DNA from: Catenuloplanes niger
Lineage (GTDB): Bacteria; Actinomycetota; Actinomycetes; Mycobacteriales; Micromonosporaceae
Length of the DNA stretch: 64,000 bases
Reading direction: 5' to 3'
Assembly: GCF_031458255.1 (NCBI RefSeq)
Contig: NZ_JAVDYC010000001.1
Location: 3,295,001 to 3,359,000 of the forward strand
The first letter of the stretch is position 1; the number at the start of each line of letters is the position of its first letter. Shown one piece after another: positions 1 through 64,000 of this stretch. The notes beneath the pieces were generated by a model. The model was not told the origin of the DNA. It did no database searches and saw only the letters and a program-made list of their open reading frames with translations. A program made the translations under genes and the position numbers.

Positions 1-7
1 GAAGGGA

Positions 8-262
8 TGGACAGCTCAGCTACCGATGAACCGTTGACCGCGATGCTGGTTGACCAGGCTCCGGAGTGAGTGGTGGGGTTGATGGGCGAGAGCGGACTGC
101 TGCCGAAGTAGATCAAGCGGGCCCGGGAGCCCGCGCGACCACGTCGGCAATGGCAGGCACGACCCCGAAGGCCGCGGTAGCGGCCACTTTCAGAACGGCA
201 CCGGGCCAAGATGGCGTTGACCGAAGTCAGCGCGCGCGGGGCACGGGTGCTGCAAGATAGGA
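8..262 (+). pseudogene. Decayed IS256-family transposase remnant (5' part)
   Basis: The translation from ATG 8 follows the N-terminus of the intact IS256-type transposase at 21.5-22.7 kb of this window: TDEPLTAMLVDQ against TDEQLIAMLVDR, then GESGLLPK against GEGGLLQQ. In other frames it continues with DHVGNGRHDPEGRGSG against DHVGYDKHDPAGRGSG, and LTEVSARGARV against LTDVGPVEVRV. It has at least two in-frame stops (around 77 and 114) and frameshifts, and the 3' two thirds are missing. It is a dead IS remnant. The match is by eye to the in-window copy. Confidence 0.6.
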
Positions 263-290
263 GGACGTCTGATTTACGTACTTTGTGTGT

Positions 291-901
291 TTATTTTTGG
301 GTGGGTTTCGCCAGGGTGAGGGTGGCGTCCTGCGTGAGTTTCTTGGCGAGGTCGTCGATCATGGCTCGGGTGATCATGCTGGCTGAGTGGTCAGGCAGGG
401 TTTCGTAGTCGCGGGCGAGTCGGCGGTGTTGCATGAGCCGTTTTTGCCGGCGTCGATGCCCTGGCTGTCGACGGGGACATTGGGGGAGGTCTTGATGCTC
501 TGGGTGTCCATGATGGATGCGGTGAGTTCGGCGGCGCGTCCGTGATGGTCGCGGACGAGACCGGTGAGGTCGTAGTCGAGGTCGGTGAAGATGCCTTCCT
601 TGCTCCAGGCGGTGAAGTAGCCGTAGACCGCCGGTTTGCAGGGAAGTCGTGGGGTGGGTAGCGCCACGGGATGCCCGGTGCGATTGACGTAGAGGATGGC
701 GTTGAAGATCTCGCGTAGGTCGTGGGTGGCGTTGCGGCCCTTGATCCCGAGCGTGGCTCGGGCGTCGGTGCGGGCCTGGCGCCAGGCGGTCAGCCGGGGT
801 GCGATCAACTACCAGCGGGCATCGGACAGCTCGCAGGGATAGGTGCGGCGCTCGGTGATGTCTACTGGCGTACGCTGCGAGAACTTCGGTCCTGCGGACA
901 T
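291..901 (-). pseudogene. Degenerate IS5-family transposase
   Basis: Reading from ATG at 901, the first 31 codons give the usual start of an IS5-group transposase (ERRTYPCELSDARW), followed directly by an in-frame TAG where the family continues with LIAPRL. The frame then resumes with LREIFNAILYVNRTG and VYGYFTAWSKEG, both typical of the family. It shifts frame near 440, and the C-terminal stretch RRLARDYETLPDHSASMI is found in a different frame down to the stop at 291. One nonsense codon and at least one frameshift make it inactive. No terminal inverted repeats were identified. Confidence 0.75.
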
Positions 902-1095
902 CGGGTCCGCCGATTTCGTGGCAGAAGCCAATCAGACACGATCGAGGGAAGAAAAGCCGCCGACCGGACGCATCCTTATGCGAATCACTGGGGGGCAATC
1001 CAGGCGGATCGCATCGTCTGAAACATCTGCGACCGCCACGCGAAGCCACTAAAACACCCAGTGAGAGGGCGGAATGTAAGTCTTCGCCCGGTTCG

Positions 1096-1528
1096 TCATT
1101 GGCGTGTTGCTGAGGTTGCTGGTGGTGCGGTCAGGTGTCGGTTCGCGGGCGCGAGATGGCGAACAGGCCGGGCGTGGTCTCGGTGACAAGTCCGGTGGAC
1201 CAGGCGTTTGAGTTTGGTGCGCATGCCCTCGATGCGGGCGGGTTCGGTGCCGGTGTCCAGGGCATGGCAGAGGTCTTTCCACCGTAGTGGGGTCTCGGTT
1301 TCGGTCAGCACGGTGAGGATGTGCTGGTAGGCAGGGTTGGCCGGTAGGCCGGGGTGGGTGCACATCTTTGCGGCCGACGATGACCGCTTGGCGGGACTCG
1401 CGGATCAGGGCGTCGCGGACGGCGGGGTCGATCTCGGTGTGTCCGGGGCGCGGGCGAGGTTCGCGGTCTTTCGGCGAGGACCCACGACGCCCGCCGCCCG
1501 CTCTCGCCGGGTCCGTAACCGTTGTCAT
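1096..1528 (-). pseudogene. Broken conserved hypothetical gene
   Basis: The readable core (HILTVLTETETPLRWKDLCHALDTGTEPARIEGMRTKLKRL, read in two halves) looks like a winged-helix-type small protein of the kind that accompanies transposases in actinomycetes. The likely N-terminus (MTTVTDPARAGG, start about 1528) is in another frame, so a frameshift lies near 1365. The C-terminal end also drifts out of frame after KRLVHRT. Function is unknown and the gene is probably dead. It sits among other broken genes at the left edge of the window. Confidence 0.4.
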
Positions 1529-1686
1529 CCGGCACGCGGTGAACGGCGCAACCGGGGAAGGCAGGACGGCAGAGACTGCAGCCGGATGTGTCGGACCTCT
1601 GCCGGTAGCCGGCCATGGTGACCGACCGATCGGCCTCATAGCCTGGTCGCGGCTCGACAACGAAGCGCCGTTCTTGGGGAGCGCGC

Positions 1687-1968
1687 ATGGTAGACGGGAA
1701 CAACTCGCCAGGCAGTGGCCGCTACGGGGCACCCACGGATTGGGCGCAGCGGTGTTACCTGACCGGACCGGGCCGGCACCTAATGCTTGGTGATCGGGTG
1801 GGACTGAACCTGATCAACCCAGACTTTTCGAACAAGCCGGTGCCCGGCACCGTGGTCGGATTCGCTGGACCGGGGTCGGCAATAGCGTTGATTCGCTGGG
1901 ACGACGCGGTCGAAGTAGATGAGATCGACGGTGTTCCGGTGGCGGTCCTGTTTCTGGTGGCTGCCTAA
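1687..1968 (+). CDS. Small hypothetical protein (93 aa)
   Basis: This short ORF runs from ATG 1687, with a GGGGAG-like ribosome site just upstream, to a stop that overlaps by 4 bp the end of the convergent TIR-STAND gene. The product is soluble, with no signal peptide or membrane segment. It reads like a compact beta-rich domain (VGLNLINPDF, GTVVGFAGPG, AIALIRWDDAVEVDEIDG), possibly an SH3-like or KOW-like barrel. I do not recognise the family. Being packed tail to tail against the next gene supports it being real, but a chance ORF cannot be excluded. Confidence 0.4.
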   Translation: MVDGNNSPGSGRYGAPTDWAQRCYLTGPGRHLMLGDRVGLNLINPDFSNKPVPGTVVGFAGPGSAIALIRWDDAVEVDEIDGVPVAVLFLVAA

Positions 1969-4900
1969 CCGGTCTCGGCGTTCGCGGCCGCTCGGATCTG
2001 TTCCAGCAGCACGGCGTCACCGCGACGGACGAAGCAGCGCAGAAGTCGCTGATTGCGATCCATAGCGCCGATGGCACGGGTGATGCCCCGGGCGTGTCGG
2101 TAGGTGTCGATCGCGGCTCGGCCCCGGTCACGATCCCGGGTTGTCAACGCCAGGCCACTGAGCATCAACCCGTACGAGTCCAGCATGGAGTAATCCCGTT
2201 CGTCCTGGTGGAAACGAGAGTCGCAATCGGCCAGTGCTTGACTGAACGAGCTGGTCGCCTTGTCGACCTGTCCAGCGGCAAAGGCGGCCAAGCCGAGAAC
2301 CGCGAAGGCGTTCAGCCGTGCGAGGGTCCGGCGCAGCCCGGTGGCCGCCGTGGCCGCCTCGATGGCGAGTTCCTCGTTTCCGGCGAAGAGGTGGGCCAGG
2401 GCCACGGTGACGTACGCCTCCGTCAACAGAGGCGTGTTGTTCGCGGTGGTTCCGATGCCCACGGCATCCAGCGCGAGCCGGAGGGCAGGCTCCGATCCTT
2501 CCCAATAGAGCCGGTGAGTGGCCTCGCCGTTCAGGCAGGCACCGCGCAGCAGTTGGTCATCCGCCTCGCTGGCCAACTCCCCGGCCGACCGGGCGAGGCG
2601 GATCGCGGATACCGACTGACCCAGTTGACCGAGCACCCAGCTCCGGTTCAGCTGCAGCCGAGCCCGGAGTGCGGGCTCGGGATGAGAGGTCAGGACCTCG
2701 TCGGCTTCATCGAGATAGTGCAGCGCCTCGTCGTGGTGACCGGTCCGGGCCTGGTGCAGAGCGAGGCCCATTTGCGCCTCGGCCAGCTCGGGGCGCAGGC
2801 CATGGCGTGTGCTGTCCCGCATCGCCACGGCATACAAGTCCCGCGCCGCCGCCAGGCGCCCATGACGGAACAGGACACCGCCCAATTGATTGCGAGTGCG
2901 CGCGCGGTTGTCGACGTCCGTGGTCTCCGCCAGCAACCCGAGCAATGCCCGGAGTTGCTCCTCGGCCTCGGCCACGTTGTCCTGCTGATCGAGTGCCGCC
3001 GCCAGATATGACAGGTTGGGACGTTGCGCCTCGGCATCGAGTTTGTCATGGAGGTCGAGCCGCCACCGGTTCAGTGTCGCGCTCCGCCCCCACCGCCGGA
3101 GTGGCTCTTCGTCGACCCGGTTGATCAGCTCGAAGGCGTGCTGCCAATCGTCTGCGGCGATGCGCAACTCGATCTCGCTGAACTGCGGCCACAGGTCTTC
3201 CATGACGTGCGGTCTGGTCCACTGCAGGTGCAGGTATCGGGCGCCGCGCAAACGCAGGATGCGAAGTGTGAAGGGATCACGCCCCTCCGGGCGGTCGGCA
3301 GTCGGCGGGACAGTACCACGGATGATCTCGGCGTCGAGCACCGGCAGGTAATACCGCCCGCCATCACGGTGGATGACATACCGCTCGCACAACCTGTTCA
3401 GCAGAGCCGACGTAATCAGATGAGGCGCAAAGTCGTGCAGCAGGTAACTGATCGCCTCGGGGCCAGCCGGTCGGCCTAACGCGGCCAGCGCCTGGACGAC
3501 CAGACGTTCGGTGCGATCCAGCTTGACCATGATCGCGGCCAGAAGAGCTGCCCGCACATCATCCGGCTCGTCCAGGTCGGTGATGAGTTCCAACAGGCCG
3601 CGGTCGGGATCAACCTGCCGGACCCCGGCCACGAGCTCCAGCAGCCGGGGAAATCCCTTGGTGATTCGGTGCAGCCACGCCAGTTCGCGTTCACCGGCAT
3701 GGGCGAGCCCCAGCGTGCCGTCGTCGAGGCTCTGCAACAGCCAACCGGCTTCCGGCATGGGCACGCCGCCGGAAAGCGGTATGACCTTGGCCCGTTCACC
3801 CAGTCTCTGATGCAACTCGACCGGCTTCCGGGCGGCCGCGACGATCAGGCGAAGCCGGTGATCTGTGCGCTCGACAAGCGCGACCAGGAATGCACCCAGG
3901 TCCCGGTCGATGAACTCACCATCCTTGTCGAGGAGAACATGCGCGTCGTCGATCACGACGTGAACGACAAGGTTGTTCAGCGCGGCAACAACCCTGTCGA
4001 GTTTGCTGTGCCAGGGTTCGGTCGCCGCGAGCCCGTGCCGCAAACGATCGCCGGCATCCTCGTCGGGGAGTGCTCCACAGAGATCGGCCAGGACGACATC
4101 CGGTGTCACCCGCCGGTACCCGCGGGCCCAGAGATAGAGGAACGCGTCCGCGGCCGGCTCCGCACCCCGGCCTCGAAGGACACGACGCAGTGCGGCGAGC
4201 AGTCCCGTCTTGCCGTCCCCGTCACCGCCGACCACCGTGATGACCCGGACAACGTCCCCCTTCAGGTATGTGGTGAGCGCCCTTTGCTGATCATCGCGAT
4301 CGAAGAAGGTGACCGGAGCGCGGATAGGCATCTCGTTGACGCTGATGAACCCCTCATGCACGGATCGAGGCGCAGGCTGTCCGCGCTGCTCGACGTGGCG
4401 AAACGCTTCGTCGCTCCGATCGTCGTCATCCTCCCGGGCCGGCCTCGCGCGCTTCTGCTCCTCTTCCTGCCGGATGCGATGCCAGTCGGCGAGGTCGATG
4501 AGTCGTTCGCGAGTAGGGCCGGTCGCCATCCGGGCAGCCGCCAATGTCTCATGCAGTCGATCGGCACGCTGCTGGGCAACAAATTCTGGCGAGCCGATCC
4601 GCAGGAGCCGTTCGCGTAATTGTTCCCATTCGTCGTCCGATTCCTCGGTGAACGGGAGAGGCGGCTCGCCTTCCAGGTCGAAGGGCAGCTCGATCCGCGG
4701 CACGACCTGCAACGGAAGTATGGGGATGCCCCACCGGTAGGCCCGGAGCGCCTCCTTCTGGCACCAGTTCGGGTTCTTGTCGCGGACGCTTTCCGGGGTC
4801 ATCACGAACAGCAGCACGGCCGAACCGCGCAGGGCACGAGAGATTGCCGTCGGGAATGTCGTGCCAGGGAGACGATCGAAATCCGACCACGGTGTCAGAT

Positions 4901-5003
4901 GTGGAGCGAGGGACCGGAGCCGCGTCCGCAGCCGGTAGACGAAGTCGGGACCGTCGGTGCGGGAGTACGAGATGAAGGCCAGAAGGGCGTCCGCTTGCGG
5001 CAC
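1965..5003 (-). CDS. TIR-STAND NTPase-TPR protein, candidate anti-phage sensor/effector
   Basis: Starts at GTG 5003 with GGAGG 8 bases upstream; the frame is open further upstream, but that part overlaps the divergent regulator and has no family similarity. The 1012-aa product has an N-terminal TIR domain (about 5-105: AFISYSRTDG, then NWCQKEALRA with the catalytic-type Glu84). It then has a charged linker, a STAND/AAA-type NTPase with Walker A GGDGDGKT (259-266) and Walker B VVHVVIDDAH (346-355), and a long alpha-helical TPR-like half to the C-terminus. Such proteins couple ligand sensing by repeats and NTPase oligomerisation to NAD+ cleavage by TIR. The ligand is unknown. A LuxR-type gene is divergent and a SLOG gene lies nearby, suggesting a shared NAD-derived signalling role (inference). 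Confidence 0.85.
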   Translation of the reverse strand: MPQADALLAFISYSRTDGPDFVYRLRTRLRSLAPHLTPWSDFDRLPGTTFPTAISRALRGSAVLLFVMTPESVRDKNPNWCQKEALRAYRWGIPILPLQVVPRIELPFDLEGEPPLPFTEESDDEWEQLRERLLRIGSPEFVAQQRADRLHETLAAARMATGPTRERLIDLADWHRIRQEEEQKRARPAREDDDDRSDEAFRHVEQRGQPAPRSVHEGFISVNEMPIRAPVTFFDRDDQQRALTTYLKGDVVRVITVVGGDGDGKTGLLAALRRVLRGRGAEPAADAFLYLWARGYRRVTPDVVLADLCGALPDEDAGDRLRHGLAATEPWHSKLDRVVAALNNLVVHVVIDDAHVLLDKDGEFIDRDLGAFLVALVERTDHRLRLIVAAARKPVELHQRLGERAKVIPLSGGVPMPEAGWLLQSLDDGTLGLAHAGERELAWLHRITKGFPRLLELVAGVRQVDPDRGLLELITDLDEPDDVRAALLAAIMVKLDRTERLVVQALAALGRPAGPEAISYLLHDFAPHLITSALLNRLCERYVIHRDGGRYYLPVLDAEIIRGTVPPTADRPEGRDPFTLRILRLRGARYLHLQWTRPHVMEDLWPQFSEIELRIAADDWQHAFELINRVDEEPLRRWGRSATLNRWRLDLHDKLDAEAQRPNLSYLAAALDQQDNVAEAEEQLRALLGLLAETTDVDNRARTRNQLGGVLFRHGRLAAARDLYAVAMRDSTRHGLRPELAEAQMGLALHQARTGHHDEALHYLDEADEVLTSHPEPALRARLQLNRSWVLGQLGQSVSAIRLARSAGELASEADDQLLRGACLNGEATHRLYWEGSEPALRLALDAVGIGTTANNTPLLTEAYVTVALAHLFAGNEELAIEAATAATGLRRTLARLNAFAVLGLAAFAAGQVDKATSSFSQALADCDSRFHQDERDYSMLDSYGLMLSGLALTTRDRDRGRAAIDTYRHARGITRAIGAMDRNQRLLRCFVRRGDAVLLEQIRAAANAETG

Positions 5004-5210
5004 AGCACGGCCTCCACCATTAGTGACTCTCGCACCACCGTGGTCATTCTTGCTCGATGGGCAGACCTGTGTCCAGGTCGCGGCAGCAAGCTGACATGCT
5101 GGTCCGTATCCTGGCGCGACCGTGCCGACTCTCGGCCATCGTGAGGCTCCAATCCAGTCCGAGCCTGACCATCTGAGGATGGGGCACCCGTGGGAAGAGG
5201 TCCGCGTCGC

Positions 5211-5810
5211 ATGCCGATCCGGGTAGCGGTCGTCGATCCGCTGCCGGTCTTCGTGGAGGGCCTGACGGCCATCCTCAGTTCGGAAGGCGTCGAGCCGGAG
5301 ACACCCGAAGATCTGATCGCCTGGGCCGCCGGCGACGCACCGTCCGCGATCCTGCTCAGCCTGCTGAGCGCCCGCGAATGGACATTGCTGGCCGAGATCC
5401 ACCGCCTGCGGCCGGATGTCTCGGTGGTAGCGTTAGTGGAAACCCCCGGGCCGGAGACGTCTTTACGCGCCCTGGCTGCCGGTGCGATCGGCGTGCTGCC
5501 CCGTGCTGCATCGCCGTCCTCGGTGCGATTCGCCTTCCGGGCCGCCGTGGACGGACTCAGCCTGCTGCCGGTCGATCTGATGCGCACTCTGGTCGCGAAC
5601 CAGCCCCGTACAGTCAGCGGTCCGCTGTCCGACCGCGAAATCGACTGGCTGCGCCGACTGACCGAAGGGATCAGCGTGTCGCGCCTCGCTGATCGAGCCG
5701 GCTATTCCGAACGGATGATGTTCCGGCTGCTCAACCAGACGTACGCGAAACTGGGCGTGGACAACCGGACCAAGGCCATCATCGCGGCTCGTGATCGTGG
5801 CTGGCTCTGA
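5211..5810 (+). CDS. LuxR/NarL-type regulator with atypical receiver
   Basis: Start chosen at ATG 5211 because GAAGAGG lies about 10 bases upstream; a GTG at 5190 is in frame but less well placed. Residues 1-120 have the fold pattern of a response-regulator receiver (IRVAVVDPLPVFVEGL). The phospho-acceptor Asp expected near residue 50 is replaced (AILLSLLSAREW), and the conserved Lys is Arg (GVLPRAAS). Residues 134-199 are a LuxR-type helix-turn-helix (LSDREIDWLRRLTEGISVS...). It is therefore probably not controlled by ordinary phosphorylation. It is divergent from the TIR-STAND gene (about 208 bp between starts) and overlaps tail to tail with the SLOG gene by 32 bp. Regulation of its neighbours is plausible but not shown. 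Confidence 0.8.
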   Translation: MPIRVAVVDPLPVFVEGLTAILSSEGVEPETPEDLIAWAAGDAPSAILLSLLSAREWTLLAEIHRLRPDVSVVALVETPGPETSLRALAAGAIGVLPRAASPSSVRFAFRAAVDGLSLLPVDLMRTLVANQPRTVSGPLSDREIDWLRRLTEGISVSRLADRAGYSERMMFRLLNQTYAKLGVDNRTKAIIAARDRGWL

Positions 5811-6753
5811 GGCCGGTGAGGATCAGTTCGACGGCCCGCCACGGGTCGGTGGTGGTGGCCAGTTCGTCGTTCTGGTCGTCGGTCAGGCCGTTGTTCAGGG
5901 CGGCGGCCAGACCACCGGCTCCGCGGCGGCGCAATTCGTCGGCCGCCTCCTCGGGGCTGACGAGCGGATGTTCGCGTTTCCGGTACTCGTCGAACAGACC
6001 GGACCAGCCCTTGACGTGGTGGGCACACCAGTCTTCGGTGAGTTCGGGCCGGTCGTCGCCGCGCAGGACGTCGACAACTGCCCGAGTGGCCCCACCGAAG
6101 GCGCCGAGCAGGTAAACCGGTCGGCCCTTCTCCAAGGTCAGCAGCACCTCCTCGGCGACACCCGGCAGCACACCGAGATACCCGGTGAGCTTGCCGCCGA
6201 GTGCCACCCGGGCGGTCGCATCGTCCGTGGTGTCCGTGCGCATCCGGGTCAGACCGAGGGAGCTGGGGTAGCGACCGAGTGGTTCCGTCTCCCGGTATCC
6301 GTCAGCTGCGGCCAGGTCCAGTTCCCGCTGGGGGACGCGGGGGTCCTCCGGCCGTCTTCCCTCGATTAGATTGGCCCGGTCGCGCCGATAGAAGTTGCGG
6401 TCTGCTTCGGACATCCTGACATGCCACGGCAGAGGTACGTGGTTGACGATCGGCCGGATCGGCCGGTCGACCTGCTCGGACATGGGTGTGTGCCGCTCCA
6501 CCAGATCCATGAGGCGGCGGACGTAGTTCATGTCGTCGCCGGGTGCGCTGCCGTCCTTTCGGACAGCGCCATGCTCCAGCGATCCGCCGTAGAGGAGCCG
6601 GTAGCCACCGACCAGGAGATATAGCGCGAGGTCGTGGGCCACGGTGGCCAGGTGGACGTCGGGCCCGAGGTAGCCGACGGTCCCGACGCGCTCGGCCCGC
6701 TGGCCATCCGGATCCTCAACGAGGGCCTCCGCCCGTTCATGGTTCGCTGGCAC
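5779..6753 (-). CDS. SLOG-superfamily protein (TIR-associated type)
   Basis: The 324-aa product has the SLOG Rossmann-like pattern: an early helix and strand ending in LVGGYRLLYGGS, and a late signature GGKLTGYLGVLPGVAEEVL followed by RPVYLLGAFGGATRAV. SLOG proteins bind nucleotide-derived ligands such as ADP-ribose derivatives, and are partners or fusions of TIR, Macro or SIR2 domains in defence systems such as Thoeris. No effector domain is visible here, so it may act as a sensor, sequestering protein or enzyme. Start at GTG 6753 has AGG 5 bases upstream, but the first ~25 residues overlap an opposite-strand reading frame and may not be native. It lies between two TIR genes. Confidence 0.7.
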   Translation of the reverse strand: MPANHERAEALVEDPDGQRAERVGTVGYLGPDVHLATVAHDLALYLLVGGYRLLYGGSLEHGAVRKDGSAPGDDMNYVRRLMDLVERHTPMSEQVDRPIRPIVNHVPLPWHVRMSEADRNFYRRDRANLIEGRRPEDPRVPQRELDLAAADGYRETEPLGRYPSSLGLTRMRTDTTDDATARVALGGKLTGYLGVLPGVAEEVLLTLEKGRPVYLLGAFGGATRAVVDVLRGDDRPELTEDWCAHHVKGWSGLFDEYRKREHPLVSPEEAADELRRRGAGGLAAALNNGLTDDQNDELATTTDPWRAVELILTGLRASHDHEPR

Positions 6754-6909
6754 ACCGACCTGCGCGCCTTCGAGGCCCAGAGCAACGCCCCGTCGGACGA
6801 GTCGGGCTGGCCCCGGCGGGCCGAGTTCGACGCCGACCTGCAGCGGGTGCAGGGCGAGTTGGCGATCTATGTGGAAATGCTGGCCAAGCTGGCCGGCGTC
6901 AAATCCTGA
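6634..6909 (+). pseudogene. 5'-truncated remnant of a larger conserved protein
   Basis: This frame is closed upstream by TAG at 6622. From about 6688 it reads GPLAIRILNEGLRPFMVRWHTDL and then a helical tail (ELAIYVEMLAKLAGV). That looks like the conserved C-terminal end of a bigger actinobacterial protein whose N-terminal part is absent. Its 5' end overlaps by about 120 bp the start of the opposite-strand SLOG gene, so the two probably meet at a rearrangement junction near 6680. I cannot name the family. It could also be a small intact gene starting at GTG 6634. Confidence 0.4.
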
Positions 6910-7046
6910 CCCGGGTGGACGATTCGCCGGTATCGAACTGTTGCACGTGACGCCTGCCCGTTCGGTCGCCAGGGCGCATCGAAGAGACGCAAGTTACAAC
7001 TGGTTCTCGAAGTGTCACGCTGAGCTTGCTCGTGTTGACTTAGGCC

Positions 7047-10000
7047 ATGCGGGCATCGGTCGATCATTACGACGCGTTCATCTCGTACAGCCATCAAGCG
7101 GACAAGCTACTGGCTCAGGCGTTACAGACAGAGCTCGAGAAGTTCGCGCGTCCCTGGTACAAGCCGCGGGCGCTGCGGGTCTTCCGGGACGAGACCAGTT
7201 TGTCGATGACGCCGAACGCCTGGTCGACGATCCAGGCCGGGCTGGAGAAGGCCGAATGGTTCGTGCTGATGGCCTCTCCGGCGTCGGCCGCCTCCCACTG
7301 GGTGTCGCAGGAGGTGCAGTGGTGGCTTACCCATCGGCGCACTGATCGGATGTTGCTCGCGCTGACCGACGGGGACATCCGATGGTTGGGCCGCGACTTC
7401 GACTGGACCATGACCACCGCGCTGCCGCGCGCCCTGGCCGGCCGGTTCGGCGAGGAACCATTATGGATTGATCTGCGTCAGCTTGTGCCGCAGCAACCCG
7501 CCGCCCCGACGGCACCGTCAAGGATCACCCTCGGTGACCTGGTCGCGGAGTTCGCGGCCCCGATCCGTAACCGCCCCAAGGACGCCTTGATCGGCGCCCA
7601 CCTGCGGCTGGGTAAGAGGATCAGGCGGCTGATCGCGAGCACCGTCGTTGTGCTGACGTTGCTGTCGGCGGCGGCGGTGTCGGCGGCGGTGATCGCCAAT
7701 CAGCAGCGGCTGGAGGCGGAGCGGCAGGCCCGGGTGGCCAAGTCGCAGCAGCTGGCGGCCAACATCGACGCTCTGCTGCCCACGCAACTCGACCTGGCCC
7801 AGCTGCTCGCGGTGCAGGCGTACCGGATCGACCCCAACCGCCAGACCGAGATGGCGTTGCTACAGGCCGCCAACGCCAGCCCGGCGCTGGTCCGCTACAC
7901 CCACTTCGGCGCGTCGGTCACGGCCCTGGTGGGCTCGGCCGACGGCCGTACGGCAGTCATCGGCACAGCCGACGGCGAGGTGGCCACATGGGACGTCGCG
8001 AGCGGAGCCCGTCGTACGGCCGGGAAGTTGTCCGGATCGGTGGCCTCGGTTGCCGTCAGCGGTGACGGTGCGGTGGTGGCCGCGGCTGGCGGTGACGGTG
8101 CGACCGTCTGGGCTGAGGGATCTCCGCCCGCAAAGCTGGACAAGCCGGCCGGTGAGGGCATTCTTGCGGCAGCCGTGTCGCCGTCCGGCCGCTTCGTGGC
8201 CCTGTCCGCCGGGCCTGATCTGGGCGAGGACGGAGCTACCGGTGTTGTTCTGTCCGACCGGACGACTGGCCGGGTCCGGAAGGCTACGACGACCGTGTGG
8301 CCTGGACTGCTCGCGATGCCCACCGACAGCGAACTCATCGCGTCCAACGACAGCGGTAACTGGCAGCGGCTCAGAACCGCCGACCTCTCCGGTGAGGAAC
8401 CCCCGCAGGTGGTGAACGCCGGGGCACACCCGAGGGGTCTCGCCACGTCGGCCAACGGAAACTTCTTCGGCTACCACAGCGGCTCGGGAATGGTCCAGAT
8501 CACCGCGACCACCGGTGACGTGGCCGCCCGGGAGGAGGAAGGCGACCTGTTCGGCGCGACGGCGGGCAGCGAGGCGGAAACGATGGCAATCAGTCCGGAC
8601 GGGCGAACGCTGGCCACGGCCCAGGCTGGACGCATCTTCGTCACACCCACGGTCGGTCCGGGCCAGGACCAGCCCAGCCCGTCCGCTCACGGCGGCAATC
8701 GCACGATCAGTGAGCTGGCTTTCGCCGGGGACGGCGAACACCTGCTCTCCGCGACCGGCACAGCTGTCGTCCTGTGGGACTTCGACCAGCCGGGCCGGGC
8801 CGGCGTCGATCTGCCGGTCAGTGTCGACCAGGGGTGCTACAGCTGCGAAGCGCCGCAGGTGATGCTCAGCCCGGACGGGCAACGAGTTCTCGTAGCGGGT
8901 TCGAGAGGAGTGATTTCGATACGCGAGCTCAGCGCGGCCGGATCGGAGGTCCGGCTGGCTCCGGACGACGTCGGCGGCTACCGGCTGGCCGGTTCGAGCC
9001 CGGACGGGAGCAAGTGGTATCTCCAGGCCCCGGACGGAACACTGGAGATTCGCTCCGCCGCCGCTCTGGGGGCGCCCATCTTGGGCCGATCGAGGGGATT
9101 GGCACCGTATCGGGTTGTCGGTTTAACTGCGGACGAGCAGCAGGCGGTCACCTATCAAGATCAAAAGCTCGAGCTGCGCAGCGTCGATGACGGCAAGCTA
9201 ATCCGGACTCTCTTCAGACAAGGCGCCGTCGACTACCATGTCGTCGTCGGTGCGGGGGCACGAAGGCTTTCGTCCTCGACGAGGCGGCCACGAGCATCGA
9301 CCTGGCCACCGGCCGACGCACGGAGACCGGCCAAGGTGCGGTCGCCGAGATCTATGCCGGCCGCGATTACCTCATCATTCAACGCCGGAGCGGCCTTCTG
9401 GAGATCTGGAATGCCGACGGCACCAAGCTGCAGCACAGTGTCCAGCAGGGCAAGGACTACCTGAGCGCCACCCCTACGTTCCGCACGGCGCCCAGCATCG
9501 GCGGCGGCAAACTGGTCCAGCAGCGGTCCAACGGGGAGCTGACGGTGCTCGACCTGGCCGACAATACGGTTGTGGCGACGCTGCCGGGCGCCGACTACTC
9601 CAAGATCGGGCTCGCGCTGGCCCCGGACGGGCGACGGCTGATCACCGCGACCGAAGGCTCGACAGAACCGCTTAGCGGATCGCTCAAGATCTGGAGTCTC
9701 GACCCGCAGTCGCTCGTGACGACGGCCTGCCAAGCCGTCGGCCGCGATCTGACCTCGACCGAACGCCAGACCTACCTCGCTCCCCTCGTGCCAGACAAGC
9801 CCACGTGCAGCCCCTCCGACCCCGTACCGTCGAAGCCAGCGCCGGACCCGAAAACCCAAGCCCAGACAACCTCGGCCGTTCTGCAGCAGATGAACCGGCA
9901 GCGCCTCTCGATCCGCAACCCCATCGACTCCTCGGCACGATGCGCGGGCGACCTCGAGACGCACAGCCGCGCACTGACCGAGGCCGGCGCGGCCCGCGAA

Positions 10001-10297
10001 TACCTGGCCTCCCAGTTGGCCCGCCACGACATGTCGGCGCTGCCGCAGGGCTCGCTGCTGAAAAACCGGATGCGCAACGCGCTCAACCTGTCCGGCGCGG
10101 TCGATCGCGAATTCGCGCAGTGGGCGGCCGACCTCGGCGGTACCTGCCACATCGATACGGCGACGGCCAACCCGCATTATGAGCGGGCGCTCGCGTTGAG
10201 CCAGCTCGCCTCCTTGGAGAAGCAGGAGGTCAGCCGACTCTGGACGGCGACCGCAAACCAGTACGGATACCCTCAGTGGACCGCCGCACAGCTCTGA
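7047..10297 (+). CDS. Membrane TIR / beta-propeller protein, split by a one-base frameshift
   Basis: From ATG 7047 the product has a TIR domain (7-130: DAFISYSHQADK, SHWVSQEVQWW with Glu89). A single membrane segment follows (about 195-217), then a coiled linker (QQRLEAERQARVAKSQQLAA), then a WD40-like propeller with many SxDGRT-type strands. The first frame ends at 9464 as unrelated residues. At 9254-9258 there is a run of five Gs; six Gs would restore VVVGAGGTKAFVLDEA and an unbroken frame to TGA 10297, about 1083 aa. The C-terminal 250 residues hold the last blade, a Pro-rich linker and an unassigned helical domain. So it is a recent pseudogene, a phase-variable tract, a programmed slip or a sequencing error. 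Its likely role is a TIR-linked sensor at the membrane. Confidence 0.75.
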
Positions 10298-10326
10298 AAG
10301 TGTCGCGGCCGACAGCGAGTCCCCGA

Positions 10327-10625
10327 ACGCTGGGTCCACCACTGCGACCACCAGCCCCACCCGTCCTGGATCGCCATCCACTGGCGCGAGGACGACCCGC
10401 AGCAGACCGGCGCCCACACCGCACTTGACCAGCTACTCAACCCGCGGCACACCGAGACAATACCGGCGGGAGCCGCCCGCATGGCGTTCGCTGAGCGTCT
10501 ACACGGCCGCGCTCGACGACCGCCACCTCACCCCTGTTTCCCCTGCGCAACCAGATCCGCGGGATCGGCCACACCACCCCGCACTCGGCGGCTGGCATCC
10601 TCGCCGACGGCACCATCATCGCCGG
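10327..10625 (+). pseudogene. Fragment of a PCMT-like methyltransferase, homologue of the gene at 46745-47788
   Basis: RWVHHCDHQPHPSWIAI-HWREDDPQQTGAHTALDQLL matches residues of the 347-aa methyltransferase at the end of the lanthipeptide cluster (RWVDYCDHQQDPSWISI-AWRDDDPQRTGARAALDRLL). After two frameshifts it continues WRSLSVYTAALDDRHLTP and LRNQIRGIGHTTPHSAAGILADGTIIAG, matching the same protein in order. The SAM-binding N-terminal half and the last ~50 residues are missing. It is a dead C-terminal fragment, ending at a sharp junction near 10625 with another broken gene. Confidence 0.8.
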
Positions 10626-10628
10626 ACC

Positions 10629-10755
10629 GGAGTTCGTCTTCCGACAGAAACCTGAGGCCGTCAAGCAGTCTTCTCGCTGCGGCTTTATCGTCACCATCGA
10701 AGTTGGACAGCCAGCTGTGCCCTTCGCTGGTCTCGCTCGGCCGGATTCCCGCCAT
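10629..10755 (-). pseudogene. N-terminal fragment of a PRTase-like gene (tentative)
   Basis: From ATG 10755 the frame reads MAGIRPSETSEG then WLSNFDGDDKAAARRLLDGL and RFLSEDELRSG. That resembles the first ~45 residues of phosphoribosyltransferase-like proteins found in nucleotide-signalling and defence operons. It then runs into the antisense of the methyltransferase fragment, so the rest is lost. The 290 bases beyond its start (10756-11041) show nothing I can assign except a CCTGCGG/CCGCAGG inverted repeat near 10950-10985. The family call is by eye and weak. Confidence 0.3.
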
Positions 10756-11041
10756 GGTGCCAGCGTAGCTGGATCCCCCGGTCGCGGCGGCCAGGACCAT
10801 CTGGCCCTGCCGATTGTCTCGCCCTGCGGCGAGGGCGACCTTTCCTTCGCTCCGGGCCGCCGTCAAGCCTCCGCCACCTCTGGACTGATACAAGCCCTCA
10901 GCGAGAGGGCGGTTCCTCGCACTCAGGCGGGCGGGGCTGTGACTGCGACCTGCGGCGAAGGAGTGCGGCCCTCGCTCCGCAGGGGCGAGCATGACGTCAG
11001 GGCCACGCTCCCGGGTGATCCGAACGGTCGCGCGTTGATGC

Positions 11042-11785
11042 CTATAGCCGGACCGCCCCGCCGTAGATGTCAAGCGGTGCGAGCACGCTGTCGTACCAGG
11101 AGTCGATTTCGGTGCGGTGAGTGCCGTGGCGTAGTGAGCGGTAGGCGGTCCAGGCGACGAGGTCTGCGGCTTGGACCCATTGGCTGGTGCTGGCGTGGCG
11201 GAAGAACGGGTCTTCGATCAGCCGGCTCGTCGTGGTGTTCCGCTGGTGGTGGCTGGTGGCGTAGCTGGTGTTGCTGCCGTCGCCGTCCATGATCACGCTG
11301 CCGTAGGTGTCGGTGGCGAGGAGTCGGGCGTCGAGCGTGTCCAGGAGACGCTGGTAGAGGTCTTGTTTGGTGTGCTCGAAGGCACGGCCGCGTGCCGTTG
11401 TCCTGCGGTAGACGCTGCCGACGGCGGCTCCCGGCAGGGACGCGATCGTCTCGATGCCGTGCCGGAGAATCTGCCGTCCGTGGTCGGCGGATTTTCCGGC
11501 TGTGCCGCGTGTGCGGTAGCCGCGGCCGGTGGCCAGGTCGGTGGCGTGGAGCCGGTCTGCGGTGGGGATGCCGTAGCGCTCGTGCAGCGCGGTCCGGTAA
11601 GAGTTCCACCGGTCGGCGGCGTCCGTCCAGGTGGCGGGGCTGATTTCGATCCAGCTAAAGGTGGTGCAGCCGGCGGCTTCGCTGCCGGAATCGTCGATGT
11701 AGAAGAGGGTGAAGTTGCAGGACGGCCGGGTGGCGGCGTTCGGCCTGAGCGGGGTGGGGGTCTTTCGCTGCCGGGCCCGGTTCAT
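11042..11785 (-). CDS. DUF3800 family protein
   Basis: The 247-aa product shows the DUF3800 pattern: an N-terminal strand with two acidic residues (FTLFYIDDSGSEAAG), and a C-terminal acidic motif (WVQAADLVAWTAYRSL). Together these suggest an RNase-H-like nuclease fold. The start at ATG 11785 overlaps the stop of the upstream excisionase-like gene by ATGA, indicating translational coupling; a longer open frame upstream only shadows that gene. DUF3800 genes are common cargo on integrated elements, and some act in defence. Substrate and role are unknown. Confidence 0.75.
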   Translation of the reverse strand: MNRARQRKTPTPLRPNAATRPSCNFTLFYIDDSGSEAAGCTTFSWIEISPATWTDAADRWNSYRTALHERYGIPTADRLHATDLATGRGYRTRGTAGKSADHGRQILRHGIETIASLPGAAVGSVYRRTTARGRAFEHTKQDLYQRLLDTLDARLLATDTYGSVIMDGDGSNTSYATSHHQRNTTTSRLIEDPFFRHASTSQWVQAADLVAWTAYRSLRHGTHRTEIDSWYDSVLAPLDIYGGAVRL

Positions 11786-11970
11786 TTCGCCGCGCACTCC
11801 GTTTCGAGCCAGGCGTCGATGTCCGCCTTCCGGTATCTGCGGTACTTGCCGACTTTGTACGACTTGGGGCCTTTGCCCTTGTGGTTGATGAAGTACAGGG
11901 TCTGCTCGCTGAGCCCGAGGTAGGCGGCTGCCTCCTCGTGCGACCACAGTCCTCTTGCTCCGTCCGCCAT
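11782..11970 (-). CDS. Excisionase-like MerR-type helix-turn-helix protein
   Basis: This 62-aa protein is one DNA-binding domain (LWSHEEAAAYLGLSEQTLYF, then YRRYRKADIDAWLE). That is the typical size and sequence of AlpA/excisionase-type proteins of actinomycete integrative elements. It would help the tyrosine integrase encoded at 12.9 kb to excise the element, or act as a small regulator. It is the first gene of a two-gene unit with the DUF3800 gene. It starts next to a long inverted repeat (11976-12030), which places its promoter under likely operator control. Confidence 0.8.
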   Translation of the reverse strand: MADGARGLWSHEEAAAYLGLSEQTLYFINHKGKGPKSYKVGKYRRYRKADIDAWLETECAAK

Positions 11971-11975
11971 CTGCC

Positions 11976-12030
11976 CTCACTTACCGAATCGGCAAGTAGA
12001 TCCACTAGATCTACCTTTTCGGAAAGTGAG
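11976..12030. promoter_or_regulatory. Divergent operator region with nested inverted repeats
   Basis: CTCACTT at 11976-11982 and AAGTGAG at 12024-12030 are the ends of a long imperfect palindrome. Inside, GTAGATC and GATCTAC pair. The left part is itself a palindrome, ACTTACCGAATCGGCAAGT. The right part on the opposite strand reads ACTTTCCGAAAAGGT, giving two related sites with an ACTTNCCGA half-site. The region lies between the divergent excisionase-like and XRE genes, so it is probably the operator that controls both. Confidence 0.65.
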
Positions 12031-12080
12031 ACTGCTCCGGGTCTTGCTAGTTGTCAAGGAGGCGAGTAAAACTTACGAAC

Positions 12081-12680
12081 ATGACAAGTGATCGTGCCGA
12101 GGTGCAGGTGGAGACACCGGGCGAGGTCGCCCGTCGGCGGATCCGTGAGGTGCGCAAGGCGCGCAAGCTCAGCCCGACGGCGGCGGCGGAGCGCTATGGC
12201 GATGCGGCGATGACCGCGACGGTGCTGATGAACATCGAGGCCGGGCGCCGCCAGTCGGTCACGGTCGACGAGTTGGTCCGGCTCGCGTACGTGCTGGACG
12301 TGCCGGTGGAGGCGCTGCTGGTCGGACCGGGTGCAGTGGTGGAGGTCACGCCGGGGGTCTCGGTGGACTCGGGCCGGTTCCTGCGCTGGCTGCGCGGGCA
12401 GGAGGCGCTGGACGGCGCGGACGCCGATCACTATCGCGCGGTCTCCGCCGAGGCCCTCGGTGATGCCGGCCGTGGTGTGCCGCAGGAGCTTCGGGATGAG
12501 TTCCTGGCTCGGGCGCAGGCGGCCTTCGACGGTTTCTTCGCCGATAGCGAAGAGATCCACCACAAGACCCGGCAGCAGGTCCGCGGCGTGCTCAGCGACG
12601 TCCGCGAGGCGGTCTCGTCCGGCAAGTCGACGGACGAACTGCTCGGGATCATCGACACCTACCTCAACCGGCTCGAGTAA
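12081..12680 (+). CDS. XRE-type helix-turn-helix regulator of the integrative element
   Basis: The 199-aa product has an N-terminal XRE-type DNA-binding domain (VARRRIREVRKARKLSP, then MNIEAGRRQSVTVDELVRLA and YVLDVPVEALLVG). A helical C-terminal half follows that may mediate oligomerisation or ligand sensing. The start is taken at ATG 12081. An AAGGAGG at 12056 is about 18 bases away, too far for an ideal site, and a TTG at 12051 is the alternative. It is divergent from the excisionase-like gene across the nested operator, so it likely represses or activates element excision and itself. Confidence 0.75.
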   Translation: MTSDRAEVQVETPGEVARRRIREVRKARKLSPTAAAERYGDAAMTATVLMNIEAGRRQSVTVDELVRLAYVLDVPVEALLVGPGAVVEVTPGVSVDSGRFLRWLRGQEALDGADADHYRAVSAEALGDAGRGVPQELRDEFLARAQAAFDGFFADSEEIHHKTRQQVRGVLSDVREAVSSGKSTDELLGIIDTYLNRLE

Positions 12681-12952
12681 GCCCCAGCCCCACCACCACA
12701 AGACTCGGCTGACCGGCCCGTAAGACCCACGCGGTACACGGGCGGCTCAACCATGCCCTGATCACGCCGTTCACGCGGCTCCATATGACCCCATACCGAC
12801 ATAGATCAACCCTGCGGCGCGGCCGCAGGGCCATCCCTTCGTGCCCTCAGCCCGCTGCCGCGCCGGCAGCCGGGCCGATCCCGCACGCCCTCGCACAGAA
12901 CCGGCGCCGTCTCGGCGGCCCGGGAGCACATCGCACAGCAAAGGAACACCAG

Positions 12953-14194
12953 ATGGCTCGCGCATGGATCAATCCCCGCTCTGACGGCCCCGGCTACACG
13001 GTGTACTGGTACGACGCGAACCAGAAGCAGCGCCAGCGGTCCTTCAAGAAGAAGGTCGACGCCGAGAAGTTCCGGGCCAAGACCGAACGCGACCTCGACA
13101 CCGGCGTCTACATCGAGGCCGAGCACGCCGGGGAGACCATCACCCGGCTCTTCGCCCGGTGGGCGACCACCCGCGGGCTGGAGAACTCCAGCGTCCGGCA
13201 GTACCGCAGCATGCTCAACCAGGCCATCGCCCCGTACTTCAAGGCGAAAACGATCGGCGCGCTCCGGCAAACCGATGTGCAGGCCTGGGTGCTGTGGATG
13301 AAGGACACCAAGCGGTACGCGCCCCAGACGATCCAGACGCGATTCGGGTACCTGTCCTCGGCGTTGCAGTGGGCCGTCGTCAACCAGGAACTCGGCCGGA
13401 ATCCGGCCAAGGGCGTCAAGCTGCCCGGCCGGCGGGCGAACGTGCGACGCATCGCCAAACGGAAAATCATCGTGCCGTCTCTGGCGGAGATCGACGCGCT
13501 CGCCGCCGCGTTCGACCCGCGGTACGCGGCGATGGTGTGGCTCATGGCCGGATGCGGGATGCGCATCGGCGAGGTCATGGGCCTGTGCCGCGATCAGATC
13601 GACTTCCGCAAGCAGATCCTGCACGTCGACCGGCAAATCACCGAGGACGGCGAAACCGACAGCGGCAAGAACGCCGGCCTCCGGCTGAAGCGCTACACCA
13701 AACACCGCGACGAGGACACACCCGGCCGAGACGTTCCACTGCCCGCCATCGTCGCGAAAATCCTGCGCGCGCACCTGCGCGAGTACGGCACCTACGGCCC
13801 CGATCAGCTACTGTTTCCCAACAGCACACGGACTGGCCTGATCTACCAGTACTTCTTCCGCAACCAGCTGTGGCTGCCAGCCCTAAAGAACGCACGGGTC
13901 TCATTCATCAAAACCCACGCGCTGCGCCACTTCTTCGCCTCTTCCCTGCTCAGCCGCGGCGTGCCGATCACCGATGTCAGCGTCTGGCTCGGCCACTCCA
14001 ACGTCGAGATCACCTACGCGTACTACGGCCACCTGATGCCCGACGCCCCCGAACGCGGCCGGACCGCCATCGACCTCGCCATGCAGCCGCCGACCGATCC
14101 TGAGAACGCCGGACTTCCCTCTGAAGCGTCGGAGCGCGTCGCAGATATCCCTCTCGACGAGGGCACTGATCCACAAGATCCACTCGCCGCATAG
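12953..14194 (+). CDS. int: Tyrosine recombinase (site-specific integrase)
   Basis: The 413-aa protein is a full-length integrase. It has an N-terminal Arm-type DNA-binding domain (YTVYWYDANQKQRQRSF), a core-binding SAM-like domain (about 60-150), and a catalytic domain with Arg204 (CGMRIGEVMGL), His322-x-x-Arg325 (HALRHFFAS), His348 (WLGHSNVEITY) and the nucleophile Tyr358 (YYGHL). Start at ATG 12953 has AAGGA about 8 bases upstream; an upstream in-frame extension lacks family features. It integrates and excises the surrounding element at an attachment site, usually a tRNA 3' end. No tRNA gene was seen immediately next to it. Confidence 0.92.
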   Translation: MARAWINPRSDGPGYTVYWYDANQKQRQRSFKKKVDAEKFRAKTERDLDTGVYIEAEHAGETITRLFARWATTRGLENSSVRQYRSMLNQAIAPYFKAKTIGALRQTDVQAWVLWMKDTKRYAPQTIQTRFGYLSSALQWAVVNQELGRNPAKGVKLPGRRANVRRIAKRKIIVPSLAEIDALAAAFDPRYAAMVWLMAGCGMRIGEVMGLCRDQIDFRKQILHVDRQITEDGETDSGKNAGLRLKRYTKHRDEDTPGRDVPLPAIVAKILRAHLREYGTYGPDQLLFPNSTRTGLIYQYFFRNQLWLPALKNARVSFIKTHALRHFFASSLLSRGVPITDVSVWLGHSNVEITYAYYGHLMPDAPERGRTAIDLAMQPPTDPENAGLPSEASERVADIPLDEGTDPQDPLAA

Positions 14195-14560
14195 ACGCAT
14201 TTCCGCTGATGGTCTCCCTCTGGACGCCACCAGTTGATCTCACCGAACGGCCCCGTCACGTTCACCCACGCGATCGGATGCAGCGTCTTTCCGGCTTGCG
14301 TGCGCGGGTGAGTGGACGAGGCACGATCCTGTCCGGTCACGCCCGGCGTCAAGCCGACCGGGACGCCCGCCCGCACGGCGCCGGCCGCGTCAGACTCACC
14401 GCGCCCGCCGCATCCACTCCGCGACCGTTGCCGCCCGCGCGGGCCGCGCCCGGCTTGACCCCTGGTCGATGCCGGCCAGGCCGATGCGTGCCGTCCACTC
14501 CCCCGCCAGCGCCTCCAGCGCCTCGGCGCGGGTCCTGCCTTATGGCTCGGAGGTACGCAC
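14195..14560. other. Intergenic stretch, no supported gene
   Basis: These 366 bases separate the integrase from the DprA-like gene. A minus-strand frame contains the sensible-looking peptide GKTLHPIAWVNVTGPFGEIN (about 14225-14290), which may be a relic of a lost gene. It has no start and no continuation. No tRNA or clear terminator was seen. The last bases carry GGAGG upstream of the next GTG start. Confidence 0.4.
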
Positions 14561-15670
14561 GTGCAAGCCGAAGAAAACATACGCGACGTGGCCGCGGCTC
14601 TGTCGCGGTACGTCGGCGGCCCGCTTCCCGCCGATCTGACCGGCACCGCAGAGGCACATGGCCTGACGATCGGTGGCTGGGTCTATCCGTCAGCGCCGGA
14701 GGTCAGCCCGCAGAGTCCGCCGGACCTGCGGGAGCCCGGTCGGCAGTTGCGGCGCGCTGCGGACCGGGCCGGGATCGTGATGTTGATGCGCGGTGATCCG
14801 GGCTGGCCGTCCGGCACCGGCGCGGATGAGCTGCCGTGCCTGTGGGTGCGTGGTGATCGTGATGTAGCCAGGCTGTTACGGCGCGCGGTGACGGTCGCCG
14901 GTGTCCGGGAGTGCACCGAGTACGGGCAGCAGGTAGCGACCGATCTGGCCTTCGATCTCGCGGCCTCGCAGGTCACCGTGGTCTGCGGTGCTGCCCCTGC
15001 CGCCGGTATCGACTACTACGCGTGGCGTGCTGCGCTCGCGCACGCGCCGCAGCAGCCGGTGGCCGTTGCCGCCTCCGGTCTCGACGCGGAGTCCTTCCAT
15101 GGCCCGCGCGAACTCGTCGAGCACACCGCGCGTCGTGGCGCAGTAGTTAGCGCGTTCCCGCCCGGCTTGCCGGCGACGTGGTCCCGCTGGAGCGTGCGGG
15201 ATCGTCTTCTGGGAACGTTCACCGCCGCAACGGTGATCGTCGAGGCCGCCGCCGATAGTCGGACGCTGGATGTCGCGACCGCAGCGTCAGAGTCGGGTCG
15301 GCTGGTCGGTGCGGTGCCGGGCCCGGTGTCCTCGAAGGTCTCCGCCGGCTGCCACCGGCTGCTGGCCTCCGGCGCCATGACGGTCACCGGCGCACAGGAC
15401 ATCCTCCGCGCGCTCGCCGGCCCCGGCACGGCGGTTGAGGCGACGCAGGTATTTCGCGTGTATGGCGCTGCCTCCTGGGATGACGGCCACTGGCGTACCC
15501 GGCGGGTGCCGGACTTCGCGGTCGAGGCGACCTCGCACCGCGAAGCCGCAGACCTCGCCTACGAAGTGGTCTTCGCGGCCCACCCCGGAGCGGCAGGTGC
15601 CACGCTCGATGCCGGCATCGTCGACCCGGCCGGTATCTACGAGGCCGTGCAGGTGGCCTCCAGTGACTGA
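14561..15670 (+). CDS. DprA/Smf-like DNA-processing protein
   Basis: Starts at GTG 14561 with GGAGG 9 bases upstream. The 369-aa protein has the DprA Rossmann-like core. YPSAPE is probably a worn entry motif. VVCGAAPAAGIDYYAWRAAL corresponds to the usual GxxxGIDxxAHxxAL with His replaced by Trp. AATVIVEAAADSRTLDVATAA and AVPGPVSSKVSAGCHRLL match the family C-terminal signature. DprA binds single-stranded DNA and loads RecA during DNA uptake, and copies are common on actinomycete integrative elements. It is translationally coupled to the next gene (8-bp overlap), suggesting a role in element transfer. Confidence 0.8.
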   Translation: MQAEENIRDVAAALSRYVGGPLPADLTGTAEAHGLTIGGWVYPSAPEVSPQSPPDLREPGRQLRRAADRAGIVMLMRGDPGWPSGTGADELPCLWVRGDRDVARLLRRAVTVAGVRECTEYGQQVATDLAFDLAASQVTVVCGAAPAAGIDYYAWRAALAHAPQQPVAVAASGLDAESFHGPRELVEHTARRGAVVSAFPPGLPATWSRWSVRDRLLGTFTAATVIVEAAADSRTLDVATAASESGRLVGAVPGPVSSKVSAGCHRLLASGAMTVTGAQDILRALAGPGTAVEATQVFRVYGAASWDDGHWRTRRVPDFAVEATSHREAADLAYEVVFAAHPGAAGATLDAGIVDPAGIYEAVQVASSD

Positions 15671-17297
15671 AACCGTCCGAAACGATGTGACGCGGCCACC
15701 GGCCGATGGTGTGCCGCCGGTCCTGGTGCAGGACCCGCGAGCGGCGCGGGTGCTCGCCGGGGTGGAACAGACGAGGGCGGTCACGCAGGCGCGGATCGCC
15801 CTCGCGGACGCGGACGCGGACCGCCGTCTGCGGATCGCCGCGCGCCGTGCGCAGTTGGCCGCCGACCAGCGGGCGGCCCGCCGACAGGAAGCCGCCGAAG
15901 CCACGGCCGCCCGCCAGCAGCGGCGGGCCGATGCCGCAGCAGCGCGGCGCGTGCAGCGCGCCGCGCTCGTCACCCGCGCGGCGGGCCTGCTGCGGCTGGT
16001 GCGTGAACGCGGGGTGGCGGTGTACGCGGCCGTGATGTATCTGCTCGCGGTCGGCGGCGCCGTGTACGGCCAGTTCAGCGCGGCAACTGGCCGGGGCTGG
16101 CCGCTGTTGGTCGGTGTCGTGATCGCCGCCGCGGTCGAAGGGTTGGCGTTGGTGATGGCGTTGACCGCGCAGCAGCTGCGGCTTCAGGGTGAGGCCGCCC
16201 GGCTGCCTCGCGCGCTGACCTGGCTGTGCGCCGCGTTCGCCTCGGCGGTCAACTACGCCGGCCACGCCGATCTCGATCGCACCGGCGCGGTCCTGCTCGC
16301 GACATTGTCCGCGGCCGGGATCGTGGTGTGGGAGGTCCGCTCCGGTGCCGCACACCGCGCCGAGCTGCGCCGCCGCGGCCTGCTGCCCGACCCGCCCGCG
16401 TCGTTCGGGTGGCGCCGGTGGTGTCGATACTTCCCCTCCACCGCCGCGGCCTGGTCGCTGGACATCCGCAGCCGAGTCAGCCCACGCTCCGCCGCCCTGC
16501 TGGCCCAGGTCGCCGCCGAGGACCAGGCCCGGCATATCAGGCGCGAGGCCGAGCAGGTCCGGCGCCTGGCCCGACGCGCGGTCCGGCGCGCGCTGCGGCG
16601 CGGCGAGTCCGGTGCGGTCCTGGCCGCGCTGACCGCGCTGGCCGCCCACGGCACCACCTCCACGGTGCCCGCTTTGACCGGCGGCCCGGCATCACGGACC
16701 TCACCACCCCGTCGCTCCGGCGTCCGGCTACCCTCGATCGCAGAGAGCGTCGCCCGGCCGCCGCGACACGGATCCGTCCGGCGCGGCAGCCCTTCGCGCC
16801 GGACGCGGATACAACGTCGACGTACCGCGCGGCTGCGGCGAGCCCGTGTCCAGCAGGTCCGAACCAGACACGCCGAAACGGCGTCAAGCGTGCCGGCACG
16901 TGCGCGAGGCGGACCGAAGTCCGGTCCGCACACCGCACCGGTACAGGTCCGAGATCCGGTCGCCTCCAGCAACGGCACGGTCCGTCAGCCGCAGTCGCGG
17001 AAGACGAGTACGAGAGGTCCAGGATCGGGCGGGACCGTACCGGGCACGGCGGTCAGGTCCAAGCCGGACAAGGCGGGCCGCCTGCGCGCTCGTCCTGATG
17101 TGTCCGACCTGCTACCGGCCGGGCGCCAGATCCGGTCCCGGTTCGCCGCTCAAGGCCTCGCGCTGTCGCGGAGCGCGCTGATCGCACAGCTGCGCGCGGC
17201 GGGTGTGCCAGTCTCCACCGACCGCGCCTCCGCGCTTCTCCTCGTCCTGACATCGAAATCGATGCCCGCCGCCGACACGGACGCATCACCGGGATGA
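15663..17297 (+). CDS. DUF2637 (Spd-type) membrane protein of the integrative element
   Basis: Start at GTG 15663 lies inside the end of the DprA-like gene (8-bp overlap); the longer open frame is out of family. The 544-aa product has a highly charged Arg/Ala-rich helical N-terminus (about 20-105). Three or four membrane segments follow (AAVMYLLAVGGAVYG, LLVGVVIAAAVEGLALVMAL, TWLCAAFASAVNYAG, LLATLSAAGIVVWEV), the DUF2637 arrangement. Then comes a long basic, disordered tail ending in a helical domain (SDLLPAGRQIRSRFAAQG). DUF2637 proteins resemble plasmid spread proteins and accompany conjugative translocases, but no FtsK/TraB gene is present here. Confidence 0.75.
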   Translation: MTETVRNDVTRPPADGVPPVLVQDPRAARVLAGVEQTRAVTQARIALADADADRRLRIAARRAQLAADQRAARRQEAAEATAARQQRRADAAAARRVQRAALVTRAAGLLRLVRERGVAVYAAVMYLLAVGGAVYGQFSAATGRGWPLLVGVVIAAAVEGLALVMALTAQQLRLQGEAARLPRALTWLCAAFASAVNYAGHADLDRTGAVLLATLSAAGIVVWEVRSGAAHRAELRRRGLLPDPPASFGWRRWCRYFPSTAAAWSLDIRSRVSPRSAALLAQVAAEDQARHIRREAEQVRRLARRAVRRALRRGESGAVLAALTALAAHGTTSTVPALTGGPASRTSPPRRSGVRLPSIAESVARPPRHGSVRRGSPSRRTRIQRRRTARLRRARVQQVRTRHAETASSVPARARGGPKSGPHTAPVQVRDPVASSNGTVRQPQSRKTSTRGPGSGGTVPGTAVRSKPDKAGRLRARPDVSDLLPAGRQIRSRFAAQGLALSRSALIAQLRAAGVPVSTDRASALLLVLTSKSMPAADTDASPG

Positions 17298-17353
17298 TCA
17301 CCTACGCCATCCGCATCACCTCGGCCACGTCCTGAACTGCTGATATCCACCAC

Positions 17354-17387
17354 AGGCCCGTCCCCGACTCGGGGACGGGCCTTTGTC
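17354..17387 (+). terminator. Intrinsic terminator after the DUF2637 gene
   Basis: AGGCCCGTCCCCG (17354-17366) pairs perfectly with CGGGGACGGGCCT (17370-17382) around a 3-base loop and is followed by a T-rich run (TTTGTCGTTT). It lies about 55 bases after the DUF2637 stop and closes the dprA-DUF2637 unit. Confidence 0.8.
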
Positions 17388-17402
17388 GTTTCGGGCGCCC
17401 GT

Positions 17403-17640
17403 ATGTCGCCCGCCACCACCTTCCTCATCATCGCGGTGATCGCCGGGTACGGCTGCGGTTGTGCTGCTGCTGGACCTGACCGGGTTCAAGCAGAACTACG
17501 ACCAGCACGGTCACGACGCCGGAGACGACGTCCTGTGCGCCATCGCCACCCTCGCCGCCAAAACCGGGGCAGTCGCCGGCCGGCTCGGCGGGAGCCGCAC
17601 CGGCTCAACACCATTCATGGCGGGGTGACGCTCGGCGCCA
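17403..17640 (+). pseudogene. Remnant of a GGDEF-domain gene
   Basis: The first frame gives a hydrophobic start (MSPATTFLIIAVIAGYG) like the membrane anchor of small GGDEF proteins. In another frame the DNA reads VLLLDLTGFKQNYDQHGHDAGDDVL and then GAVAGRLGG, clearly the start of a GGDEF domain. It then jumps to TIHGGVTLGAKGC, near the end of such a domain. The GGDEF active-site motif and the middle are deleted and the frame is broken. Such genes normally sit beside DUF2637 and DprA-like genes on these elements, which explains the location. Confidence 0.6.
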
Positions 17641-17880
17641 AGGGCTGTCCGGGTCTGGTCGAGGTGAAGGGCCACCGCTGCCCCGGGCGCGTGGCGAGAA
17701 GCTCACCAGCTGGTCATACCGGTGATTAGGCTCGCACCGGGCGGGAGATAACCGATCGCGCGCGCTCGAGGCTGCCCAGCGTGCACCGCGCGACCTCTCG
17801 CCGGTGGCGGCGTTGTCCTGTGACGTCCGATGTCGTTGTACCGGACGACCTGGTCCCTCGTCGCAGAAAATGGAACCACC

Positions 17881-18384
17881 ATGGAGCAGTCTTCGCCAGG
17901 CACCACCATCACGTTGCTGATCGTCGGCGGCCTCTTCACCTGGTACTACGTCGCCCGCCAGCGCAAGCAACGCGAGGACGAGGCCGAACTGCAGGCCCTC
18001 GGCCCGGTCCGGGAACGTGTGGGAACCGCGTTGGCCCTGGTGGCCCGCCCGTGGCGGATTTCGGCACTCGAGAACGGCCAGCGTGACACCTGGCCCTTGA
18101 CCGCCGACACCATCGTCACCGTAGAGATGGAAGGCGAGATCACGACAGTACGGGGCCGTAACCTCGCCGCGAAAGCCGTCGGTGGTGCCGCCGTTCCCGT
18201 GCTCGGCCTGTTCATCTTCGGAAATGCCAAGAACCGCAGCGTCGACAACCGCGAGCTCTACATCACCATCACATCTGAAGATGACGCCCGTGTCCTGAAG
18301 GTGCCGCCTACTCTCAGCCAAGAGGCCCGGCAATTCGCCGCCATGGTGAACGTGACGGCGAAGCAGCTCGCGGAGAAGAGCTAA
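17881..18384 (+). CDS. Hypothetical single-pass membrane protein
   Basis: Taken from ATG 17881 (MEQSSPGTTITLLIVGG); an open frame begins at 17830 but adds only non-descript residues. The 167-aa protein has a membrane segment at about 9-27 followed by a charged stretch (ARQRKQREDEAEL). A soluble beta-rich domain with a short hydrophobic patch follows (GAAVPVLGLFIFG). This resembles bacterial PH-like membrane-associated domains, but I do not recognise a named family. No operon partner is evident; the neighbours face the other way or are remnants. Confidence 0.6.
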   Translation: MEQSSPGTTITLLIVGGLFTWYYVARQRKQREDEAELQALGPVRERVGTALALVARPWRISALENGQRDTWPLTADTIVTVEMEGEITTVRGRNLAAKAVGGAAVPVLGLFIFGNAKNRSVDNRELYITITSEDDARVLKVPPTLSQEARQFAAMVNVTAKQLAEKS

Positions 18385-18526
18385 CACTCCCAGGGACGCC
18401 ACCAGTCCAGATAAGCCGTCGCGTCGCGCGCAGTTCCGGCACGCTGCCCAAGGCCCTTGGCTCCGCCGGAGACGCGGTGCCGACGACCAATCGCCAACCG
18501 AGCTCGCACGGTCGCACATGCGGCGT

Positions 18527-19348
18527 TCAGCCGCCGGCGAGAAACCCGCCGACGGGTCGCAAACCGGCCAGATTGCGGTGTTCGCGGCCGTACGTGACCA
18601 GGTCTCGGTCGAGGTCGGCATGGCGGCGTCGCATCTGCTGCACGTCCGGGTCGTCGGGAAAGCCTCGGTAGCTGGCGAATGCTGCTGCCGTGCGGTGCGC
18701 GGCGAGCAGGCAGATCAGCGCTGAGTTGACGACCTCGACGGGCTCTGCTCGCCAGGACACGTCACGGCCGGCGACCTGCGCACTGTCCGCGAGGCCCCAG
18801 GGCCGGGCGTGCGCGACCCCGGACAGCAGACTGTAGACGGCGGGCAAGTCGGCGAATGCCTCCTTCACCAGCGTGCTGATTTGCGTCTTCACGGAGAGCG
18901 GTTCCGTGCCCCCGACAACGCGTACATGCGTGATGGTCTCGGATGCGTTGAGAGTCGTCTCGATCTGGGCGGCGGTCAGCCGGGCCAGAAACTCCTTCTT
19001 CCTGCGTTCCTCAATCAATGCCGGCGCCGGGAGATAGGCCGTACCGGCCAGCTGACCGGCGGCCCGGGCGGCATTCCCGGTGTCCTCGGCCAGCAGCGCG
19101 ATACCGCGGCCGAATCGAGTGGCGAACGGCTCACCATCAGCGAGTAGCCACCGCACCAATGCTGCTGACTCGAATGCGCCGCGGGCAAGCGTGGCGTGCG
19201 CGTACACCGGTGCACTCTGCGCGCGCGCGTGTGACAGCAACAGGCCCAGCGAACGCACATGATCGGCGACGTGCACGCCGCCGTGCAGTGCGTTCAGGAT
19301 GCAGGCACTCCACAGCCGCTGCCGGTCCGTGCTGCGCACCATACGCAA
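18527..19348 (-). CDS. Conserved hypothetical protein (273 aa)
   Basis: This mostly helical soluble protein starts at ATG 19348 and ends at 18527. Stretches such as HATLARGAFESAALVRWLLADGEP and LSGVAHARPWGLADSA recall helical proteins in which a membrane-proximal or HEPN-like bundle is predicted. The function is unknown and I do not assign a family. It overlaps by 55 bp the end of a possible small gene upstream on the same strand, suggesting coupling or a frame break. It may be element cargo. Confidence 0.6.
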   Translation of the reverse strand: MRMVRSTDRQRLWSACILNALHGGVHVADHVRSLGLLLSHARAQSAPVYAHATLARGAFESAALVRWLLADGEPFATRFGRGIALLAEDTGNAARAAGQLAGTAYLPAPALIEERRKKEFLARLTAAQIETTLNASETITHVRVVGGTEPLSVKTQISTLVKEAFADLPAVYSLLSGVAHARPWGLADSAQVAGRDVSWRAEPVEVVNSALICLLAAHRTAAAFASYRGFPDDPDVQQMRRRHADLDRDLVTYGREHRNLAGLRPVGGFLAGG

Positions 19349-19539
19349 GAGCGCCCGTTATCGCCGTCCGCCGCCGATGTCGGCACCGGGGCTGTCCCAT
19401 GTACGCGGGCCAGTACCCGCTGCACCGCATCGGCCTGGTCAAGGCACACCCTGCCGGCGCGGGCCAGCAGGCGAACATCGGGAGAATCAGGCACCACAAG
19501 AACCTCGCTGTCGTCGCGGACAGGGAAATCGTCCGGCAT
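19294..19539 (-). CDS. Possible small hypothetical protein (81 aa)
   Basis: From ATG 19539 the frame reads MPDDFPVRDDSEVLVVPDSPDVRLLARAG and then a helix (RVCLDQADAVQRVLARV). The composition is acidic and looks like protein, up to a Ser/Cys-rich tail that may be out of frame. It lies just upstream of, and overlaps, the 273-aa gene on the same strand. Either the two form an overlapping pair, or one gene was broken near 19350. The stretch 19540-19926 upstream shows no supported gene. Confidence 0.35.
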   Translation of the reverse strand: MPDDFPVRDDSEVLVVPDSPDVRLLARAGRVCLDQADAVQRVLARVHGTAPVPTSAADGDNGRSCVWCAARTGSGCGVPAS

Positions 19540-19926
19540 CCTCCTACGCAGCGCATCCGATTTGCGCCTGTTGCAGCGAGCGTTTCTGCAGGATCTCCGC
19601 GCCGGACTCCCGTCTCTCATGGCGGATTCGGGAAGCCCGCGAACGGTACAGCAAGCTGGCCGGTCAACATCGGGTCGTGCCGCTGCTGCCCATCCGCAGG
19701 CGTACCGGCCCCGGCCTGCGCCGACCAGGGCGCGCGAGGTCCGCCGCACCCGCGCAAACGTCATTGCTGGTCCACGAACCTGCGGTGAGCGGGTGCGGCG
19801 GATCGCGTCCCTGGCCTGCCTGCGGCCGTCCTGGCCGGTGCGCGCGGCAGGTCAGCGCGCCACCGACCCGGTGACATCCTCCGGCATCGGCTGGCGCTTG
19901 TTCGTCCGCGCTCCTGGAGGCTGTTG

Positions 19927-20877
19927 GTGCCCGACTCTCCTGTTTCGTTCTCGCTGCGCACGCCGTCCGACGTGCTCGGCATGATCCCCTACCTGCTCGG
20001 TTTCCACCCCGAGGACAGCCTCGTCGTGGTCCTGATCGGCACCGACCGGCAGCTGCTCGGGACGATGCGCATCGATCTGGCCGCGCCGCCGTCCGTCGCG
20101 GTCGAGCGCCTGAAGCCGGTCCTCGACCGGCACGCGGGGATATCCGTGGTGGTGGTCGGGTACGGGCCGCTGACCGCCATGGGTCTCACCCGTACGGCGG
20201 CGGAGGTCATCGCGCAGACGGTCCCGGCCCTCGGGGTGCATTTCGTGTCGGTCGGTCACCGGTTCTGCCTGACGCCCGGCTGCGGCTGCCCGGCCGCCGA
20301 CGGGGTGCTCTTCGATGCCCGGGATACCGCGGTGGCCGCGCAGTCGACGGTGGCCGGGCTGGTCGCGCTGCCCTCGCGGGACGCGCTGATCGCGCTCGCC
20401 GAACCCGACCCCGCCGCCCAGGCGGCCGTCGCCGCGGCGATCCGGGACCTGCCGGAGATCCGGCCGTCGAAGGCTGTGTTGCGGGACATGCTGGATCAGG
20501 CTGCACTCGACGTCCGGCTGTCGGATGAGCAGGTCGCGCGGCTGGTGGTGATGCTGCGCGACCAGCGGGTCCGGGAGGCGGTGTGGCTGGCCGCGACCAG
20601 CGACCGGGTGTGGCAGCGGGACCTGTGGCTGGACATCACCCGCCGCGTCCCCGACGACCACGCCGCCGCACCAGCGTTCCTGGCCGCGTGGTGCGCGTGG
20701 CTGCGCGGGGAGGACCCGCTCGCGCACGAAGCCGCCCGGCGGGCGCTGGCCGCAGACCCAGGCGCGCAGATGCCGAAGGTCATCATCGCGTCCATCCAGA
20801 CCGGCATGCCCGCCCGTGACCTCATCGGCGTCTGGCCGCCGGCCACGACCGGCACGACGCCGGTGGTGCCAGCGTGA
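19927..20877 (+). CDS. DUF4192 domain protein
   Basis: Start at GTG 19927 is 6 bases after GGAGG; a TTG at 19924 is too close. The 316-aa protein begins with the family hallmark SLRTPSDVLGMIPYLLGFHPEDSLVVVLI and includes the mid-domain LTPGCGCPAADG. Helical repeats follow, ending in AAWCAWLRGEDPLAHEAARRAL. DUF4192 proteins are of unknown function and are frequent on actinomycete integrative and conjugative elements. The stop overlaps the next start (GTGA), so the two are co-translated. Confidence 0.85.
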   Translation: MPDSPVSFSLRTPSDVLGMIPYLLGFHPEDSLVVVLIGTDRQLLGTMRIDLAAPPSVAVERLKPVLDRHAGISVVVVGYGPLTAMGLTRTAAEVIAQTVPALGVHFVSVGHRFCLTPGCGCPAADGVLFDARDTAVAAQSTVAGLVALPSRDALIALAEPDPAAQAAVAAAIRDLPEIRPSKAVLRDMLDQAALDVRLSDEQVARLVVMLRDQRVREAVWLAATSDRVWQRDLWLDITRRVPDDHAAAPAFLAAWCAWLRGEDPLAHEAARRALAADPGAQMPKVIIASIQTGMPARDLIGVWPPATTGTTPVVPA

Positions 20878-21443
20878 ACGGCCCGGTCCTGCTGGTCACC
20901 GCCGACCCGGCACTCGTCACCTTCGTACGCGAATGCGCCCTCCGGGCCGGGGCGTGGCTGGACGTGCGCCACAGCCTGGTCGGCATCCGCAACCAGTGGC
21001 GTACCGCCCGCCTGGTCCTGCTCGGCGCCGACCTGGCGTATCCGGCGTATCGCAGGCGCATGCCAGCGCTGCGGTCGCTGATCATCGTCACCGCGAACCC
21101 GCCGACTCCCGCGACCACGACGGCCGCCGACCGGCTCCGGGCGACGTTCCTCGCGCACCTCCCGATCGCCGACGGCTGGCTCGTCGGCAAACTCGCCGAC
21201 ACCGCGGCCGAGGTGGTGCAGCAGCTGACCGGGCTCGGCTACCGCATCGGGTACACCGACTCGGAGACGGCGGCAGCATCCGGGCAGGTCAACAGCCGAG
21301 ACCTCCGCACACGCCGCACCGACGAGTATCAGGCGGTCTACGTCAGCTTCGGCCGGGTCGCATGCGGGCCGGACCTGCTCGGCCAGGCGGATACGGTGCA
21401 GCGCAGCAACTACCGCACCGGGGAGTGTCAAGTTAACGGCTGA
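20874..21443 (+). CDS. CpaE/Ssd-like receiver protein, 3' end cut by IS256
   Basis: Starts at GTG 20874, overlapping the DUF4192 stop. The N-terminal part has a receiver-like fold as in septum-site/CpaE-type proteins (VLLVTADPALVTFVRECALRAGAWLDVR; LVLLGADLAYPAYRRRMPALRSLIIVT). Native coding probably ends near 21419; the last residues (GECQVNG) are encoded by the IS256 terminal repeat. A 39-codon piece on the far side of the IS (22794-22910) may be its lost C-terminus, so the protein is likely truncated. Related genes pair with DUF4192 on integrative elements. Confidence 0.55.
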   Translation: MNGPVLLVTADPALVTFVRECALRAGAWLDVRHSLVGIRNQWRTARLVLLGADLAYPAYRRRMPALRSLIIVTANPPTPATTTAADRLRATFLAHLPIADGWLVGKLADTAAEVVQQLTGLGYRIGYTDSETAAASGQVNSRDLRTRRTDEYQAVYVSFGRVACGPDLLGQADTVQRSNYRTGECQVNG

Positions 21444-22794
21444 TCTTGGTTGTTGAGGTGGTCAGTTGTCGGCCGGGGTGAGCCGGCCTTCGAAGGCGAT
21501 CTGGAAGGCGTTCAGGGGTGCCTTCCAGCGCATGGTCCAGCGCCTTCGGCCCGCGCCGGTGGGGTCGAGGCTCATCAAGGCCATGTAGACGCACTTGAGC
21601 GCGGCCTGCTCATTCGGGAAGTGGCCGCGAGCTCGCACGGCCTTGCGGATACGGGCGTTGACCGACTCGATCGCGTTCGTGGAGCAGATGACCTTGCGGA
21701 TCTCGGCGTCGAAGGCGAGGAACGGCACGAACTCGGCCCAGGCGTTTTCCCACAGCTTCACGATCGCCGGATACTTACGGCCCCACGCCTCGGCGAACTC
21801 GAGGAACCGCTCGGCCGCGGCGTCCTCGGTCGGTGCGGTGTAGACCGGCCGCAGCGCCTTGGCGATCTTGTCCCAGTCCTGGCGCGCGGCGTAGCGGAAC
21901 GAGTTGCGCAGCAGGTGCACCACACACGTCTGCACGATCGTGCGAGGCCAGACGGTCTCGACCGCCTCCGGCAGGCCCTTGAGCCCGTCGCAGACGAGCA
22001 TCAGCACGTCGGCGACGCCGCGGTTCTTCAGCTCGGTCAGCACGTGCAGCCAGTGCTTGGCGCCCTCACCGCCGTCACCGGCCCAGATGCCAAGGATGTC
22101 GCGGTGCCCGTCGACGGTGACCGCCATGGCGAGGTAGATCGGCCGGTTCGCGACCTGCCCATCGCGGATCTTGACGTTGATGGCATCGATGAACACGACC
22201 GGGTAGACCCGGTCCAGAGGCCGGTTCTGCCACTCCGCCATGCCGTCCATGACCTTGTCGGTGATGGTGGAGATGGTCTGCTTGGACACCTCAGCGCCGT
22301 AGACCTCGGCCAGGTGCGCGGCGATCTCGCCGTGGGTCAACCCCTTGGCCGACAACGACAACACCATGTCGTCGACGCCGGTCAGCCGCCGCTGCCGCTT
22401 ACGCACGATCTGCGGCTCGAACGTGCCCGCGGCATCGCGTGGGACTCGCACCTCGACCGGCCCGACGTCGGTGAGCACGGTCTTGGTTCGGCTGCCGTTA
22501 CGGGTGTTCCCGCTGCCACGACCTGCCGGGTCGTGCTTGTCGTAGCCGACGTGGTCGGTGATCTCACCGTCCAGCGCTGACTCCAGCACCCGCTTGGTCA
22601 GCTGCTGCAGCAGCCCACCCTCACCGGTCAGCTTCAGCCCGTCACCACGAGCCCGATCGACCAGCATCGCGATCAACTGCTCATCCGTGACCGCATCCGC
22701 CGGCCTGGCGGCCGGCTCCTGCCCCGAGGTGATCTCGGTCGTCATCTGGCGTCTCTCCCTTGATCGGTCGATCAGCCGTTATTTGTACAGTCCC
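21420..22794. mobile_element. IS256-family insertion sequence, intact
   Basis: A ~1.37-kb element with 25-bp imperfect terminal inverted repeats. GGGAGTGTCAAG followed by TTAACGGCTGATC is at 21421-21445. Its counterpart is at 22770-22794, on the other strand GGGACTGTACAA then ATAACGGCTGATC. It holds one transposase gene on the minus strand. The flanks share TACCG but show no perfect 8-bp target duplication, so the exact ends, or post-insertion change, remain open. It interrupts the CpaE-like gene of the integrative element. A decayed relative is at 8-262. Confidence 0.85.
21462..22745 (-). CDS. IS256-family transposase (mutator type)
   Basis: The 427-aa protein is full-length and uninterrupted. 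It shows the mutator-family catalytic triad: Asp in VVFIDAINVKIRDG, Asp in LMLVCDGLKGLPEA, and Glu in CSTNAIESVNARIRK. The family N-terminus is present (LLQQLTKRVLESALDGEITDHVGY), as is RNGSRTKTVLTDVGPVEV. It catalyses copy-out transposition of the surrounding element through a circular intermediate, as known for the family. All motifs are intact, so the element may be active. Confidence 0.95.
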   Translation of the reverse strand: MTTEITSGQEPAARPADAVTDEQLIAMLVDRARGDGLKLTGEGGLLQQLTKRVLESALDGEITDHVGYDKHDPAGRGSGNTRNGSRTKTVLTDVGPVEVRVPRDAAGTFEPQIVRKRQRRLTGVDDMVLSLSAKGLTHGEIAAHLAEVYGAEVSKQTISTITDKVMDGMAEWQNRPLDRVYPVVFIDAINVKIRDGQVANRPIYLAMAVTVDGHRDILGIWAGDGGEGAKHWLHVLTELKNRGVADVLMLVCDGLKGLPEAVETVWPRTIVQTCVVHLLRNSFRYAARQDWDKIAKALRPVYTAPTEDAAAERFLEFAEAWGRKYPAIVKLWENAWAEFVPFLAFDAEIRKVICSTNAIESVNARIRKAVRARGHFPNEQAALKCVYMALMSLDPTGAGRRRWTMRWKAPLNAFQIAFEGRLTPADN

Positions 22795-22910
22795 GCTACC
22801 GACACCTACAGCCGACAGCCCGCGGACAACGCCTGCTCCACCACCTCGACCAGCCCGCTATCCGCCAGCTCCTCGACCGCTACTCTCCGCGACCGAAAGC
22901 CCCACGTTGA
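22794..22910 (+). pseudogene. 3' gene remnant beyond the IS256 copy
   Basis: The frame directly after the IS right end reads RYRHLQPTARGQRLLHHLDQ and PAIRQLLDRYSPRPKAPR to a TGA at 22908. It is a credible protein C-terminus without its own start. Its first codons (TAC CGA CAC) are in the same phase as TAC CGC ACC at the left border of the IS. It may therefore be the severed end of the CpaE-like gene at 20874, with the shared TACCG a worn target duplication. Confidence 0.45.
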
Positions 22911-23114
22911 CCTGTGCCGACCCTCCGCGTACCTGCCGACCCGTACCCCGGTTGGCAGCCGGATCCCGCCCGCACCGCGTCAGGTATCCCGCCACGGTCA
23001 ACAGTCGCGTGGCCACAGATGGAACTGACCGCGACCACAGCGGTTGCGCTCAGATGCGCTGTCCGCGGGCCGACTGTGCGGCAACAACAGCCGGCAGATC
23101 GCCCGAGGAGCCTC

Positions 23115-23657
23115 ATGAAACGTCACCTCTCTCAGCGGTTGCTGGCGGCTGCGGCCCTGCCGCTGCTGGTGGGCGGGTGCGCCGTGCCGGTCTCGGTTAC
23201 CGAGGGTGAGACGGCAGCCGCCCCAGCGAACGAACGAGTAGAGCTGAGCGAGATCAAAGTGCGTGTCCTTGCCGGGAAGGCGCCCGAGGCAAAGCCCTCG
23301 GAGACCGCGGCCGCACGTCCGTGCGCCGGTGGTGTCGGGCAGGGTGCCTTGGCAGCGCTCGAAGTGACGCCTGGTCCCGGCACGGCGAACGTCGCCTGGT
23401 ATCACTCTGGCGACACGAGCGTGGTCGGCTACCGACTCACCGCGACCTCGCAGAACCTCCCGGATGGGGAACAGCCGGAACTGCGCTGGCAGGAAGTGGC
23501 TGCGCCGGAAGGCTGCACCAAGGTGGTCGCGACGGTCACTGCGCTGGAACGGACCACCCCCTACGTGTTCTCGCTCGACGCCGTACGCGTCACCGCTCTC
23601 GGCGACACCGTCCTTTCGCCCGTGGTCGCCCGGTCCTCGATCGTGTCCACGAACTGA
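23115..23657 (+). CDS. Putative lipoprotein with fibronectin-III-like domain
   Basis: Starts at ATG 23115 (GAGGAG 4-9 bases upstream); the longer open frame upstream lacks features. The 180-aa protein has a lipoprotein signal peptide (RLLAAAALPLLVGGC), with the lipid-modified Cys at about 22. A flexible Ala/Glu-rich linker follows, then a beta-sandwich pattern typical of fibronectin type III (LEVTPGPGTANVAWYHSGD, VVGYRLTATS, GCTKVVATVTALERTTPYVFSLDAV). It is probably anchored on the outer face of the membrane. Its role is unknown. Confidence 0.65.
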   Translation: MKRHLSQRLLAAAALPLLVGGCAVPVSVTEGETAAAPANERVELSEIKVRVLAGKAPEAKPSETAAARPCAGGVGQGALAALEVTPGPGTANVAWYHSGDTSVVGYRLTATSQNLPDGEQPELRWQEVAAPEGCTKVVATVTALERTTPYVFSLDAVRVTALGDTVLSPVVARSSIVSTN

Positions 23658-23761
23658 CCGACGCTTGGCACACCGGCCCGACCTTGAGCATCGCGTTGTG
23701 GCGGGCGGGGCCCCGGTCCCGGTGTTACGGCTGAGGGCCGCACCGACGGGCCGAGAAGGCC

Positions 23762-23791
23762 GTGCCGGCCCGCAGCAGTACGGGCCGGCAC
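23762..23791 (+). terminator. Stem-loop after the lipoprotein gene
   Basis: GTGCCGGCCCG (23762-23772) pairs perfectly with CGGGCCGGCAC (23781-23791) over an 8-base loop. No T-run follows. It lies between the convergent lipoprotein and methyltransferase genes, so it probably serves as a transcript end or mRNA-stabilising structure for one or both. Confidence 0.5.
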
Positions 23792-23826
23792 ACCGCGGCG
23801 CAGCAGAGTTCCGGTGACGTGCGGGA

Positions 23827-24636
23827 TTACCGACGCGTCGTCGCGGCTGCCGTCTCCGGACGCGTATAGACGGAGACGTGGCTGGTGGGCTGGCTACCGA
23901 TGGGCCGGCCTGCCAGGTCGCCGTAGCGGCCTGCGAGGCCGAGGCCGGTGTGTTCGGCGATGAGGTCGAGCTCGGCGGGTAGCAGGTAGCGCAGCCGGTT
24001 CGGGATCACCTGCGTGCCGTCTGAGGTCTGAGTGACGCGCAGTGTGTCGATGGTCTGCGCGGCGGCGTCCAGACGGCCGACGTTCATGGTGACGTGACCG
24101 GAATCCCATTGCTCGACGTGCAGCGAGTGGCCGTTGTGCCACCGGTCGGGGTCGGGAATGAACCCTTCGATGATCAGCGCCCCGCCGGGGGCGAGCCGGT
24201 CGGCGGCAGCCTGGATGCAGCGCCGCTGGGTGTTCTGGTCGGCGAGCAGGTAGAGGGTGGAGAACGCGATGAGGACGCAGCCGTAGGTGCGGTCGGTGGG
24301 CGGGTCGGTCATGTCGGCGAGCCGGCCGTCGACGGCGTCACCACCGGGCTTGGCCCGCAGCCGGGCGAGCATGGCCTCGGAGTTGTCGACGCCGACGACG
24401 TGCATTCCGGCGGCGGCCAGGGGGATCGCGAGACGGCCGGTGCCGACGCCGAGCTCCAGGACGCTGGCGGGCTGAGCCCAGCGGCGGATGAAGTCCACGA
24501 CGGCGGGGATCGTGTCGCGACCGTCGTAGAGATCGTCGTAAACCTCGGCCCAGCGATCGCCATAGGCGCTGCCCGGCGCCGCATCGGTCGGGGTAGTAAG
24601 GACGGGATGCGACGTGGTTCGGGTGGTGACGGACAT
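23827..24636 (-). CDS. Class I SAM-dependent methyltransferase
   Basis: The 269-aa protein has the class I Rossmann core: motif I VLELGVGTGRLAIPLAAAG (about 58-76), the acidic end of strand 2 (VVGVDNSEAML), motif II/III region (YGCVLIAFSTLYLL) and a post-motif APGGALIIEGFIPD. The N-terminus AYGDRWAEVYDDLYDGRDTIP is typical of small-molecule or peptide methyltransferases next to actinomycete natural-product genes. The substrate cannot be inferred. It is not in an obvious operon; the 140 bases beyond its start separate it from the next same-strand gene. Confidence 0.85.
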   Translation of the reverse strand: MSVTTRTTSHPVLTTPTDAAPGSAYGDRWAEVYDDLYDGRDTIPAVVDFIRRWAQPASVLELGVGTGRLAIPLAAAGMHVVGVDNSEAMLARLRAKPGGDAVDGRLADMTDPPTDRTYGCVLIAFSTLYLLADQNTQRRCIQAAADRLAPGGALIIEGFIPDPDRWHNGHSLHVEQWDSGHVTMNVGRLDAAAQTIDTLRVTQTSDGTQVIPNRLRYLLPAELDLIAEHTGLGLAGRYGDLAGRPIGSQPTSHVSVYTRPETAAATTRR

Positions 24637-24780
24637 GAATCATCGCCTCGCATGGGGATTCGCGGGTACGGCGACACACACAACAGGTCGGCCCTGGTAC
24701 GTGGGCGGCGGGGTGCGTGGCCGATAGGACGGTGGCGAAGGCCCGGGCCGGTGTGGTGCCGTCCGGAGCCTGGAGGCGTC

Positions 24781-25212
24781 CTATATGCGAAGCGAGATCA
24801 GTTGTGGTCCGGTCGGGCGCGCTCGGGCCTGTGCATCGTCCCGGACCGCGGTGGTATGGCGTGGCGGGGCCCAGATGTCCGGGGCCACTGCAAGAGCGGG
24901 TGACTGCGGGTGCGCGGCGACGCGGACGGCCGGCTCGGCGGCGTCGCACGAGTCGCTGTGCGGATGATCAGCGCTGCACGGCAGCGCGACCGCGCCCGGC
25001 GTGGCCGGTTCGGACACGTCTGCCGGTGGCTGGGTTGAGCCGGCCGCGCCGGCGTGAGTGTGGGTGGGGATGGTGGCGCAGCAGATGGCGAGGGTGTGGG
25101 CGTGCCCGATGAGCGCGCACAGCAGGACCAGAGCGAGCAGGCGGCCGGCGGTGCCGAGGAGCGCGTCGCTGCGGGTACGGGTGATGCCGTACCTGGTCAT
25201 GGCCGCCGTCAT
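24781..25212 (-). CDS. Small membrane protein, His/Cys-containing, copper-neighbourhood type
   Basis: The 143-aa product has one membrane segment (LLALVLLCALIGHAHTLAICC) followed by an exported, His-rich segment (HTHAGAAG, CSADHPHSDSC). The composition resembles that of the DUF6153-like protein encoded divergently next to it, with hydrophobic N-terminus, Cys and His clusters and AP-rich tail. It may bind metal outside the cell. Start at ATG 25212 or 25200; neither has a strong ribosome site. Assignment to copper handling rests only on location and composition. Confidence 0.55.
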   Translation of the reverse strand: MTAAMTRYGITRTRSDALLGTAGRLLALVLLCALIGHAHTLAICCATIPTHTHAGAAGSTQPPADVSEPATPGAVALPCSADHPHSDSCDAAEPAVRVAAHPQSPALAVAPDIWAPPRHTTAVRDDAQARARPTGPQLISLRI

Positions 25213-25403
25213 GCCCGCAGCGTAACCGCAGCGGCTCTACCTGCGGCAAGACCTCCGCGGCCGGCTGTCGCCTTTCCGGCACCTGCGGTGCTCTCGCCCG
25301 GCCGTTCGGCGGTCGAGAGCACCGCTTGGGCCGATACGCGGATACGGTTCTCCAGGGGTGTCCCGGGTCACCTGCCCGGTGCGTGCCGGGTAGCGTGGTG
25401 GGC

Positions 25404-25847
25404 GTGGCAGGCGACCAGGTGACGGCCGGTGGGCGGTGGGCCCGATGGCTGTTGCTGGCCTGCACGATCATCGGCCTGGCCGCGATGCACACCCTCGGTC
25501 ACAGCGGTCCAGAGGCCGACGGGCACGGACACGCCGGCCATCATCCGCCGGAGATCGCCGTCGGCGCCGACATGCCCGCCGGAGTAGCCGCGGACGGTGG
25601 TTGCGCGGGCTGCGGGCAGGTGAGCGGCCCGGAGGCGCCAGAGCGCGGCGGGATGAGCGTGTGGAGCGTCTGCGTGGCCGTGCTGACCGGCCTGACGGCG
25701 GCGATCGTGATGCTCGCGCTCTTGGTGAGGTGGCGGGCGCCGACAGGCGGGCCGCCCCGGGCCAGGGCGGGTCCACCGCTGGTACACGGTCCTCCACCAC
25801 GGCGTACTGGGCTGACGCTCGCGGCGATATCGGTGCTGCGCATATAG
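25404..25847 (+). CDS. DUF6153-like membrane protein
   Basis: The start is probably GTG 25404 or GTG 25419; longer frames upstream lack character. The product has an N-terminal membrane segment ending in a metal-type His motif (LLLACTIIGLAAMHTLGHSG, then GHGHAGHH). A CAGC motif and a second membrane segment follow (VWSVCVAVLTGLTAAIVMLALLV), with a Pro-rich tail. This two-segment, His-rich arrangement matches DUF6153 proteins seen beside copper genes in actinomycetes. The DUF305 lipoprotein gene follows 86 bases downstream in the same direction. Confidence 0.65.
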   Translation: MAGDQVTAGGRWARWLLLACTIIGLAAMHTLGHSGPEADGHGHAGHHPPEIAVGADMPAGVAADGGCAGCGQVSGPEAPERGGMSVWSVCVAVLTGLTAAIVMLALLVRWRAPTGGPPRARAGPPLVHGPPPRRTGLTLAAISVLRI

Positions 25848-25933
25848 GAAGACCTGTCCGTGTACACCCGCACGGGTGGCACACGGCCGACAGGCCTTGC
25901 TCGCGTTCGTACCGATATCGGAAGGTTTTCGTT

Positions 25934-26605
25934 GTGTTGACAGTTTCTGTTGTGCTGCGCCGTGCCCTGCTGGCCGGAGTGGCTGTAGGTACCACCGTCG
26001 TGCTGGCCGCGTGCGGCGGCGGCGACGGCGCTGACGGGATGGATCACGGCGCCGGCACCACCACGGCGACCACCCCACCGGCCACGGCGACCACCCCTTC
26101 GGCCGCGGCGTCCGCCGGGACCGGGTCCAATGCCGCGGATGTGTCGTTCGCGCAGATGATGATCGAGCATCACCGGCAGGCGGTCGAGATGGCCGAACTC
26201 GCCGGTACCCGTGCCGGCAACGCCGAGGTCAAGGCGCTCGCCGAGAAGATCATCGCGGCGCAGCAGCCGGAGATCGAGACGATGTCCGGGTGGCTGACCG
26301 CATGGGGTGCGGCGGTGCCGGAACCGAGCATGACCGGCATGGACATGGGCGGCATGGACCACGGCTCGTCGATGCCGGGGGCGATGTCGGCGCAGGACAT
26401 GGCAGGGCTGGCCGCAGCCAGCGGCGGCGAGTTCGACAAGCAGTTCCTGACGCTGATGATCGCCCACCACGAGGGTGCGATCACGATGGCGCAGCAGGAG
26501 ACGTCCCAGGGGGCCAGCACCGAGGCGAAGGCCCTGGCGGCGAAGATCGTCACCGATCAGCAGGCGGAGATCGTCACTATGCGTGAGCTGCTGACGAAGC
26601 TGTAG
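25934..26605 (+). CDS. DUF305 lipoprotein (copper-associated)
   Basis: Start at GTG 25934 with GGAAGG 9 bases upstream; upstream open frame discarded. The 223-aa protein has a lipoprotein signal (VGTTVVLAAC) and a Thr/Ala-rich linker. Two DUF305 repeats follow, each with the paired-His helix motif: FAQMMIEHHRQAVEMAELA with KIIAAQQPEIETM, and LTLMIAHHEGAITMAQQE with KIVTDQQAEIVTM. Between them lies a Met/His-rich segment (MTGMDMGGMDHGSSM) suited to copper binding. It is expected on the outer membrane face. It is a member of the local copper-type group. Confidence 0.9.
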   Translation: MLTVSVVLRRALLAGVAVGTTVVLAACGGGDGADGMDHGAGTTTATTPPATATTPSAAASAGTGSNAADVSFAQMMIEHHRQAVEMAELAGTRAGNAEVKALAEKIIAAQQPEIETMSGWLTAWGAAVPEPSMTGMDMGGMDHGSSMPGAMSAQDMAGLAAASGGEFDKQFLTLMIAHHEGAITMAQQETSQGASTEAKALAAKIVTDQQAEIVTMRELLTKL

Positions 26606-26779
26606 CGGTCCGAGGCGGCGGCCGGGCGGATATCCGATGCGGGGCATCCACCCGGCCGCCGCGATATCGATCGCTGGAACAGCAGCACGGGCGCGCACGT
26701 GCGCACGGTCGCGCCGGTACGCGGGGCGCCCCACGAATGTGCTGCGTGATCGGTGTCTAGTACCAGGCCGGGCCCGTCA

Positions 26780-26822
26780 AACGGCTGGGTGCCCGACCTG
26801 CCAGGTCGGGCACCCAGCCGTT
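26780..26822. terminator. Bidirectional terminator: perfect 21-bp inverted repeat
   Basis: The 21 bases at 26780-26800 (core GGCTGGGTGCCCGACC) are exactly reverse-complemented at 26802-26822 around a single C. The palindrome lies between the convergent DUF305 and DUF4396 genes, with a short AA/TT pair at each end, so it can end transcription from both sides. Confidence 0.75.
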
Positions 26823-26850
26823 GCGCGTGGTGCCTGTCATGCTGGATGGG

Positions 26851-27405
26851 TCAGTGGTGGTACTGGTGGATGACCGCGTGGCCTTTGCCGCGGGAGATCA
26901 GCCACCGGTTGATCGGGGTGGTCAGCACGAATGCCACCAGCAGTGCGAACGCGAGCGACGCCCAGAACACCCAGTTGGTGAGGCCGGCGTCCATCGCGCC
27001 GGGCACGGCGAGCATGACGGCGTTGTCGAGGATTTCCATGACGGCGATCGACACGGTGTCCGCCGCCAGGGCGACCTTCAGGGCGGTGCAGAAACCGACG
27101 CCGGCGCGCAGGACGCCGCGCATGGTCAGCGCGTAGCCGAACACGAATGCCAGGGCCACCGCCAGGATGACGGTGGGCCAGGCGGGCCAGCCCAGCGCGG
27201 TGCCGATGACCATGCCGAGCACCTCGCCGATCGCGCAGCCGGTCAGGCAGTGCAGCGTCGCCTGGGCGGCCATCGCCCATGACGTCGGGGCCGTGCTGGT
27301 GCTCGCCGGGGTGACGTCGTGACCGTGCTGTCCATGCCCGGTGTGGCCGTCATGATCGGCGTGTCCGCCGTCGGGACGTGGATGGTGATGGGTGCTGTGG
27401 TCCAT
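26851..27405 (-). CDS. DUF4396 membrane protein with His-rich N-terminus
   Basis: Start at ATG 27405 with AAGGAGG 8 bases upstream. The 184-aa protein begins with a metal-binding-like stretch (MDHSTHHHPRPDGGHADHDG). Four membrane segments typical of DUF4396 follow (TLHCLTGCAIGEVLGMVIGT with the conserved Cys pair; TVILAVALAFVFGYALTM; ALAADTVSIAVMEILDNAVM; NWVFWASLAFALLVAFVL). DUF4396 proteins occur in copper-resistance loci. A CsoR-like operator 26 bases upstream of the start predicts induction by copper. Confidence 0.88.
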   Translation of the reverse strand: MDHSTHHHPRPDGGHADHDGHTGHGQHGHDVTPASTSTAPTSWAMAAQATLHCLTGCAIGEVLGMVIGTALGWPAWPTVILAVALAFVFGYALTMRGVLRAGVGFCTALKVALAADTVSIAVMEILDNAVMLAVPGAMDAGLTNWVFWASLAFALLVAFVLTTPINRWLISRGKGHAVIHQYHH

Positions 27406-27430
27406 GGCAGGTGCCTCCTTCGCCGTCACC

Positions 27431-27447
27431 ATACCCCCTGGGGGTAT
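27431..27447. promoter_or_regulatory. CsoR-like copper operator
   Basis: ATACCCCCTGGGGGTAT is a near-perfect palindrome matching the well-known operator of the copper-sensing repressor CsoR (C/G-run palindrome flanked by ATA/TAT). It sits 26 bases upstream of the DUF4396 start codon, in its presumed promoter. No csoR gene is present in the window, so the repressor would act from elsewhere. Confidence 0.85.
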
Positions 27448-27620
27448 AGGGGCAAAGTGTGGCGAGGAATCAACCTGAACAGCCCGCCCGAGGGGGTCGC
27501 GCCGCACCGGCACCGGTGGATGCGGTTGCGGGTCCGCCGCCGCGGCCTGCGCAGCGCGCCGGGCTGCTGCGGCCCGCCGCCGGCACGATTGCCGTACAAT
27601 TGCCGCATAAGCGACGGGCG

Positions 27621-28031
27621 ATGTGGAGACGGAAGTCGTCGATGTTCCGGCTGGTCCTGCGGTTGATGGCGGTGGCGCTGCTGCTGATGTGCGCCACGGC
27701 CTCCGCATATCCAGGCCACCACCAGCCCACCGGCGCGCAGTCCTTGTCCCCGGCGCATACCGTCGTGGCTCACCAGGCGCACGTGGCGTTGGGCGGCAGT
27801 GCGGAAGCGGGCGGCGGTCATCACGCCGGGTTCACTGATCCCGGACACTTCGACGATCACCCGTGTGTGGGCGCCGCGCCGGCCCCGGCGAGCGCCAAGC
27901 CCACCGCCCCGGCCCAGTGCGTCGCCGTCACCGGCCCCGCCGCCAATCACCCGCACGTGGTCGACGCTGTCGCCGTGGAGGGTAGCCGCGGGCGTGATGT
28001 GCTGCTCGTGACGGGCGTCTGCCGCACGTGA
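27621..28031 (+). CDS. Secreted or anchored His-rich small protein
   Basis: The product (136 aa from ATG 27621, or 129 aa from ATG 27642, which has GGAA about 8 bases upstream) has a signal or anchor segment (MFRLVLRLMAVALLLMCATASA). A His-rich exported region follows (PGHHQP, GGGHHAGFTDPGHFDDHPC) with two or more Cys. It is likely to bind metal outside the cell, and it is divergent from DUF4396 across the copper operator. The family is not recognised with confidence. The 197 bases after it (28032-28228) show no gene. Confidence 0.6.
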   Translation: MWRRKSSMFRLVLRLMAVALLLMCATASAYPGHHQPTGAQSLSPAHTVVAHQAHVALGGSAEAGGGHHAGFTDPGHFDDHPCVGAAPAPASAKPTAPAQCVAVTGPAANHPHVVDAVAVEGSRGRDVLLVTGVCRT

Positions 28032-28228
28032 CAGGACCCGGCGCCGCCGTCTGCTGTCCCCGCAGGACGTAAGTAAGTTTCTCCTCTGGAGTGACGTCTG
28101 CTGCCGGGTGGGTGAGGCCTGTCGGCGCCCATGGACTCTTGTCGTCCGTGCTGACCCGGTGGTGTGCGCGCCCGTTCCGTGGCGCCGGTGCCGGGCGGCC
28201 CCGTCACGCCTGAAACGGATCCCTGCTC

Positions 28229-29350
28229 ATGATCACAGTCATGCCTTCGCGTCCGGCTGCCCTGCCGTCGCCCAGCCAGCTGATTTCCAGCTCTACCTGT
28301 CACGGCCTGGATCAACTCATCGGTAACACGCCGGTGTTGTGGATGCCGGAGTTGTGCGCGACGCCCGGGCGCGGGTTCTGGGCGAAGCTGGAGGGCGCCA
28401 ATCCCGGTGGGATCAAGGACCGGCCCGGCCTGCACCTGCTCCAGCAGGCCCGCGAGCGCGGTGACCTCGCCCCCGGCGCGCCGGTGGTTGAGTCCACGTC
28501 CGGGACCTTGGGGCTAGGGCTGGCGCTGGCCGGGCTGATCCTCGGCCACCCGGTCACGCTCGTGGCCGACCCCGGCCTGGAACCGCCGCTGCGGAACCTG
28601 CTGTCGGCTTACGGCGCCCGGCTGGACATCGTCGAGCGGCCACACCCGGACGGCGGCTGGCAGCAGGCTCGCCGCGAACGCGTGCAGCAACTACTGGCCG
28701 ACTCGGCCGGCGGGTTCTGCCCGGACCAGTACCACAACCCGGACAACGTGACGGCGTACCAGCCGCTGGCGCTGGAGCTGGCCGCGCAGCTGGGCCGTAT
28801 CGATGTGCTGGTGTGCAGCGTCGGCACCGGCGGGCACAGCGCCGGGACCGCGCGGGTGCTGCGCGAGTTCTTTCCGCACCTGCGCTTGATCGGCGTCGAC
28901 GCGACCGGGTCGACGATCTTCGGCCAGCCGGCCAGGACCAGGCTGATGCGCGGGCTGGGCAGCAGCATCCACCCACGAAACGTCGACTACAACGCCTTCA
29001 ACGAGGTGCACTGGGTGAACCCGGCCGAGGCGGTCTGGGCCTGCCGTCGGCTCGCCGTGGACCGGTACGTCACCGGCGGCTGGAGCGTCGGCGCGGTCGC
29101 GCTGGTCGCCTCGTGGCTGGCACGGACGCTGCCCGGCGACACCCGTATCGCCGCGGTCTTCCCGGACGGCCCGCACCGCTACGCCGAAACCGTCTTCAGC
29201 GACGACTACTGCCGCCGCCACGCCCTGCTCGGCCACACCCCGGCACGCCACCCGGACGAAATCTCGCACCCGCAGCAGCGGGAAGTGACCAGGTGGACTC
29301 GCTGCACCCACGTCATCGACCCGATCGACGCCGACGGTGAGACGGCATGA
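28229..29350 (+). CDS. PLP-dependent cysteine-synthase-family enzyme
   Basis: The 373-aa protein is a fold-type II PLP enzyme of the CysK/CysM group: [13 protein letters not shown] (family entry), schiff-base Lys63 in GGIKDRPGL, and phosphate loop [12 protein letters not shown]. The substrate loop is [10 protein letters not shown], in place of the usual TSGNTGIGLA, so the key Asn is replaced and the reaction may differ from O-acetylserine sulfhydrylation. A ~60-residue C-terminal extension is present. It overlaps the following MFS gene (ATGA), a pairing typical of a small metabolite made and exported, as with amino-acid-derived siderophore precursors. The product is unknown. Confidence 0.85.
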
Positions 29351-30642
29351 GGACGACATGGCGGCAGGCCCGCTCGTTCAACCGGCCCGTGCAACTGCTG
29401 CTGATCAACCAGCTGAGCATCAACATCGGCTTCTACATGCTCATGCCCTACCTCGCCGGCCACCTGTCCAGCACCCTGGCGATGGCCGCCTGGGCGGTCG
29501 GGCTGATCCTCGGCGTACGTAACCTCAGCCAGCAGGGGATGTTCCTGCTCGGCGGCAGCCTCGCCGACCGGCTCGGCTACAAACCGATGATCCTCGCCGG
29601 CCTCGCCCTGCGGGTGGCCGGCTTCGGCCTGCTCGGCTTCGCCACCTCACTGCCCGCGCTGATCATCGCCTCCGCGCTGACCGGCCTGGCCGGGGCGCTG
29701 TTCAACCCGGCGGTCCGCGCCTACCTCGCCGCCGAGGCCGGGGAGCGGAAAACCGAGGCGTTCGCGCTGTTCAACGTCTTCTACCAGGCCGGCATCCTCG
29801 CCGGACCGCTGATCGGGCTGGCGCTGCTCGGCACGGCGTTCCGCTGGGTGTGCCTGACCGCGGCGCTGCTCTTCCTCGCCCTGCTCATCCTTCAGGCCAG
29901 GGCACTACCGACCCGCCCGGCCCCCGCCGCCGCGGCGGCGCCGGGAATGCTCGCCGACTGGCAACGGGCGGTCACCGACCGGCCGTTCCTGCTGTTCTCG
30001 CTGGCGATGATCGGCTCGTACGTGCTCAACTTCCAGGTCTACCTCGGCCTGCCCATCCGCGCCGCGCAGATCACCGGCAACCAGACCGGCACCGCCGCGA
30101 TCTTCGTCGTCTCCGGCCTGCTCACCATCGCCTGCCAGGTCCATCTCACCGCCTGGATCCGCGCCCGGTGGAACCCGGAGACGGCCCTCGTGCGCGGACT
30201 GTGGCTGATGGCCGCCGCGTTCATCCCGCTCGGCCTCACCGCCAGCACCGATCCCACCGGCAGCGGCGCGGCGGGCATCGCCGTGCACCTGGCCCCGGTA
30301 CTGCTCAGCACCGTGCTACTGACCACCGCAACGATGATCGTCTACCCGTTCGAGATGACCACCATCGTCAACCTCGCCACCGACCGCCTCGTCGGCACCT
30401 ACTACGGCCTCTACAACACCATCGCCGGCATCGGGATCGCCGCCGGCAACGTCCTCACCGGCGCCGCCCTCGACACCCGCTACCCCGCCCTCGCCTGGAC
30501 AGCCCTGACCGCCGTCGGCGCCGGATGCGCCCTCGCGGTATGGCTGCTCGCCCGCCGCGGCGACCTCACCAGCCCACCGCAAGATCTGGCCGCCGCCACC
30601 GCGCCGGGTGCGCGCACCATCCTGCCCATCACCCGACGATGA
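29347..30642 (+). CDS. MFS efflux transporter coupled to the PLP enzyme
   Basis: The 431-aa protein has about 12 membrane segments and the MFS motif A in the first cytoplasmic loop ([13 protein letters not shown]). A second-half repeat begins at about 205. The start ATG at 29347 overlaps the stop of the PLP enzyme (ATGA), so both are made together. It probably exports the product of that enzyme. Similarity in layout is to drug/siderophore exporters of the MdtH type; the substrate is not determinable. After its stop, 30643-30925 holds only a 31-codon relic ([18 protein letters not shown]...) and no gene. Confidence 0.9.
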
Positions 30643-30925
30643 CTTGCACGGCCAGCCTGACGCCGAGTTCAGCCGCGCTGATGTCGCGATCGGCTCAGCA
30701 GGCGCCCGCATCCCCAAGATCATCGAGTAAATGACAAACAGCCAAGACAAATCACCCGACAAGAACTTGGGACAGCCGCACAATGCCCCTGCTCAGGAGC
30801 GGTCCGGATGACATAAAAGATAGGAACCTACAATGGGGGCATCGAGGTGCGCGGTGCCTGCTGTACGCGCACGATCACCGCGGTCGTCATCGCGCCGGGG
30901 CGCCGCCTACGCAAGCGGGGTCGGT

Positions 30926-31654
30926 TTACGGCCGCCGCCCGAGACCGGCCCAGGCCAGCGTCGCCCGCCCAGCCCTCGGTCCGCAGGTCCAGCGCCACAC
31001 CGGCAGCACACCCGGACCGAGCAGATCGAGCCCGTCGAAGAGCCTGTGAACCTGGTCGAGAGAGTAGTCACCAGATGGCGTTACGGCTTCTCCCCGACCT
31101 CGCTCGGCGCAGGCCGGTCGGTCCGTGGTGGCGGCAGCCAGGGCCAGCAGCGACCCGGACGGCAGTCCGGCCACCAGCTGCCGCATCACCTGGTACGTCC
31201 GCGGTCCACGCTGGCCGGCGCGCGGGGGGACGATCACCGCGACCGGCCGATCCGGATCGAGCACGTCCCACGCCGGGTCAAAGGCATGGACATCAGAGGT
31301 GGCCGGGTTTGCGTGCAGGTACCGAACTTGGCCCGGGTCCTCGCCGGACAGCTGCAGACCGCCGACCGCGGCAACATTCCGGACGTGGTCGGTGTAGGTC
31401 ACGCGTACGTCGCGGGCGACGACCCGGGCGAGGTCGTGCACGGCGGGCTCGGTGATCAGGCCCGCGTCGACGCACAGGAACTGGCTGATTTGTAGACCGC
31501 GGCCGGCCAGGAGCACGGCGCACTCAATCCAGTCGGCCACCGCGGCCTCCGGTGTCACGCTGTCGTGCTGGTACACGCCTGCGCCCCCGCGCGTACCCAT
31601 GATGGAGTGGGCCACCGTCGTCCCGGCGGCCACCGATACGGTGTCGTAGAGCAT
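30926..31654 (-). CDS. SAV2177/DUF574-type methyltransferase-fold protein with eroded SAM motif
   Basis: The 242-aa protein aligns in outline with the SAV2177 (DUF574) methyltransferase family: MGTRGGAGVYQHDSVT, ISQFLCVDAGLITEPAVHDLARVV, DVRVTYTDHVRN, PDRPVAVIVPP, YSLDQVHRLFDGLDLLGPGVL. The usual motif I (FLDIGTGLPT) reads FLCVDAGLITE, so both glycines that shape the SAM pocket are disturbed. It is also shorter than the common ~270 aa. It may be a non-catalytic paralogue. It stands alone, convergent with the MFS gene. Confidence 0.65.
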   Translation of the reverse strand: MLYDTVSVAAGTTVAHSIMGTRGGAGVYQHDSVTPEAAVADWIECAVLLAGRGLQISQFLCVDAGLITEPAVHDLARVVARDVRVTYTDHVRNVAAVGGLQLSGEDPGQVRYLHANPATSDVHAFDPAWDVLDPDRPVAVIVPPRAGQRGPRTYQVMRQLVAGLPSGSLLALAAATTDRPACAERGRGEAVTPSGDYSLDQVHRLFDGLDLLGPGVLPVWRWTCGPRAGRATLAWAGLGRRP

Positions 31655-32161
31655 CGGTCACGCCCCCGGTTCATGGCCGGCACGATCGCGGCTGCTCGTG
31701 CCGGGTCCGTGCATGGTGGGCTCCCTCAGCGGTGGATGGCCCTTTTCGGGGCCAGCGGGCGGTGAGGGGTGAGCTAAATGCAGGCTGTCGGCTCGGAAGT
31801 TGGCGGTGCGAACGCGGGGACGGTCGCTCGCGCGGGCATGAAGCAGGGCCGGGGCACGCGTTGCCGTGCCAGCGGCGCCGCGCGGACGGGCGGCGGCAAG
31901 GCGAATGCACGGCACGGCGGTGTCCTCCTTGATCTGCGGTCGTGAACGTGTGGTCCCGGGGGTGGGCAGAGACGGCGCAGCGGCTGGGCCGCGTCCGTCT
32001 CTGCCATGGGAATTGGCGATCCGTGTCCTCGGCCGGATCGCCGCGTGAGGTCTGGCGGAGCGGGGTGGTGCGCCCGTTCGGGCGCAACCAGGCGCACCAC
32101 CCCTGGAAGCTGCCTCGCCGAGGCTTTCGGGGGGTCGGCGGGCAGCTGGCACGAGGACCGG
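31655..32161. other. Intergenic stretch of 507 bases
   Basis: No frame here has both a credible start and protein-like composition on either strand; the open frames are Arg/Pro-rich shadows. It must contain the promoter of the SAV2177-type gene (minus strand) and the 3' end of the NADAR-like transcript. No hairpin with a T-run was seen. Confidence 0.4.
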
Positions 32162-32944
32162 TCAGCGCGCTGTCGGCGAGACCGGGTTGATGCCCGGGCA
32201 GTGCACGTGGGTGACCTCAGTGGTCGCTAGCAGATGCAACAGGACGGTGCTGCTGACCGGGCGCGGCCGGTCGGGGTGGTGCAAGAAGATGCCGCAGCCC
32301 GGGACTCGCCAGCCGGCGACGTCCGCGCTCTCCGGGCGGGAGTGCACCGTCATCTCTGCGGTGCGCCGCAGTAGACCGAACGCCGCCACGGCGGGCATGG
32401 TGACGCTGCACGAACGCATCGCGACCACGAGGTGGTCGCCGAACAGCACCCACCGCCAGCCGCGCACCACCGTTGGGATCATCGTCTCGGCATGCTCGAT
32501 GGCCGGGCCGGCGGGTTTGGCGAGGGCGTCGCGGGCGTGAATCAGCGCTTCGCCGACCGTGTTACCGGTCGCCACGGCGTCCTCGACGATCAGCTCCCGC
32601 TGGCCGGTGGCGAGCAGCGTCGCCGCGAGCCCTGGATGCTGGATCATCCTCGCCTGATGCACGCGCCGGATGACGTCCGGGCCGATCTGCGGCCAGTCGG
32701 CGCGGACCGCGTCCGGGCGGGCCAGTCGCATCGCCTCGCGCGGGCTCGGGGCCATCCGGATCCGCGCGGCAAGGGCGCGGTCGCGGACCTTCGCGGCCGT
32801 GATGGCGTGCGCTGCGGTGAGGTATATCTCGCCGGCGAACACGACACTACGCCGGGCGGAGGAGGTGAAGATGCCGTAGGGACCATGAATGCGGCGGATC
32901 CTGAGCGGTAGGTCCGGGCAGGGCTGCGCGTCGGTGGGTGCCAC
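32162..32944 (-). CDS. NADAR (YbiA-like) domain protein with altered active site, fused to an unknown C-terminal domain
   Basis: Start at GTG 32944 (GAGGA just upstream). Residues about 18-140 follow the NADAR fold: YGIFTSSARRSVVFAGEIYLTAAHAITAAKV, then MAPSPREAMRLARPDAVRADWPQI, and MIQHPGLAATLLATGQRELIVED. NADAR enzymes remove ADP-ribose from modified nucleotides or DNA and occur in defence loci. The catalytic-type SEHY motif is AAHA here, and the late WG(D/I) motif is missing. It is therefore probably a binding protein rather than a hydrolase (inference). The C-terminal ~110 residues (PTVVRGWRWVLFGDHLVVAMRS...) form an unrecognised beta-rich domain. Confidence 0.6.
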   Translation of the reverse strand: MAPTDAQPCPDLPLRIRRIHGPYGIFTSSARRSVVFAGEIYLTAAHAITAAKVRDRALAARIRMAPSPREAMRLARPDAVRADWPQIGPDVIRRVHQARMIQHPGLAATLLATGQRELIVEDAVATGNTVGEALIHARDALAKPAGPAIEHAETMIPTVVRGWRWVLFGDHLVVAMRSCSVTMPAVAAFGLLRRTAEMTVHSRPESADVAGWRVPGCGIFLHHPDRPRPVSSTVLLHLLATTEVTHVHCPGINPVSPTAR

Positions 32945-33154
32945 GGGTCCTCACGATCGTGTCGGGCGGGTGGTGTGCCGGAAGCCTGCGGGGAAAACCG
33001 GCACACCACCCTGCTGATGGACCTTCCTGTCAACACGCGTGCTGCCCGGAAGGCGAAGAAACCGGTGGTGCCTGCGGGCGGGCCAGAATGCCTGGAGCAC
33101 CGTCCGGTGGTGGCTGACCGGCTGGTCAGCGCTGGGCTGCGAGAACTTCGTCAG

Positions 33155-33754
33155 CTAGGCGCGCGGGTCGCGCCACATCGGATACAGCACCGGTCCGCCG
33201 AGCCCGACCGGGAACGGATCGCTGTAGTCGGCGTAGCCGTGCTGCAGGTACAGCTGCCGGTTCCGCGGACCGGTCGCTTCCAGGTAGGCCGGCATCCCGA
33301 TCGCGTCGAGATGCGCGTTCGCGTGGGCCAGCAGCGCCGAACCGAGCCCTTGTCCCTGCGCGTGCGGCGTAACGGCCAGGAAGGCGAGGTAGGCGTGCGG
33401 ACGGTCAGTTGGGTGGTTGCGGACCATCGCCGAGTCGAGATCTGCGAACCGCTGGACGCGCGGACCGCATACCTCACGCAGGCGCGCCTCGTAGTCGCTT
33501 GGTTCCGGCGGCAGGTCATCCGTGACCTGGGTCCAGAGCGCGACCGCGTCGCTGCCGATCATGTCCGCGTACCCGTGTTCGAGCAGCGGCTCGGCGAGCA
33601 TGCCGAGATAGCCGGGATAGATAGAGGCCCGGACCCCGGGATCGGCCGCCAGCCACGGCGCCAGGTCACCATCGAATAGCGCGTCGACCAGCACATCGGT
33701 CACGGGAAGCAGCTCGCCGGTACCGTCGCGGCGGATCGTCGGCGAGGCGTTCAT
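33155..33754 (-). CDS. GNAT-family N-acetyltransferase
   Basis: The 199-aa protein has GNAT motif A in full (HAYLAFLAVTPHAQGQGLGSALL), including the acetyl-CoA pyrophosphate loop QGQGLGSA. It ends with motif B (AYLEATGPRNRQLYLQHGYADY). Its start overlaps the stop of the amino-acid permease gene by ATGA. It is the last gene of a four-gene operon running 36304 to 33155. It may acetylate an amine related to the permease substrate (inference). About 200 bases beyond its stop hold no gene. Confidence 0.9.
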   Translation of the reverse strand: MNASPTIRRDGTGELLPVTDVLVDALFDGDLAPWLAADPGVRASIYPGYLGMLAEPLLEHGYADMIGSDAVALWTQVTDDLPPEPSDYEARLREVCGPRVQRFADLDSAMVRNHPTDRPHAYLAFLAVTPHAQGQGLGSALLAHANAHLDAIGMPAYLEATGPRNRQLYLQHGYADYSDPFPVGLGGPVLYPMWRDPRA

Positions 33755-35262
33755 CGCACGCTGCCGGCGGTCAGGCCGATCGGCTTCGCGAGGTCGGCTG
33801 CGATCCGGGTGCCCTGGCCGATCCGGTCGTAGACGTCAGGGCGCGCCCGGCGCGCCACTGCCGCCCACACCACGCCGGCCACTGCGGCGGACAGGAACGC
33901 CACGGGCGCGGCCCACGTGAGCGGGTCGCCTGGTTCGAGTCCGAGCATGATGTGGATGTTGAGCATGGTCTGCACGAGGATCCAGGTCAGCGGGACCAGC
34001 GCGATCAACGGTGCGACGACACCGCGCAGGAGGCTGGTCTCCTCGCTGTTACGGCGCCTGGTCCAGGTGTAGGCGGGAATCGCCGCCGACGTGAGGGTCA
34101 TCAGGATGAGCACGCCGAGCCCGCCGATACACGTGCCCCAAAAGAACAGGTAGAGCTCGGGATCCCAGCTCATCGCCGCGTACAGCATGACGACGCTGAA
34201 CCCGATCGCGGACTGCAACAGCGAGCCGGCCATCGGGGCGCTGGTGCGGGCACTGATCTTGCCGAGCCAGCTCGGCAGAACGCCTTCACGGCCGAGGGAG
34301 TAGTGGTAGCGAGCGGCGGTGTTATGAAAGGCGAGATAGCCGGCCAGCAGCGACGTCACGAACAAGACGTGCCCGAGGATGTTGATGAAGGCCGGGATGT
34401 ACGGGCCGGCGAGCACGAAGGTCAGCTCGGTGCCGTGCTCGGTCGCCAGCGCGACGATGTTGTCCGGCCCGGCGGCCACCGACATCGCCCACGACGCGAA
34501 CGCATACAAGCCGCCGATCAGCGCGAGCGACAGGAACGTGGCCTGCCGGACCGTGCGCTCGGGCCGTTTCGCTTCCTCGGCGTACACGACCGTCTGCTCG
34601 AACCCGACGAACCCTGTCACGCCGATGACCATCAGCACCGCGCCGCTGCCCGAGAACAGCGACGAGATGTTCAGCGCGTCGAATGTCAACGCCCCGCCTG
34701 CCGGATGTGTCACGTGGACCACGGCCAGGCCCGCCGCGACGAGGATTTCACCACCGAGCAGGATCAGCAGGAACTTGCCGTTCAGGTCGATACGCAGCGT
34801 GCCGAACAGCGCCACCAGCGCCCAGAAGGCCAGCGCGCATATCCACCATGGCGTAGAGATCTTGAATTCGTCGGCGAGCCAGGACGAGGCGATCGCGCCG
34901 GCGCCGCCGAGCATGCCGACCGCCATGGCGTTGTACGCCAGGACCGCGATGAAGGAGCCACCGACGCCGAGATGCCTGCCGAGGCCGTGGGTGATGTAGG
35001 CATAGAAGGCGCCCGCGTTGGTGATATGGCTGCTCATGTCGACCAGACCGACAGCGAAAACCGTCAAGATCGCGGCGACCGCCAGGTACGCGATCGGGAT
35101 TCCGAGCTGGCCGGTGACCGCCCACTGCAACGTGGCGCCAGCCGCGATGACCGTCATCGGCGCGGCGGCCGAGGTCACCATCACGACTAGATCGGCGATC
35201 CCGAGCCGGGCGCCGGCCAGCGTGTCCGCCACACTGACCGGCCGTGTGGTGTGCGTACGCAT
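33751..35262 (-). CDS. APC-superfamily amino-acid/polyamine permease
   Basis: Start set at ATG 35262 (GGAG 8 bases upstream); the first 17 codons of the longer frame lack character. The 503-aa protein has about 12 membrane segments. The APC signature is at segment 1 (GIADLVVMVTSAAAPMTVIAAG) and continues with GAFYAYITHGLGRHLGVGGSF and VTGFVGFEQTVVYAEEAKRPERTV, the conserved FE and EE-KxPxR motifs of the family. It imports or exchanges an amino acid or amine. It is co-transcribed with the GPP34 gene upstream and a GNAT downstream. Confidence 0.9.
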   Translation of the reverse strand: MRTHTTRPVSVADTLAGARLGIADLVVMVTSAAAPMTVIAAGATLQWAVTGQLGIPIAYLAVAAILTVFAVGLVDMSSHITNAGAFYAYITHGLGRHLGVGGSFIAVLAYNAMAVGMLGGAGAIASSWLADEFKISTPWWICALAFWALVALFGTLRIDLNGKFLLILLGGEILVAAGLAVVHVTHPAGGALTFDALNISSLFSGSGAVLMVIGVTGFVGFEQTVVYAEEAKRPERTVRQATFLSLALIGGLYAFASWAMSVAAGPDNIVALATEHGTELTFVLAGPYIPAFINILGHVLFVTSLLAGYLAFHNTAARYHYSLGREGVLPSWLGKISARTSAPMAGSLLQSAIGFSVVMLYAAMSWDPELYLFFWGTCIGGLGVLILMTLTSAAIPAYTWTRRRNSEETSLLRGVVAPLIALVPLTWILVQTMLNIHIMLGLEPGDPLTWAAPVAFLSAAVAGVVWAAVARRARPDVYDRIGQGTRIAADLAKPIGLTAGSVR

Positions 35263-35309
35263 ACGTAAGACTCCAGACGTTATGAAATTCGAGAGGGAGG
35301 GTGTGCCTG

Positions 35310-36050
35310 TCACCGACGGACTGTGACGGCCTTACCGACCACGGCCTCGGTGCACGCGTAGAGAAGTTGCGCCACTCGATCGCCGCGGCGTACCTCGCGG
35401 CGGGCCTGGGCGACGGCCTGTGCGTGGTCGTCGTAGAAGATGTGCTCGTCTAGACCACAGGCGAGCACGAGCGAGACGAGGAGCAAGTCGTCGTTCTCGA
35501 AGCGCTGGCGCAAACGGAAGCTGCTCATCAGTCGCGCGGCCGGCCAGGCGGCGCTGTTCGGGTCCGCGCCTACATATGGGTACCGCTTACGGGGCCAGCC
35601 GACGGCTCTGACCTCGCCGGCGTTGATCAGGCGCCGCGCGGTCAGCTCATAGATTTTGTCGGCGGCGATGACGTCAAGCCATGTAGCCGGCGGGTGCGCG
35701 GGCCCTTCGGCAATCAGACGGTCCAAGAGGGCTTGTTCCGTCGGTTCGGCGCACGCTCGTTCGTCGATGACGCTGATCCCGTCGACCGTGATAACAAGCT
35801 GGTCCCGCATGTCCCACAGCAGCGCCGCAGCCAACCCGATCGAGGTGATCGATCGGTGAAGTACCGAGGCGCCGGTACCGTCCCGATGCGCGAGCCACCA
35901 GAAGTCGACGGCGGCGGGCTGCTTGGGGGCACCTCGACTACCGACGGCAGGGATCAGCACTGTTGGCTGATCACGAGCGCTCGAAGAGCTCACCACGGGA
36001 GGTGTTCCGTCAGCTTGCTGCCAGGCATGGCGTCCGTACGGCCGGCTCAT
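35310..36050 (-). CDS. GPP34 family (Golgi phosphoprotein 3-like) protein
   Basis: The 246-aa protein matches the GPP34 family found in many actinomycetes: FWWLAHRDGTGASVLHRSITSIGLAAALLWDM, then QALLDRLIAEGPAHPPATWLDVIA, YELTARRLINAGEV, and the late LVLACGLDEHIF. Eukaryotic GOLPH3 binds phosphatidylinositol-4-phosphate. The bacterial proteins' role is unknown but may be lipid- or membrane-related. Its start overlaps the small upstream gene (ATGA), and 47 bases separate it from the permease gene. Confidence 0.88.
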   Translation of the reverse strand: MSRPYGRHAWQQADGTPPVVSSSSARDQPTVLIPAVGSRGAPKQPAAVDFWWLAHRDGTGASVLHRSITSIGLAAALLWDMRDQLVITVDGISVIDERACAEPTEQALLDRLIAEGPAHPPATWLDVIAADKIYELTARRLINAGEVRAVGWPRKRYPYVGADPNSAAWPAARLMSSFRLRQRFENDDLLLVSLVLACGLDEHIFYDDHAQAVAQARREVRRGDRVAQLLYACTEAVVGKAVTVRR

Positions 36051-36304
36051 GCCGTCTCCAGCTGAGGGTCGATGGCCTCTTCCGCAATTCGGTGCATGAC
36101 GCAGTCCGCAATGAAGTCATCAACACCTGTCGCGCTCGCTCCGACGAGGTGGCGCACGCGAACAGACCCGGCGGAGGCGGCTTCGACCGCACCGGGGAGC
36201 CATCTTCCCTGGAAGACCCACACTTTCTGGTCTCGTTCGTATGAGATCGATGGTCGAACTTCTGGTGCCTTGCGATCCGCAGGGCTGATGGTTGGCGCCG
36301 GCAT
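36047..36304 (-). CDS. Small conserved hypothetical protein (85 aa)
   Basis: This short protein has a clear folded core: ISYERDQKVWVFQGRWLPGAVEAASAG and VRVRHLVGASATGVDDFIADCVMHRI, in line with small basic SH3-like domains. It is coupled by a 4-bp overlap to the GPP34 gene and is the first gene of the operon. I do not know a function. The gap to the divergent Nudix gene (36305-36541) should hold promoters for both directions. Confidence 0.65.
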   Translation of the reverse strand: MPAPTISPADRKAPEVRPSISYERDQKVWVFQGRWLPGAVEAASAGSVRVRHLVGASATGVDDFIADCVMHRIAEEAIDPQLETA

Positions 36305-36473
36305 GGCAACCCTCCGCGCTTGTTACATTCCGGGCATCGGAGACGCTTGAACAGGCGAGGGTTAGGGGTCGAAGTTGGATAGCTCGGCCCTCCGGCAGGG
36401 TCCGTTTCTCCCCTGCGCCTTAACCTGCGGTCAATAGCGTGGCAATCTCAGTACCGCAGGCAAAGACATCCGC

Positions 36474-36482
36474 TGTCAGCCG
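36474..36482 (+). promoter_or_regulatory. TGTCAGCCG motif upstream of the Nudix gene
   Basis: TGTCAGCCG lies 59 bases before the Nudix start. The same 8-9 bases form both arms of the inverted repeat at 38585-38615 and occur within a palindrome at 38232-38251. It may be an operator half-site of the XRE regulator encoded at 37102-38478. Confidence 0.4.
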
Positions 36483-36541
36483 TTTGTCGGCCGACCAGCA
36501 CCGCCGTGTCGGTCTGTCGGCTGCCAAGCTAGGGTTTGCCC

Positions 36542-37105
36542 ATGAGTACGCAGCCAAAGCGCGCTAGCGAGTGGACCATCCACGGCGAGCGCGTCGTGGA
36601 CGACAGCCGGCGATCCGTCTTAAGCGTCGCCGACGTGGAACTCCCGGACGGCGTTCGATTTGAGCAATACGTTCTACGGGTACCGAACGCTGCAATGGTC
36701 GTCATCCTTGACGGCGATGAGCGCGTATTGATGCTCTGGCGCCACCGCTTCATCGCCAATCGATGGGTGTGGGAGCTTCCTGGCGGGTATCTCGATCCGG
36801 CCGAGAGTGCAATTGATTGCGCCATGCGCGAAGTCGAGGAGGAAACCGGATGGCGACCACGGAGCCTGGAGAAGCTGGTTGATTTTCAGCCCATGATTGG
36901 AACCATTGACCAGCTAAATACAATTTATCTAGCACGTGGTGCGGATTACACCGGCGGGCCACTGGATCAGAACGAGGCCGAAAAAGTCGCCTGGATAAAA
37001 CTCACAGACGTACAAGATCTCATCGCATCTGGGTCTATTATTGGAGCCGGATCAGTGTCCGGCCTCTTTGCAACCCTTCTATTAAAAGCATCAGGAAAAC
37101 TCTAG
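36542..37105 (+). CDS. Nudix hydrolase
   Basis: The 187-aa protein carries a complete Nudix box (about 81-104: GGYLDPAESAIDCAMREVEE, then ETGW), with the metal-binding REVEEE core. The surrounding pattern (WRHRFIANRWVWELPGG, IYLARGADYTGGPLDQNEAEK) is that of ADP-ribose-pyrophosphatase-like enzymes. It is expected to cleave a nucleoside diphosphate derivative. It is tail-to-tail with the XRE regulator (4-bp overlap). Nudix genes often accompany XRE regulators near FxLD-type lanthipeptide clusters. Base composition is less GC-rich than its neighbours. Confidence 0.9.
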   Translation: MSTQPKRASEWTIHGERVVDDSRRSVLSVADVELPDGVRFEQYVLRVPNAAMVVILDGDERVLMLWRHRFIANRWVWELPGGYLDPAESAIDCAMREVEEETGWRPRSLEKLVDFQPMIGTIDQLNTIYLARGADYTGGPLDQNEAEKVAWIKLTDVQDLIASGSIIGAGSVSGLFATLLLKASGKL

Positions 37106-38478
37106 AGCCGCTCAACGATCGGGCGAACCCGCTCCATGTAATCCCGAACAGAGGGAATACCGACGTGTTTTGAGAGTCTATTGGCAATATCCAGCAGGTA
37201 GTCTCGTGACCGCATCGAAGTGAGCCCCTCTGCTGCGCCTGCTGCCTGCATGCCGACATGCGCAGACTGTTCAATCTCCCCGACTTGAGCATGAGCAATA
37301 GCCGACAATGCGAGATTGAACTGCCGACCGCGCGCGTACTCGCCACCATCCATGTCTAGTGAGCGGGCTGCGAAGCGTTGCGCAATTTCGCCACGACCAA
37401 GCGCAGCGAAACACTGCCCAAATTTGGCCGCGAGATACGCTTCGTCGAAATAACCAATCCATTGCGGATCGCTAGCCCGGTCAGCCTTGTCGAATATAAC
37501 CTCAGCCCTACTCAGCGCCGACGCGCATGACACGCTGTCGCCACCAACCGCATGGCCCTGGGCTTCGAGAACCGCTGATTCTGCTTGAATTGCAGCGACG
37601 CCGGCCTCTACTGCCGCTCGACCCGCCGCTCGGGCCAGATCGACGGCCTCAACATGAGCACCGTTATATGCCGCTTGATGGCTCATCGCTGCCAAAATTT
37701 CGGCGCCCAGCGCTCGGTCACCCGCTCCCGCCGCCAGCCTTAGTGCCTGGATCATGTATCGCTGCGCAAGGCCGTGCATTCCAGCATCGTAGGATGACCA
37801 CGCCGCAAGTTGCGTCGCTTCCGCAGCCGCAGACAGTAGCCGTCGGCCCGTATTGATGTCATATTTACCACCAATACGTACGGCCACTTCGTCACTCAAA
37901 AAGCGAACGATTCCCTCACGGACGTGACCCCCGCCGAAACGATTGTCGAGCCTTCTGTACGTTGCGGTTATCTGCTGGACCGTCTCAACGTCCGGCATGC
38001 CTACTAGCGTTTCCCCACCACCAGCCGGTCGCTCATCTAGTGGCGACATAAGCCACCTCATAGCAGGTGACAGAAAAACTGCCGCATCAAAAGATGTCGC
38101 TCGCAGAAAGCCACGCCTATTCAAGTCGCCTCGCCAAAGTTCGACAGCGTTTTCTATTCCATGTCGCCACTCGGGCACAAAATCTAGCCCGACGCGAACT
38201 CCAATGGTCTCAGATTTGTCTACCGCAGTCCGTCGGCTGACGTCAGCCGACGCTTCGCCCAGTAGGGCACACAACTCGCCGCCCGCCTTCAGAACATCAT
38301 CGAGCAATCTGACGACCGCCGCACTCGGGCGTTTGGTCCCGTTCTCAAGATCCCAAAGAAATCCGTGAGAACAGTGGACTTCCTTGCCCAATCGCCGTAG
38401 CGACATCCCTGCTTCTTCACGCAACTGCTTGAGCCGGCTCCCGAAGTTCAGAGCGGCTGACGTCATCCGCTGCGGCAT
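37102..38478 (-). CDS. XRE-family transcriptional regulator with TPR-like C-terminus
   Basis: Start at ATG 38478 after a strong GGAGGAG (about 6 bases); an upstream open stretch is discarded. The 458-aa protein has an XRE helix-turn-helix at about 10-65 (FGSRLKQLREEAGMSLRRLGKEV, SHGFLWDLENGTKRPS). A long helical TPR-like region follows (HQAAYNGAHVEAVDLARAAG, YLAAKFGQCFAALGRGEIAQRF). This is the architecture of ligand- or peptide-responsive regulators of actinomycete RiPP clusters. It is divergent from the FxLD methyltransferase gene across the inverted repeat at 38585. Codon use is more AT-rich, hinting at transfer. Confidence 0.85.
   Translation of the reverse strand: MPQRMTSAALNFGSRLKQLREEAGMSLRRLGKEVHCSHGFLWDLENGTKRPSAAVVRLLDDVLKAGGELCALLGEASADVSRRTAVDKSETIGVRVGLDFVPEWRHGIENAVELWRGDLNRRGFLRATSFDAAVFLSPAMRWLMSPLDERPAGGGETLVGMPDVETVQQITATYRRLDNRFGGGHVREGIVRFLSDEVAVRIGGKYDINTGRRLLSAAAEATQLAAWSSYDAGMHGLAQRYMIQALRLAAGAGDRALGAEILAAMSHQAAYNGAHVEAVDLARAAGRAAVEAGVAAIQAESAVLEAQGHAVGGDSVSCASALSRAEVIFDKADRASDPQWIGYFDEAYLAAKFGQCFAALGRGEIAQRFAARSLDMDGGEYARGRQFNLALSAIAHAQVGEIEQSAHVGMQAAGAAEGLTSMRSRDYLLDIANRLSKHVGIPSVRDYMERVRPIVERL
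38232..38251. repeat. Perfect 20-bp palindrome inside the regulator gene
   Basis: GTCGGCTGACGTCAGCCGAC is a perfect palindrome within the XRE coding sequence, about 230 bases from its start. Its half GTCAGCCGAC is identical to part of the intergenic inverted repeat at 38585-38615. It may be a second, intragenic operator for autoregulation, or coincidence. Confidence 0.45.
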
Positions 38479-38584
38479 GATTCTCCTCCCGAGCGAGAGT
38501 GCGACACGCGTGGACCGGCCTTCCGGGCATCCGGCCCTTCCCATCGAACGTTACATGAAATGATCGACTCAACTACGAGGCGTC

Positions 38585-38615
38585 TCCACTGTCAGCCGAC
38601 AAGGCTGACAGTGGA
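38585..38615. promoter_or_regulatory. Operator-like inverted repeat between regulator and biosynthetic genes
   Basis: TCCACTGTCAGCC (38585-38597) is perfectly reverse-complemented at 38603-38615 with a 5-base centre. It lies between the divergent XRE regulator and the first biosynthetic gene of the lanthipeptide cluster. It contains the TGTCAGCC motif also seen at 36474 and 38232. It is probably the binding site of the XRE regulator. Confidence 0.65.
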
Positions 38616-38780
38616 CGGTGGCGAAACTCAGGCTGCATCTACCTTAAGCTTTCAGCCAACGCAGCAAGCCGCACGTTCTCGATCATGATCGTTTCGGTTG
38701 ATCGCGTTCGGAACGCTGGAACGGTCGACGCCCCGGCTAGCCAGCGAGCGGAAATGAACGCTACAACAATGGAGTGCCGA

Positions 38781-40025
38781 GTGACTCAGGCGCAAAGCAT
38801 GCAAAGCGATAGCGAACGAGCTTACGAACTTCGTACAGCCTTGGTGGACCAGCTGGTTACGGATGGCTTGATCGTCAGTCCCGCTGTCGCGGACGCATTC
38901 CGAACCGTACCGCGGCACCTCTTCGTACCAGCCGATACTCCTCTGGAAGTGGTATACGCGATCGACAGATCTGTGATCACGAAGACGGGCGAAAACGGAG
39001 AGCACCTGTCCTCGGTGAGCGCCACGTACATCCAGGCCCGAGAGATCGAGCAGGCAGGCGTTACCGCAGGTATGCGGGTCCTTGAGGTCGGCTCCGGCGG
39101 CTACAACGCCGCGCTGCTGGCGGAGGTGGTCGGCGCTGACGGCGCCGTGGTGACCGTGGACATCGACCCGGACATCACGGCCCGCGCCACGGCGCTGCTG
39201 GCCGAGACCGGGTATGGCGACCGGGTCCGGGTGGTGCAACTCGACGCCGCGCATGTCGTACCAGGCGAGGAGTTGTTCGACGCGATCATCGTGACGGTCG
39301 GCGTATGGGACGTCCTGCCGGCGTGGCTGTCGCAGCTCACGCCGGAGGGCGTGATCGTGGTGCCGCTGCGGATGAACGGGGTAACTCGCACGATCGCGTT
39401 CCGCCGTGACGGTGATCGCCTCGTAAGCACGTCCACGGAGGTGGCGGGCTTCGTACCGATGCAGGGCGACAGCGCCCGGCCCGAACGGATCCTCCGGCTG
39501 CCTGACCCGCAGGGCGGCGTCGTGAGCCTGCGATTCGATGTCGGCGTGCCCGACGATCCGCGCTTGCTCGACGGTGTGCTGGCCACCGGGCGCAGCGAGG
39601 CATGGTCGCAGGTCGAAGTGGCCGGCAGCGAGTCCTTCGCGGACCTCTACCTGTGGATGGCGGGTTTCCTGCCCGGGTTCTGTCTGCTTCACGCGGAGGA
39701 AGGCACGACGCTTTCGGCGGAGCGCGGTTGGTTCCCGTTCGGGGTCGTGCGCGGTGACTCATTCGCCTACTTCGCGTTCCGGCCGGCCGCGGGCGGCTCC
39801 GGCTCCGAACTCGGTGCGCGGGCCTACGGGCCGCACGGCGAGGAGGCCGCTGCGGCGATGGCCGCGCAGATCCGGGCGTGGGACCGGCACGCCCGCCGCG
39901 GGCCGGCGCCCACGTTCGCGTACTGGCCGGCTGGATCCGGCGGTCCGGGTGAGGCGTCCGGCAACGTCGCCGTGCTGGAGAAGACGCACGGCGTGTTCAC
40001 GATCTCCTGGCCGGCGGTGAGCTAG
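38781..40025 (+). CDS. FxLD-system protein methyltransferase (PCMT-like)
   Basis: Start chosen at GTG 38781 with GGAG 6 bases upstream; in-frame ATGs at 38685, 38754 and 38769 are alternatives. The 414-aa protein opens with a PCMT-type region (LRTALVDQLVTDGLIVSPAVADAFRTVPRHLFVP), followed by SAM motif I VLEVGSGGYNAALLAE. A C-terminal extension typical of the methyltransferase found in FxLD lanthipeptide clusters follows (EVAGSESFADLYLWMAGFLPGF). Relatives convert Asp to isoAsp or methylate carboxylates in the peptide. It lies 57 bases upstream of the precursor gene, so it probably acts on that peptide. Confidence 0.88.
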   Translation: MTQAQSMQSDSERAYELRTALVDQLVTDGLIVSPAVADAFRTVPRHLFVPADTPLEVVYAIDRSVITKTGENGEHLSSVSATYIQAREIEQAGVTAGMRVLEVGSGGYNAALLAEVVGADGAVVTVDIDPDITARATALLAETGYGDRVRVVQLDAAHVVPGEELFDAIIVTVGVWDVLPAWLSQLTPEGVIVVPLRMNGVTRTIAFRRDGDRLVSTSTEVAGFVPMQGDSARPERILRLPDPQGGVVSLRFDVGVPDDPRLLDGVLATGRSEAWSQVEVAGSESFADLYLWMAGFLPGFCLLHAEEGTTLSAERGWFPFGVVRGDSFAYFAFRPAAGGSGSELGARAYGPHGEEAAAAMAAQIRAWDRHARRGPAPTFAYWPAGSGGPGEASGNVAVLEKTHGVFTISWPAVS

Positions 40026-40082
40026 CCACCGCGGCCGGGTGTACCACCCCTACTGTCCCACCGATACGAGGAGTGAGAAGGG

Positions 40083-40331
40083 ATGCTCGAGGTACTCGAT
40101 CGTCTGAGCGTCGGCACCGGAAGCGGCGTTGCTGACACACACGACCTGCACAACGCATCACCGACCGCGCTCGCCGAGGGTGACGCGCTCACGGACGACG
40201 ACTTCGTGCTCAACATGACGGTCGTGGAGTCCACCACCCCGCTGGTAACGCTGATGTGCAGCACGAGCGACGGCTGCGGCAGCAGTTGCAGCACCAGCGC
40301 GTGCACGACCAAGGCGAGCGAACCGCTCTGA
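40083..40331 (+). CDS. lanA: FxLD-type class I lanthipeptide precursor
   Basis: The 82-aa precursor has a leader with an acidic run and the FxLD-like box at 38-44 (DDDFVLN). Here the last residue is Asn, not Asp. The core from about residue 50 is rich in Ser/Thr and Cys (TTPLVTLMCSTSDGCGSSCS, then TSACTTKASEPL). Cys are at 59, 65, 69 and 74, the partners for lanthionine rings. GAGGAG lies 9 bases before ATG 40083. LanB, LanC and two methyltransferases are encoded around it. The cleavage site is not certain; no protease gene is in the cluster. Confidence 0.88.
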   Translation: MLEVLDRLSVGTGSGVADTHDLHNASPTALAEGDALTDDDFVLNMTVVESTTPLVTLMCSTSDGCGSSCSTSACTTKASEPL

Positions 40332-40336
40332 TCCCC

Positions 40337-40376
40337 TCCGGCACGGTGCCCTATCCATCGGGCACCGTGCCGGAGC
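40337..40376 (+). terminator. Hairpin between precursor and LanB genes (attenuator-type)
   Basis: CTCCGGCACGGTGCCC (40337-40352) pairs perfectly with GGGCACCGTGCCGGAG (40361-40376) across an 8-base loop, 6 bases after the precursor stop. No T-run follows. Its strength and place suggest partial termination or mRNA end protection, giving more precursor than enzyme transcript. Confidence 0.75.
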
Positions 40377-40420
40377 CACCGCAAGCCATCGTTGCCCGGC
40401 CCATGTCGAGGAGGCGGCTC

Positions 40421-43400
40421 GTGACCGTCACGCCCATCTTCCGGTGCGGCGATGCCATCATCGTCCGCGCCACCACCGCCCCGGCGGACCTGGACGCTCC
40501 GTCCGAGCTCCGCGTGGCCGACGACGCTGCGGTACGTCGAGAAGGCGCCGAATGGCTGACGAGCGCGTGGTCGCGTGCCGACGTGCGAGACGCGATCATG
40601 CTGGCCAGCCCGAGCCTCGTCGCTCACCTCGATCGTGTCACGCAAGCAGGTGGCGACGCCCCGGTCAAAGATCTACGTCGTGCGGTCGTGTCGCTCGCCG
40701 GGTATGTGCTGAGGTGGCAGCGTCGCGTCACGCCGTTCGGAGTGTTCGCCGGTGTGGCGCTGGCGGATGGCGGAGCGGCCAGCGCGTCGGTCGGGCTGCG
40801 GCATCGGGCGATCGCACGCGCCGACAGCGAGTGGCTCTTGGCCGTCATCAGCGTGCTCGAACGTCATGATGCTTTGCGTCAGCGGCTGTACGTCGTCGCC
40901 GACAACACGAGCGTAGTTCGCGACGGTCGTTTGATTACTGCGCTGCGCGCTGAGCGGGGCGGCGGTAAGGCGGTACTGCCGCGTGAGGCGTCCGTGCGTT
41001 TCACCCGGCCGGTGCAGGCCGCGATGAGGTTCTCCGTGGTCCCTCGGCGGTTTGATGACCTTGTGGCCGCGCTCTGCGAGACGTTCCCGGCTGCGCGAAC
41101 CGAGCAGATGGTGGCGGTAGTCGAAGGGCTGCTACATCAGGGATTTCTGCTCACGAACATGCGGCCGCCGATGACTGTCGCTGATGCCCTGCCGCATCTC
41201 ATCGGCACCGTGATCACTGCCGGTGGACGGGACCTCGACGACGTCGCTCCGGTACTCAACGAGCTGGAGGCGATCCGGGATCTCCTCCAGGACCACAACA
41301 TGGCTGACGATCCGGTCCGCGCGGCCGAGCTGCGCGGACTGCTGGCACCGCGAATGCGCAAGCTGGTATCCGACGCCTCACAGGTGCTGGCCGTGGATAC
41401 CCGGCTCGACGCTCACATCCGGATCCCGCGGCAGGTACTGATCGAGGCGAGCCAGGCCGCGGACGTGCTGCTGCGAGTGTCGACGAAGCCGTTCGGGTCG
41501 ACGGCGTGGCAGGACTACCGGTCACGGTTCCGGGCCCGTTACGGTCAGGGCGCGCTCGTGCCGGTACGCGAGCTGGTCTCCGACTCCGGCCTCGGATTCC
41601 CCACCGGCTACCTCGGTGCGCCGCGCGCCCATCCGAGCTGGCGCGGCGTGACGGAGCGCGATGCGGTGTTCTTGGCGCTGGTGCAGCGGGCCGCTTTGGA
41701 CGGCCTCAACGAGATCGTCCTGACGGACGCTGACGTGGACGCGTTGAGCGTCGGGGAGTCCGCGGACGTGATTCCGCCGTCCAGGATCGAACTGGGTGTG
41801 GCCGTTCACACCCGGTCGCTCGCGGCACTCGATCAAGGTGATTTCCGCTTGAGGTTCGCGGCCGCGCCGGGCACGCCGACGAGCATGGCCGGCCGCTTCA
41901 TACATCTGTTCGCCGGGCCAGAGCGCGCGCGGCTCACCGCCGCCTGCGCTGCTCCATCGCCGGATGACGACGCGGTGGCGGTGCAGCTGTCGTTCCCGCC
42001 GCGCCGGCCATACAACGAGAACGTGGCCCGCGTTCCGCAGGTGTTACCTGATGTCGTACCGCTCGCCGAGCACCCCACCGGGCGGGCGATCGCGCTTGAC
42101 GATCTCGCGGTCACCGCCGACGCGGATCAGATGTATCTGGTTCAGATATCCACTGGCCGTCGGGTCATTCCCCACATTCCACATGCCCTGGACACGGTCG
42201 TGCAGAGTCCGCCGCTAGCGCGGTTCCTCGCCGAAGTCGCTGACGCCCGCACCGCGGTGTTCGGCCCTTTCGATGTCGGCGCCGCGCGTACCCTGCCGTA
42301 CCTGCCGCGTGTGCGGTACCGGCGCACTGTCCTGTCCCCGGCACGGTGGCTGCTGACCAGCACCGACGTACCCGCCGATCAGGCTGATCAGTGGCAGGTG
42401 AGGCTACAGACCTGGCGGCAGCGGTGGCGGGTGCCGGCCCGCATCGTGCTCGGCCACGGTGAGCTGCGCCAGCCCTTGGACCTTGACCATCACCTTGACC
42501 AGGCGCTGCTGCGCTACCGGCTCGCGCAAGCGGGACGGGTCGAGCTGTATGAAGACGCGAATGCTGAGGACCACGGCTGGATCGGACGCCCCGCGGAACT
42601 GCTGATCCCGATGACCGCTGTCTCGCCGCCGAGGCGTTCGCTGCCCGATCTCTCGCCGCCCGGTGAGCAGTTCCTGCCGGGAGGCTCGGCCGTCATTCAG
42701 GCGCGGCTGGCCGGCAATCCGGCGCGCTTCGACGACATCATCCGCCGCCTTCCCGCGTTCACCACCTCGTTGACGGATATGGTCGGCCGCTGGTGGATCC
42801 TGCGCCAGCGCGACCTCGTGCGGGTCGACGCAGACCAGCACCTCATCCTGGTCCTCCGCCTACACGCGCTGGACCAGTATCCCGCCGCCGCAGCAGCCCT
42901 GGCGGCATTCACCGCCGACCTGATGACCCGGGGCCTTCCCGGCCAGTTGTCGTTCGTGCCTTACCAAGATCAGCCCGGACGGTACGGCCGGGGCGAGGCC
43001 CTCGCCGCCGCAGAGAGCGTGTTCGGCGCGGACACCGCTTGCGCCGTGGCCCAGATCGGCGTCGCCGCCACGACAGGTATTCCCGCGCAGGCGCTAGCGG
43101 CCGTGTCCATGACCCGGATCGCGGCGGCCTTCGCCCCCGATGCCGCGACCGGCTACCGGAACATCTCCTGTCACGTCCCTCGGCAGACCGGTCCGTCAGA
43201 TCGCGCCCTTAACCAGCACACTCTCACTCTCGTCGACGCCACCCGCACCGCGCCGGCACCGCCGTGGGCAGCGGAACTCATCTCGGCGTGGGAGGCGCGG
43301 GATGCCGCGCTCGGACGCTACTTCGGGCTTCTGGCTCGCCAGCGCGACCCGGCCGGTGTGCTGGCGACGCTGCTGCGCGACCACCACGTGCGGGCGCTCG

Positions 43401-43483
43401 GTCTCGATCCCGCGTTCGAGAAGGTCACACACCGGCTGGCCCGCGCCGCCGCTCAGCGAGCCCTCGCCAGAGGCCAGCGATGA
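40421..43483 (+). CDS. lanB: Lantibiotic dehydratase (LanB N-terminal domain)
   Basis: Start at GTG 40421, 6 bases after GAGGAGG; an ATG at 40403 lies before that ribosome site. The 1020-aa protein is a LanB-type tRNA-Glu-dependent glutamylation domain: RAAIMLASPSL-like N-terminus (DAIMLASPSLVAHL), RWQRRVTPFGVFAGVAL (family hallmark), and LPYLPRVRYRRTVLSPARW. The glutamate-elimination (SpaB_C-like) domain follows only as the separate gene at 44643, plus a short C-terminal part here. It activates Ser/Thr in the precursor for dehydration. It overlaps lanC by ATGA. Confidence 0.92.
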   Translation: MTVTPIFRCGDAIIVRATTAPADLDAPSELRVADDAAVRREGAEWLTSAWSRADVRDAIMLASPSLVAHLDRVTQAGGDAPVKDLRRAVVSLAGYVLRWQRRVTPFGVFAGVALADGGAASASVGLRHRAIARADSEWLLAVISVLERHDALRQRLYVVADNTSVVRDGRLITALRAERGGGKAVLPREASVRFTRPVQAAMRFSVVPRRFDDLVAALCETFPAARTEQMVAVVEGLLHQGFLLTNMRPPMTVADALPHLIGTVITAGGRDLDDVAPVLNELEAIRDLLQDHNMADDPVRAAELRGLLAPRMRKLVSDASQVLAVDTRLDAHIRIPRQVLIEASQAADVLLRVSTKPFGSTAWQDYRSRFRARYGQGALVPVRELVSDSGLGFPTGYLGAPRAHPSWRGVTERDAVFLALVQRAALDGLNEIVLTDADVDALSVGESADVIPPSRIELGVAVHTRSLAALDQGDFRLRFAAAPGTPTSMAGRFIHLFAGPERARLTAACAAPSPDDDAVAVQLSFPPRRPYNENVARVPQVLPDVVPLAEHPTGRAIALDDLAVTADADQMYLVQISTGRRVIPHIPHALDTVVQSPPLARFLAEVADARTAVFGPFDVGAARTLPYLPRVRYRRTVLSPARWLLTSTDVPADQADQWQVRLQTWRQRWRVPARIVLGHGELRQPLDLDHHLDQALLRYRLAQAGRVELYEDANAEDHGWIGRPAELLIPMTAVSPPRRSLPDLSPPGEQFLPGGSAVIQARLAGNPARFDDIIRRLPAFTTSLTDMVGRWWILRQRDLVRVDADQHLILVLRLHALDQYPAAAAALAAFTADLMTRGLPGQLSFVPYQDQPGRYGRGEALAAAESVFGADTACAVAQIGVAATTGIPAQALAAVSMTRIAAAFAPDAATGYRNISCHVPRQTGPSDRALNQHTLTLVDATRTAPAPPWAAELISAWEARDAALGRYFGLLARQRDPAGVLATLLRDHHVRALGLDPAFEKVTHRLARAAAQRALARGQR

Positions 43484-44661
43484 TCAAGAACTCCGACGTG
43501 CCGGCCGTCGACTTGGACACGCCAGCAGCGATCCGGCAATCGCTCGCCGACGGGCCCGCCGGGCTCGCCCTCCTCCAGCTCGTGCGGGCACACGCCGGTA
43601 CCGGAACCTGGGCAGACGCCCGCGCGGGAGTCCACGCCGTGGCCACCGGTCCGGTAGATGCCGGCCCGCACGCCGGCCTGTACTACGGCGCTCCCACCAT
43701 CGGGCTCCTTCTTCACTGCGCCGCGCAAGCAGACGACCGCTACCGACACGCGGCCATGAACCTCGATCCGTACCTTCTGCGGCTCACCCGGGCGCGGCTG
43801 ACCACCGCCCGCGCGCGCATCGCCCACGGCGCCGCCGCCACACACCGCGAGTACGACCTGTTCCACGGGCTCACCGGCATCGGCGCCCTGCTGCTGCACC
43901 GGGCCCCCGGCAGCGACGAATTCGCCGACCTACTGCGCTACCTGACCCAGATGGCTCTCCCCCGCACACGCGCGCAGGACCCGCTGCCGGGATGGTGGGT
44001 CACACATGACCCCGACCCCACGCTGCCGACCCCGGGCGGGCACGCAAACCTAGGCATGGCCCACGGCGCCGCCGGCATCCTCGCCCTGCTCGCCCTCGCC
44101 ATGCACCACGGGCACATCGTCGACGGCCACGCCGAAGCCATCAACGACCTCACCAGCTGGTTCGCACGATGGCAGCAGACAGATACCAACGGCACGACGT
44201 GGTGGCCGCAGTGGCTGACCTTCGACGAACTCCGCACCGGCCGCATCTCGGCTGTGGCGCCGGGACGGCCCTCATGGTGCTACGGCACCCCGGGAATCGC
44301 CCGCGCGCTCCAGCTCGCCGCCATCACCACCCGCAACCGGGCCCTGCACACCATCGCCGAACAAGCCCTCACCGACTGCCTCACCGACCGGCACCTCGGC
44401 CGACTCACCGATCTCGGCCTATGCCACGGCCTCGCCGGGCTCACCCTCACCATGCACCGAGCCGCAGCCGACAGCGACCACCCCACACTCGCTCAGCACC
44501 TGCCCGTCCTGACATCCGCCCTTCACTCGACCATCGAACGGGCCCCCGCGGCGCCCAACACCGGGCTCCTGACCGGGAACGCCGGCATCCTCCTGGCCGC
44601 CGAGACGATCCGCCACGGTGCCGCCTCCATCGGATGGGACACATGTCTACTTATCACCTGA
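43480..44661 (+). CDS. lanC: Lanthionine synthetase C-like cyclase (LanC)
   Basis: The 393-aa protein has the LanC zinc ligands: Cys267 in SWCYGTPG, then Cys315-His316 in LGLCHGLAG. Family barrel motifs are also present (DLFHGLTGIGALLL, GHANLGMAHGAAGILALLAL, NTGLLTGNAGILLA). It catalyses addition of Cys thiols to dehydrated residues to form lanthionine rings. Start at ATG 43480 overlaps the LanB stop (ATGA), and its end overlaps the next gene by 19 bp, so the block is translated as a unit. Confidence 0.93.
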   Translation: MIKNSDVPAVDLDTPAAIRQSLADGPAGLALLQLVRAHAGTGTWADARAGVHAVATGPVDAGPHAGLYYGAPTIGLLLHCAAQADDRYRHAAMNLDPYLLRLTRARLTTARARIAHGAAATHREYDLFHGLTGIGALLLHRAPGSDEFADLLRYLTQMALPRTRAQDPLPGWWVTHDPDPTLPTPGGHANLGMAHGAAGILALLALAMHHGHIVDGHAEAINDLTSWFARWQQTDTNGTTWWPQWLTFDELRTGRISAVAPGRPSWCYGTPGIARALQLAAITTRNRALHTIAEQALTDCLTDRHLGRLTDLGLCHGLAGLTLTMHRAAADSDHPTLAQHLPVLTSALHSTIERAPAAPNTGLLTGNAGILLAAETIRHGAASIGWDTCLLIT

Positions 44662-45596
44662 CCGCCACACCGCTGGCCGACACCGTCCAACGCGTCCTCG
44701 CCGGCACCCCACTGCCAGAGGCCGCCGCCTCGACCGGAGTCAGCACAGCCGATCTCGCCGACGCCGTCGACATCTACCAGGCAGCCGGACGTGCCGCGCT
44801 CCAGCACCACACCGGCCACCGCTGGTATCAGGTACGCATCGCATTCCCCGACTGGGCCGCCGCAGAACACGCCGTAGCCCACCAACTCGGGCCCCGCCTG
44901 GACGAGCTGTACCACCAGGACGCGATCGGCGGATGGTGGTTCCTGCGCAAACACCCGCAATGGCGCCTCCGGTTCGCCGACCCCGACATCACCGCCGTCC
45001 ACCGCATCCTTGACGACTTCACCGCCACCGGCGGCGCGAGCCGCTGGTGGCCCACCGTCTACGAACCAGAGACCACCGCGTTCGGCGGCCCTACCGGCAT
45101 CGCCGTCGCCCACGAACTCTTCTGCGCCGACAGCCGAGGTGTCCTGCACTACCTCCGTCAACCACGGCAGCCCTTGGGCCGCCGGGAGCTGTCGCTTCTC
45201 CTGCTCGGTGGATTCCTCCACGCCGCCGGCCTGGACTGGTTCGAACGCGGTGACGCCTTCGCGAAAGTCGCCCAGCTACGTCCGACCGCGGAAGCCGACG
45301 ACGGCAGGCTCGCCATGCTGGCCGACAACGTACGCGCGCTACTCGCCGTCCCTGACACCGCACACGCCCTGTTCCAACCCGGCGGCGCCGCGCACCACGC
45401 CGCACTCTGGCATACCGCGCACACCAACGCCGGCCAGCAACTCGCGGCCGCAGCGGCGAACGGCACGCTCGACCGCGGGATACGCGCCATCACCGCCCAC
45501 ATCGTCATCTTTCACTGGAACCGACTCGGGCTCTCCGCCACCACGCAAGGCATCCTCGCGCGTGCGGCCACCGCGGCGTTCCTCCCCCGGAGTTAG
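44643..45596 (+). CDS. Thiopeptide-type bacteriocin biosynthesis protein (LanB C-terminal elimination domain)
   Basis: The 317-aa protein corresponds to the SpaB_C/TIGR03891 type: WYQVRIAFPDWAAAEHAVAHQLGPRLDEL, WWFLRKHPQWRLRFAD, and YEPETTAFGGPTGIAVAHELFCADSRGVL. In full-length LanB this domain removes glutamate to make dehydroamino acids; here it is a separate gene, as usual in FxLD and thiopeptide clusters. It also has an N-terminal ~55-residue helical extension. Start at ATG 44643 lies inside the lanC end. Confidence 0.9.
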   Translation: MSTYHLTATPLADTVQRVLAGTPLPEAAASTGVSTADLADAVDIYQAAGRAALQHHTGHRWYQVRIAFPDWAAAEHAVAHQLGPRLDELYHQDAIGGWWFLRKHPQWRLRFADPDITAVHRILDDFTATGGASRWWPTVYEPETTAFGGPTGIAVAHELFCADSRGVLHYLRQPRQPLGRRELSLLLLGGFLHAAGLDWFERGDAFAKVAQLRPTAEADDGRLAMLADNVRALLAVPDTAHALFQPGGAAHHAALWHTAHTNAGQQLAAAAANGTLDRGIRAITAHIVIFHWNRLGLSATTQGILARAATAAFLPRS

Positions 45597-45598
45597 CC

Positions 45599-46702
45599 AT
45601 GGACATCGCCACCATCCCCGGGCATGTCCGCGCCGCGATGCGCTACTTCCCGCTTATCGGACGGCCACGCCCCGCCTGCCCCGCTCTCACCGAACGCGTC
45701 ACCGCAGTCGCCCAAGCTGCCACCACCGCACACGCCGGCGCCGACATGAAGGAAGCCGCGAACGTCCTCAACATGGCAGCGCTGATCGCCAGCGACTGCG
45801 GACTGCCCGACCTGGCCACACGCTGGTGCTGGCAGCACATCAACGCCTACCTACGGCCCGGACCGCTCACCACCCTGCACGCCGGCTATCTCCTCGAGCC
45901 CGTGCTCAACCTGGTCCGCCTGCGCATCCGCGCCGACGCCGGCCGCCCCGCCCTCGCACTGCTGCACGCGATGTATCAGGCGATCACCACCGGCACCGAC
46001 TTGACCATCGGAACCCGGACCTTGCCGCTGTCAGCACTCACCGGATCAACGGCAGGTCGTCGTGATCTCGTCCGATGGACGTGGCTGCAATATCTCAACG
46101 AAGGGATCCGCATCCACGCCCTGGCCGGCAGATGGGACGAGGCCGCACAGCACGCGAAGAACCTCAACGGCGTCGGACTGCACCTGCTCGAAGGCCGCCA
46201 AGCCGCCACGATCGGCCACCTCTTGCACGATGGCACCACGACGGCCCGTAGCTTCCTCGCCGATAGCACGCTCACCGAACCCTGGGAACATCAGGTCGAC
46301 TCATGCATCGCGGTCATGTGCGCCACACCCGCCACTAGCTCCGACGCGGTGCGCGCGATGCACGACATCTACCACTCGCACGACCCCGTCCCCGGATACG
46401 AGCACTATCGGGCTCGCTGGGCCCTGAGCGCAGCCACCCTCACTGGCGAGCGCCATGGACACGAGGTCCAGCGTCTCATCGATCAGGTGACGGCCGAGAC
46501 CCTCGACGCGCCTGACGGATATGCGGCGCGCGAGCTTCTTCGCCACCCCAACGCCCATCTGCCGCCGCCACAACGCGAAGAACTCGGCCGCATCGTGGCA
46601 TCGGCTGGCCTGGGCGCGATGACAGTGCCCGACACGCTGCTGTCGGCGTTGACCACAGCGGTGCACGTCGCAGAACGCACGCTGGCGGCGACAATCAGAT
46701 GA
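45599..46702 (+). CDS. Helical accessory protein of the lanthipeptide cluster
   Basis: The 367-aa protein starts 2 bases after the preceding stop (GGAG 6 bases upstream) and is therefore in the same operon. It is helical throughout and looks TPR-like (MKEAANVLNMAALIASDCGLPDLATRWCWQHINAYL, RIHALAGRWDEAAQHAKNLNGVGLHLLEGRQAATI). Similar proteins accompany FxLD-type clusters, but I know of no assigned activity. It could scaffold the modification enzymes or sense the peptide. Catalytic motifs were not seen. Confidence 0.65.
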   Translation: MDIATIPGHVRAAMRYFPLIGRPRPACPALTERVTAVAQAATTAHAGADMKEAANVLNMAALIASDCGLPDLATRWCWQHINAYLRPGPLTTLHAGYLLEPVLNLVRLRIRADAGRPALALLHAMYQAITTGTDLTIGTRTLPLSALTGSTAGRRDLVRWTWLQYLNEGIRIHALAGRWDEAAQHAKNLNGVGLHLLEGRQAATIGHLLHDGTTTARSFLADSTLTEPWEHQVDSCIAVMCATPATSSDAVRAMHDIYHSHDPVPGYEHYRARWALSAATLTGERHGHEVQRLIDQVTAETLDAPDGYAARELLRHPNAHLPPPQREELGRIVASAGLGAMTVPDTLLSALTTAVHVAERTLAATIR

Positions 46703-46744
46703 GCAGCAGTTTCCGGTCTACCCGCGCGAGCTCGGAGAACGGCT

Positions 46745-47788
46745 GTGACTGCACTCGATGACGCCTTCGATGCCGTACCGGCGCTCGCCTACACCCACCA
46801 TCCGCGATGGGGAGAAACGGTACACCGCTCGGACCCTGCGGCGATCCGCCGCGACATCACCTCCTTGGAGGTACGGCCCGGCGACCGGGTCCTGGAGATC
46901 GGCACGGGCTCTGGGTACAGCAGCGCCATCCTCGCGAGCCTATGCGGACCCCACGGCCGGGTCACCAGCATCGACATCAGCGACGAGCTCATCGCCCGCG
47001 CCACGGCGATCCACCGGGAGCACGACATCCGCGGCCTCGAACTCCACGTCGCCGACGGCCTCGCCGGCTATCCGTCTGCCGCGAGCTACCACCGCATGGT
47101 GGCCTGGTGCGCGCCGCCCCGACTACCCCAGACGTGGGTAAACCAGGTGGAGGATGGTGGACGGATCGTCGCCTGCTTGCCGATCACCGCGCTGCCGTCC
47201 ACCACGCTGATCGCCACCATCACCGTTCGGGATGGGCGGCCCCATCTGTTGGACGTCACCGGGGGCGGCTACGCGCAGAGCACCGCGACCGCGGTCGACG
47301 ACGCGCTGACTATCCCCGGCCGCTGGGTCGACTACTGCGACCACCAGCAGGACCCGTCCTGGATCTCCATTGCCTGGCGCGACGACGACCCACAGCGCAC
47401 CGGCGCCCGCGCTGCCCTCGACCGGCTTCTCCACGCCGGGCACACCAAGGCCTATCACGATATGTCGACGGCATGGCGATCGTGGACCGCGTACACGGCC
47501 GCGATCGGCGACCGGCACCTCAGCCTCGTGTCGCTACGGAACCGCATCCGCGGGATCGGACACACCACCCTCAACTCGGCCGCCGTGATCCTGGCCGACG
47601 GCACCATCATCGCCGACACCCCGCACTCCCCGTCCCTGAAAGTCCTACGGACCTGGCTGGACCGGTGGGAGACAGCCGACCGCCCGGACGCCGGCTCGTT
47701 CCCCACCACGCTCATGCCGTACCACGGGTCGGACCTCGCCGGCTGGGACCTACGCGTCAGCCTTCCCCCATTTGACGACCAATATTGA
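46745..47788 (+). CDS. PCMT-like methyltransferase, second of the cluster
   Basis: Start at GTG 46745, 7 bases after GGAG. The 347-aa protein has N-terminal YTHHPRWGETVHRSDPAAIRRDITSLEVRPGDRV and SAM motif I VLEIGTGSGYSSAILA, in line with protein-L-isoaspartate methyltransferases. A long C-terminal extension is shared with the fragment at 10327-10625. As the last gene of the cluster it probably modifies the lanthipeptide or a carboxylate at its C-terminus. It differs from the FxLD methyltransferase at the front of the cluster. After it, 47789-47985 has no gene. Confidence 0.85.
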   Translation: MTALDDAFDAVPALAYTHHPRWGETVHRSDPAAIRRDITSLEVRPGDRVLEIGTGSGYSSAILASLCGPHGRVTSIDISDELIARATAIHREHDIRGLELHVADGLAGYPSAASYHRMVAWCAPPRLPQTWVNQVEDGGRIVACLPITALPSTTLIATITVRDGRPHLLDVTGGGYAQSTATAVDDALTIPGRWVDYCDHQQDPSWISIAWRDDDPQRTGARAALDRLLHAGHTKAYHDMSTAWRSWTAYTAAIGDRHLSLVSLRNRIRGIGHTTLNSAAVILADGTIIADTPHSPSLKVLRTWLDRWETADRPDAGSFPTTLMPYHGSDLAGWDLRVSLPPFDDQY

Positions 47789-47985
47789 CCCGGCTTCAAT
47801 CGAATGCAGGTTGTGAGTAAGCCTGCCGCGACTTAGGCGGCACGAAGCGGACTCCTACGCCGCACCCAGCCCGAAGTCTGAGCTTCCCTGGAACGGCCGT
47901 GTGCCATGTGCAATCATCCAGTCTGAGAGATCCTCAACTTATTTGCGATGAGCTATGCTGCGGCCACCCGTCAGGAGGAGGTTCG

Positions 47986-48984
47986 ATGAAGTTCCGGCCG
48001 CGAACGTTGAGCCAGCTTGGCGAGATGATCGTCGGCGATGCCGAGGAGGGCGATACCTCCTACTTCCCATATCGAAGCAGCATGTACATCACTCAGTTCT
48101 TCGAGGAGATCGATACGGAGCACCGGCACGACGGCTCCACTCGTCGGCGATGGGCCGCAGACACCGTCGCCCAGATCCTCGAGGAGCCGCACTCTGGCCC
48201 CCACATACCTCCGGACACCTTCACTCGCCTCATCCGTAGGCTCATGGACCAGGAGGACGCACTCAACGAGGAGAAGCACCGACCGAAGGCGCTTGCCCTT
48301 CTGAATGCAGCGTTGCAGCGAGAGGGATTCGAAGCGTTCTACGCCGAGGACAACCAGTGCTACCTACGGCACATCTCGACGAACACGCTGGCGATGCCCG
48401 CACCGAATCCCCATCGCCCATTCTCGCCAGCTGAGGTCGAGAAACGTGAACAGTTGATTGCGTACCTAGACGGCGCCTCTGAGGACCAGCTGATCGAAGA
48501 TGTCCTGCTGCCGCTATATCGCCAGCTCGGGTTCCATCGAATCACCGCAGCTGGCCACCGAGACAAGCAGCTGGAGTATGGCAAGGACGTCTGGATGAAG
48601 TACACGTTGCCGACCCAGCACGTCCTCTATTTCGGCATCCAAGCCAAGCGGGACAAGTTGGACTCGGCGGGGGTCACCAAGGCCGGCAATACCAACGTCG
48701 CAGAGATCTACAATCAGCTGCTGATGATGCTTGGACACGAGATTTTCGATCCGGAGATCGGCAAGCGCGTCCTGGTGGATCACGCCTTCATCGTGGCTGG
48801 CGGCGAAATCACGAAGGCCGCAAGAAACTGGCTCGGCAACAAGCTCGACGCCACCAAGCGCAGCCAGGTCCTCTTCATGGACCGCGAAGACATCCTGAAC
48901 CTATACGTGGTGACGAACCTGCCCTTGCCAAGTGCGGCATGGCCCGCATCGGCCCGAGACTCGTGGGACGAACCGCCCTTCTAG
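47986..48984 (+). CDS. PD-(D/E)xK-type restriction endonuclease-like protein
   Basis: Start at ATG 47986 after AGGAGGAGG. The 332-aa protein has an N-terminal helical domain (1-140). Its C-terminal domain shows a nuclease-type active-site pattern: Glu171 in LIEDVLLPLYRQLGF, Asp201 in LEYGKDVWM, and the QxK motif FGIQAKRDK (Q219, K221). This arrangement is common in Mrr-like and other stand-alone DNA-targeting nucleases. It is a monocistron directly upstream of the TAC islet and is less GC-rich than the lanthipeptide genes, so it may be acquired. Its target and partner are unknown. Confidence 0.65.
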   Translation: MKFRPRTLSQLGEMIVGDAEEGDTSYFPYRSSMYITQFFEEIDTEHRHDGSTRRRWAADTVAQILEEPHSGPHIPPDTFTRLIRRLMDQEDALNEEKHRPKALALLNAALQREGFEAFYAEDNQCYLRHISTNTLAMPAPNPHRPFSPAEVEKREQLIAYLDGASEDQLIEDVLLPLYRQLGFHRITAAGHRDKQLEYGKDVWMKYTLPTQHVLYFGIQAKRDKLDSAGVTKAGNTNVAEIYNQLLMMLGHEIFDPEIGKRVLVDHAFIVAGGEITKAARNWLGNKLDATKRSQVLFMDREDILNLYVVTNLPLPSAAWPASARDSWDEPPF

Positions 48985-49057
48985 GGTTGCGCCTCTGCAT
49001 CTACCCCGATGATGACGATGCGGCGGGCTCCAACCAGGTGAGCCGCGTTGCTCTCGA

Positions 49058-49112
49058 CCTATAACCTGCAACTTCTCGTGGCGGGGACAAAACTTGAACC
49101 TGCGACCTCTGG
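49058..49112 (-). repeat. tRNA-3'-end-like repeat A
   Basis: On the minus strand: AGAGGTCGCAGGTTCAAG followed by TTTTGTCCCCGCCAC resembles a tRNA T-arm and acceptor 3' strand, with a wobble-rich T stem. Then comes AAGTTGCAGGT. The same AAGTTGCAGGT and GGTTCAA occur at equal spacing in repeat B (51131-51172). No full tRNA cloverleaf can be drawn here. It probably marks a worn attachment site. Confidence 0.5.
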
Positions 49113-49131
49113 CCATGAGCACGAGATACGT

Positions 49132-49722
49132 TCAATCCATATCATCGGGCGCCTTGGATCCGCTTCCGCCCTTCCTCCGCACTGGCGGCCGCTTGCGCGT
49201 TTCAGCACTCCCACTCGACTCTAAGTCAGCAGAGGGAGAAGCCTCGGGATACGGCAACCTGAGCGTACTCAATGTCAGAGGGGGGATCCCCATTCGAGCC
49301 GTCAAATTCTGAGCAAACTCTCGAGCATAAGGATAGACCGCAAGCGTTCCAGCGGTCTTGGCGTAGGCTTCGAGTTCATCGCTCGTCGGAACTGGTTTAC
49401 CTGAAGGCACTTCCAGGCTATAAAGAGCAGCAAGCTTGAATTCAAGCATCGCGACCTGCTTAGAGCCCTCTTCGTCGCCGCTAGGCTCATCCTCACCCTC
49501 TTCGATCTTAACGGCATAGTCAACGTCAAGAACGAAGAAGTCGTCTCCAGTCTCATACCGAACAACAGGAGTCATCTCAAGGTCCCACGACATGGTGCCA
49601 ACCTGAGGAAAATGATCGAACTCAACCACTGCCCTAAAAAGGCGAATGTCCCGCAGGTCAGCCATTGCAGCAACCCGCGCCGCGCGCCTCTGGGCGGCAC
49701 CGAGATCCTCGTTATCAGTCAT
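49132..49722 (-). CDS. SecB-like chaperone of a TAC toxin-antitoxin system
   Basis: The 196-aa protein has a SecB-like core: FRAVVEFDHFPQVGTMSWDLEMTPVVRYE, MLEFKLAALYSLEVPSGKPVPTSDELEAY, and the SecB-type helix VYPYAREFAQNLTARMGIPPLTL. A charged, disordered tail follows. In tripartite TAC systems this chaperone binds and protects an aggregation-prone antitoxin. Its start overlaps the stop of the antitoxin gene (ATGA), matching the toxin-antitoxin-chaperone gene order known for M. tuberculosis HigBAC. Confidence 0.85.
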   Translation of the reverse strand: MTDNEDLGAAQRRAARVAAMADLRDIRLFRAVVEFDHFPQVGTMSWDLEMTPVVRYETGDDFFVLDVDYAVKIEEGEDEPSGDEEGSKQVAMLEFKLAALYSLEVPSGKPVPTSDELEAYAKTAGTLAVYPYAREFAQNLTARMGIPPLTLSTLRLPYPEASPSADLESSGSAETRKRPPVRRKGGSGSKAPDDMD

Positions 49723-50198
49723 CTTGCAAGATGAAAAGAGGTCCGAGATTCATCCATGCGAGCCACAGGGGCCGCACTGGAATGCTCTCGCCAACTGCGG
49801 ACAGAGGGGCGCAGAGGCTGCGCCGGCTCACCCGCCCTAATCCGTGCAACGCCCTTCGGACGCGAGTAGAACCACATCTCGCACCAAGGCGAGTCGTGCG
49901 GGAGGTCTACCGTGAGAAGAATCCTGGCCGTCACAGCCCGCGCATAACGCTGCATAGTCGACAGGTGCGGATCAACAACACCATTCTCAATATCAGAGAT
50001 TGCGGACTGTGTAGTCTGCATGCGCTCAGCAACCACTCGCTGGGAAATCTTGAGACTCTTACGGATCTGGATCAGCTGATCAAGCAGAGCCTGGCGAGCC
50101 TGCACATCTTCGAGAGCGCCAACGAACCCCGGGTTCCGATTCGCGGCCTCACTCAGCAGGTCGGCCAGCTCATCGAAGTCATCCTCACGGTCCCGCAT
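49719..50198 (-). CDS. higA: HigA-like XRE antitoxin with chaperone-addiction-type extension
   Basis: The 159-aa protein has an N-terminal helical segment (FDELADLLSEAANRNPGFVGALED) and an XRE helix-turn-helix (LIQIRKSLKISQRVVAERM, TTQSAISDIENGVVDP). After the usual antitoxin end a ~50-residue tail follows with aromatic residues (SPWCEMWFYSRPKG). Such tails (ChAD) make TAC antitoxins depend on their SecB-like chaperone. It should repress its operon and neutralise the toxin. AGGG lies 5 bases before ATG 50198. Confidence 0.85.
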   Translation of the reverse strand: MRDREDDFDELADLLSEAANRNPGFVGALEDVQARQALLDQLIQIRKSLKISQRVVAERMQTTQSAISDIENGVVDPHLSTMQRYARAVTARILLTVDLPHDSPWCEMWFYSRPKGVARIRAGEPAQPLRPSVRSWREHSSAAPVARMDESRTSFHLAR

Positions 50199-50384
50199 AA
50201 ACCCTCACACCCTTGAGGTTGGACATCCTCGAACGTCACCCGGCCGTACCGCCTCCCACCCGGAGAGCAAGCAGTGACTCAGGTTCACTCGCCACCACCG
50301 CGATAACGACCTCAGCGCTTATCGGTTACGACCGATCGTAGCGCGTCAGGAGCGAGCATGGTAGCCAAATCTCGAAGGAGTACG

Positions 50385-50747
50385 CTAGTCGACACCCTGC
50401 GCTCGCCAGGACGCCATTCGCCTCCGTGCTGTCGATTTGTCCGTTTTAGACATTTTGCGCTGGTTTTTATAGGTGCAAACGACAACAATTACGTATTTCG
50501 GACCATCTTTAAAAAAATATGCCCGAAACGGATTGGTTCCCACCTGAACACGAAATTCCCAGAGATCAGTATCCTTGACTGGCTCAACCTCACCAGCACG
50601 CTCGCGCCCATTCTCATATCGAGTAAATAGATCATGAAGCGCCGCCTGCCCGGCCTCAGGGAGGCTGAGGAACTCATCCCGAGCCACGCGCTTACCCATT
50701 GCCGAGTGATAAAATCGAACTCGACGAATCCTGGGACGCTCGGACAT
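50385..50747 (-). CDS. higB: HigB/RelE-superfamily toxin (Gp49-like)
   Basis: Taken from ATG 50747 (MSERPRIRRVRFYHS), with AGGGAG about 10 bases upstream; the frame is open to 50792. The 120-aa protein matches the phage-derived Gp49-like/HigB group: EPVKDTDLWEFRVQVGTNPFRAYFF, then CTYKNQRKMSKTDKSTARRRMASW with the basic C-terminal helix. These are ribosome-dependent mRNA endonucleases. It precedes the antitoxin gene by 186 bp, a larger gap than usual, which could hold a second promoter for antitoxin and chaperone. Confidence 0.85.
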   Translation of the reverse strand: MSERPRIRRVRFYHSAMGKRVARDEFLSLPEAGQAALHDLFTRYENGRERAGEVEPVKDTDLWEFRVQVGTNPFRAYFFKDGPKYVIVVVCTYKNQRKMSKTDKSTARRRMASWRAQGVD

Positions 50748-51130
50748 CCGGGGCGACTCCCTTCGGGCGGTCCAGCGCAAGGCTCGCGGCACCTGGAACT
50801 CGACCGCACGGCTGAGTCCATCTTATACGGCCGATCATCGCAAGTCACTCCACATTGACTCGCGCAAAAGATCGACTACGTCGGCCGAGTGCCGCCGTTG
50901 CTACGCTTGGAATCCACCCGCTAGAGACGGAAGTAATTCGCGAAGCGGTTCAAAATCACACTACCGTCGCATATCGGATCTATCAAGTGCGACGACAACT
51001 TCGGCAAATAGGCGAGCAAAACGGCGATGCCTAGTACGGCAGCCGCCATTCGCGAGGTGACCTCGGACCCGCAGAAACGAGGACGGCCACCACATGATCG
51101 GCCAGATTCGAACTTCCCGAATCTGCCCTC

Positions 51131-51180
51131 TGACCTGCAACTTGCTGCTGGGTGATACTAGGTTTGAACCAGTAGCCCCT
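51131..51180 (-). repeat. tRNA-3'-end-like repeat B
   Basis: On the minus strand, ACTGG-TTCAAAC-CTAGT forms a proper 5-bp T-arm with a 7-base loop. It is followed by ATCACCCAGCAGC, then AAGTTGCAGGTCAGAGGG. AAGTTGCAGGT and GGTTCAA are shared with repeat A (49058-49112) in the same orientation and spacing. The rest of a tRNA is not recognisable. The two repeats bracket the TAC operon. Confidence 0.5.
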
Positions 51181-51444
51181 TCCGTACCAAAGAGCACGCA
51201 TGGGGCAAATCCGGCCTTTTCGGTCGGACCGCTCCAGCTAGAACCGACCCCTGTGATGCTCGGAGTGGCGTGGACTGCCTTCGCAACCACGTCGGCGACC
51301 ATCTGGTCGAGCGTTTCCGCCTCAACAGGATCTTGCGGTCGGCACCACCTCATACCAGTGGCACCCACCAGATCATGATCCGGATGACTACGCGTGAAGG
51401 GACCGTCATTGAGATCCGCACGCACGGCCTGGCCACAGGGCAGG

Positions 51445-51466
51445 CCCTCCTGCGCAAGCAGGAGGG
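51445..51466 (-). terminator. Hairpin downstream of the metallopeptidase gene
   Basis: CCCTCCTGC (51445-51453) pairs with GCAGGAGGG (51458-51466) around a GCAA tetraloop, about 95 bases after the stop of the minus-strand metallopeptidase gene. No T-run, so termination is only likely. Confidence 0.4.
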
Positions 51467-51560
51467 TCGGGTCCCATTCTGCACCTGGATGATCGTCCCG
51501 CACTTGTGGCGGCCCGGTCGTCGATGCAGGTGCAGCACGTCCTGCGTCGATAGGAGTGCA

Positions 51561-52775
51561 TCACGGACTGTGCGTGGCGGGTGCAACCGGACTGGCGAAT
51601 CCGAGGTAGGCGCGCGCCGAGGCTTGGCTTTGCATCGCCATTACCATGAGCGCCAGGTCGGCGAGATTCGTGTCGTCGGTCAGGCCTCGGCCGGGCATGA
51701 AGTCCGCCAGCGCGAGCAGCACCGTGTCCACGCGCTCGGTTGAGGCGATCGCACGTTGCGATATCGACGCGGCCCGGCCGGCCATGCCGGATCGATTGAG
51801 GACCACCTGGGCATAATTGGCCAGCCAGACCAGACAGATGCGCCGGGTGAAGAAATCGTCGAACTCACCGGCGGTCTTCCGCGGATCGCCGCCCGGTGGT
51901 CTGTTGCCGCGGGCCTCCCGCGAATGTTCCCGAACGTTGTGATCAACGAGGTGCAGGACGGTAAGCAAGCCGACGGCGTCCTGAGCGGCATCCAGCGCAT
52001 CGTCGAGGGCGCAGGACTGGTTGAGCAGGCCAACCAGGCTTAAGGCGTCGCAGAGACATTCCGTGGCAAGGGTGCCCGTTTCACTGATCCTGGTCAGGGC
52101 AGGCGCCGAGATCTCCTGGCCACCGGGCTCCGGCGGCTGCCCTGTGCGGTAGGTGTCCCGCAGCTTGCGCAAGAGCATGTCACGGGCGTCGGCCGGAAGT
52201 GCCGCGACAACGACGTGGGCCAGCTCGTGGCCGACGATGAAGGAGTGCTGGATGCCGGAACGGCTCAAAAAATCGGCTTCTGCGGCCGGAGCGGGAAAGG
52301 GCGGCAGGCGTTCACGTTCGGCCGCGTACGCGCGGTACGAGGAGCGGCAGAATGCGCTGAAGCCGAACTCGCCGATGAGGTAGAAGCGTTCCGCGTAGAG
52401 GTCGTCGAACTCGCGCACCAGGTCAGGATCCTGCTGGGCGGCCATGTCGGCGATGCGGCTCCACCGATGGGTGAGTCTGAGCAGGTGTTGGTCGATGACG
52501 ATATGCGGTCCGGTGACGGTGGTAAAACTGTACGGCTGTGCCCGCGGGGTGCGCACGACGGCGACTGCTGGTGGCTCGTGCCGTTGATCTTCGCCGAGAG
52601 GAATGCCGGGGCACAGGCCGGCGATCGCCGACCATATCTCCCTCCACATCTTCGCCGCAGCTCCTGTCTCGGTATCGGGTGCCCGCCGGACCACGGGCGA
52701 AGCCCATCGACTCACCACGATATGTCCACTCTGGATGGCCAGCATTTGGCCAGCATGACGATCGAAAACAACCAC
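51561..52775 (-). CDS. HExxH zinc metallopeptidase-like protein
   Basis: The 404-aa protein is soluble without a signal peptide. It has a zinc motif HELAH at 183-187 (FIVGHELAHVVVAAL). A probable third-ligand segment lies 52-56 residues later (TLATECLCDALSLVGL, Glu239/Asp243). That spacing and the ExxxD pattern are like those of M48/M78-related or DUF-type gluzincins. No DNA-binding domain is attached, unlike ImmA-type regulators. It is a lone gene, 71 bp downstream of the acyl-CoA dehydrogenase gene on the same strand. The substrate is unknown. Confidence 0.7.
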   Translation of the reverse strand: MVVFDRHAGQMLAIQSGHIVVSRWASPVVRRAPDTETGAAAKMWREIWSAIAGLCPGIPLGEDQRHEPPAVAVVRTPRAQPYSFTTVTGPHIVIDQHLLRLTHRWSRIADMAAQQDPDLVREFDDLYAERFYLIGEFGFSAFCRSSYRAYAAERERLPPFPAPAAEADFLSRSGIQHSFIVGHELAHVVVAALPADARDMLLRKLRDTYRTGQPPEPGGQEISAPALTRISETGTLATECLCDALSLVGLLNQSCALDDALDAAQDAVGLLTVLHLVDHNVREHSREARGNRPPGGDPRKTAGEFDDFFTRRICLVWLANYAQVVLNRSGMAGRAASISQRAIASTERVDTVLLALADFMPGRGLTDDTNLADLALMVMAMQSQASARAYLGFASPVAPATHSP

Positions 52776-52846
52776 AGCGGGTCAATGCCAACCAATCAGT
52801 TGACATTGACCCGGCACTAGCCTTGAGCTGCTGAAATGCTGGCCCA

Positions 52847-54010
52847 TCAGCCCTTGAGCAGCTGCCTCGACATCACGATCCGCTGGACTTGATTCGTACC
52901 CTCGTAAATCTGGGTGATCTTTGCGTCGCGCATCATGCGTTCGACGGGGTAGTCGTGGGTGTAGCCGTAGCCGCCGAGCAGCTGGACGGCGTCGGTGGTG
53001 ATTTCCATGGCGGCGTCGGAGGCGAAGCACTTGGCGGCGGCGCCGAAGTAGGTGAGGTCGGCGTCGCCGCGCTCGGACTTGCCGGCGGCCACGTAGGTGA
53101 GCTGGCGGGCCGCCTCCAGCTTCATGCCCATGTCGGCGAGCATGAACTGCAGGCCCTGGAAGTCGGCGAGCGGGCGGCCGAACTGCCGCCGTTCCTTGAC
53201 GTAGCCGAGCGCGAAGTCGAGTGCGCCCTGCGCGATGCCGACGGCCTGGGCCGCGATCGTCACGCGGGTGTGGTCGAGCGTGCGCATGGCGGTGCCGAAG
53301 CCGGTGCCGGGGTCGCCGATCATGCGATCGGCCGGGATGCGCACGTTGTCGAAGTAGACCTCGCGGGTCGGCGAGCCCTTGATGCCGAGTTTCTTCTCCG
53401 GTGCACCGAAAGAAACGCCATTGTCCGTTTTCTCCACGACAAAGGCGGAGATGCCCCGGGAGCGGGCGGCCGGGTCGGTCACCGCGAAGACCGTGTAGAA
53501 GTCGGAGACGCCGGCATTCGTGATCCACCGCTTGGCGCCGTTGAGCACATAGTGATCGCCGTCACGTTCGGCCCGTGTGGTCATCGACGCGGCGTCACTG
53601 CCCGCCTCCGGTTCGGAGAGGCAGTAGGAGAACATCGCCTCGCCGGCGGCGACCGGGCGGAGGTACCGCTCCTGCAGCGACACGGACGCTGCCAGCAACA
53701 ACGGCATGGTGCCGAGCTTGTTGACGGCGGGGATCAGGGAGGACGAGGCGCAGGCGCGGGCCACCTCCTCGATCACGATGGCGGTCGCGAGCGCGTCCGC
53801 CCCGGCGCCGCCGAACCGCTCCGGGATGTGAGGTGCGTGAAAATCCGCGGCGCGCAGAGCGTCATAGGAAGCCACGGGGAACTCGGCCTTTTCGTCCGCT
53901 TCGGCCGCATTTGGTGCGACCTTTGCGTCACACACTGCGCGAACGGCTTCACGTACCGCATCATGATCTTCAGGCAGCTGATACGCATCGAACGATGGGA
54001 TTGTCGACAT
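52847..54010 (-). CDS. Acyl-CoA dehydrogenase
   Basis: The 387-aa protein is a full-length acyl-CoA dehydrogenase: FAD/substrate signature FSYCLSEPEAGSDAASMTT, GAKRWITNAGVSDFYTVFAV, family signature region DYPVERMMRDAKITQIYEGTNQVQR with the catalytic-base Glu in IYEGT. It catalyses alpha,beta-dehydrogenation of an acyl-CoA, of short or branched chain judging by layout. The start ATG 54010 is divergent from the UDP-glucose dehydrogenase gene (140 bp between starts). It begins the part of the window that looks like core chromosome. Confidence 0.95.
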   Translation of the reverse strand: MSTIPSFDAYQLPEDHDAVREAVRAVCDAKVAPNAAEADEKAEFPVASYDALRAADFHAPHIPERFGGAGADALATAIVIEEVARACASSSLIPAVNKLGTMPLLLAASVSLQERYLRPVAAGEAMFSYCLSEPEAGSDAASMTTRAERDGDHYVLNGAKRWITNAGVSDFYTVFAVTDPAARSRGISAFVVEKTDNGVSFGAPEKKLGIKGSPTREVYFDNVRIPADRMIGDPGTGFGTAMRTLDHTRVTIAAQAVGIAQGALDFALGYVKERRQFGRPLADFQGLQFMLADMGMKLEAARQLTYVAAGKSERGDADLTYFGAAAKCFASDAAMEITTDAVQLLGGYGYTHDYPVERMMRDAKITQIYEGTNQVQRIVMSRQLLKG

Positions 54011-54150
54011 TGCGGCCCTTCCCTTTGCTAGCGACCTGCGCGGATGCGAGGATACCGACCGTCATTCAGATCCTTGTTACCGACGCGTAGGAACCCTGAC
54101 TATTGTCGCCTGCGCCCAAGGCCGAAACATGCTGTGAGCGGAGAAAAGGC

Positions 54151-55578
54151 GTGACGATCCCCTACCCCACCAGCCAGTCCGTGCAGGCGATTGCCCCGGT
54201 GACCCCGCCGTCCGGCGCGCCGCGTCCGAGGCTGACCTTCCTCGGCACTGGCTACCTCGGTGCCACCTACGCGATCTGCTTCGCGGAGCTGGGCTACGAG
54301 GTGGTGGGCTTCGATGTGGACGAGGCCAAGATCGCGAAGCTGTCCGCCGGTTCGGTGCCGTTCCACGAGCCCGGCCTGGACGAGCTGCTGCGTCGCAACC
54401 TCGCCTCCGGCCGGCTGCGGTTCACCACCGACTACGCCGAGACCGCCGAGCACGGTGACGTGCACTTCATCTGCGTGGGCACCCCGCAGCGCGCCGACGG
54501 AATGGGCGCGGACCTGTCCTACGTCGAGGCGGCCGTGAGCGGCCTCTCCCAGCACATCACGCGCAAGGCGCTGATCGTCGGCAAGTCGACCGTCCCGGTC
54601 GGCACCGCCGAGTGGATCGAGCAGCTGGTCGGCAAGCACGCCGACCCGGAGCTGGGCATCGAGGTCGCCTGGAGCCCCGAGTTCCTCCAGGAGGGCTTCG
54701 CGGTCGAGGACGTGCTGCGCCCGAACCGCATCGTGGTCGGCGTCAAGACCGAGTGGGCGAACGGCATGCTCTTCGCCGCGCACAAGGGCGTCTTCGACCT
54801 GGCCGCCACGGAGGACCGCGAGGTCCCGATGGTGGTCACCGACTTCGCCACCGCGGAGCTGGTCAAGGTCGCGGCGAACGCGTTCCTGGCCACCAAGATC
54901 TCGTTCATCAACGCGATGTCCGAGGTCTGCGAGGTCGCCGGCGCGGACGTCACGCAGCTGTCCAAGGCGATCGGCTACGACCCGCGCATCGGCAACCGCT
55001 TCCTCCAGGCCGGCGTCGGCTTCGGCGGCGGCTGCCTGCCGAAGGACATCCGCGCGTTCCAGGCGCGGGCCCAGGAGCTCGGCGCCGGTGAGGCGCTGCG
55101 CTTCCTGCACGAGGTCGACCTGATCAACCTGCGTCGCCGCACCAAGGTGCTGCAGGTGGCCGCGGACCTGCTCGGCCGCCGCTTCGGCCCGGCCGGCCCG
55201 GACCTGTCCGGCACGAAGATCGCGGTGCTCGGCGCCACCTTCAAGCCGAACTCCGACGACGTGCGCGACGCTCCGGCGCTCGCGGTGGCGGCGCTGCTGC
55301 GCAAGGCCGGCGCGGACGTGCACACCTACGACCCGCAGGGCAACGAGAACGCCGCCCGTGCGCTGCCCACGGTCACCTACGAGGACAGCATGAACGCGGC
55401 CGTGCAGGACGCGGACCTGGTCTGCGTGCTGACCGAGTGGGCCGAGTTCCGCAACGCCGACCCGGTCGCGCTCGGCGAGATCGCCAAGGGCAAGAAGGTC
55501 ATCGACGGCCGGAACTGCCTGGACAACACGGCGTGGGTCGCCGCCGGCTGGGAGTACCGGGGCATGGGCCGCCCGTAA
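54151..55578 (+). CDS. UDP-glucose 6-dehydrogenase
   Basis: Start at GTG 54151 with GGAG 8 bases upstream; the upstream ATG-like extension is discarded. The 475-aa protein has the N-terminal NAD-binding motif LTFLGTGYLGATYAICFAELGY. The central dimerisation domain has the catalytic Cys in GVGFGGGCLPKDI, the NAFLATKISFINA helix, and the C-terminal UDP-binding domain (VLGATFKPNSDDVRDAPAL). It oxidises UDP-glucose to UDP-glucuronate for cell-wall or exopolysaccharide synthesis. It ends at a strong terminator. Confidence 0.95.
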   Translation: MTIPYPTSQSVQAIAPVTPPSGAPRPRLTFLGTGYLGATYAICFAELGYEVVGFDVDEAKIAKLSAGSVPFHEPGLDELLRRNLASGRLRFTTDYAETAEHGDVHFICVGTPQRADGMGADLSYVEAAVSGLSQHITRKALIVGKSTVPVGTAEWIEQLVGKHADPELGIEVAWSPEFLQEGFAVEDVLRPNRIVVGVKTEWANGMLFAAHKGVFDLAATEDREVPMVVTDFATAELVKVAANAFLATKISFINAMSEVCEVAGADVTQLSKAIGYDPRIGNRFLQAGVGFGGGCLPKDIRAFQARAQELGAGEALRFLHEVDLINLRRRTKVLQVAADLLGRRFGPAGPDLSGTKIAVLGATFKPNSDDVRDAPALAVAALLRKAGADVHTYDPQGNENAARALPTVTYEDSMNAAVQDADLVCVLTEWAEFRNADPVALGEIAKGKKVIDGRNCLDNTAWVAAGWEYRGMGRP

Positions 55579-55595
55579 CGGATCAACGCTTCACC

Positions 55596-55630
55596 ACGGC
55601 CGGGGTTCCGCGGGAACCCCGGCCGTTTCC
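55596..55630 (+). terminator. Intrinsic terminator after UDP-glucose dehydrogenase
   Basis: ACGGCCGGGGTTCC (55596-55609) pairs perfectly with GGAACCCCGGCCGT (55613-55626) over a 3-base loop, followed by TTTCC. It lies 17 bases after the stop codon. Confidence 0.85.
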
Positions 55631-55735
55631 GTGCCCGCTCGCGTGGAAATAGATCGTCAGGGCTACCCAACACCCGGGTCGTTTCGGCATGCTTCCTATG
55701 AGGGCGATCGCGGAAGTGAACGTGGAGGGTGACGC

Positions 55736-58700
55736 ATGGCAACCTATCCCTGCGCTTCCTGCGGCCGGCAGATCAACCCGGCGGTGCGCTGCCCCTACTG
55801 CGGACACATCAACACGTTCCAGGAGGAGATCTCCCGGATCGACGCGGCCATGGCGGAGCTGAAGCAGCGCGACATGAAGCTCGCCAAGGAGCGCGCCCAG
55901 CTCGCCGCGGACCTGAACACCGCGATGTTCCAGCGGGACACGCTGCGCGCCGCCAACACCGTGCGGGAGAAGGCGCAGGAGAAGGCCCGCACGCAGACCC
56001 GCCGCACCCGTCGCCGTGCGGCCCGGCCCGCCGCGTCGCCGCGGGCCGGCGCGCCCACCGCGGTGATGGACGAGCCGCCGCTGCCCCCGCCGCCGGGCAG
56101 CCGGCCCCGGGTGGCGCCGCTGGACGACGACGCGCCCCGGCCGGAGCACGCGGAGACCTCGTCCCGCTCCGTGCAGAACCTGATCCTCGGCCTCGCCTGG
56201 CTGGTGCTCGGCACCGCGGCCGTGGTGTTCGTCGCGGTCGCGATCGGCAACGTCGACTCGGTCGCGCGCGTCGTGGTGCTGCTGATCGCCGCGCTGGCCA
56301 TGCTCGCGCTGGCGCCGGTGGTGGAGCGCCGCGGCCTCAGTTCCACCGCCGAGACCATCTCCGCGATCGGCATCCTGCTGGTCCCGCTGTTCGGCTACGC
56401 GATCCACGAGGTCCAGGCGTTCGGCGGCAGTGACGTACCCGACGGGCTGTTCCTGGGTCTGACGTTCGCGGTCACCGCCGCCGTCGCCGCGTTCTACGCC
56501 GGCATGACCTCGCTGGCCACCCCGCGGTACGCGATGATCCTCGCGCTGCAGCCGGTGCTGCCGCTGCTGCTGTCCCAGGCCGCCGGCAACAGCGCCACCG
56601 GCTGGGCGCTGATCTTCACGCTGGTCGCGGTGCTCGACCTCGCGCTGACCCGGGTGCTGCTGCGCTACGGCACGCTCGCCCCCGCCTGGCCCCGGGGCCG
56701 CACGGTCACGGTGCCGGCGCCGCGGCGGTCCGGTGAGCGCCCCGAGGGCGCCGACGAGGAGCCCGACGCGGTGCTGCACGCGGAGCCGCCGCGGCGGGCC
56801 ACCGCACCGCCGTCCGGCCGCTACCTGACGGAGCTGATCTGGGCGCTGTTCGGCGTGGCGGTGGTGGTCGCGCTGCTGTTCGCCACGGTCGCGGTGCTCC
56901 GCGCGGGCACGCCGTCCGCGGCGTACCGGTCGGCCCTGGTCCTGCTGCTCGCGGCCGGTGCCGGCCTGGCCGGTGCGACCCTGCTGCGCCGTCCCGGCCT
57001 GCGTGACCTCGCGGCCGGTGCGATGACGCTCGCGGTGATCGGCGCGATCGCCCGGATCGCCGCGGTCGCGGTGCCCGGCCGCGCGCTCGTCGCGATCGCG
57101 GCCGCGGTCGCGCTGACCGGCGTCGGCGTCCGGATGCTCCCCGCGCACCTGCGCCGTGGCCCGCAGCTGGCGTCCGCGGTCGCGCTGACCGTGCTGACGC
57201 TCGTGGTGGCGATCGCCGCGATCCCGGCCGCGATCGCGCCGGTCCGCGCCGCGCTGCCGCCGTGGGGTACGGACCTGACCGCGTACTCGGCCGAGCTGGC
57301 CCGGTTCGCGAACTACCCGGACTGGCAGCTCGCGCTGAGCGCGCTGTTCATCACGATCGCGGCCGCGCTGGCGCTGCCGTCGGAGGTCCGCTACGAGAGC
57401 GCGGTCGCCGGCGTGGCCGTGACCGCGCTGACCGTGCCCGCGTCGCTGGCGCTGCCCTGGTCGGAGGCGCCGTGGCCGCTGGTGGCCGGCGCGATCGGCA
57501 TCGGTCTCGCCGGGCTCGCCGCCCGGACCAGGAACGGCGCCTACGCGCACGTCATCGCGGCCGCCGTGGTCGGCATCGCCGGTGCCGGCGCCGCCGTGTC
57601 CCGCCCGTGGCTGACCGCGGCCGTGCTGACCGCGCTGGCCGGTGCGGGCGTCATGATCGCGGTCGGCTCGCAGTTGATCCCGCGGGAGCGGCTCTTCGCC
57701 TGGGTGATCGGCGACTGGGCCCGGGGCGGCGCCGCGTTCGCGTTCCCCGGCGCGGTCGCGTCCGCCGTGGCCGCGGTCTCCGCGACCGACGCCCCGTCCG
57801 ACACGCTGCCGATCCTGGCCGCCAGCTTCCTCGCCGTGTCGATCACGCTCGGCTACGCCGCGATCAACCAGGTCGCGCAGCGCGCCATCAGCCTGCCGGT
57901 CACGGTCGGCGCCGGGTTGGGCGCGCTCGCGGTCGCCGCCGCGTCGTTCGGCGCCCAGCACACCTCGCCCGCGGACGTGCTGGTCGGCGCGTTGCTGCTG
58001 GTCGCGGCCGTGCTGCTGTTCCTCACCCCGCAGATAGACTCCGGCCGCCGGTCGGACATGGTGCTGGACGGCGCGGACGTGGCCGCGGCCGCCGCCACCG
58101 TCGCGGTGATCGGTGCGCTCGCCCGGGTCGGCGCGATCGCGTTCCCGGCCTCCCAGCTCGCGGTGGCCGCGCTGATGGTGCTGATCGTGGCGGCCGGTGC
58201 CTGGCTGCTGCCGGCCGACTGGCGGCGCGGCCCGACCGCCGGTGTCACGGTGGCCGGCGCGGTCGTCGCCGCGATCGCCGGATACCTCGCGATCGGTGCC
58301 GGCCTGCGCGCGCTCGCGGTCTCCGGCTCGCTCTGGGACGCGGATCTGAGCTCGTGGACCACGTCCCCGTCCACCGGCGGCGCGGAGGTGCCGATCGCGC
58401 TGCTGATGCTCGCGGGCGCGGCCGCGCTCGCGCTGAACCGGCCGCTGGCATACAACGCGGCCGCCGGCTGTGTCGCGCTCGCCACCGTCGCCGCGCCGGC
58501 CGCGCTCGGCTGGCCGTGGTGGTCGCCGATCGTGGTCGGTGGCCTCGTCGCGCTCGTCTACGGCGTCGCGTCCGTGCTGACCACCGTGCCGTCCGCCGGG
58601 TACGCCCGGTTCGCCGCCGCGGTGGTGGTCTCGCTGCACGCGGCCGCCGTCAGCGTGGTCCGGCCGTGGACCACCGCGGCCGCGCTCGCCATGATCGCGG

Positions 58701-60643
58701 CGATCGGCGTGCTGGTCGCCGTGCTCGCCGGCGAGCAGGGCCCGCTGGCCCGGCGGGTCCGGACCGCCCGCGCCACCGCGGGCGACCTGGAGGCCGGGCG
58801 CATCGAGCTGCCCCGGCACCTGTCCCTGATCGGCGGCGCCGGTGCCGGTGGCGCGCTGCTGGCCGCGCCGGGCGTGTTCGCCGCGATCGCCGCGCACCTC
58901 GGCCGGAACGTGGACGTGGTGCTGCTCTCCGCGCTGGCCGGGTCCGCGCTCGGGCTGGCCGTGCTGGCCACGATCGCCCGCGACATCCCGCAGTACCTGC
59001 CGTACACCTCGATCGGCATCACCGGCGGGGCCACGCTCACGGCGCTGGCCTCGCTGCCGACCGACCACCCGGCCGCGCTCTACGCCGCCGCGGCGGCGCT
59101 GCTCGGCGTGCTCGCGGAACTGCTGCGCGGCGGCACGAACCCACCCGCGCGCGTGGTCACCACGGCGCAGCGGTGGTCGCCGAGCGCGAGCGGCCGGTTC
59201 CAGGACATCTTCAGCCGGGCGATGACGGTCAGTCGCCGGTGGACGGTCAGCCCGGCGATGGGCGCGCTCTACGCGGGCGCGATCCCGGCGATCATCGCGG
59301 TGGTGCTGATCCTGCCGTACCTGGTGGCCGCGCTGGTCACGCCGTACCAGCAGCTGCAGTTGATCTGGGGCGGCCCGGTGGACGCGCTGCTCGACCCGCT
59401 GCCGGACCGGCCGCTGGACGGCACCAGCGTGCTGGCCGCGCTGCTGCTCACCGGCGTCGCCACGCTCGCGGCGCTCGGGTTCAGCGGCAACCGGCCGCTG
59501 CTGTCCGTGCCGGTGATCCTGCCCGGCCTGGCGGCCACCATCCTGATCACGCCGATCGCGCTGGACTACAACTGGCCGACCGCGACCACGGCCGCGCTCG
59601 CGGTGTTCACCATCTCGATGCTCGGCCTCGCGCTCACGCCGACGCTCTACACGGCCGCGGCGCGCCCGCTGCGCGCGTCCCGGATCCTGGTGTTCGTCAT
59701 CGGCATGCTGGCCGGTGGCGCCGGGCTGGCCGGCGCGCTCGCCACCCGGCCGCTCACGCTCTTCACGCTGGGCGCCGCGGTCGGCGTCGGCCTGGTCGCC
59801 GCGCTCGGCGGGCGGATCGAGATCTCCCGCATCCTCGGCTGGCTGTTCGCCGCGATCATGGCGCAGCTGTTCGTGGTGACGCTGGTGCTCACCGCGGGCC
59901 GGGACCGTTACTGGGCCGCGTTCGGCGTGCTCGCGGTCGGCGCCGGCCTGCTGATCGCCAGCGCGATGCTGCCGCGGCTGCGCGACCCCGTGGCGGTGCG
60001 CGAGGCGTACGCGGTGGAGTGGGCCGGATATGCCGCCGCGGTGCTGGCGCTCGCGCTCGCGTTCGACTCCGCCCCGCACGTCGCCGCGCTGCTGGCCGCG
60101 TGGGGTGCGGTGCTGGGCCTGGCGTCCAGCCGGCCGCGTGCCGAGTCCGAGCGGCGGATGCTGTTCTGGATCTCGGTCGGGCTGGAGGTCGGCGCGTGGC
60201 TGCTGCTCATGGTGGTCGCGGACGTGGCGCTCCCGGAGGCGTACACGCTGCCGTTCGCCGCGCTCGCGCTGCTCATCGGCTGGCTGGAGTCGCGTCGCCG
60301 CGAGGATCTGAGCAGCTGGTACGCGTACGGGCCGGCGCTGATCGCCGCGTTCCTGCCCACGCTGGTGCTGGTGATCTCGCGGGAGACGACCGGCGTGCGG
60401 CAGGTCGGGCTGCTGCTCGGCGCGTTGCTCTGCCTGGTCGTCGGCTCCCGCTACCAGCAGCAGGCACCGCTGATCATCGGCGCGGTGGTCACCACGATCG
60501 CCACGCTGCACTTCGTCATCACGCTGGTCAGCGCGTGGCTCGTGCTGTTGCCGGTCGGCCTGCTGCTGCTCGTCCTCGGCGCCACGAACGAGAACCGGCG
60601 CCGGGCACTGGCCTTCCGCGGCAACATCGGCCGCATGCGGTAG
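55736..60643 (+). CDS. Giant SCO7613-type polytopic membrane protein
   Basis: Start at ATG 55736 with GGAGGG 6 bases upstream. The 1635-aa protein begins with a zinc ribbon (YPCASCGRQINPAVRCPYCGH: CxxC twice), a coiled coil (FQEEISRIDAAMAELKQRDMKLAKERAQLAADL) and a Pro-rich linker. Dozens of Ala/Val/Leu-rich membrane helices follow to the C-terminus. This fits the actinobacterial family named after the SCO7613 C-terminal domain. Function is unknown; size and helix number suggest an envelope scaffold or transporter. An equally long open frame exists on the opposite strand but is a composition shadow. Confidence 0.85.
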   Translation: MATYPCASCGRQINPAVRCPYCGHINTFQEEISRIDAAMAELKQRDMKLAKERAQLAADLNTAMFQRDTLRAANTVREKAQEKARTQTRRTRRRAARPAASPRAGAPTAVMDEPPLPPPPGSRPRVAPLDDDAPRPEHAETSSRSVQNLILGLAWLVLGTAAVVFVAVAIGNVDSVARVVVLLIAALAMLALAPVVERRGLSSTAETISAIGILLVPLFGYAIHEVQAFGGSDVPDGLFLGLTFAVTAAVAAFYAGMTSLATPRYAMILALQPVLPLLLSQAAGNSATGWALIFTLVAVLDLALTRVLLRYGTLAPAWPRGRTVTVPAPRRSGERPEGADEEPDAVLHAEPPRRATAPPSGRYLTELIWALFGVAVVVALLFATVAVLRAGTPSAAYRSALVLLLAAGAGLAGATLLRRPGLRDLAAGAMTLAVIGAIARIAAVAVPGRALVAIAAAVALTGVGVRMLPAHLRRGPQLASAVALTVLTLVVAIAAIPAAIAPVRAALPPWGTDLTAYSAELARFANYPDWQLALSALFITIAAALALPSEVRYESAVAGVAVTALTVPASLALPWSEAPWPLVAGAIGIGLAGLAARTRNGAYAHVIAAAVVGIAGAGAAVSRPWLTAAVLTALAGAGVMIAVGSQLIPRERLFAWVIGDWARGGAAFAFPGAVASAVAAVSATDAPSDTLPILAASFLAVSITLGYAAINQVAQRAISLPVTVGAGLGALAVAAASFGAQHTSPADVLVGALLLVAAVLLFLTPQIDSGRRSDMVLDGADVAAAAATVAVIGALARVGAIAFPASQLAVAALMVLIVAAGAWLLPADWRRGPTAGVTVAGAVVAAIAGYLAIGAGLRALAVSGSLWDADLSSWTTSPSTGGAEVPIALLMLAGAAALALNRPLAYNAAAGCVALATVAAPAALGWPWWSPIVVGGLVALVYGVASVLTTVPSAGYARFAAAVVVSLHAAAVSVVRPWTTAAALAMIAAIGVLVAVLAGEQGPLARRVRTARATAGDLEAGRIELPRHLSLIGGAGAGGALLAAPGVFAAIAAHLGRNVDVVLLSALAGSALGLAVLATIARDIPQYLPYTSIGITGGATLTALASLPTDHPAALYAAAAALLGVLAELLRGGTNPPARVVTTAQRWSPSASGRFQDIFSRAMTVSRRWTVSPAMGALYAGAIPAIIAVVLILPYLVAALVTPYQQLQLIWGGPVDALLDPLPDRPLDGTSVLAALLLTGVATLAALGFSGNRPLLSVPVILPGLAATILITPIALDYNWPTATTAALAVFTISMLGLALTPTLYTAAARPLRASRILVFVIGMLAGGAGLAGALATRPLTLFTLGAAVGVGLVAALGGRIEISRILGWLFAAIMAQLFVVTLVLTAGRDRYWAAFGVLAVGAGLLIASAMLPRLRDPVAVREAYAVEWAGYAAAVLALALAFDSAPHVAALLAAWGAVLGLASSRPRAESERRMLFWISVGLEVGAWLLLMVVADVALPEAYTLPFAALALLIGWLESRRREDLSSWYAYGPALIAAFLPTLVLVISRETTGVRQVGLLLGALLCLVVGSRYQQQAPLIIGAVVTTIATLHFVITLVSAWLVLLPVGLLLLVLGATNENRRRALAFRGNIGRMR

Positions 60644-60867
60644 GCCGGATCCAGGAACGACATCCTGTTCCCGCTTCCGGCGTGGCCGGGTCCCGGTGCT
60701 CCCGCGGGCACCGGTCGGCCGCGGGCGGCCTCCCTGCAAGCCGGTGGGTGGTCGGGAAATGCCCGGACGGGGTACCCGGATCGATGGTGGAACCGGCACC
60801 GGATCGACGGCCGGAGGTTTAGGGTCGGATGACCCACCCGGGTCCCGGTGTGAAGGGATGAGGCGCG

Positions 60868-61986
60868 ATGCTCGACCAGCTCGGCGCGGATCAGGACCTC
60901 GACGCGCGCGCGGAGCGCTACGTCCGGGTCCGGGCGGCCGCGGGCGAGGCCGGGCGGCGCCGCCTGCGGGACGAGTTCATCAGCTCCGCGCTGCCCTTCG
61001 CCGGCCGCCTGGCCAGCCGCTACTACGGCCGCGGTGAACCGGCCGAGGACCTCGACCAGGTCGCCCGGATCGGTCTCATCAAGACCGTCGACCGGTACGA
61101 CGCGAGCCGTGGTTCGTTCACCGCGTTCGCGGTGGTGACGATCCGGGGCGAGCTGCGCCGGCACTTCCGCGACCACACCTGGGGCGTGCGGGTGCCGCGC
61201 CGCATGCGGGACCTCGGCCTGGACCTCAACCGCGCGACCGGCATGCTCGCCGCCCGGTTCGCCCGGCCGCCCACCGACGACGAGCTGGCCGGTTTCCTGG
61301 GTGTCGGTGAGGCGGACGTGCGGGCCGCGCGCACGTCGCTCGCCGCGTACCTGCCGGTCTCGCTCAACCGGCAGCTCGGCTCCGGCGAGGAGGCCGAGTT
61401 CGGCGACCTGTTCGGCACCATCGACCCGTCGCTGGCCGCGGTCGACGACCGGGCCACGATGACCCGTCTGCTGCTGCGCATGCCGCAGCGGGACCGCCGG
61501 CTGCTGGCGCTGCGCTACTGGGGCAACCTGACCCAGACCGAGATCGCCGAGCAGTTCGGCATCTCGCAGATGCAGGTGTCCCGGCTGCTCAACCGCGCGC
61601 TCGCCTGGCTGCGGACCGCGCTGCTCACCGACACCGTGCCGCCGTGGCCGGGCGCGGCCGACGAGCCGGAGGTCCGGGTGGTGCTGTGCAGCGGTCCGGG
61701 CCGGGTCCGGCACGCCCGCGTCCACGGCGAGGTCGACCGGGACAACGCGGCGGAGCTGCGCGCCCGCCTGCTCGCCGCGCTCACCGCGGGCCGGCCGGGC
61801 GCGCTGGTGCTGGACCTCAGCGGCGTGCCGTCGATGGACGCGGCCGGCCTGAGCGTGCTGGTCGCCGTGCACACCGCCGCGCACGGCCGCGGCGTGCGGC
61901 TGCGCATCGTCGGTGCCGCCCCGCACCTGACCGGCCTGATGGCCGCGATCGGGCTGGGCTACCTGGTCCGGCCCGCCGGCCGGTGA
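60868..61986 (+). CDS. SigB/F-type RNA polymerase sigma factor fused to a C-terminal STAS domain
   Basis: Start at ATG 60868 (GAAGGGATGAGG just upstream). Residues 1-255 are a SigB/SigF-group sigma factor: region 2 ([42 protein letters not shown]), region 3, and region 4 ([21 protein letters not shown]). Residues 265-372 are a STAS domain, as in anti-sigma antagonists ([20 protein letters not shown]). The usual phosphorylated Ser (DSSG) is Ala here: D324-A-A-G327. The fusion may keep the sigma factor from, or bring it to, its anti-sigma kinase independently of phosphorylation. The convergent neighbour encodes a STAS-kinase fusion. Confidence 0.9.
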
Positions 61987-61996
61987 CCGGCGGCGC

Positions 61997-62713
61997 TCAT
62001 CGGAGCCCGAGCGCGGCCCAGACCACCTTCCCGTCCGCGGCCGGCATCCAGCCCCAGTGGGTGGCGGACGCGTTGATCAGTGCGAGCCCGGACCCGGGAC
62101 GAAACGGCGGGTGCAACGGTTCCGGCGGCTCCGGCGAGCCGTCCCGCACCGCCACGTAGAGGAACCGTGGCCGGAGCGTCACCCGCAACGTCATCATCGT
62201 CCCGGCGTGATCGATCACGTTCGCCACCATCTCGCCCGCGACGACCGAGGCCGGCGCGACCAGCTGAGGCAGCGTCCACCGGGTGCACGCGTCGGTGACC
62301 ACGTCCCGCGCGTGCCGGGACGCCCCGCGGATCGGCAGCAGATCGTCCGTGACCATCAGCATCCCCGAGTCACCGGCGTCGAGCAGCGCCCGCGCCTCGC
62401 GCAGTCCGGCCAGCACGGTGAGCGCGCCGAACCCGCCGCCGGCCAGCAGCTCGGCCGTGGCCGGCGCCGGCGCGCAGAGCAGCACCGGAGTGCCCGGCCA
62501 GGTCGCCGCCTGCCGGACCACCGCGGTGAACACGCTCAACGCGTGCGGTTCCGGAACCCGCATCCCGGACAGGTCGACGAGCAGCGCCTCCGACTGTTCC
62601 GCGAGGCACTTGAGCAGTACGGTCCGGAGCCGGCCGGCGTCGCTCATCGTCAGGTCGCCGCACACCGTCACCACGGTGCGGCGGTCACCCGAATCGACGG
62701 TCCAAGTCAGCAC
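61997..62713 (-). CDS. STAS-HATPase fusion (RsbW-type anti-sigma kinase)
   Basis: The 238-aa protein has an N-terminal STAS domain (1-105: [37 protein letters not shown]). It also lacks the DSSG phospho-site. A C-terminal GHKL ATPase follows, with N-box [11 protein letters not shown] (E161, N165) and G-box GSGLALINA, as in RsbW/SpoIIAB-type kinases. It lies tail-to-tail (10 bp) with the STAS-fused sigma gene, so the pair may form a partner-switching unit with unusual domain arrangement (inference). Confidence 0.85.
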
Positions 62714-62773
62714 GGCCGTACCTTCCGTGTGGGCTCGCTGCTGAGTACCCCGGTCCGGAGGCGGCCAACGTCC

Positions 62774-64000
62774 CTATTCCTCCATGACGAGGATGGCGCC
62801 GACCGGCACCCCTTCGTCGAGCATGGGACTGCACGCTACTCGTACGGTGATGACACGTCCACGCCGGTTCACCGCGTCCAGCCGCATCTCCGCCGGCTCG
62901 GGCTCGCCGCCCAGCGCCTGCCGGATCAGCGGGCGCAGCCGGTCGACCGGCAACCCGATGTCGAGGTTCAGCAGGTGCTCGCCGACCGCCTCATCCGAAC
63001 GCAGGCCCCACAGGTTCTCCGCCTGCCGGTTCCAGGCGCGGATCTGCAGGCTCTGGTCGACCACCACGATGCCGGCCCGCAGGTGCGACAGGATCGCGTC
63101 CAGGAACGCGTTCGCGCCGTCCAGCTCCGCGGTGCTGCGCCGCAACCGCTCGTTGCTGTTCTGCAGCTCGTCGTTGGTGGACTGGAGCTCCTCGTTCGTC
63201 GTCTCCAGCTCCTCGTTGGTCGACTGCAGCTCCTCGTTCGTGGTCTCCAGCTCCTCGACGGTCGACTGGAGTTCCTCGTTGGTGGTCTCCAGTTCCTCGT
63301 TCGTCGACTGCAGCTCCTCGTACGCGGTCTCCAGCTCCCGGTTCGCGGTCTCCAGGTCGTCGCGCAGCCGCCGCGCCGCGGTGACGTCCTGGAAGACCAG
63401 CGCCACGCCGAGCGGCTCCGCGTCCCCGTCCTGCAGCGGCGTGACCTGCACCTCCAGGTACGTCGCGTGGTGTCGTACGTCGTCGATGTGCACGGTCCGG
63501 CGTTCCGTCAGCGCCTTCTCGATGTAGGTGCGCAGCTCCACCGGCCGGTACGACACGTCCAGGTCCTGGAACGGCCGGCCCACGTCCCGCGCGGACACGC
63601 CGAACAGCCGCTCGGCCTGCTGGTTGCTGAGCGCGACCAGCCCGTCCGCGGTGACCACGATCTGCGCGACCGGGCTGGCCAGCATCGCCGCGTTGCGCAT
63701 GTGGTCGACGCCGACCGGCCCGTCCGTGCCGCGCACGATCTGGTGCTGCCCGGTCGCCGGCGCCGGGTACCCGGCCATGGCGCGCGGCAACCGCCGGAAG
63801 ATCCGCTGCTTGACGTCGATCGGCAGGAACATCGCGCTCTGGTGCCGCAGTGTCTCGGCCCGGCCGAGGAACAGCGTGCACCCGTCGGCCAGCGCGAAGT
63901 GGAACCGGGCCACGATCCGCGCCTGCGTCTCCGGGGTGAAGTACATCAGCGTGTTACGGCAGGTCAGGACGTCGATCCGGGAGATCGGCGCGTCCTGGAC
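62774..64000 (-). CDS. CheR-PAS hybrid signalling protein, N-terminus outside the window
   Basis: The frame is open to the window edge at 64000. It begins with the C-terminal part of a CheR methyltransferase ([21 protein letters not shown], then [20 protein letters not shown]). A PAS domain follows ([29 protein letters not shown]), then a long heptad coiled coil made of [14 protein letters not shown] repeats. A second PAS domain ends it ([32 protein letters not shown]). This is the layout of CheB/CheR-PAS hybrids, which likely methylate a receptor-like partner and feed a sensor kinase. An upstream CheB part is probable but unseen. Confidence 0.88.

Follow-up and report, generated by a model that had tools for sequence, protein, structure and literature searches.

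In the prokaryotic conflict systems built on effector-associated domains, TIR, trypsin-like and EAD domains are swapped on an NTPase core, and the sections consulted of two papers by Kaur and colleagues also name receiver domains lacking a partner histidine kinase among the possible effectors and report that an ECF-like HTH in some TRADD-N systems points to a transcriptional response (PMC7159879, PMC8195603). The term LuxR appears a single time in the 2020 text, among its references, and is absent from the 2021 main text (PMC7159879, PMC8195603). Thoeris, as described in part of another study, consists of a ThsB TIR protein and a ThsA that is either SIR2-SLOG or TM-macro (PMC11204291), and a passage of a further paper refers to TIR-SLOG as an antiviral theme (PMC9503650).

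The window analysed here is a 64,000-nucleotide stretch of the Catenuloplanes niger genome, in which positions 1965-10297 hold genes for a TIR-STAND-TPR protein, a LuxR-type regulator, a SLOG protein and a second TIR protein. An earlier note had read them as one four-gene NAD-signalling system with TIR and SLOG as separate proteins. They are not a single system: the STAND and LuxR genes form a recurring pair and the other two are separate neighbours, which look like damaged genes originating in other TIR systems. The TIR-rich character of the region was borne out by TIR_2 domains in the products of both the 1965-5003 (minus strand) and 7047 genes. It was also correct that no named system fits the locus, as the matches from PADLOC were all weak, with ThsB at 3e-5 and PDC-S66 at 4e-5 for the 7047 gene product, PDC-S02 (0.013) for the STAND gene, CasR (0.037) for the LuxR gene and none for the SLOG ORF.

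The TIR-STAND-TPR gene (1965-5003, minus strand) is intact, judging from Pfam, a structure model and the near-full-length alignment of its best relatives. It starts with a GTG at 5003, preceded by GGAGG, and the open frame extends upstream to 5402. A start at 5027 was rejected, as the codon there is GTC; alignment A4 begins at that position and so carries 8 extra residues. Pfam detected TIR_2 (1e-12) and TPR_12 above the cut-off and AAA_22/nSTAND6 weakly, below it, while the predicted structure (mean pLDDT 88.9) displays TIR, NTPase and TPR parts, in agreement with the architecture proposed earlier. With the GTG start, the residue numbers given for this protein also hold: Glu84 lies within NWCQKEA (residue 144 of P0001), and Walker A at 259-266 reads GGDGDGKT, a motif in which three glycines are invariant and the lysine is at least 90% conserved in two alignments. 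A glutamate has a catalytic role in the TIR family, and the TIR_2 match together with Glu84 predicts NADase activity. The position of the P-loop, with an effector domain on its N-terminal side and repeats on its C-terminal side, identifies the protein as a STAND (NLR-like) NTPase. A structure search gave the STAND-TPR protein 6mfv as the top match (E 3.6e-14, TM 0.37/0.52), with the plant TIR-NLR RPP1, CED-4, Apaf-1 and MalT lower down amid many TPR-only matches; a sequence search of the PDB with the same protein gave no match.

The adjacent gene (5190-5810, plus strand, with the ATG at 5211 as an alternative start) encodes a LuxR/NarL-type regulator with a pseudo-receiver. Pfam reported GerE (8e-6) above the cut-off and a receiver match at just 0.047, but the predicted structure has a response-regulator fold (pLDDT 93.8), and the structure search returned ChrA, LiaR and VraR, with AmiR, in a PDB entry that also contains AmiC, at rank 32. 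DNA binding through the C-terminal GerE-type HTH is predicted from the GerE match and the model. The phospho-acceptor Asp and conserved Lys of two-component response regulators are both replaced, by Ser57 and Arg105, confirming that this is a LuxR-type regulator lacking a phospho-Asp, whereas 20 of 20 ordinary LuxR regulators used as controls have the Asp and 20 of 20 the Lys. The loss extends to the subfamily, where the phospho-site is Thr in 69, Ser in 8, Gly in 1 and a gap in 1 of 79 unique pairs, and the lysine site is Arg in 78 of the 79. The gap between the two divergent genes (5004-5210) is a candidate shared promoter and LuxR-binding region. A promoter and repeat search over 4960-5260 produced nothing firm: a weak sigma-70-like match (9/12, minus strand, 5075-5046) was seen, and a LuxR-binding site was not found.

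Recurrence of the pair was evident in 300 genomes of the same family, in which the LuxR subfamily lies within 5 kb at 28 of 31 STAND places, the window included; 31 is a lower bound, since two candidate stretches were scored per genome. One of the three STAND places without LuxR is at a contig end. Nine of ten places chosen by LuxR alone in these genomes carry STAND. LuxR was matched at E<=1e-28 in 52 genomes, 14 of them without a locus in the first set, and a second scan by LuxR alignment found STAND in the flank of 64 of 77 loci at E<=1e-15 (63 at E<1e-40), using a STAND profile built from the first set and loci that are partly places of that set. The two sets together comprise 100 pairs, 79 of them unique. 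Among 20 control loci, hand-picked from the strongest ordinary LuxR matches rather than drawn at random, STAND was detected at one, as a partial match (E 1e-16). The 13 LuxR loci with no STAND in the flank include five whose contig stops no more than 1 kb away on one side (L119, L131, L145, L188 and L192), six more that are MAGs, one (L191) where the LuxR match spans 52 residues only, and one (L122, whose contig is as long as that of L101) with complete flanks. Adjacency is kept throughout the 79 pairs, of which 57 are convergent, 19 co-directional and 3, the rare order seen in the window, divergent. Any third gene family is confined to at most 5 of 41 loci, ORFs antisense to the two genes having been set aside by coordinates. 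The two proteins have also diverged together, with their distances correlated at r 0.84 over 74 pairs (highest among 2000 shuffles, 0.14), a correlation that would equally follow from joint inheritance without contact. In the open-licence literature searched, no description of the pair was found. A Nonomuraea ORF (L180) merges STAND and LuxR pieces and looks like a deletion fusion.

While the core and its partner are retained, the N-terminus of the STAND protein is swapped. The 79 pairs include 13 with TIR, 28 with TCAD9, 4 with EAD1, 2 with trypsin and 3 with DAC, the remainder being short or untyped, and a tree of the core (FastTree, 74 rows, two long-branch warnings) involves at least 7 N-terminal changes across 47 typed rows. 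The other 27 rows carry no N-terminal domain of an assigned type, so some modules may lack an effector, and the types are not all clean, given that the TIR profile is also matched by 7 rows assigned to another type. A Pfam tally of 39 members gave TIR_2 in 12, TCAD9 in 9, EAD1 in 5 and Trypsin_2 in 3, with one EAD1 and one trypsin member not individually placed; the N-terminus of L087 is EAD1 by Pfam.

The SLOG ORF (5779-6753, minus strand) matches LD_cluster2, one of the LD clusters that Burroughs and colleagues reportedly introduced in 2015. The SLOG domain announced in the earlier note is therefore present (3e-45), but the ORF falls short of a complete gene. The match starts at profile position 24 of 264, residues 1 to 27-30 are the antisense of another gene, and DNA homology to a relative's SLOG is limited to 5803-6661. 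The ORF shares 53% identity with residues 442-732 of a 734-residue TIR-SLOG protein. By blastn, window 5803-6661 corresponds to positions 10458-11319 of the relative L009 and window 6660-6911 to its positions 12917-13162, which places a deletion junction with 2 shared bases at 6660-6661; about 1.6 kb of the relative (1,599 positions) is missing, and the TIR was lost with it. An intact, separate SLOG gene was rejected because of this junction, and it is the loss of its own TIR part that leaves SLOG apart from a TIR in the window. Across the junction lies the C-terminal remnant of a helical partner gene (6658-6909, plus strand), which alignment A3 matches at E 1e-26 over model positions 73-156 of 166 and which has 83% DNA identity to the relative's partner gene. 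In relatives, TIR is fused to SLOG or directly before it (fused in three and neighbouring in one of four plasmid regions examined), and the helical partner occurs at 4 of 5 SLOG loci. A first genome-contig scan with the SLOG protein gave zero relatives, and an order-wide search with the TIR-SLOG protein at E<=1e-20 returned the window alone (1 of 298).

Further downstream, the TIR-TM-WD40 gene (7047-10297, plus strand) has a frame break, whether real or a base-call error, in the stretch from about 9240 to about 9290, located by comparing both frames with three relatives by blastp; one relative matches the frame of 7047 to about 9270 and another frame from about 9287. Much of its earlier description as a membrane TIR/beta-propeller protein stood, namely the TIR_2 and WD40 domains, one hydrophobic stretch (residues 199-217) and Glu89 in HWVSQEV, but 7047-10297 is not one open frame. 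TIR-WD40 relatives are common alone (37 of 200 genomes, its own included), and a helical partner was present in the fetched TIR-WD40 flank in G146, G106, G052 and the left copy in its own genome, besides the remnant in the window. SLOG and TIR-WD40 may be linked as one system, since in G146 TIR, SLOG, partner and TIR-WD40 genes lie side by side, the only one of 5 SLOG loci where SLOG and TIR-WD40 occur together.

Two readings would give the SLOG ORF a present function. If it had re-started after the deletion, it could be a functional stand-alone protein: its frame is open across 324 codons with a third-position GC of 0.81, and in G146, G262 and a Pseudomonas plasmid SLOG and TIR are encoded by separate, neighbouring genes. 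We regard this as improbable, because the first 23 or so profile positions are gone, replaced by antisense of another gene, and nothing beside it encodes a TIR of its own type any longer. Less probable still is a single four-gene defence system, in which the TIRs would make a cADPR-type signal, SLOG would sense it and the LuxR-type protein would regulate. All four genes do lie within 8.3 kb, and the contiguous arrangement in G146 lends this reading something, but the SLOG ORF is truncated, the TIR-WD40 frame is broken, and the four genes do not co-occur in the loci examined. At 117 other STAND/LuxR loci (7-18 kb each, some being the same place fetched twice), SLOG or the helical partner was found at none and TIR-WD40 at 4, two of which are the same place, and 15 SLOG and TIR-WD40 loci searched had no STAND or LuxR match. 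The single four-gene system was rejected, the set of four being absent from those 117 loci, an outcome that the earlier note itself had named as refuting it. The units that recur are STAND with LuxR, strongly, and TIR with SLOG and the helical partner. The locus cautions that a gene cluster in a single genome may resemble a new system when half of it consists of damaged remnants.

The intact part of the locus is, we think, probably a two-gene, NLR-like conflict module. The TPR superhelix of the STAND protein would sense a trigger, upon which the protein would exchange nucleotide and oligomerise, activating its N-terminal domain. As that domain in the window is a TIR with the catalytic Glu, the protein probably acts by breaking down NAD+ or through a nucleotide signal made by the TIR, and the module might act in phage defence. 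The LuxR receiver, which by its residues could not be phosphorylated at the usual Asp, might instead be regulated by binding to the STAND-TPR protein or to a ligand, either as a split counterpart of MalT or in the way that AmiR is restrained by AmiC, following the modes of action of those proteins. LuxR would then set expression of the module or supply a second, transcriptional output.

It is less likely, though not remote, that STAND and LuxR are an ordinary regulatory unit, split MalT- or AfsR-like and serving metabolism or development, whose N-terminal domains signal rather than kill or confer immunity. Such a unit would fit the MalT-like TPR matches that 16 of 39 members have, the appearance of MalT in the structure search, the strong conservation of the LuxR HTH motif and the untyped N-termini in the core tree. 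What argues against it is that one core swaps TIR, trypsin, EAD1, TCAD9 and DAC, the exchange of TIR, trypsin-like and EAD domains being a pattern of prokaryotic conflict systems in the parts of the papers cited (PMC7159879, PMC8195603). The lack of a widely shared third gene also weighs against an ordinary unit, while it is, like the variation of neighbourhoods among genomes, what would be expected of mobile cargo, so that the two genes could be independent and paired through joint horizontal transfer. We find this unlikely, and more so than the ordinary unit: adjacency persists in three relative orientations, and only 13 of 77 LuxR members have no STAND nearby, five of these lying where a contig breaks off.

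A broader form of the conflict-module reading, offered tentatively, is that STAND-TPR proteins and pseudo-receiver LuxR regulators make up an undescribed actinomycete family of NLR-like immune systems, with exchangeable outputs (TIR, TCAD9, protease, c-di-AMP-cyclase-like DAC and the adaptor EAD1) on one sensor core, and with a phosphorylation-blind regulator, gated by NLR contact, as a transcriptional arm beside the killing arm; antisense control may come on top, as the two genes usually abut tail to tail. If so, bacterial NLR-like proteins would gain a recurring transcription-factor partner, and it could be asked whether they only kill or also reprogram transcription, as plant and animal receptors do.

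Compared with Thoeris, the locus has TIR and SLOG domains in one neighbourhood, with the second TIR weakly ThsB-like (3e-5), but no ThsA effector adjoins a ThsB TIR: PADLOC returned no ThsA match, the SLOG is LD_cluster2 alone, and in relatives this SLOG is fused to, or directly follows, its own TIR and is accompanied by the helical partner. With TIR-SLOG proteins the window shares the LD_cluster2 SLOG, but its copy lacks the TIR and the first SLOG positions, and the partner is reduced to its C-terminal half. NarL/FixJ response regulators and AmiR have the same receiver and GerE HTH fold as the window regulator, which differs in having no phospho-Asp (Thr or Ser in the subfamily) and Arg for the conserved Lys. 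MalT and the large LuxR-type regulators share STAND, TPR and a LuxR-type HTH, and MalT is among the fold matches, but they combine these in one polypeptide, whereas here they are divided between two genes (in all listed pairs except L180), the HTH accompanies a pseudo-receiver and the STAND protein carries an N-terminal domain. The systems of Kaur and colleagues, as far as the sections consulted describe them, resemble the pair in exchanging TIR, trypsin-like and EAD domains on an NTPase core, but their ternary systems comprise MoxR-vWA and a third component, while the usual partner of STAND here is a LuxR-type regulator. The NLR-like STANDs (RPP1, Apaf-1/CED-4 and 6mfv) share the N-terminal effector, Walker A STAND NTPase, C-terminal repeats and fold match, whereas the window type travels with a pseudo-receiver LuxR gene and swaps its N-terminus for TCAD9, EAD1, trypsin or DAC.

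The genome is a single contig of 9.74 Mb, of which the window takes in positions 3,295,001–3,359,000. The TIR-STAND-TPR gene (1965–5003, minus strand) encodes TIR, STAND and TPR parts (model mean pLDDT 88.9, 44-row alignment), and divergent from it on the plus strand is the LuxR-type gene (start 5190 or 5211, end 5810). Among 300 same-family genomes, the STAND protein was found (E ≤ 1e-20) at 31 places in 30 genomes, a lower bound with two candidates scored per genome, and a LuxR relative lies within 5 kb at 28 of these 31 places, the window counted. The three exceptions are in genomes G151, G195 and G145; the place in G145 (locus L095) is at the end of a contig. The LuxR subfamily was present at E ≤ 1e-28 in 52 of the 300 genomes, with two more between 1e-28 and 1e-20, followed by ordinary regulators; a sparse draw across the class gave 2 of 296 genomes, own included. 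The 41 loci read comprised the window, the 30 other STAND places and 10 further LuxR places, and took in no locus from 14 of the 52 LuxR genomes. LuxR was present in 38, STAND in 40 and both in 37, and no third gene family occurred in more than five of the 41 when ORFs antisense to STAND or LuxR were set aside by coordinates.

A scan of named genomes by LuxR alignment yielded 77 loci, partly the same places as the first set, of which 64 carried STAND (E ≤ 1e-15); among 20 control loci with ordinary LuxR response regulators, one had a STAND match, partial, at E 1e-16. This brought the total to 100 STAND/LuxR pairs, 79 with different STAND cores, and the named carriers include Actinoplanes, Micromonospora, Nonomuraea, Streptomyces, Amycolatopsis and Frankia. 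The distances among STAND proteins and among LuxR proteins correlate strongly (r 0.84 over 74 pairs; maximum 0.14 in 2000 shuffles), a correlation that joint inheritance would equally give. The own genome has a second pair of STAND and pseudo-receiver LuxR genes (L110, G000:C1:1197000–1212000); the two genes are convergent, and the N-terminus of its STAND protein is TCAD9.

The window LuxR protein was modelled with a response-regulator fold (pLDDT 93.8), and a near-invariant GYSER-M-R-L motif is kept in the HTH of the subfamily. The phospho-Asp column holds Asp in 20/20 ordinary regulators; in the 79 module proteins it holds Thr (69), Ser (8), Gly (1) or a gap (1), and the conserved Lys position is Arg in 78 of the 79. 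With Thr or Ser at the first position and Arg at the second, the usual phosphorylation switch is absent, so that the lack of a phospho-Asp reported in the earlier note for the window copy extends throughout the subfamily as sampled.

The N-terminus of the STAND protein is exchanged. Among the 79 unique pairs, local profiles typed it as TCAD9 in 28 and as TIR in 13. EAD1 is present in 4 (L077, just below the Pfam cut-off, L078, L079 and L087). DAC (DisA-type) accounts for 3, with a Pfam match in L159 and similarity as the basis in L161 and L179, and trypsin for 2, with a Pfam match in L084 and similarity in L086; in the remaining rows the N-terminus was short or untyped. The three DAC-bearing proteins have, judged by their domains, a possible c-di-AMP output. 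Seven rows of other type also match the TIR profile (L073, L074, L077, L079, L084, L087 and L128), and therefore some may carry two domains. Pfam searches of 39 full STAND proteins gave TIR_2 in 12, TCAD9 in 9, EAD1 in 5 and Trypsin_2 in 3. On a FastTree phylogeny of STAND cores, at least 7 type changes are required to account for the 47 typed rows, against a minimum of 4 for five types.

Most of the unique pairs (57/79) are convergent, and in 47 of those 57 the ends of the two open frames lie no more than 40 bases apart; in a further 19 the genes are co-directional, LuxR being downstream, and three, including the window, are divergent. The tail-to-tail order is unusual for genes linked in function, and antisense control between the two genes is possible. 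In L180 (Nonomuraea endophytica) STAND and LuxR pieces share one ORF, probably as the result of a deletion, with another LuxR-like HTH downstream of it. L120, L128 and L132 likewise show additional LuxR matches.

The earlier note had grouped the STAND and LuxR genes with a SLOG gene and a TIR/beta-propeller gene as one candidate defence island, but this set is not conserved: neither SLOG nor the helical partner described below was found (E ≤ 1e-6) in any of 117 other STAND/LuxR loci of 7–18 kb each, and the TIR-WD40 gene occurs in four (L109, L141, L143 and L187), L109 and L141 being the same place. Its remark that the combination fits no named system agrees with our searches, as none of the five TIR, STAND, LuxR and SLOG pieces had a fitting PADLOC or NCBIfam name, and matches were weak or far under curated cut-offs (PADLOC ThsB, 3e-5; NCBIfam Thoeris ThcB4, 0.0025, and retron TIR, 0.007).

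The SLOG ORF (5779–6753, minus strand), which has a 32-base tail-to-tail overlap with the LuxR gene, had been taken as a separate protein but is a deletion remnant. In the intact form, from the same-family genome G175, SLOG spans residues 425–713 of a 734-residue protein with TIR at 201–290, and its gene is divergent from that of a 155-residue protein, labelled the helical partner from its sequence rather than a structure. Window DNA aligns to G175 as two blocks, which join at 6660/6661 and share two bases there, and about 1.6 kb of the G175 sequence is missing, comprising the TIR half, the SLOG start and about 74 partner codons; SLOG ORF residues 1–30 correspond to antisense sequence of the partner gene. 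G175 and G123 encode TIR and SLOG as a single fused protein, G146 and G262 as separate neighbouring genes. In four plasmid regions examined outside the family (of six matches), TIR and the LD_cluster2 SLOG are fused in three and overlapping neighbours in one. The normal state of SLOG thus seems to be with a TIR in cis or next door, and the window copy has lost it.

The partner adjoins SLOG in 4 of 5 SLOG loci of other family genomes, the fifth being on a 7.8-kb contig. Its family has no Pfam name and occurs in 18 of the 300 same-family genomes, counting the own genome (e.g. relative locus L009, 12693–13160, and L010, own genome left of the window, 9161–9928; protein alignment A3). It adjoins TIR-SLOG in four genomes and, apart from the window, lies close to TIR-WD40 at four places. 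G148, G053 and G149 have it close to other TIR genes, and in G156 it forms one protein with a TIR; these searches found no TIR in G161, G277, G228 and G251. The distribution makes this family a candidate for a general partner in TIR systems.

The TIR-TM-WD40 gene (start 7047, plus strand) matches its G146 relative in the frame of its start as far as about 9270; from about 9287 onwards, the rest of the relative is matched in the +2 frame. Comparison with two further relatives gives the same frame change, and all listed matches among TIR-WD40 relatives (E ≤ 1e-30; 37 of 200 genomes, own included) are stop-free; the change may be a sequencing error. Just outside the window, to the left, are another TIR-WD40 gene, which is uninterrupted (L010, 3407–6115), and a full partner gene (L010, 9158–9928), both within about 9 kb of the window start, and ORFs around them resemble, by eye, transposase pieces. 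An IS5-type transposase fragment (374–808) lies on the left side of the window, and DUF3800, helix-turn-helix and tyrosine recombinase genes (11042–14194) follow the TIR genes on the right, the last of the three being a possible sign of a mobile element. The region is TIR-rich and shows signs of decay.

Beyond the architecture, pairing, N-terminal exchange and phospho-site loss observed for the module, its families suggest how it might work. The TPR part would sense a trigger, STAND would oligomerise and TIR would cleave NAD+; the STAND fold matches include 6mfv, RPP1, CED-4 and Apaf-1, amid many TPR-only matches. The STAND protein may control LuxR by contact, in the manner of a split MalT or of AmiC acting on AmiR; MalT is among the fold matches of STAND and AmiR among those of LuxR. 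The likeliest use of the module would be in immunity, since its exchanged domains match those of conflict systems described in excerpts of PMC7159879 and PMC8195603.

The STAND/LuxR pair was not mentioned in the open-licence papers searched. Related ideas have been published: a TIR-SLOG antiviral theme (excerpts of PMC9503650), and both kinase-less receiver domains in ternary conflict systems and, for TRADD-N systems, a transcriptional arm carried by an HTH (excerpts of PMC8195603). The module is NLR-like, with a recurring pseudo-receiver partner.
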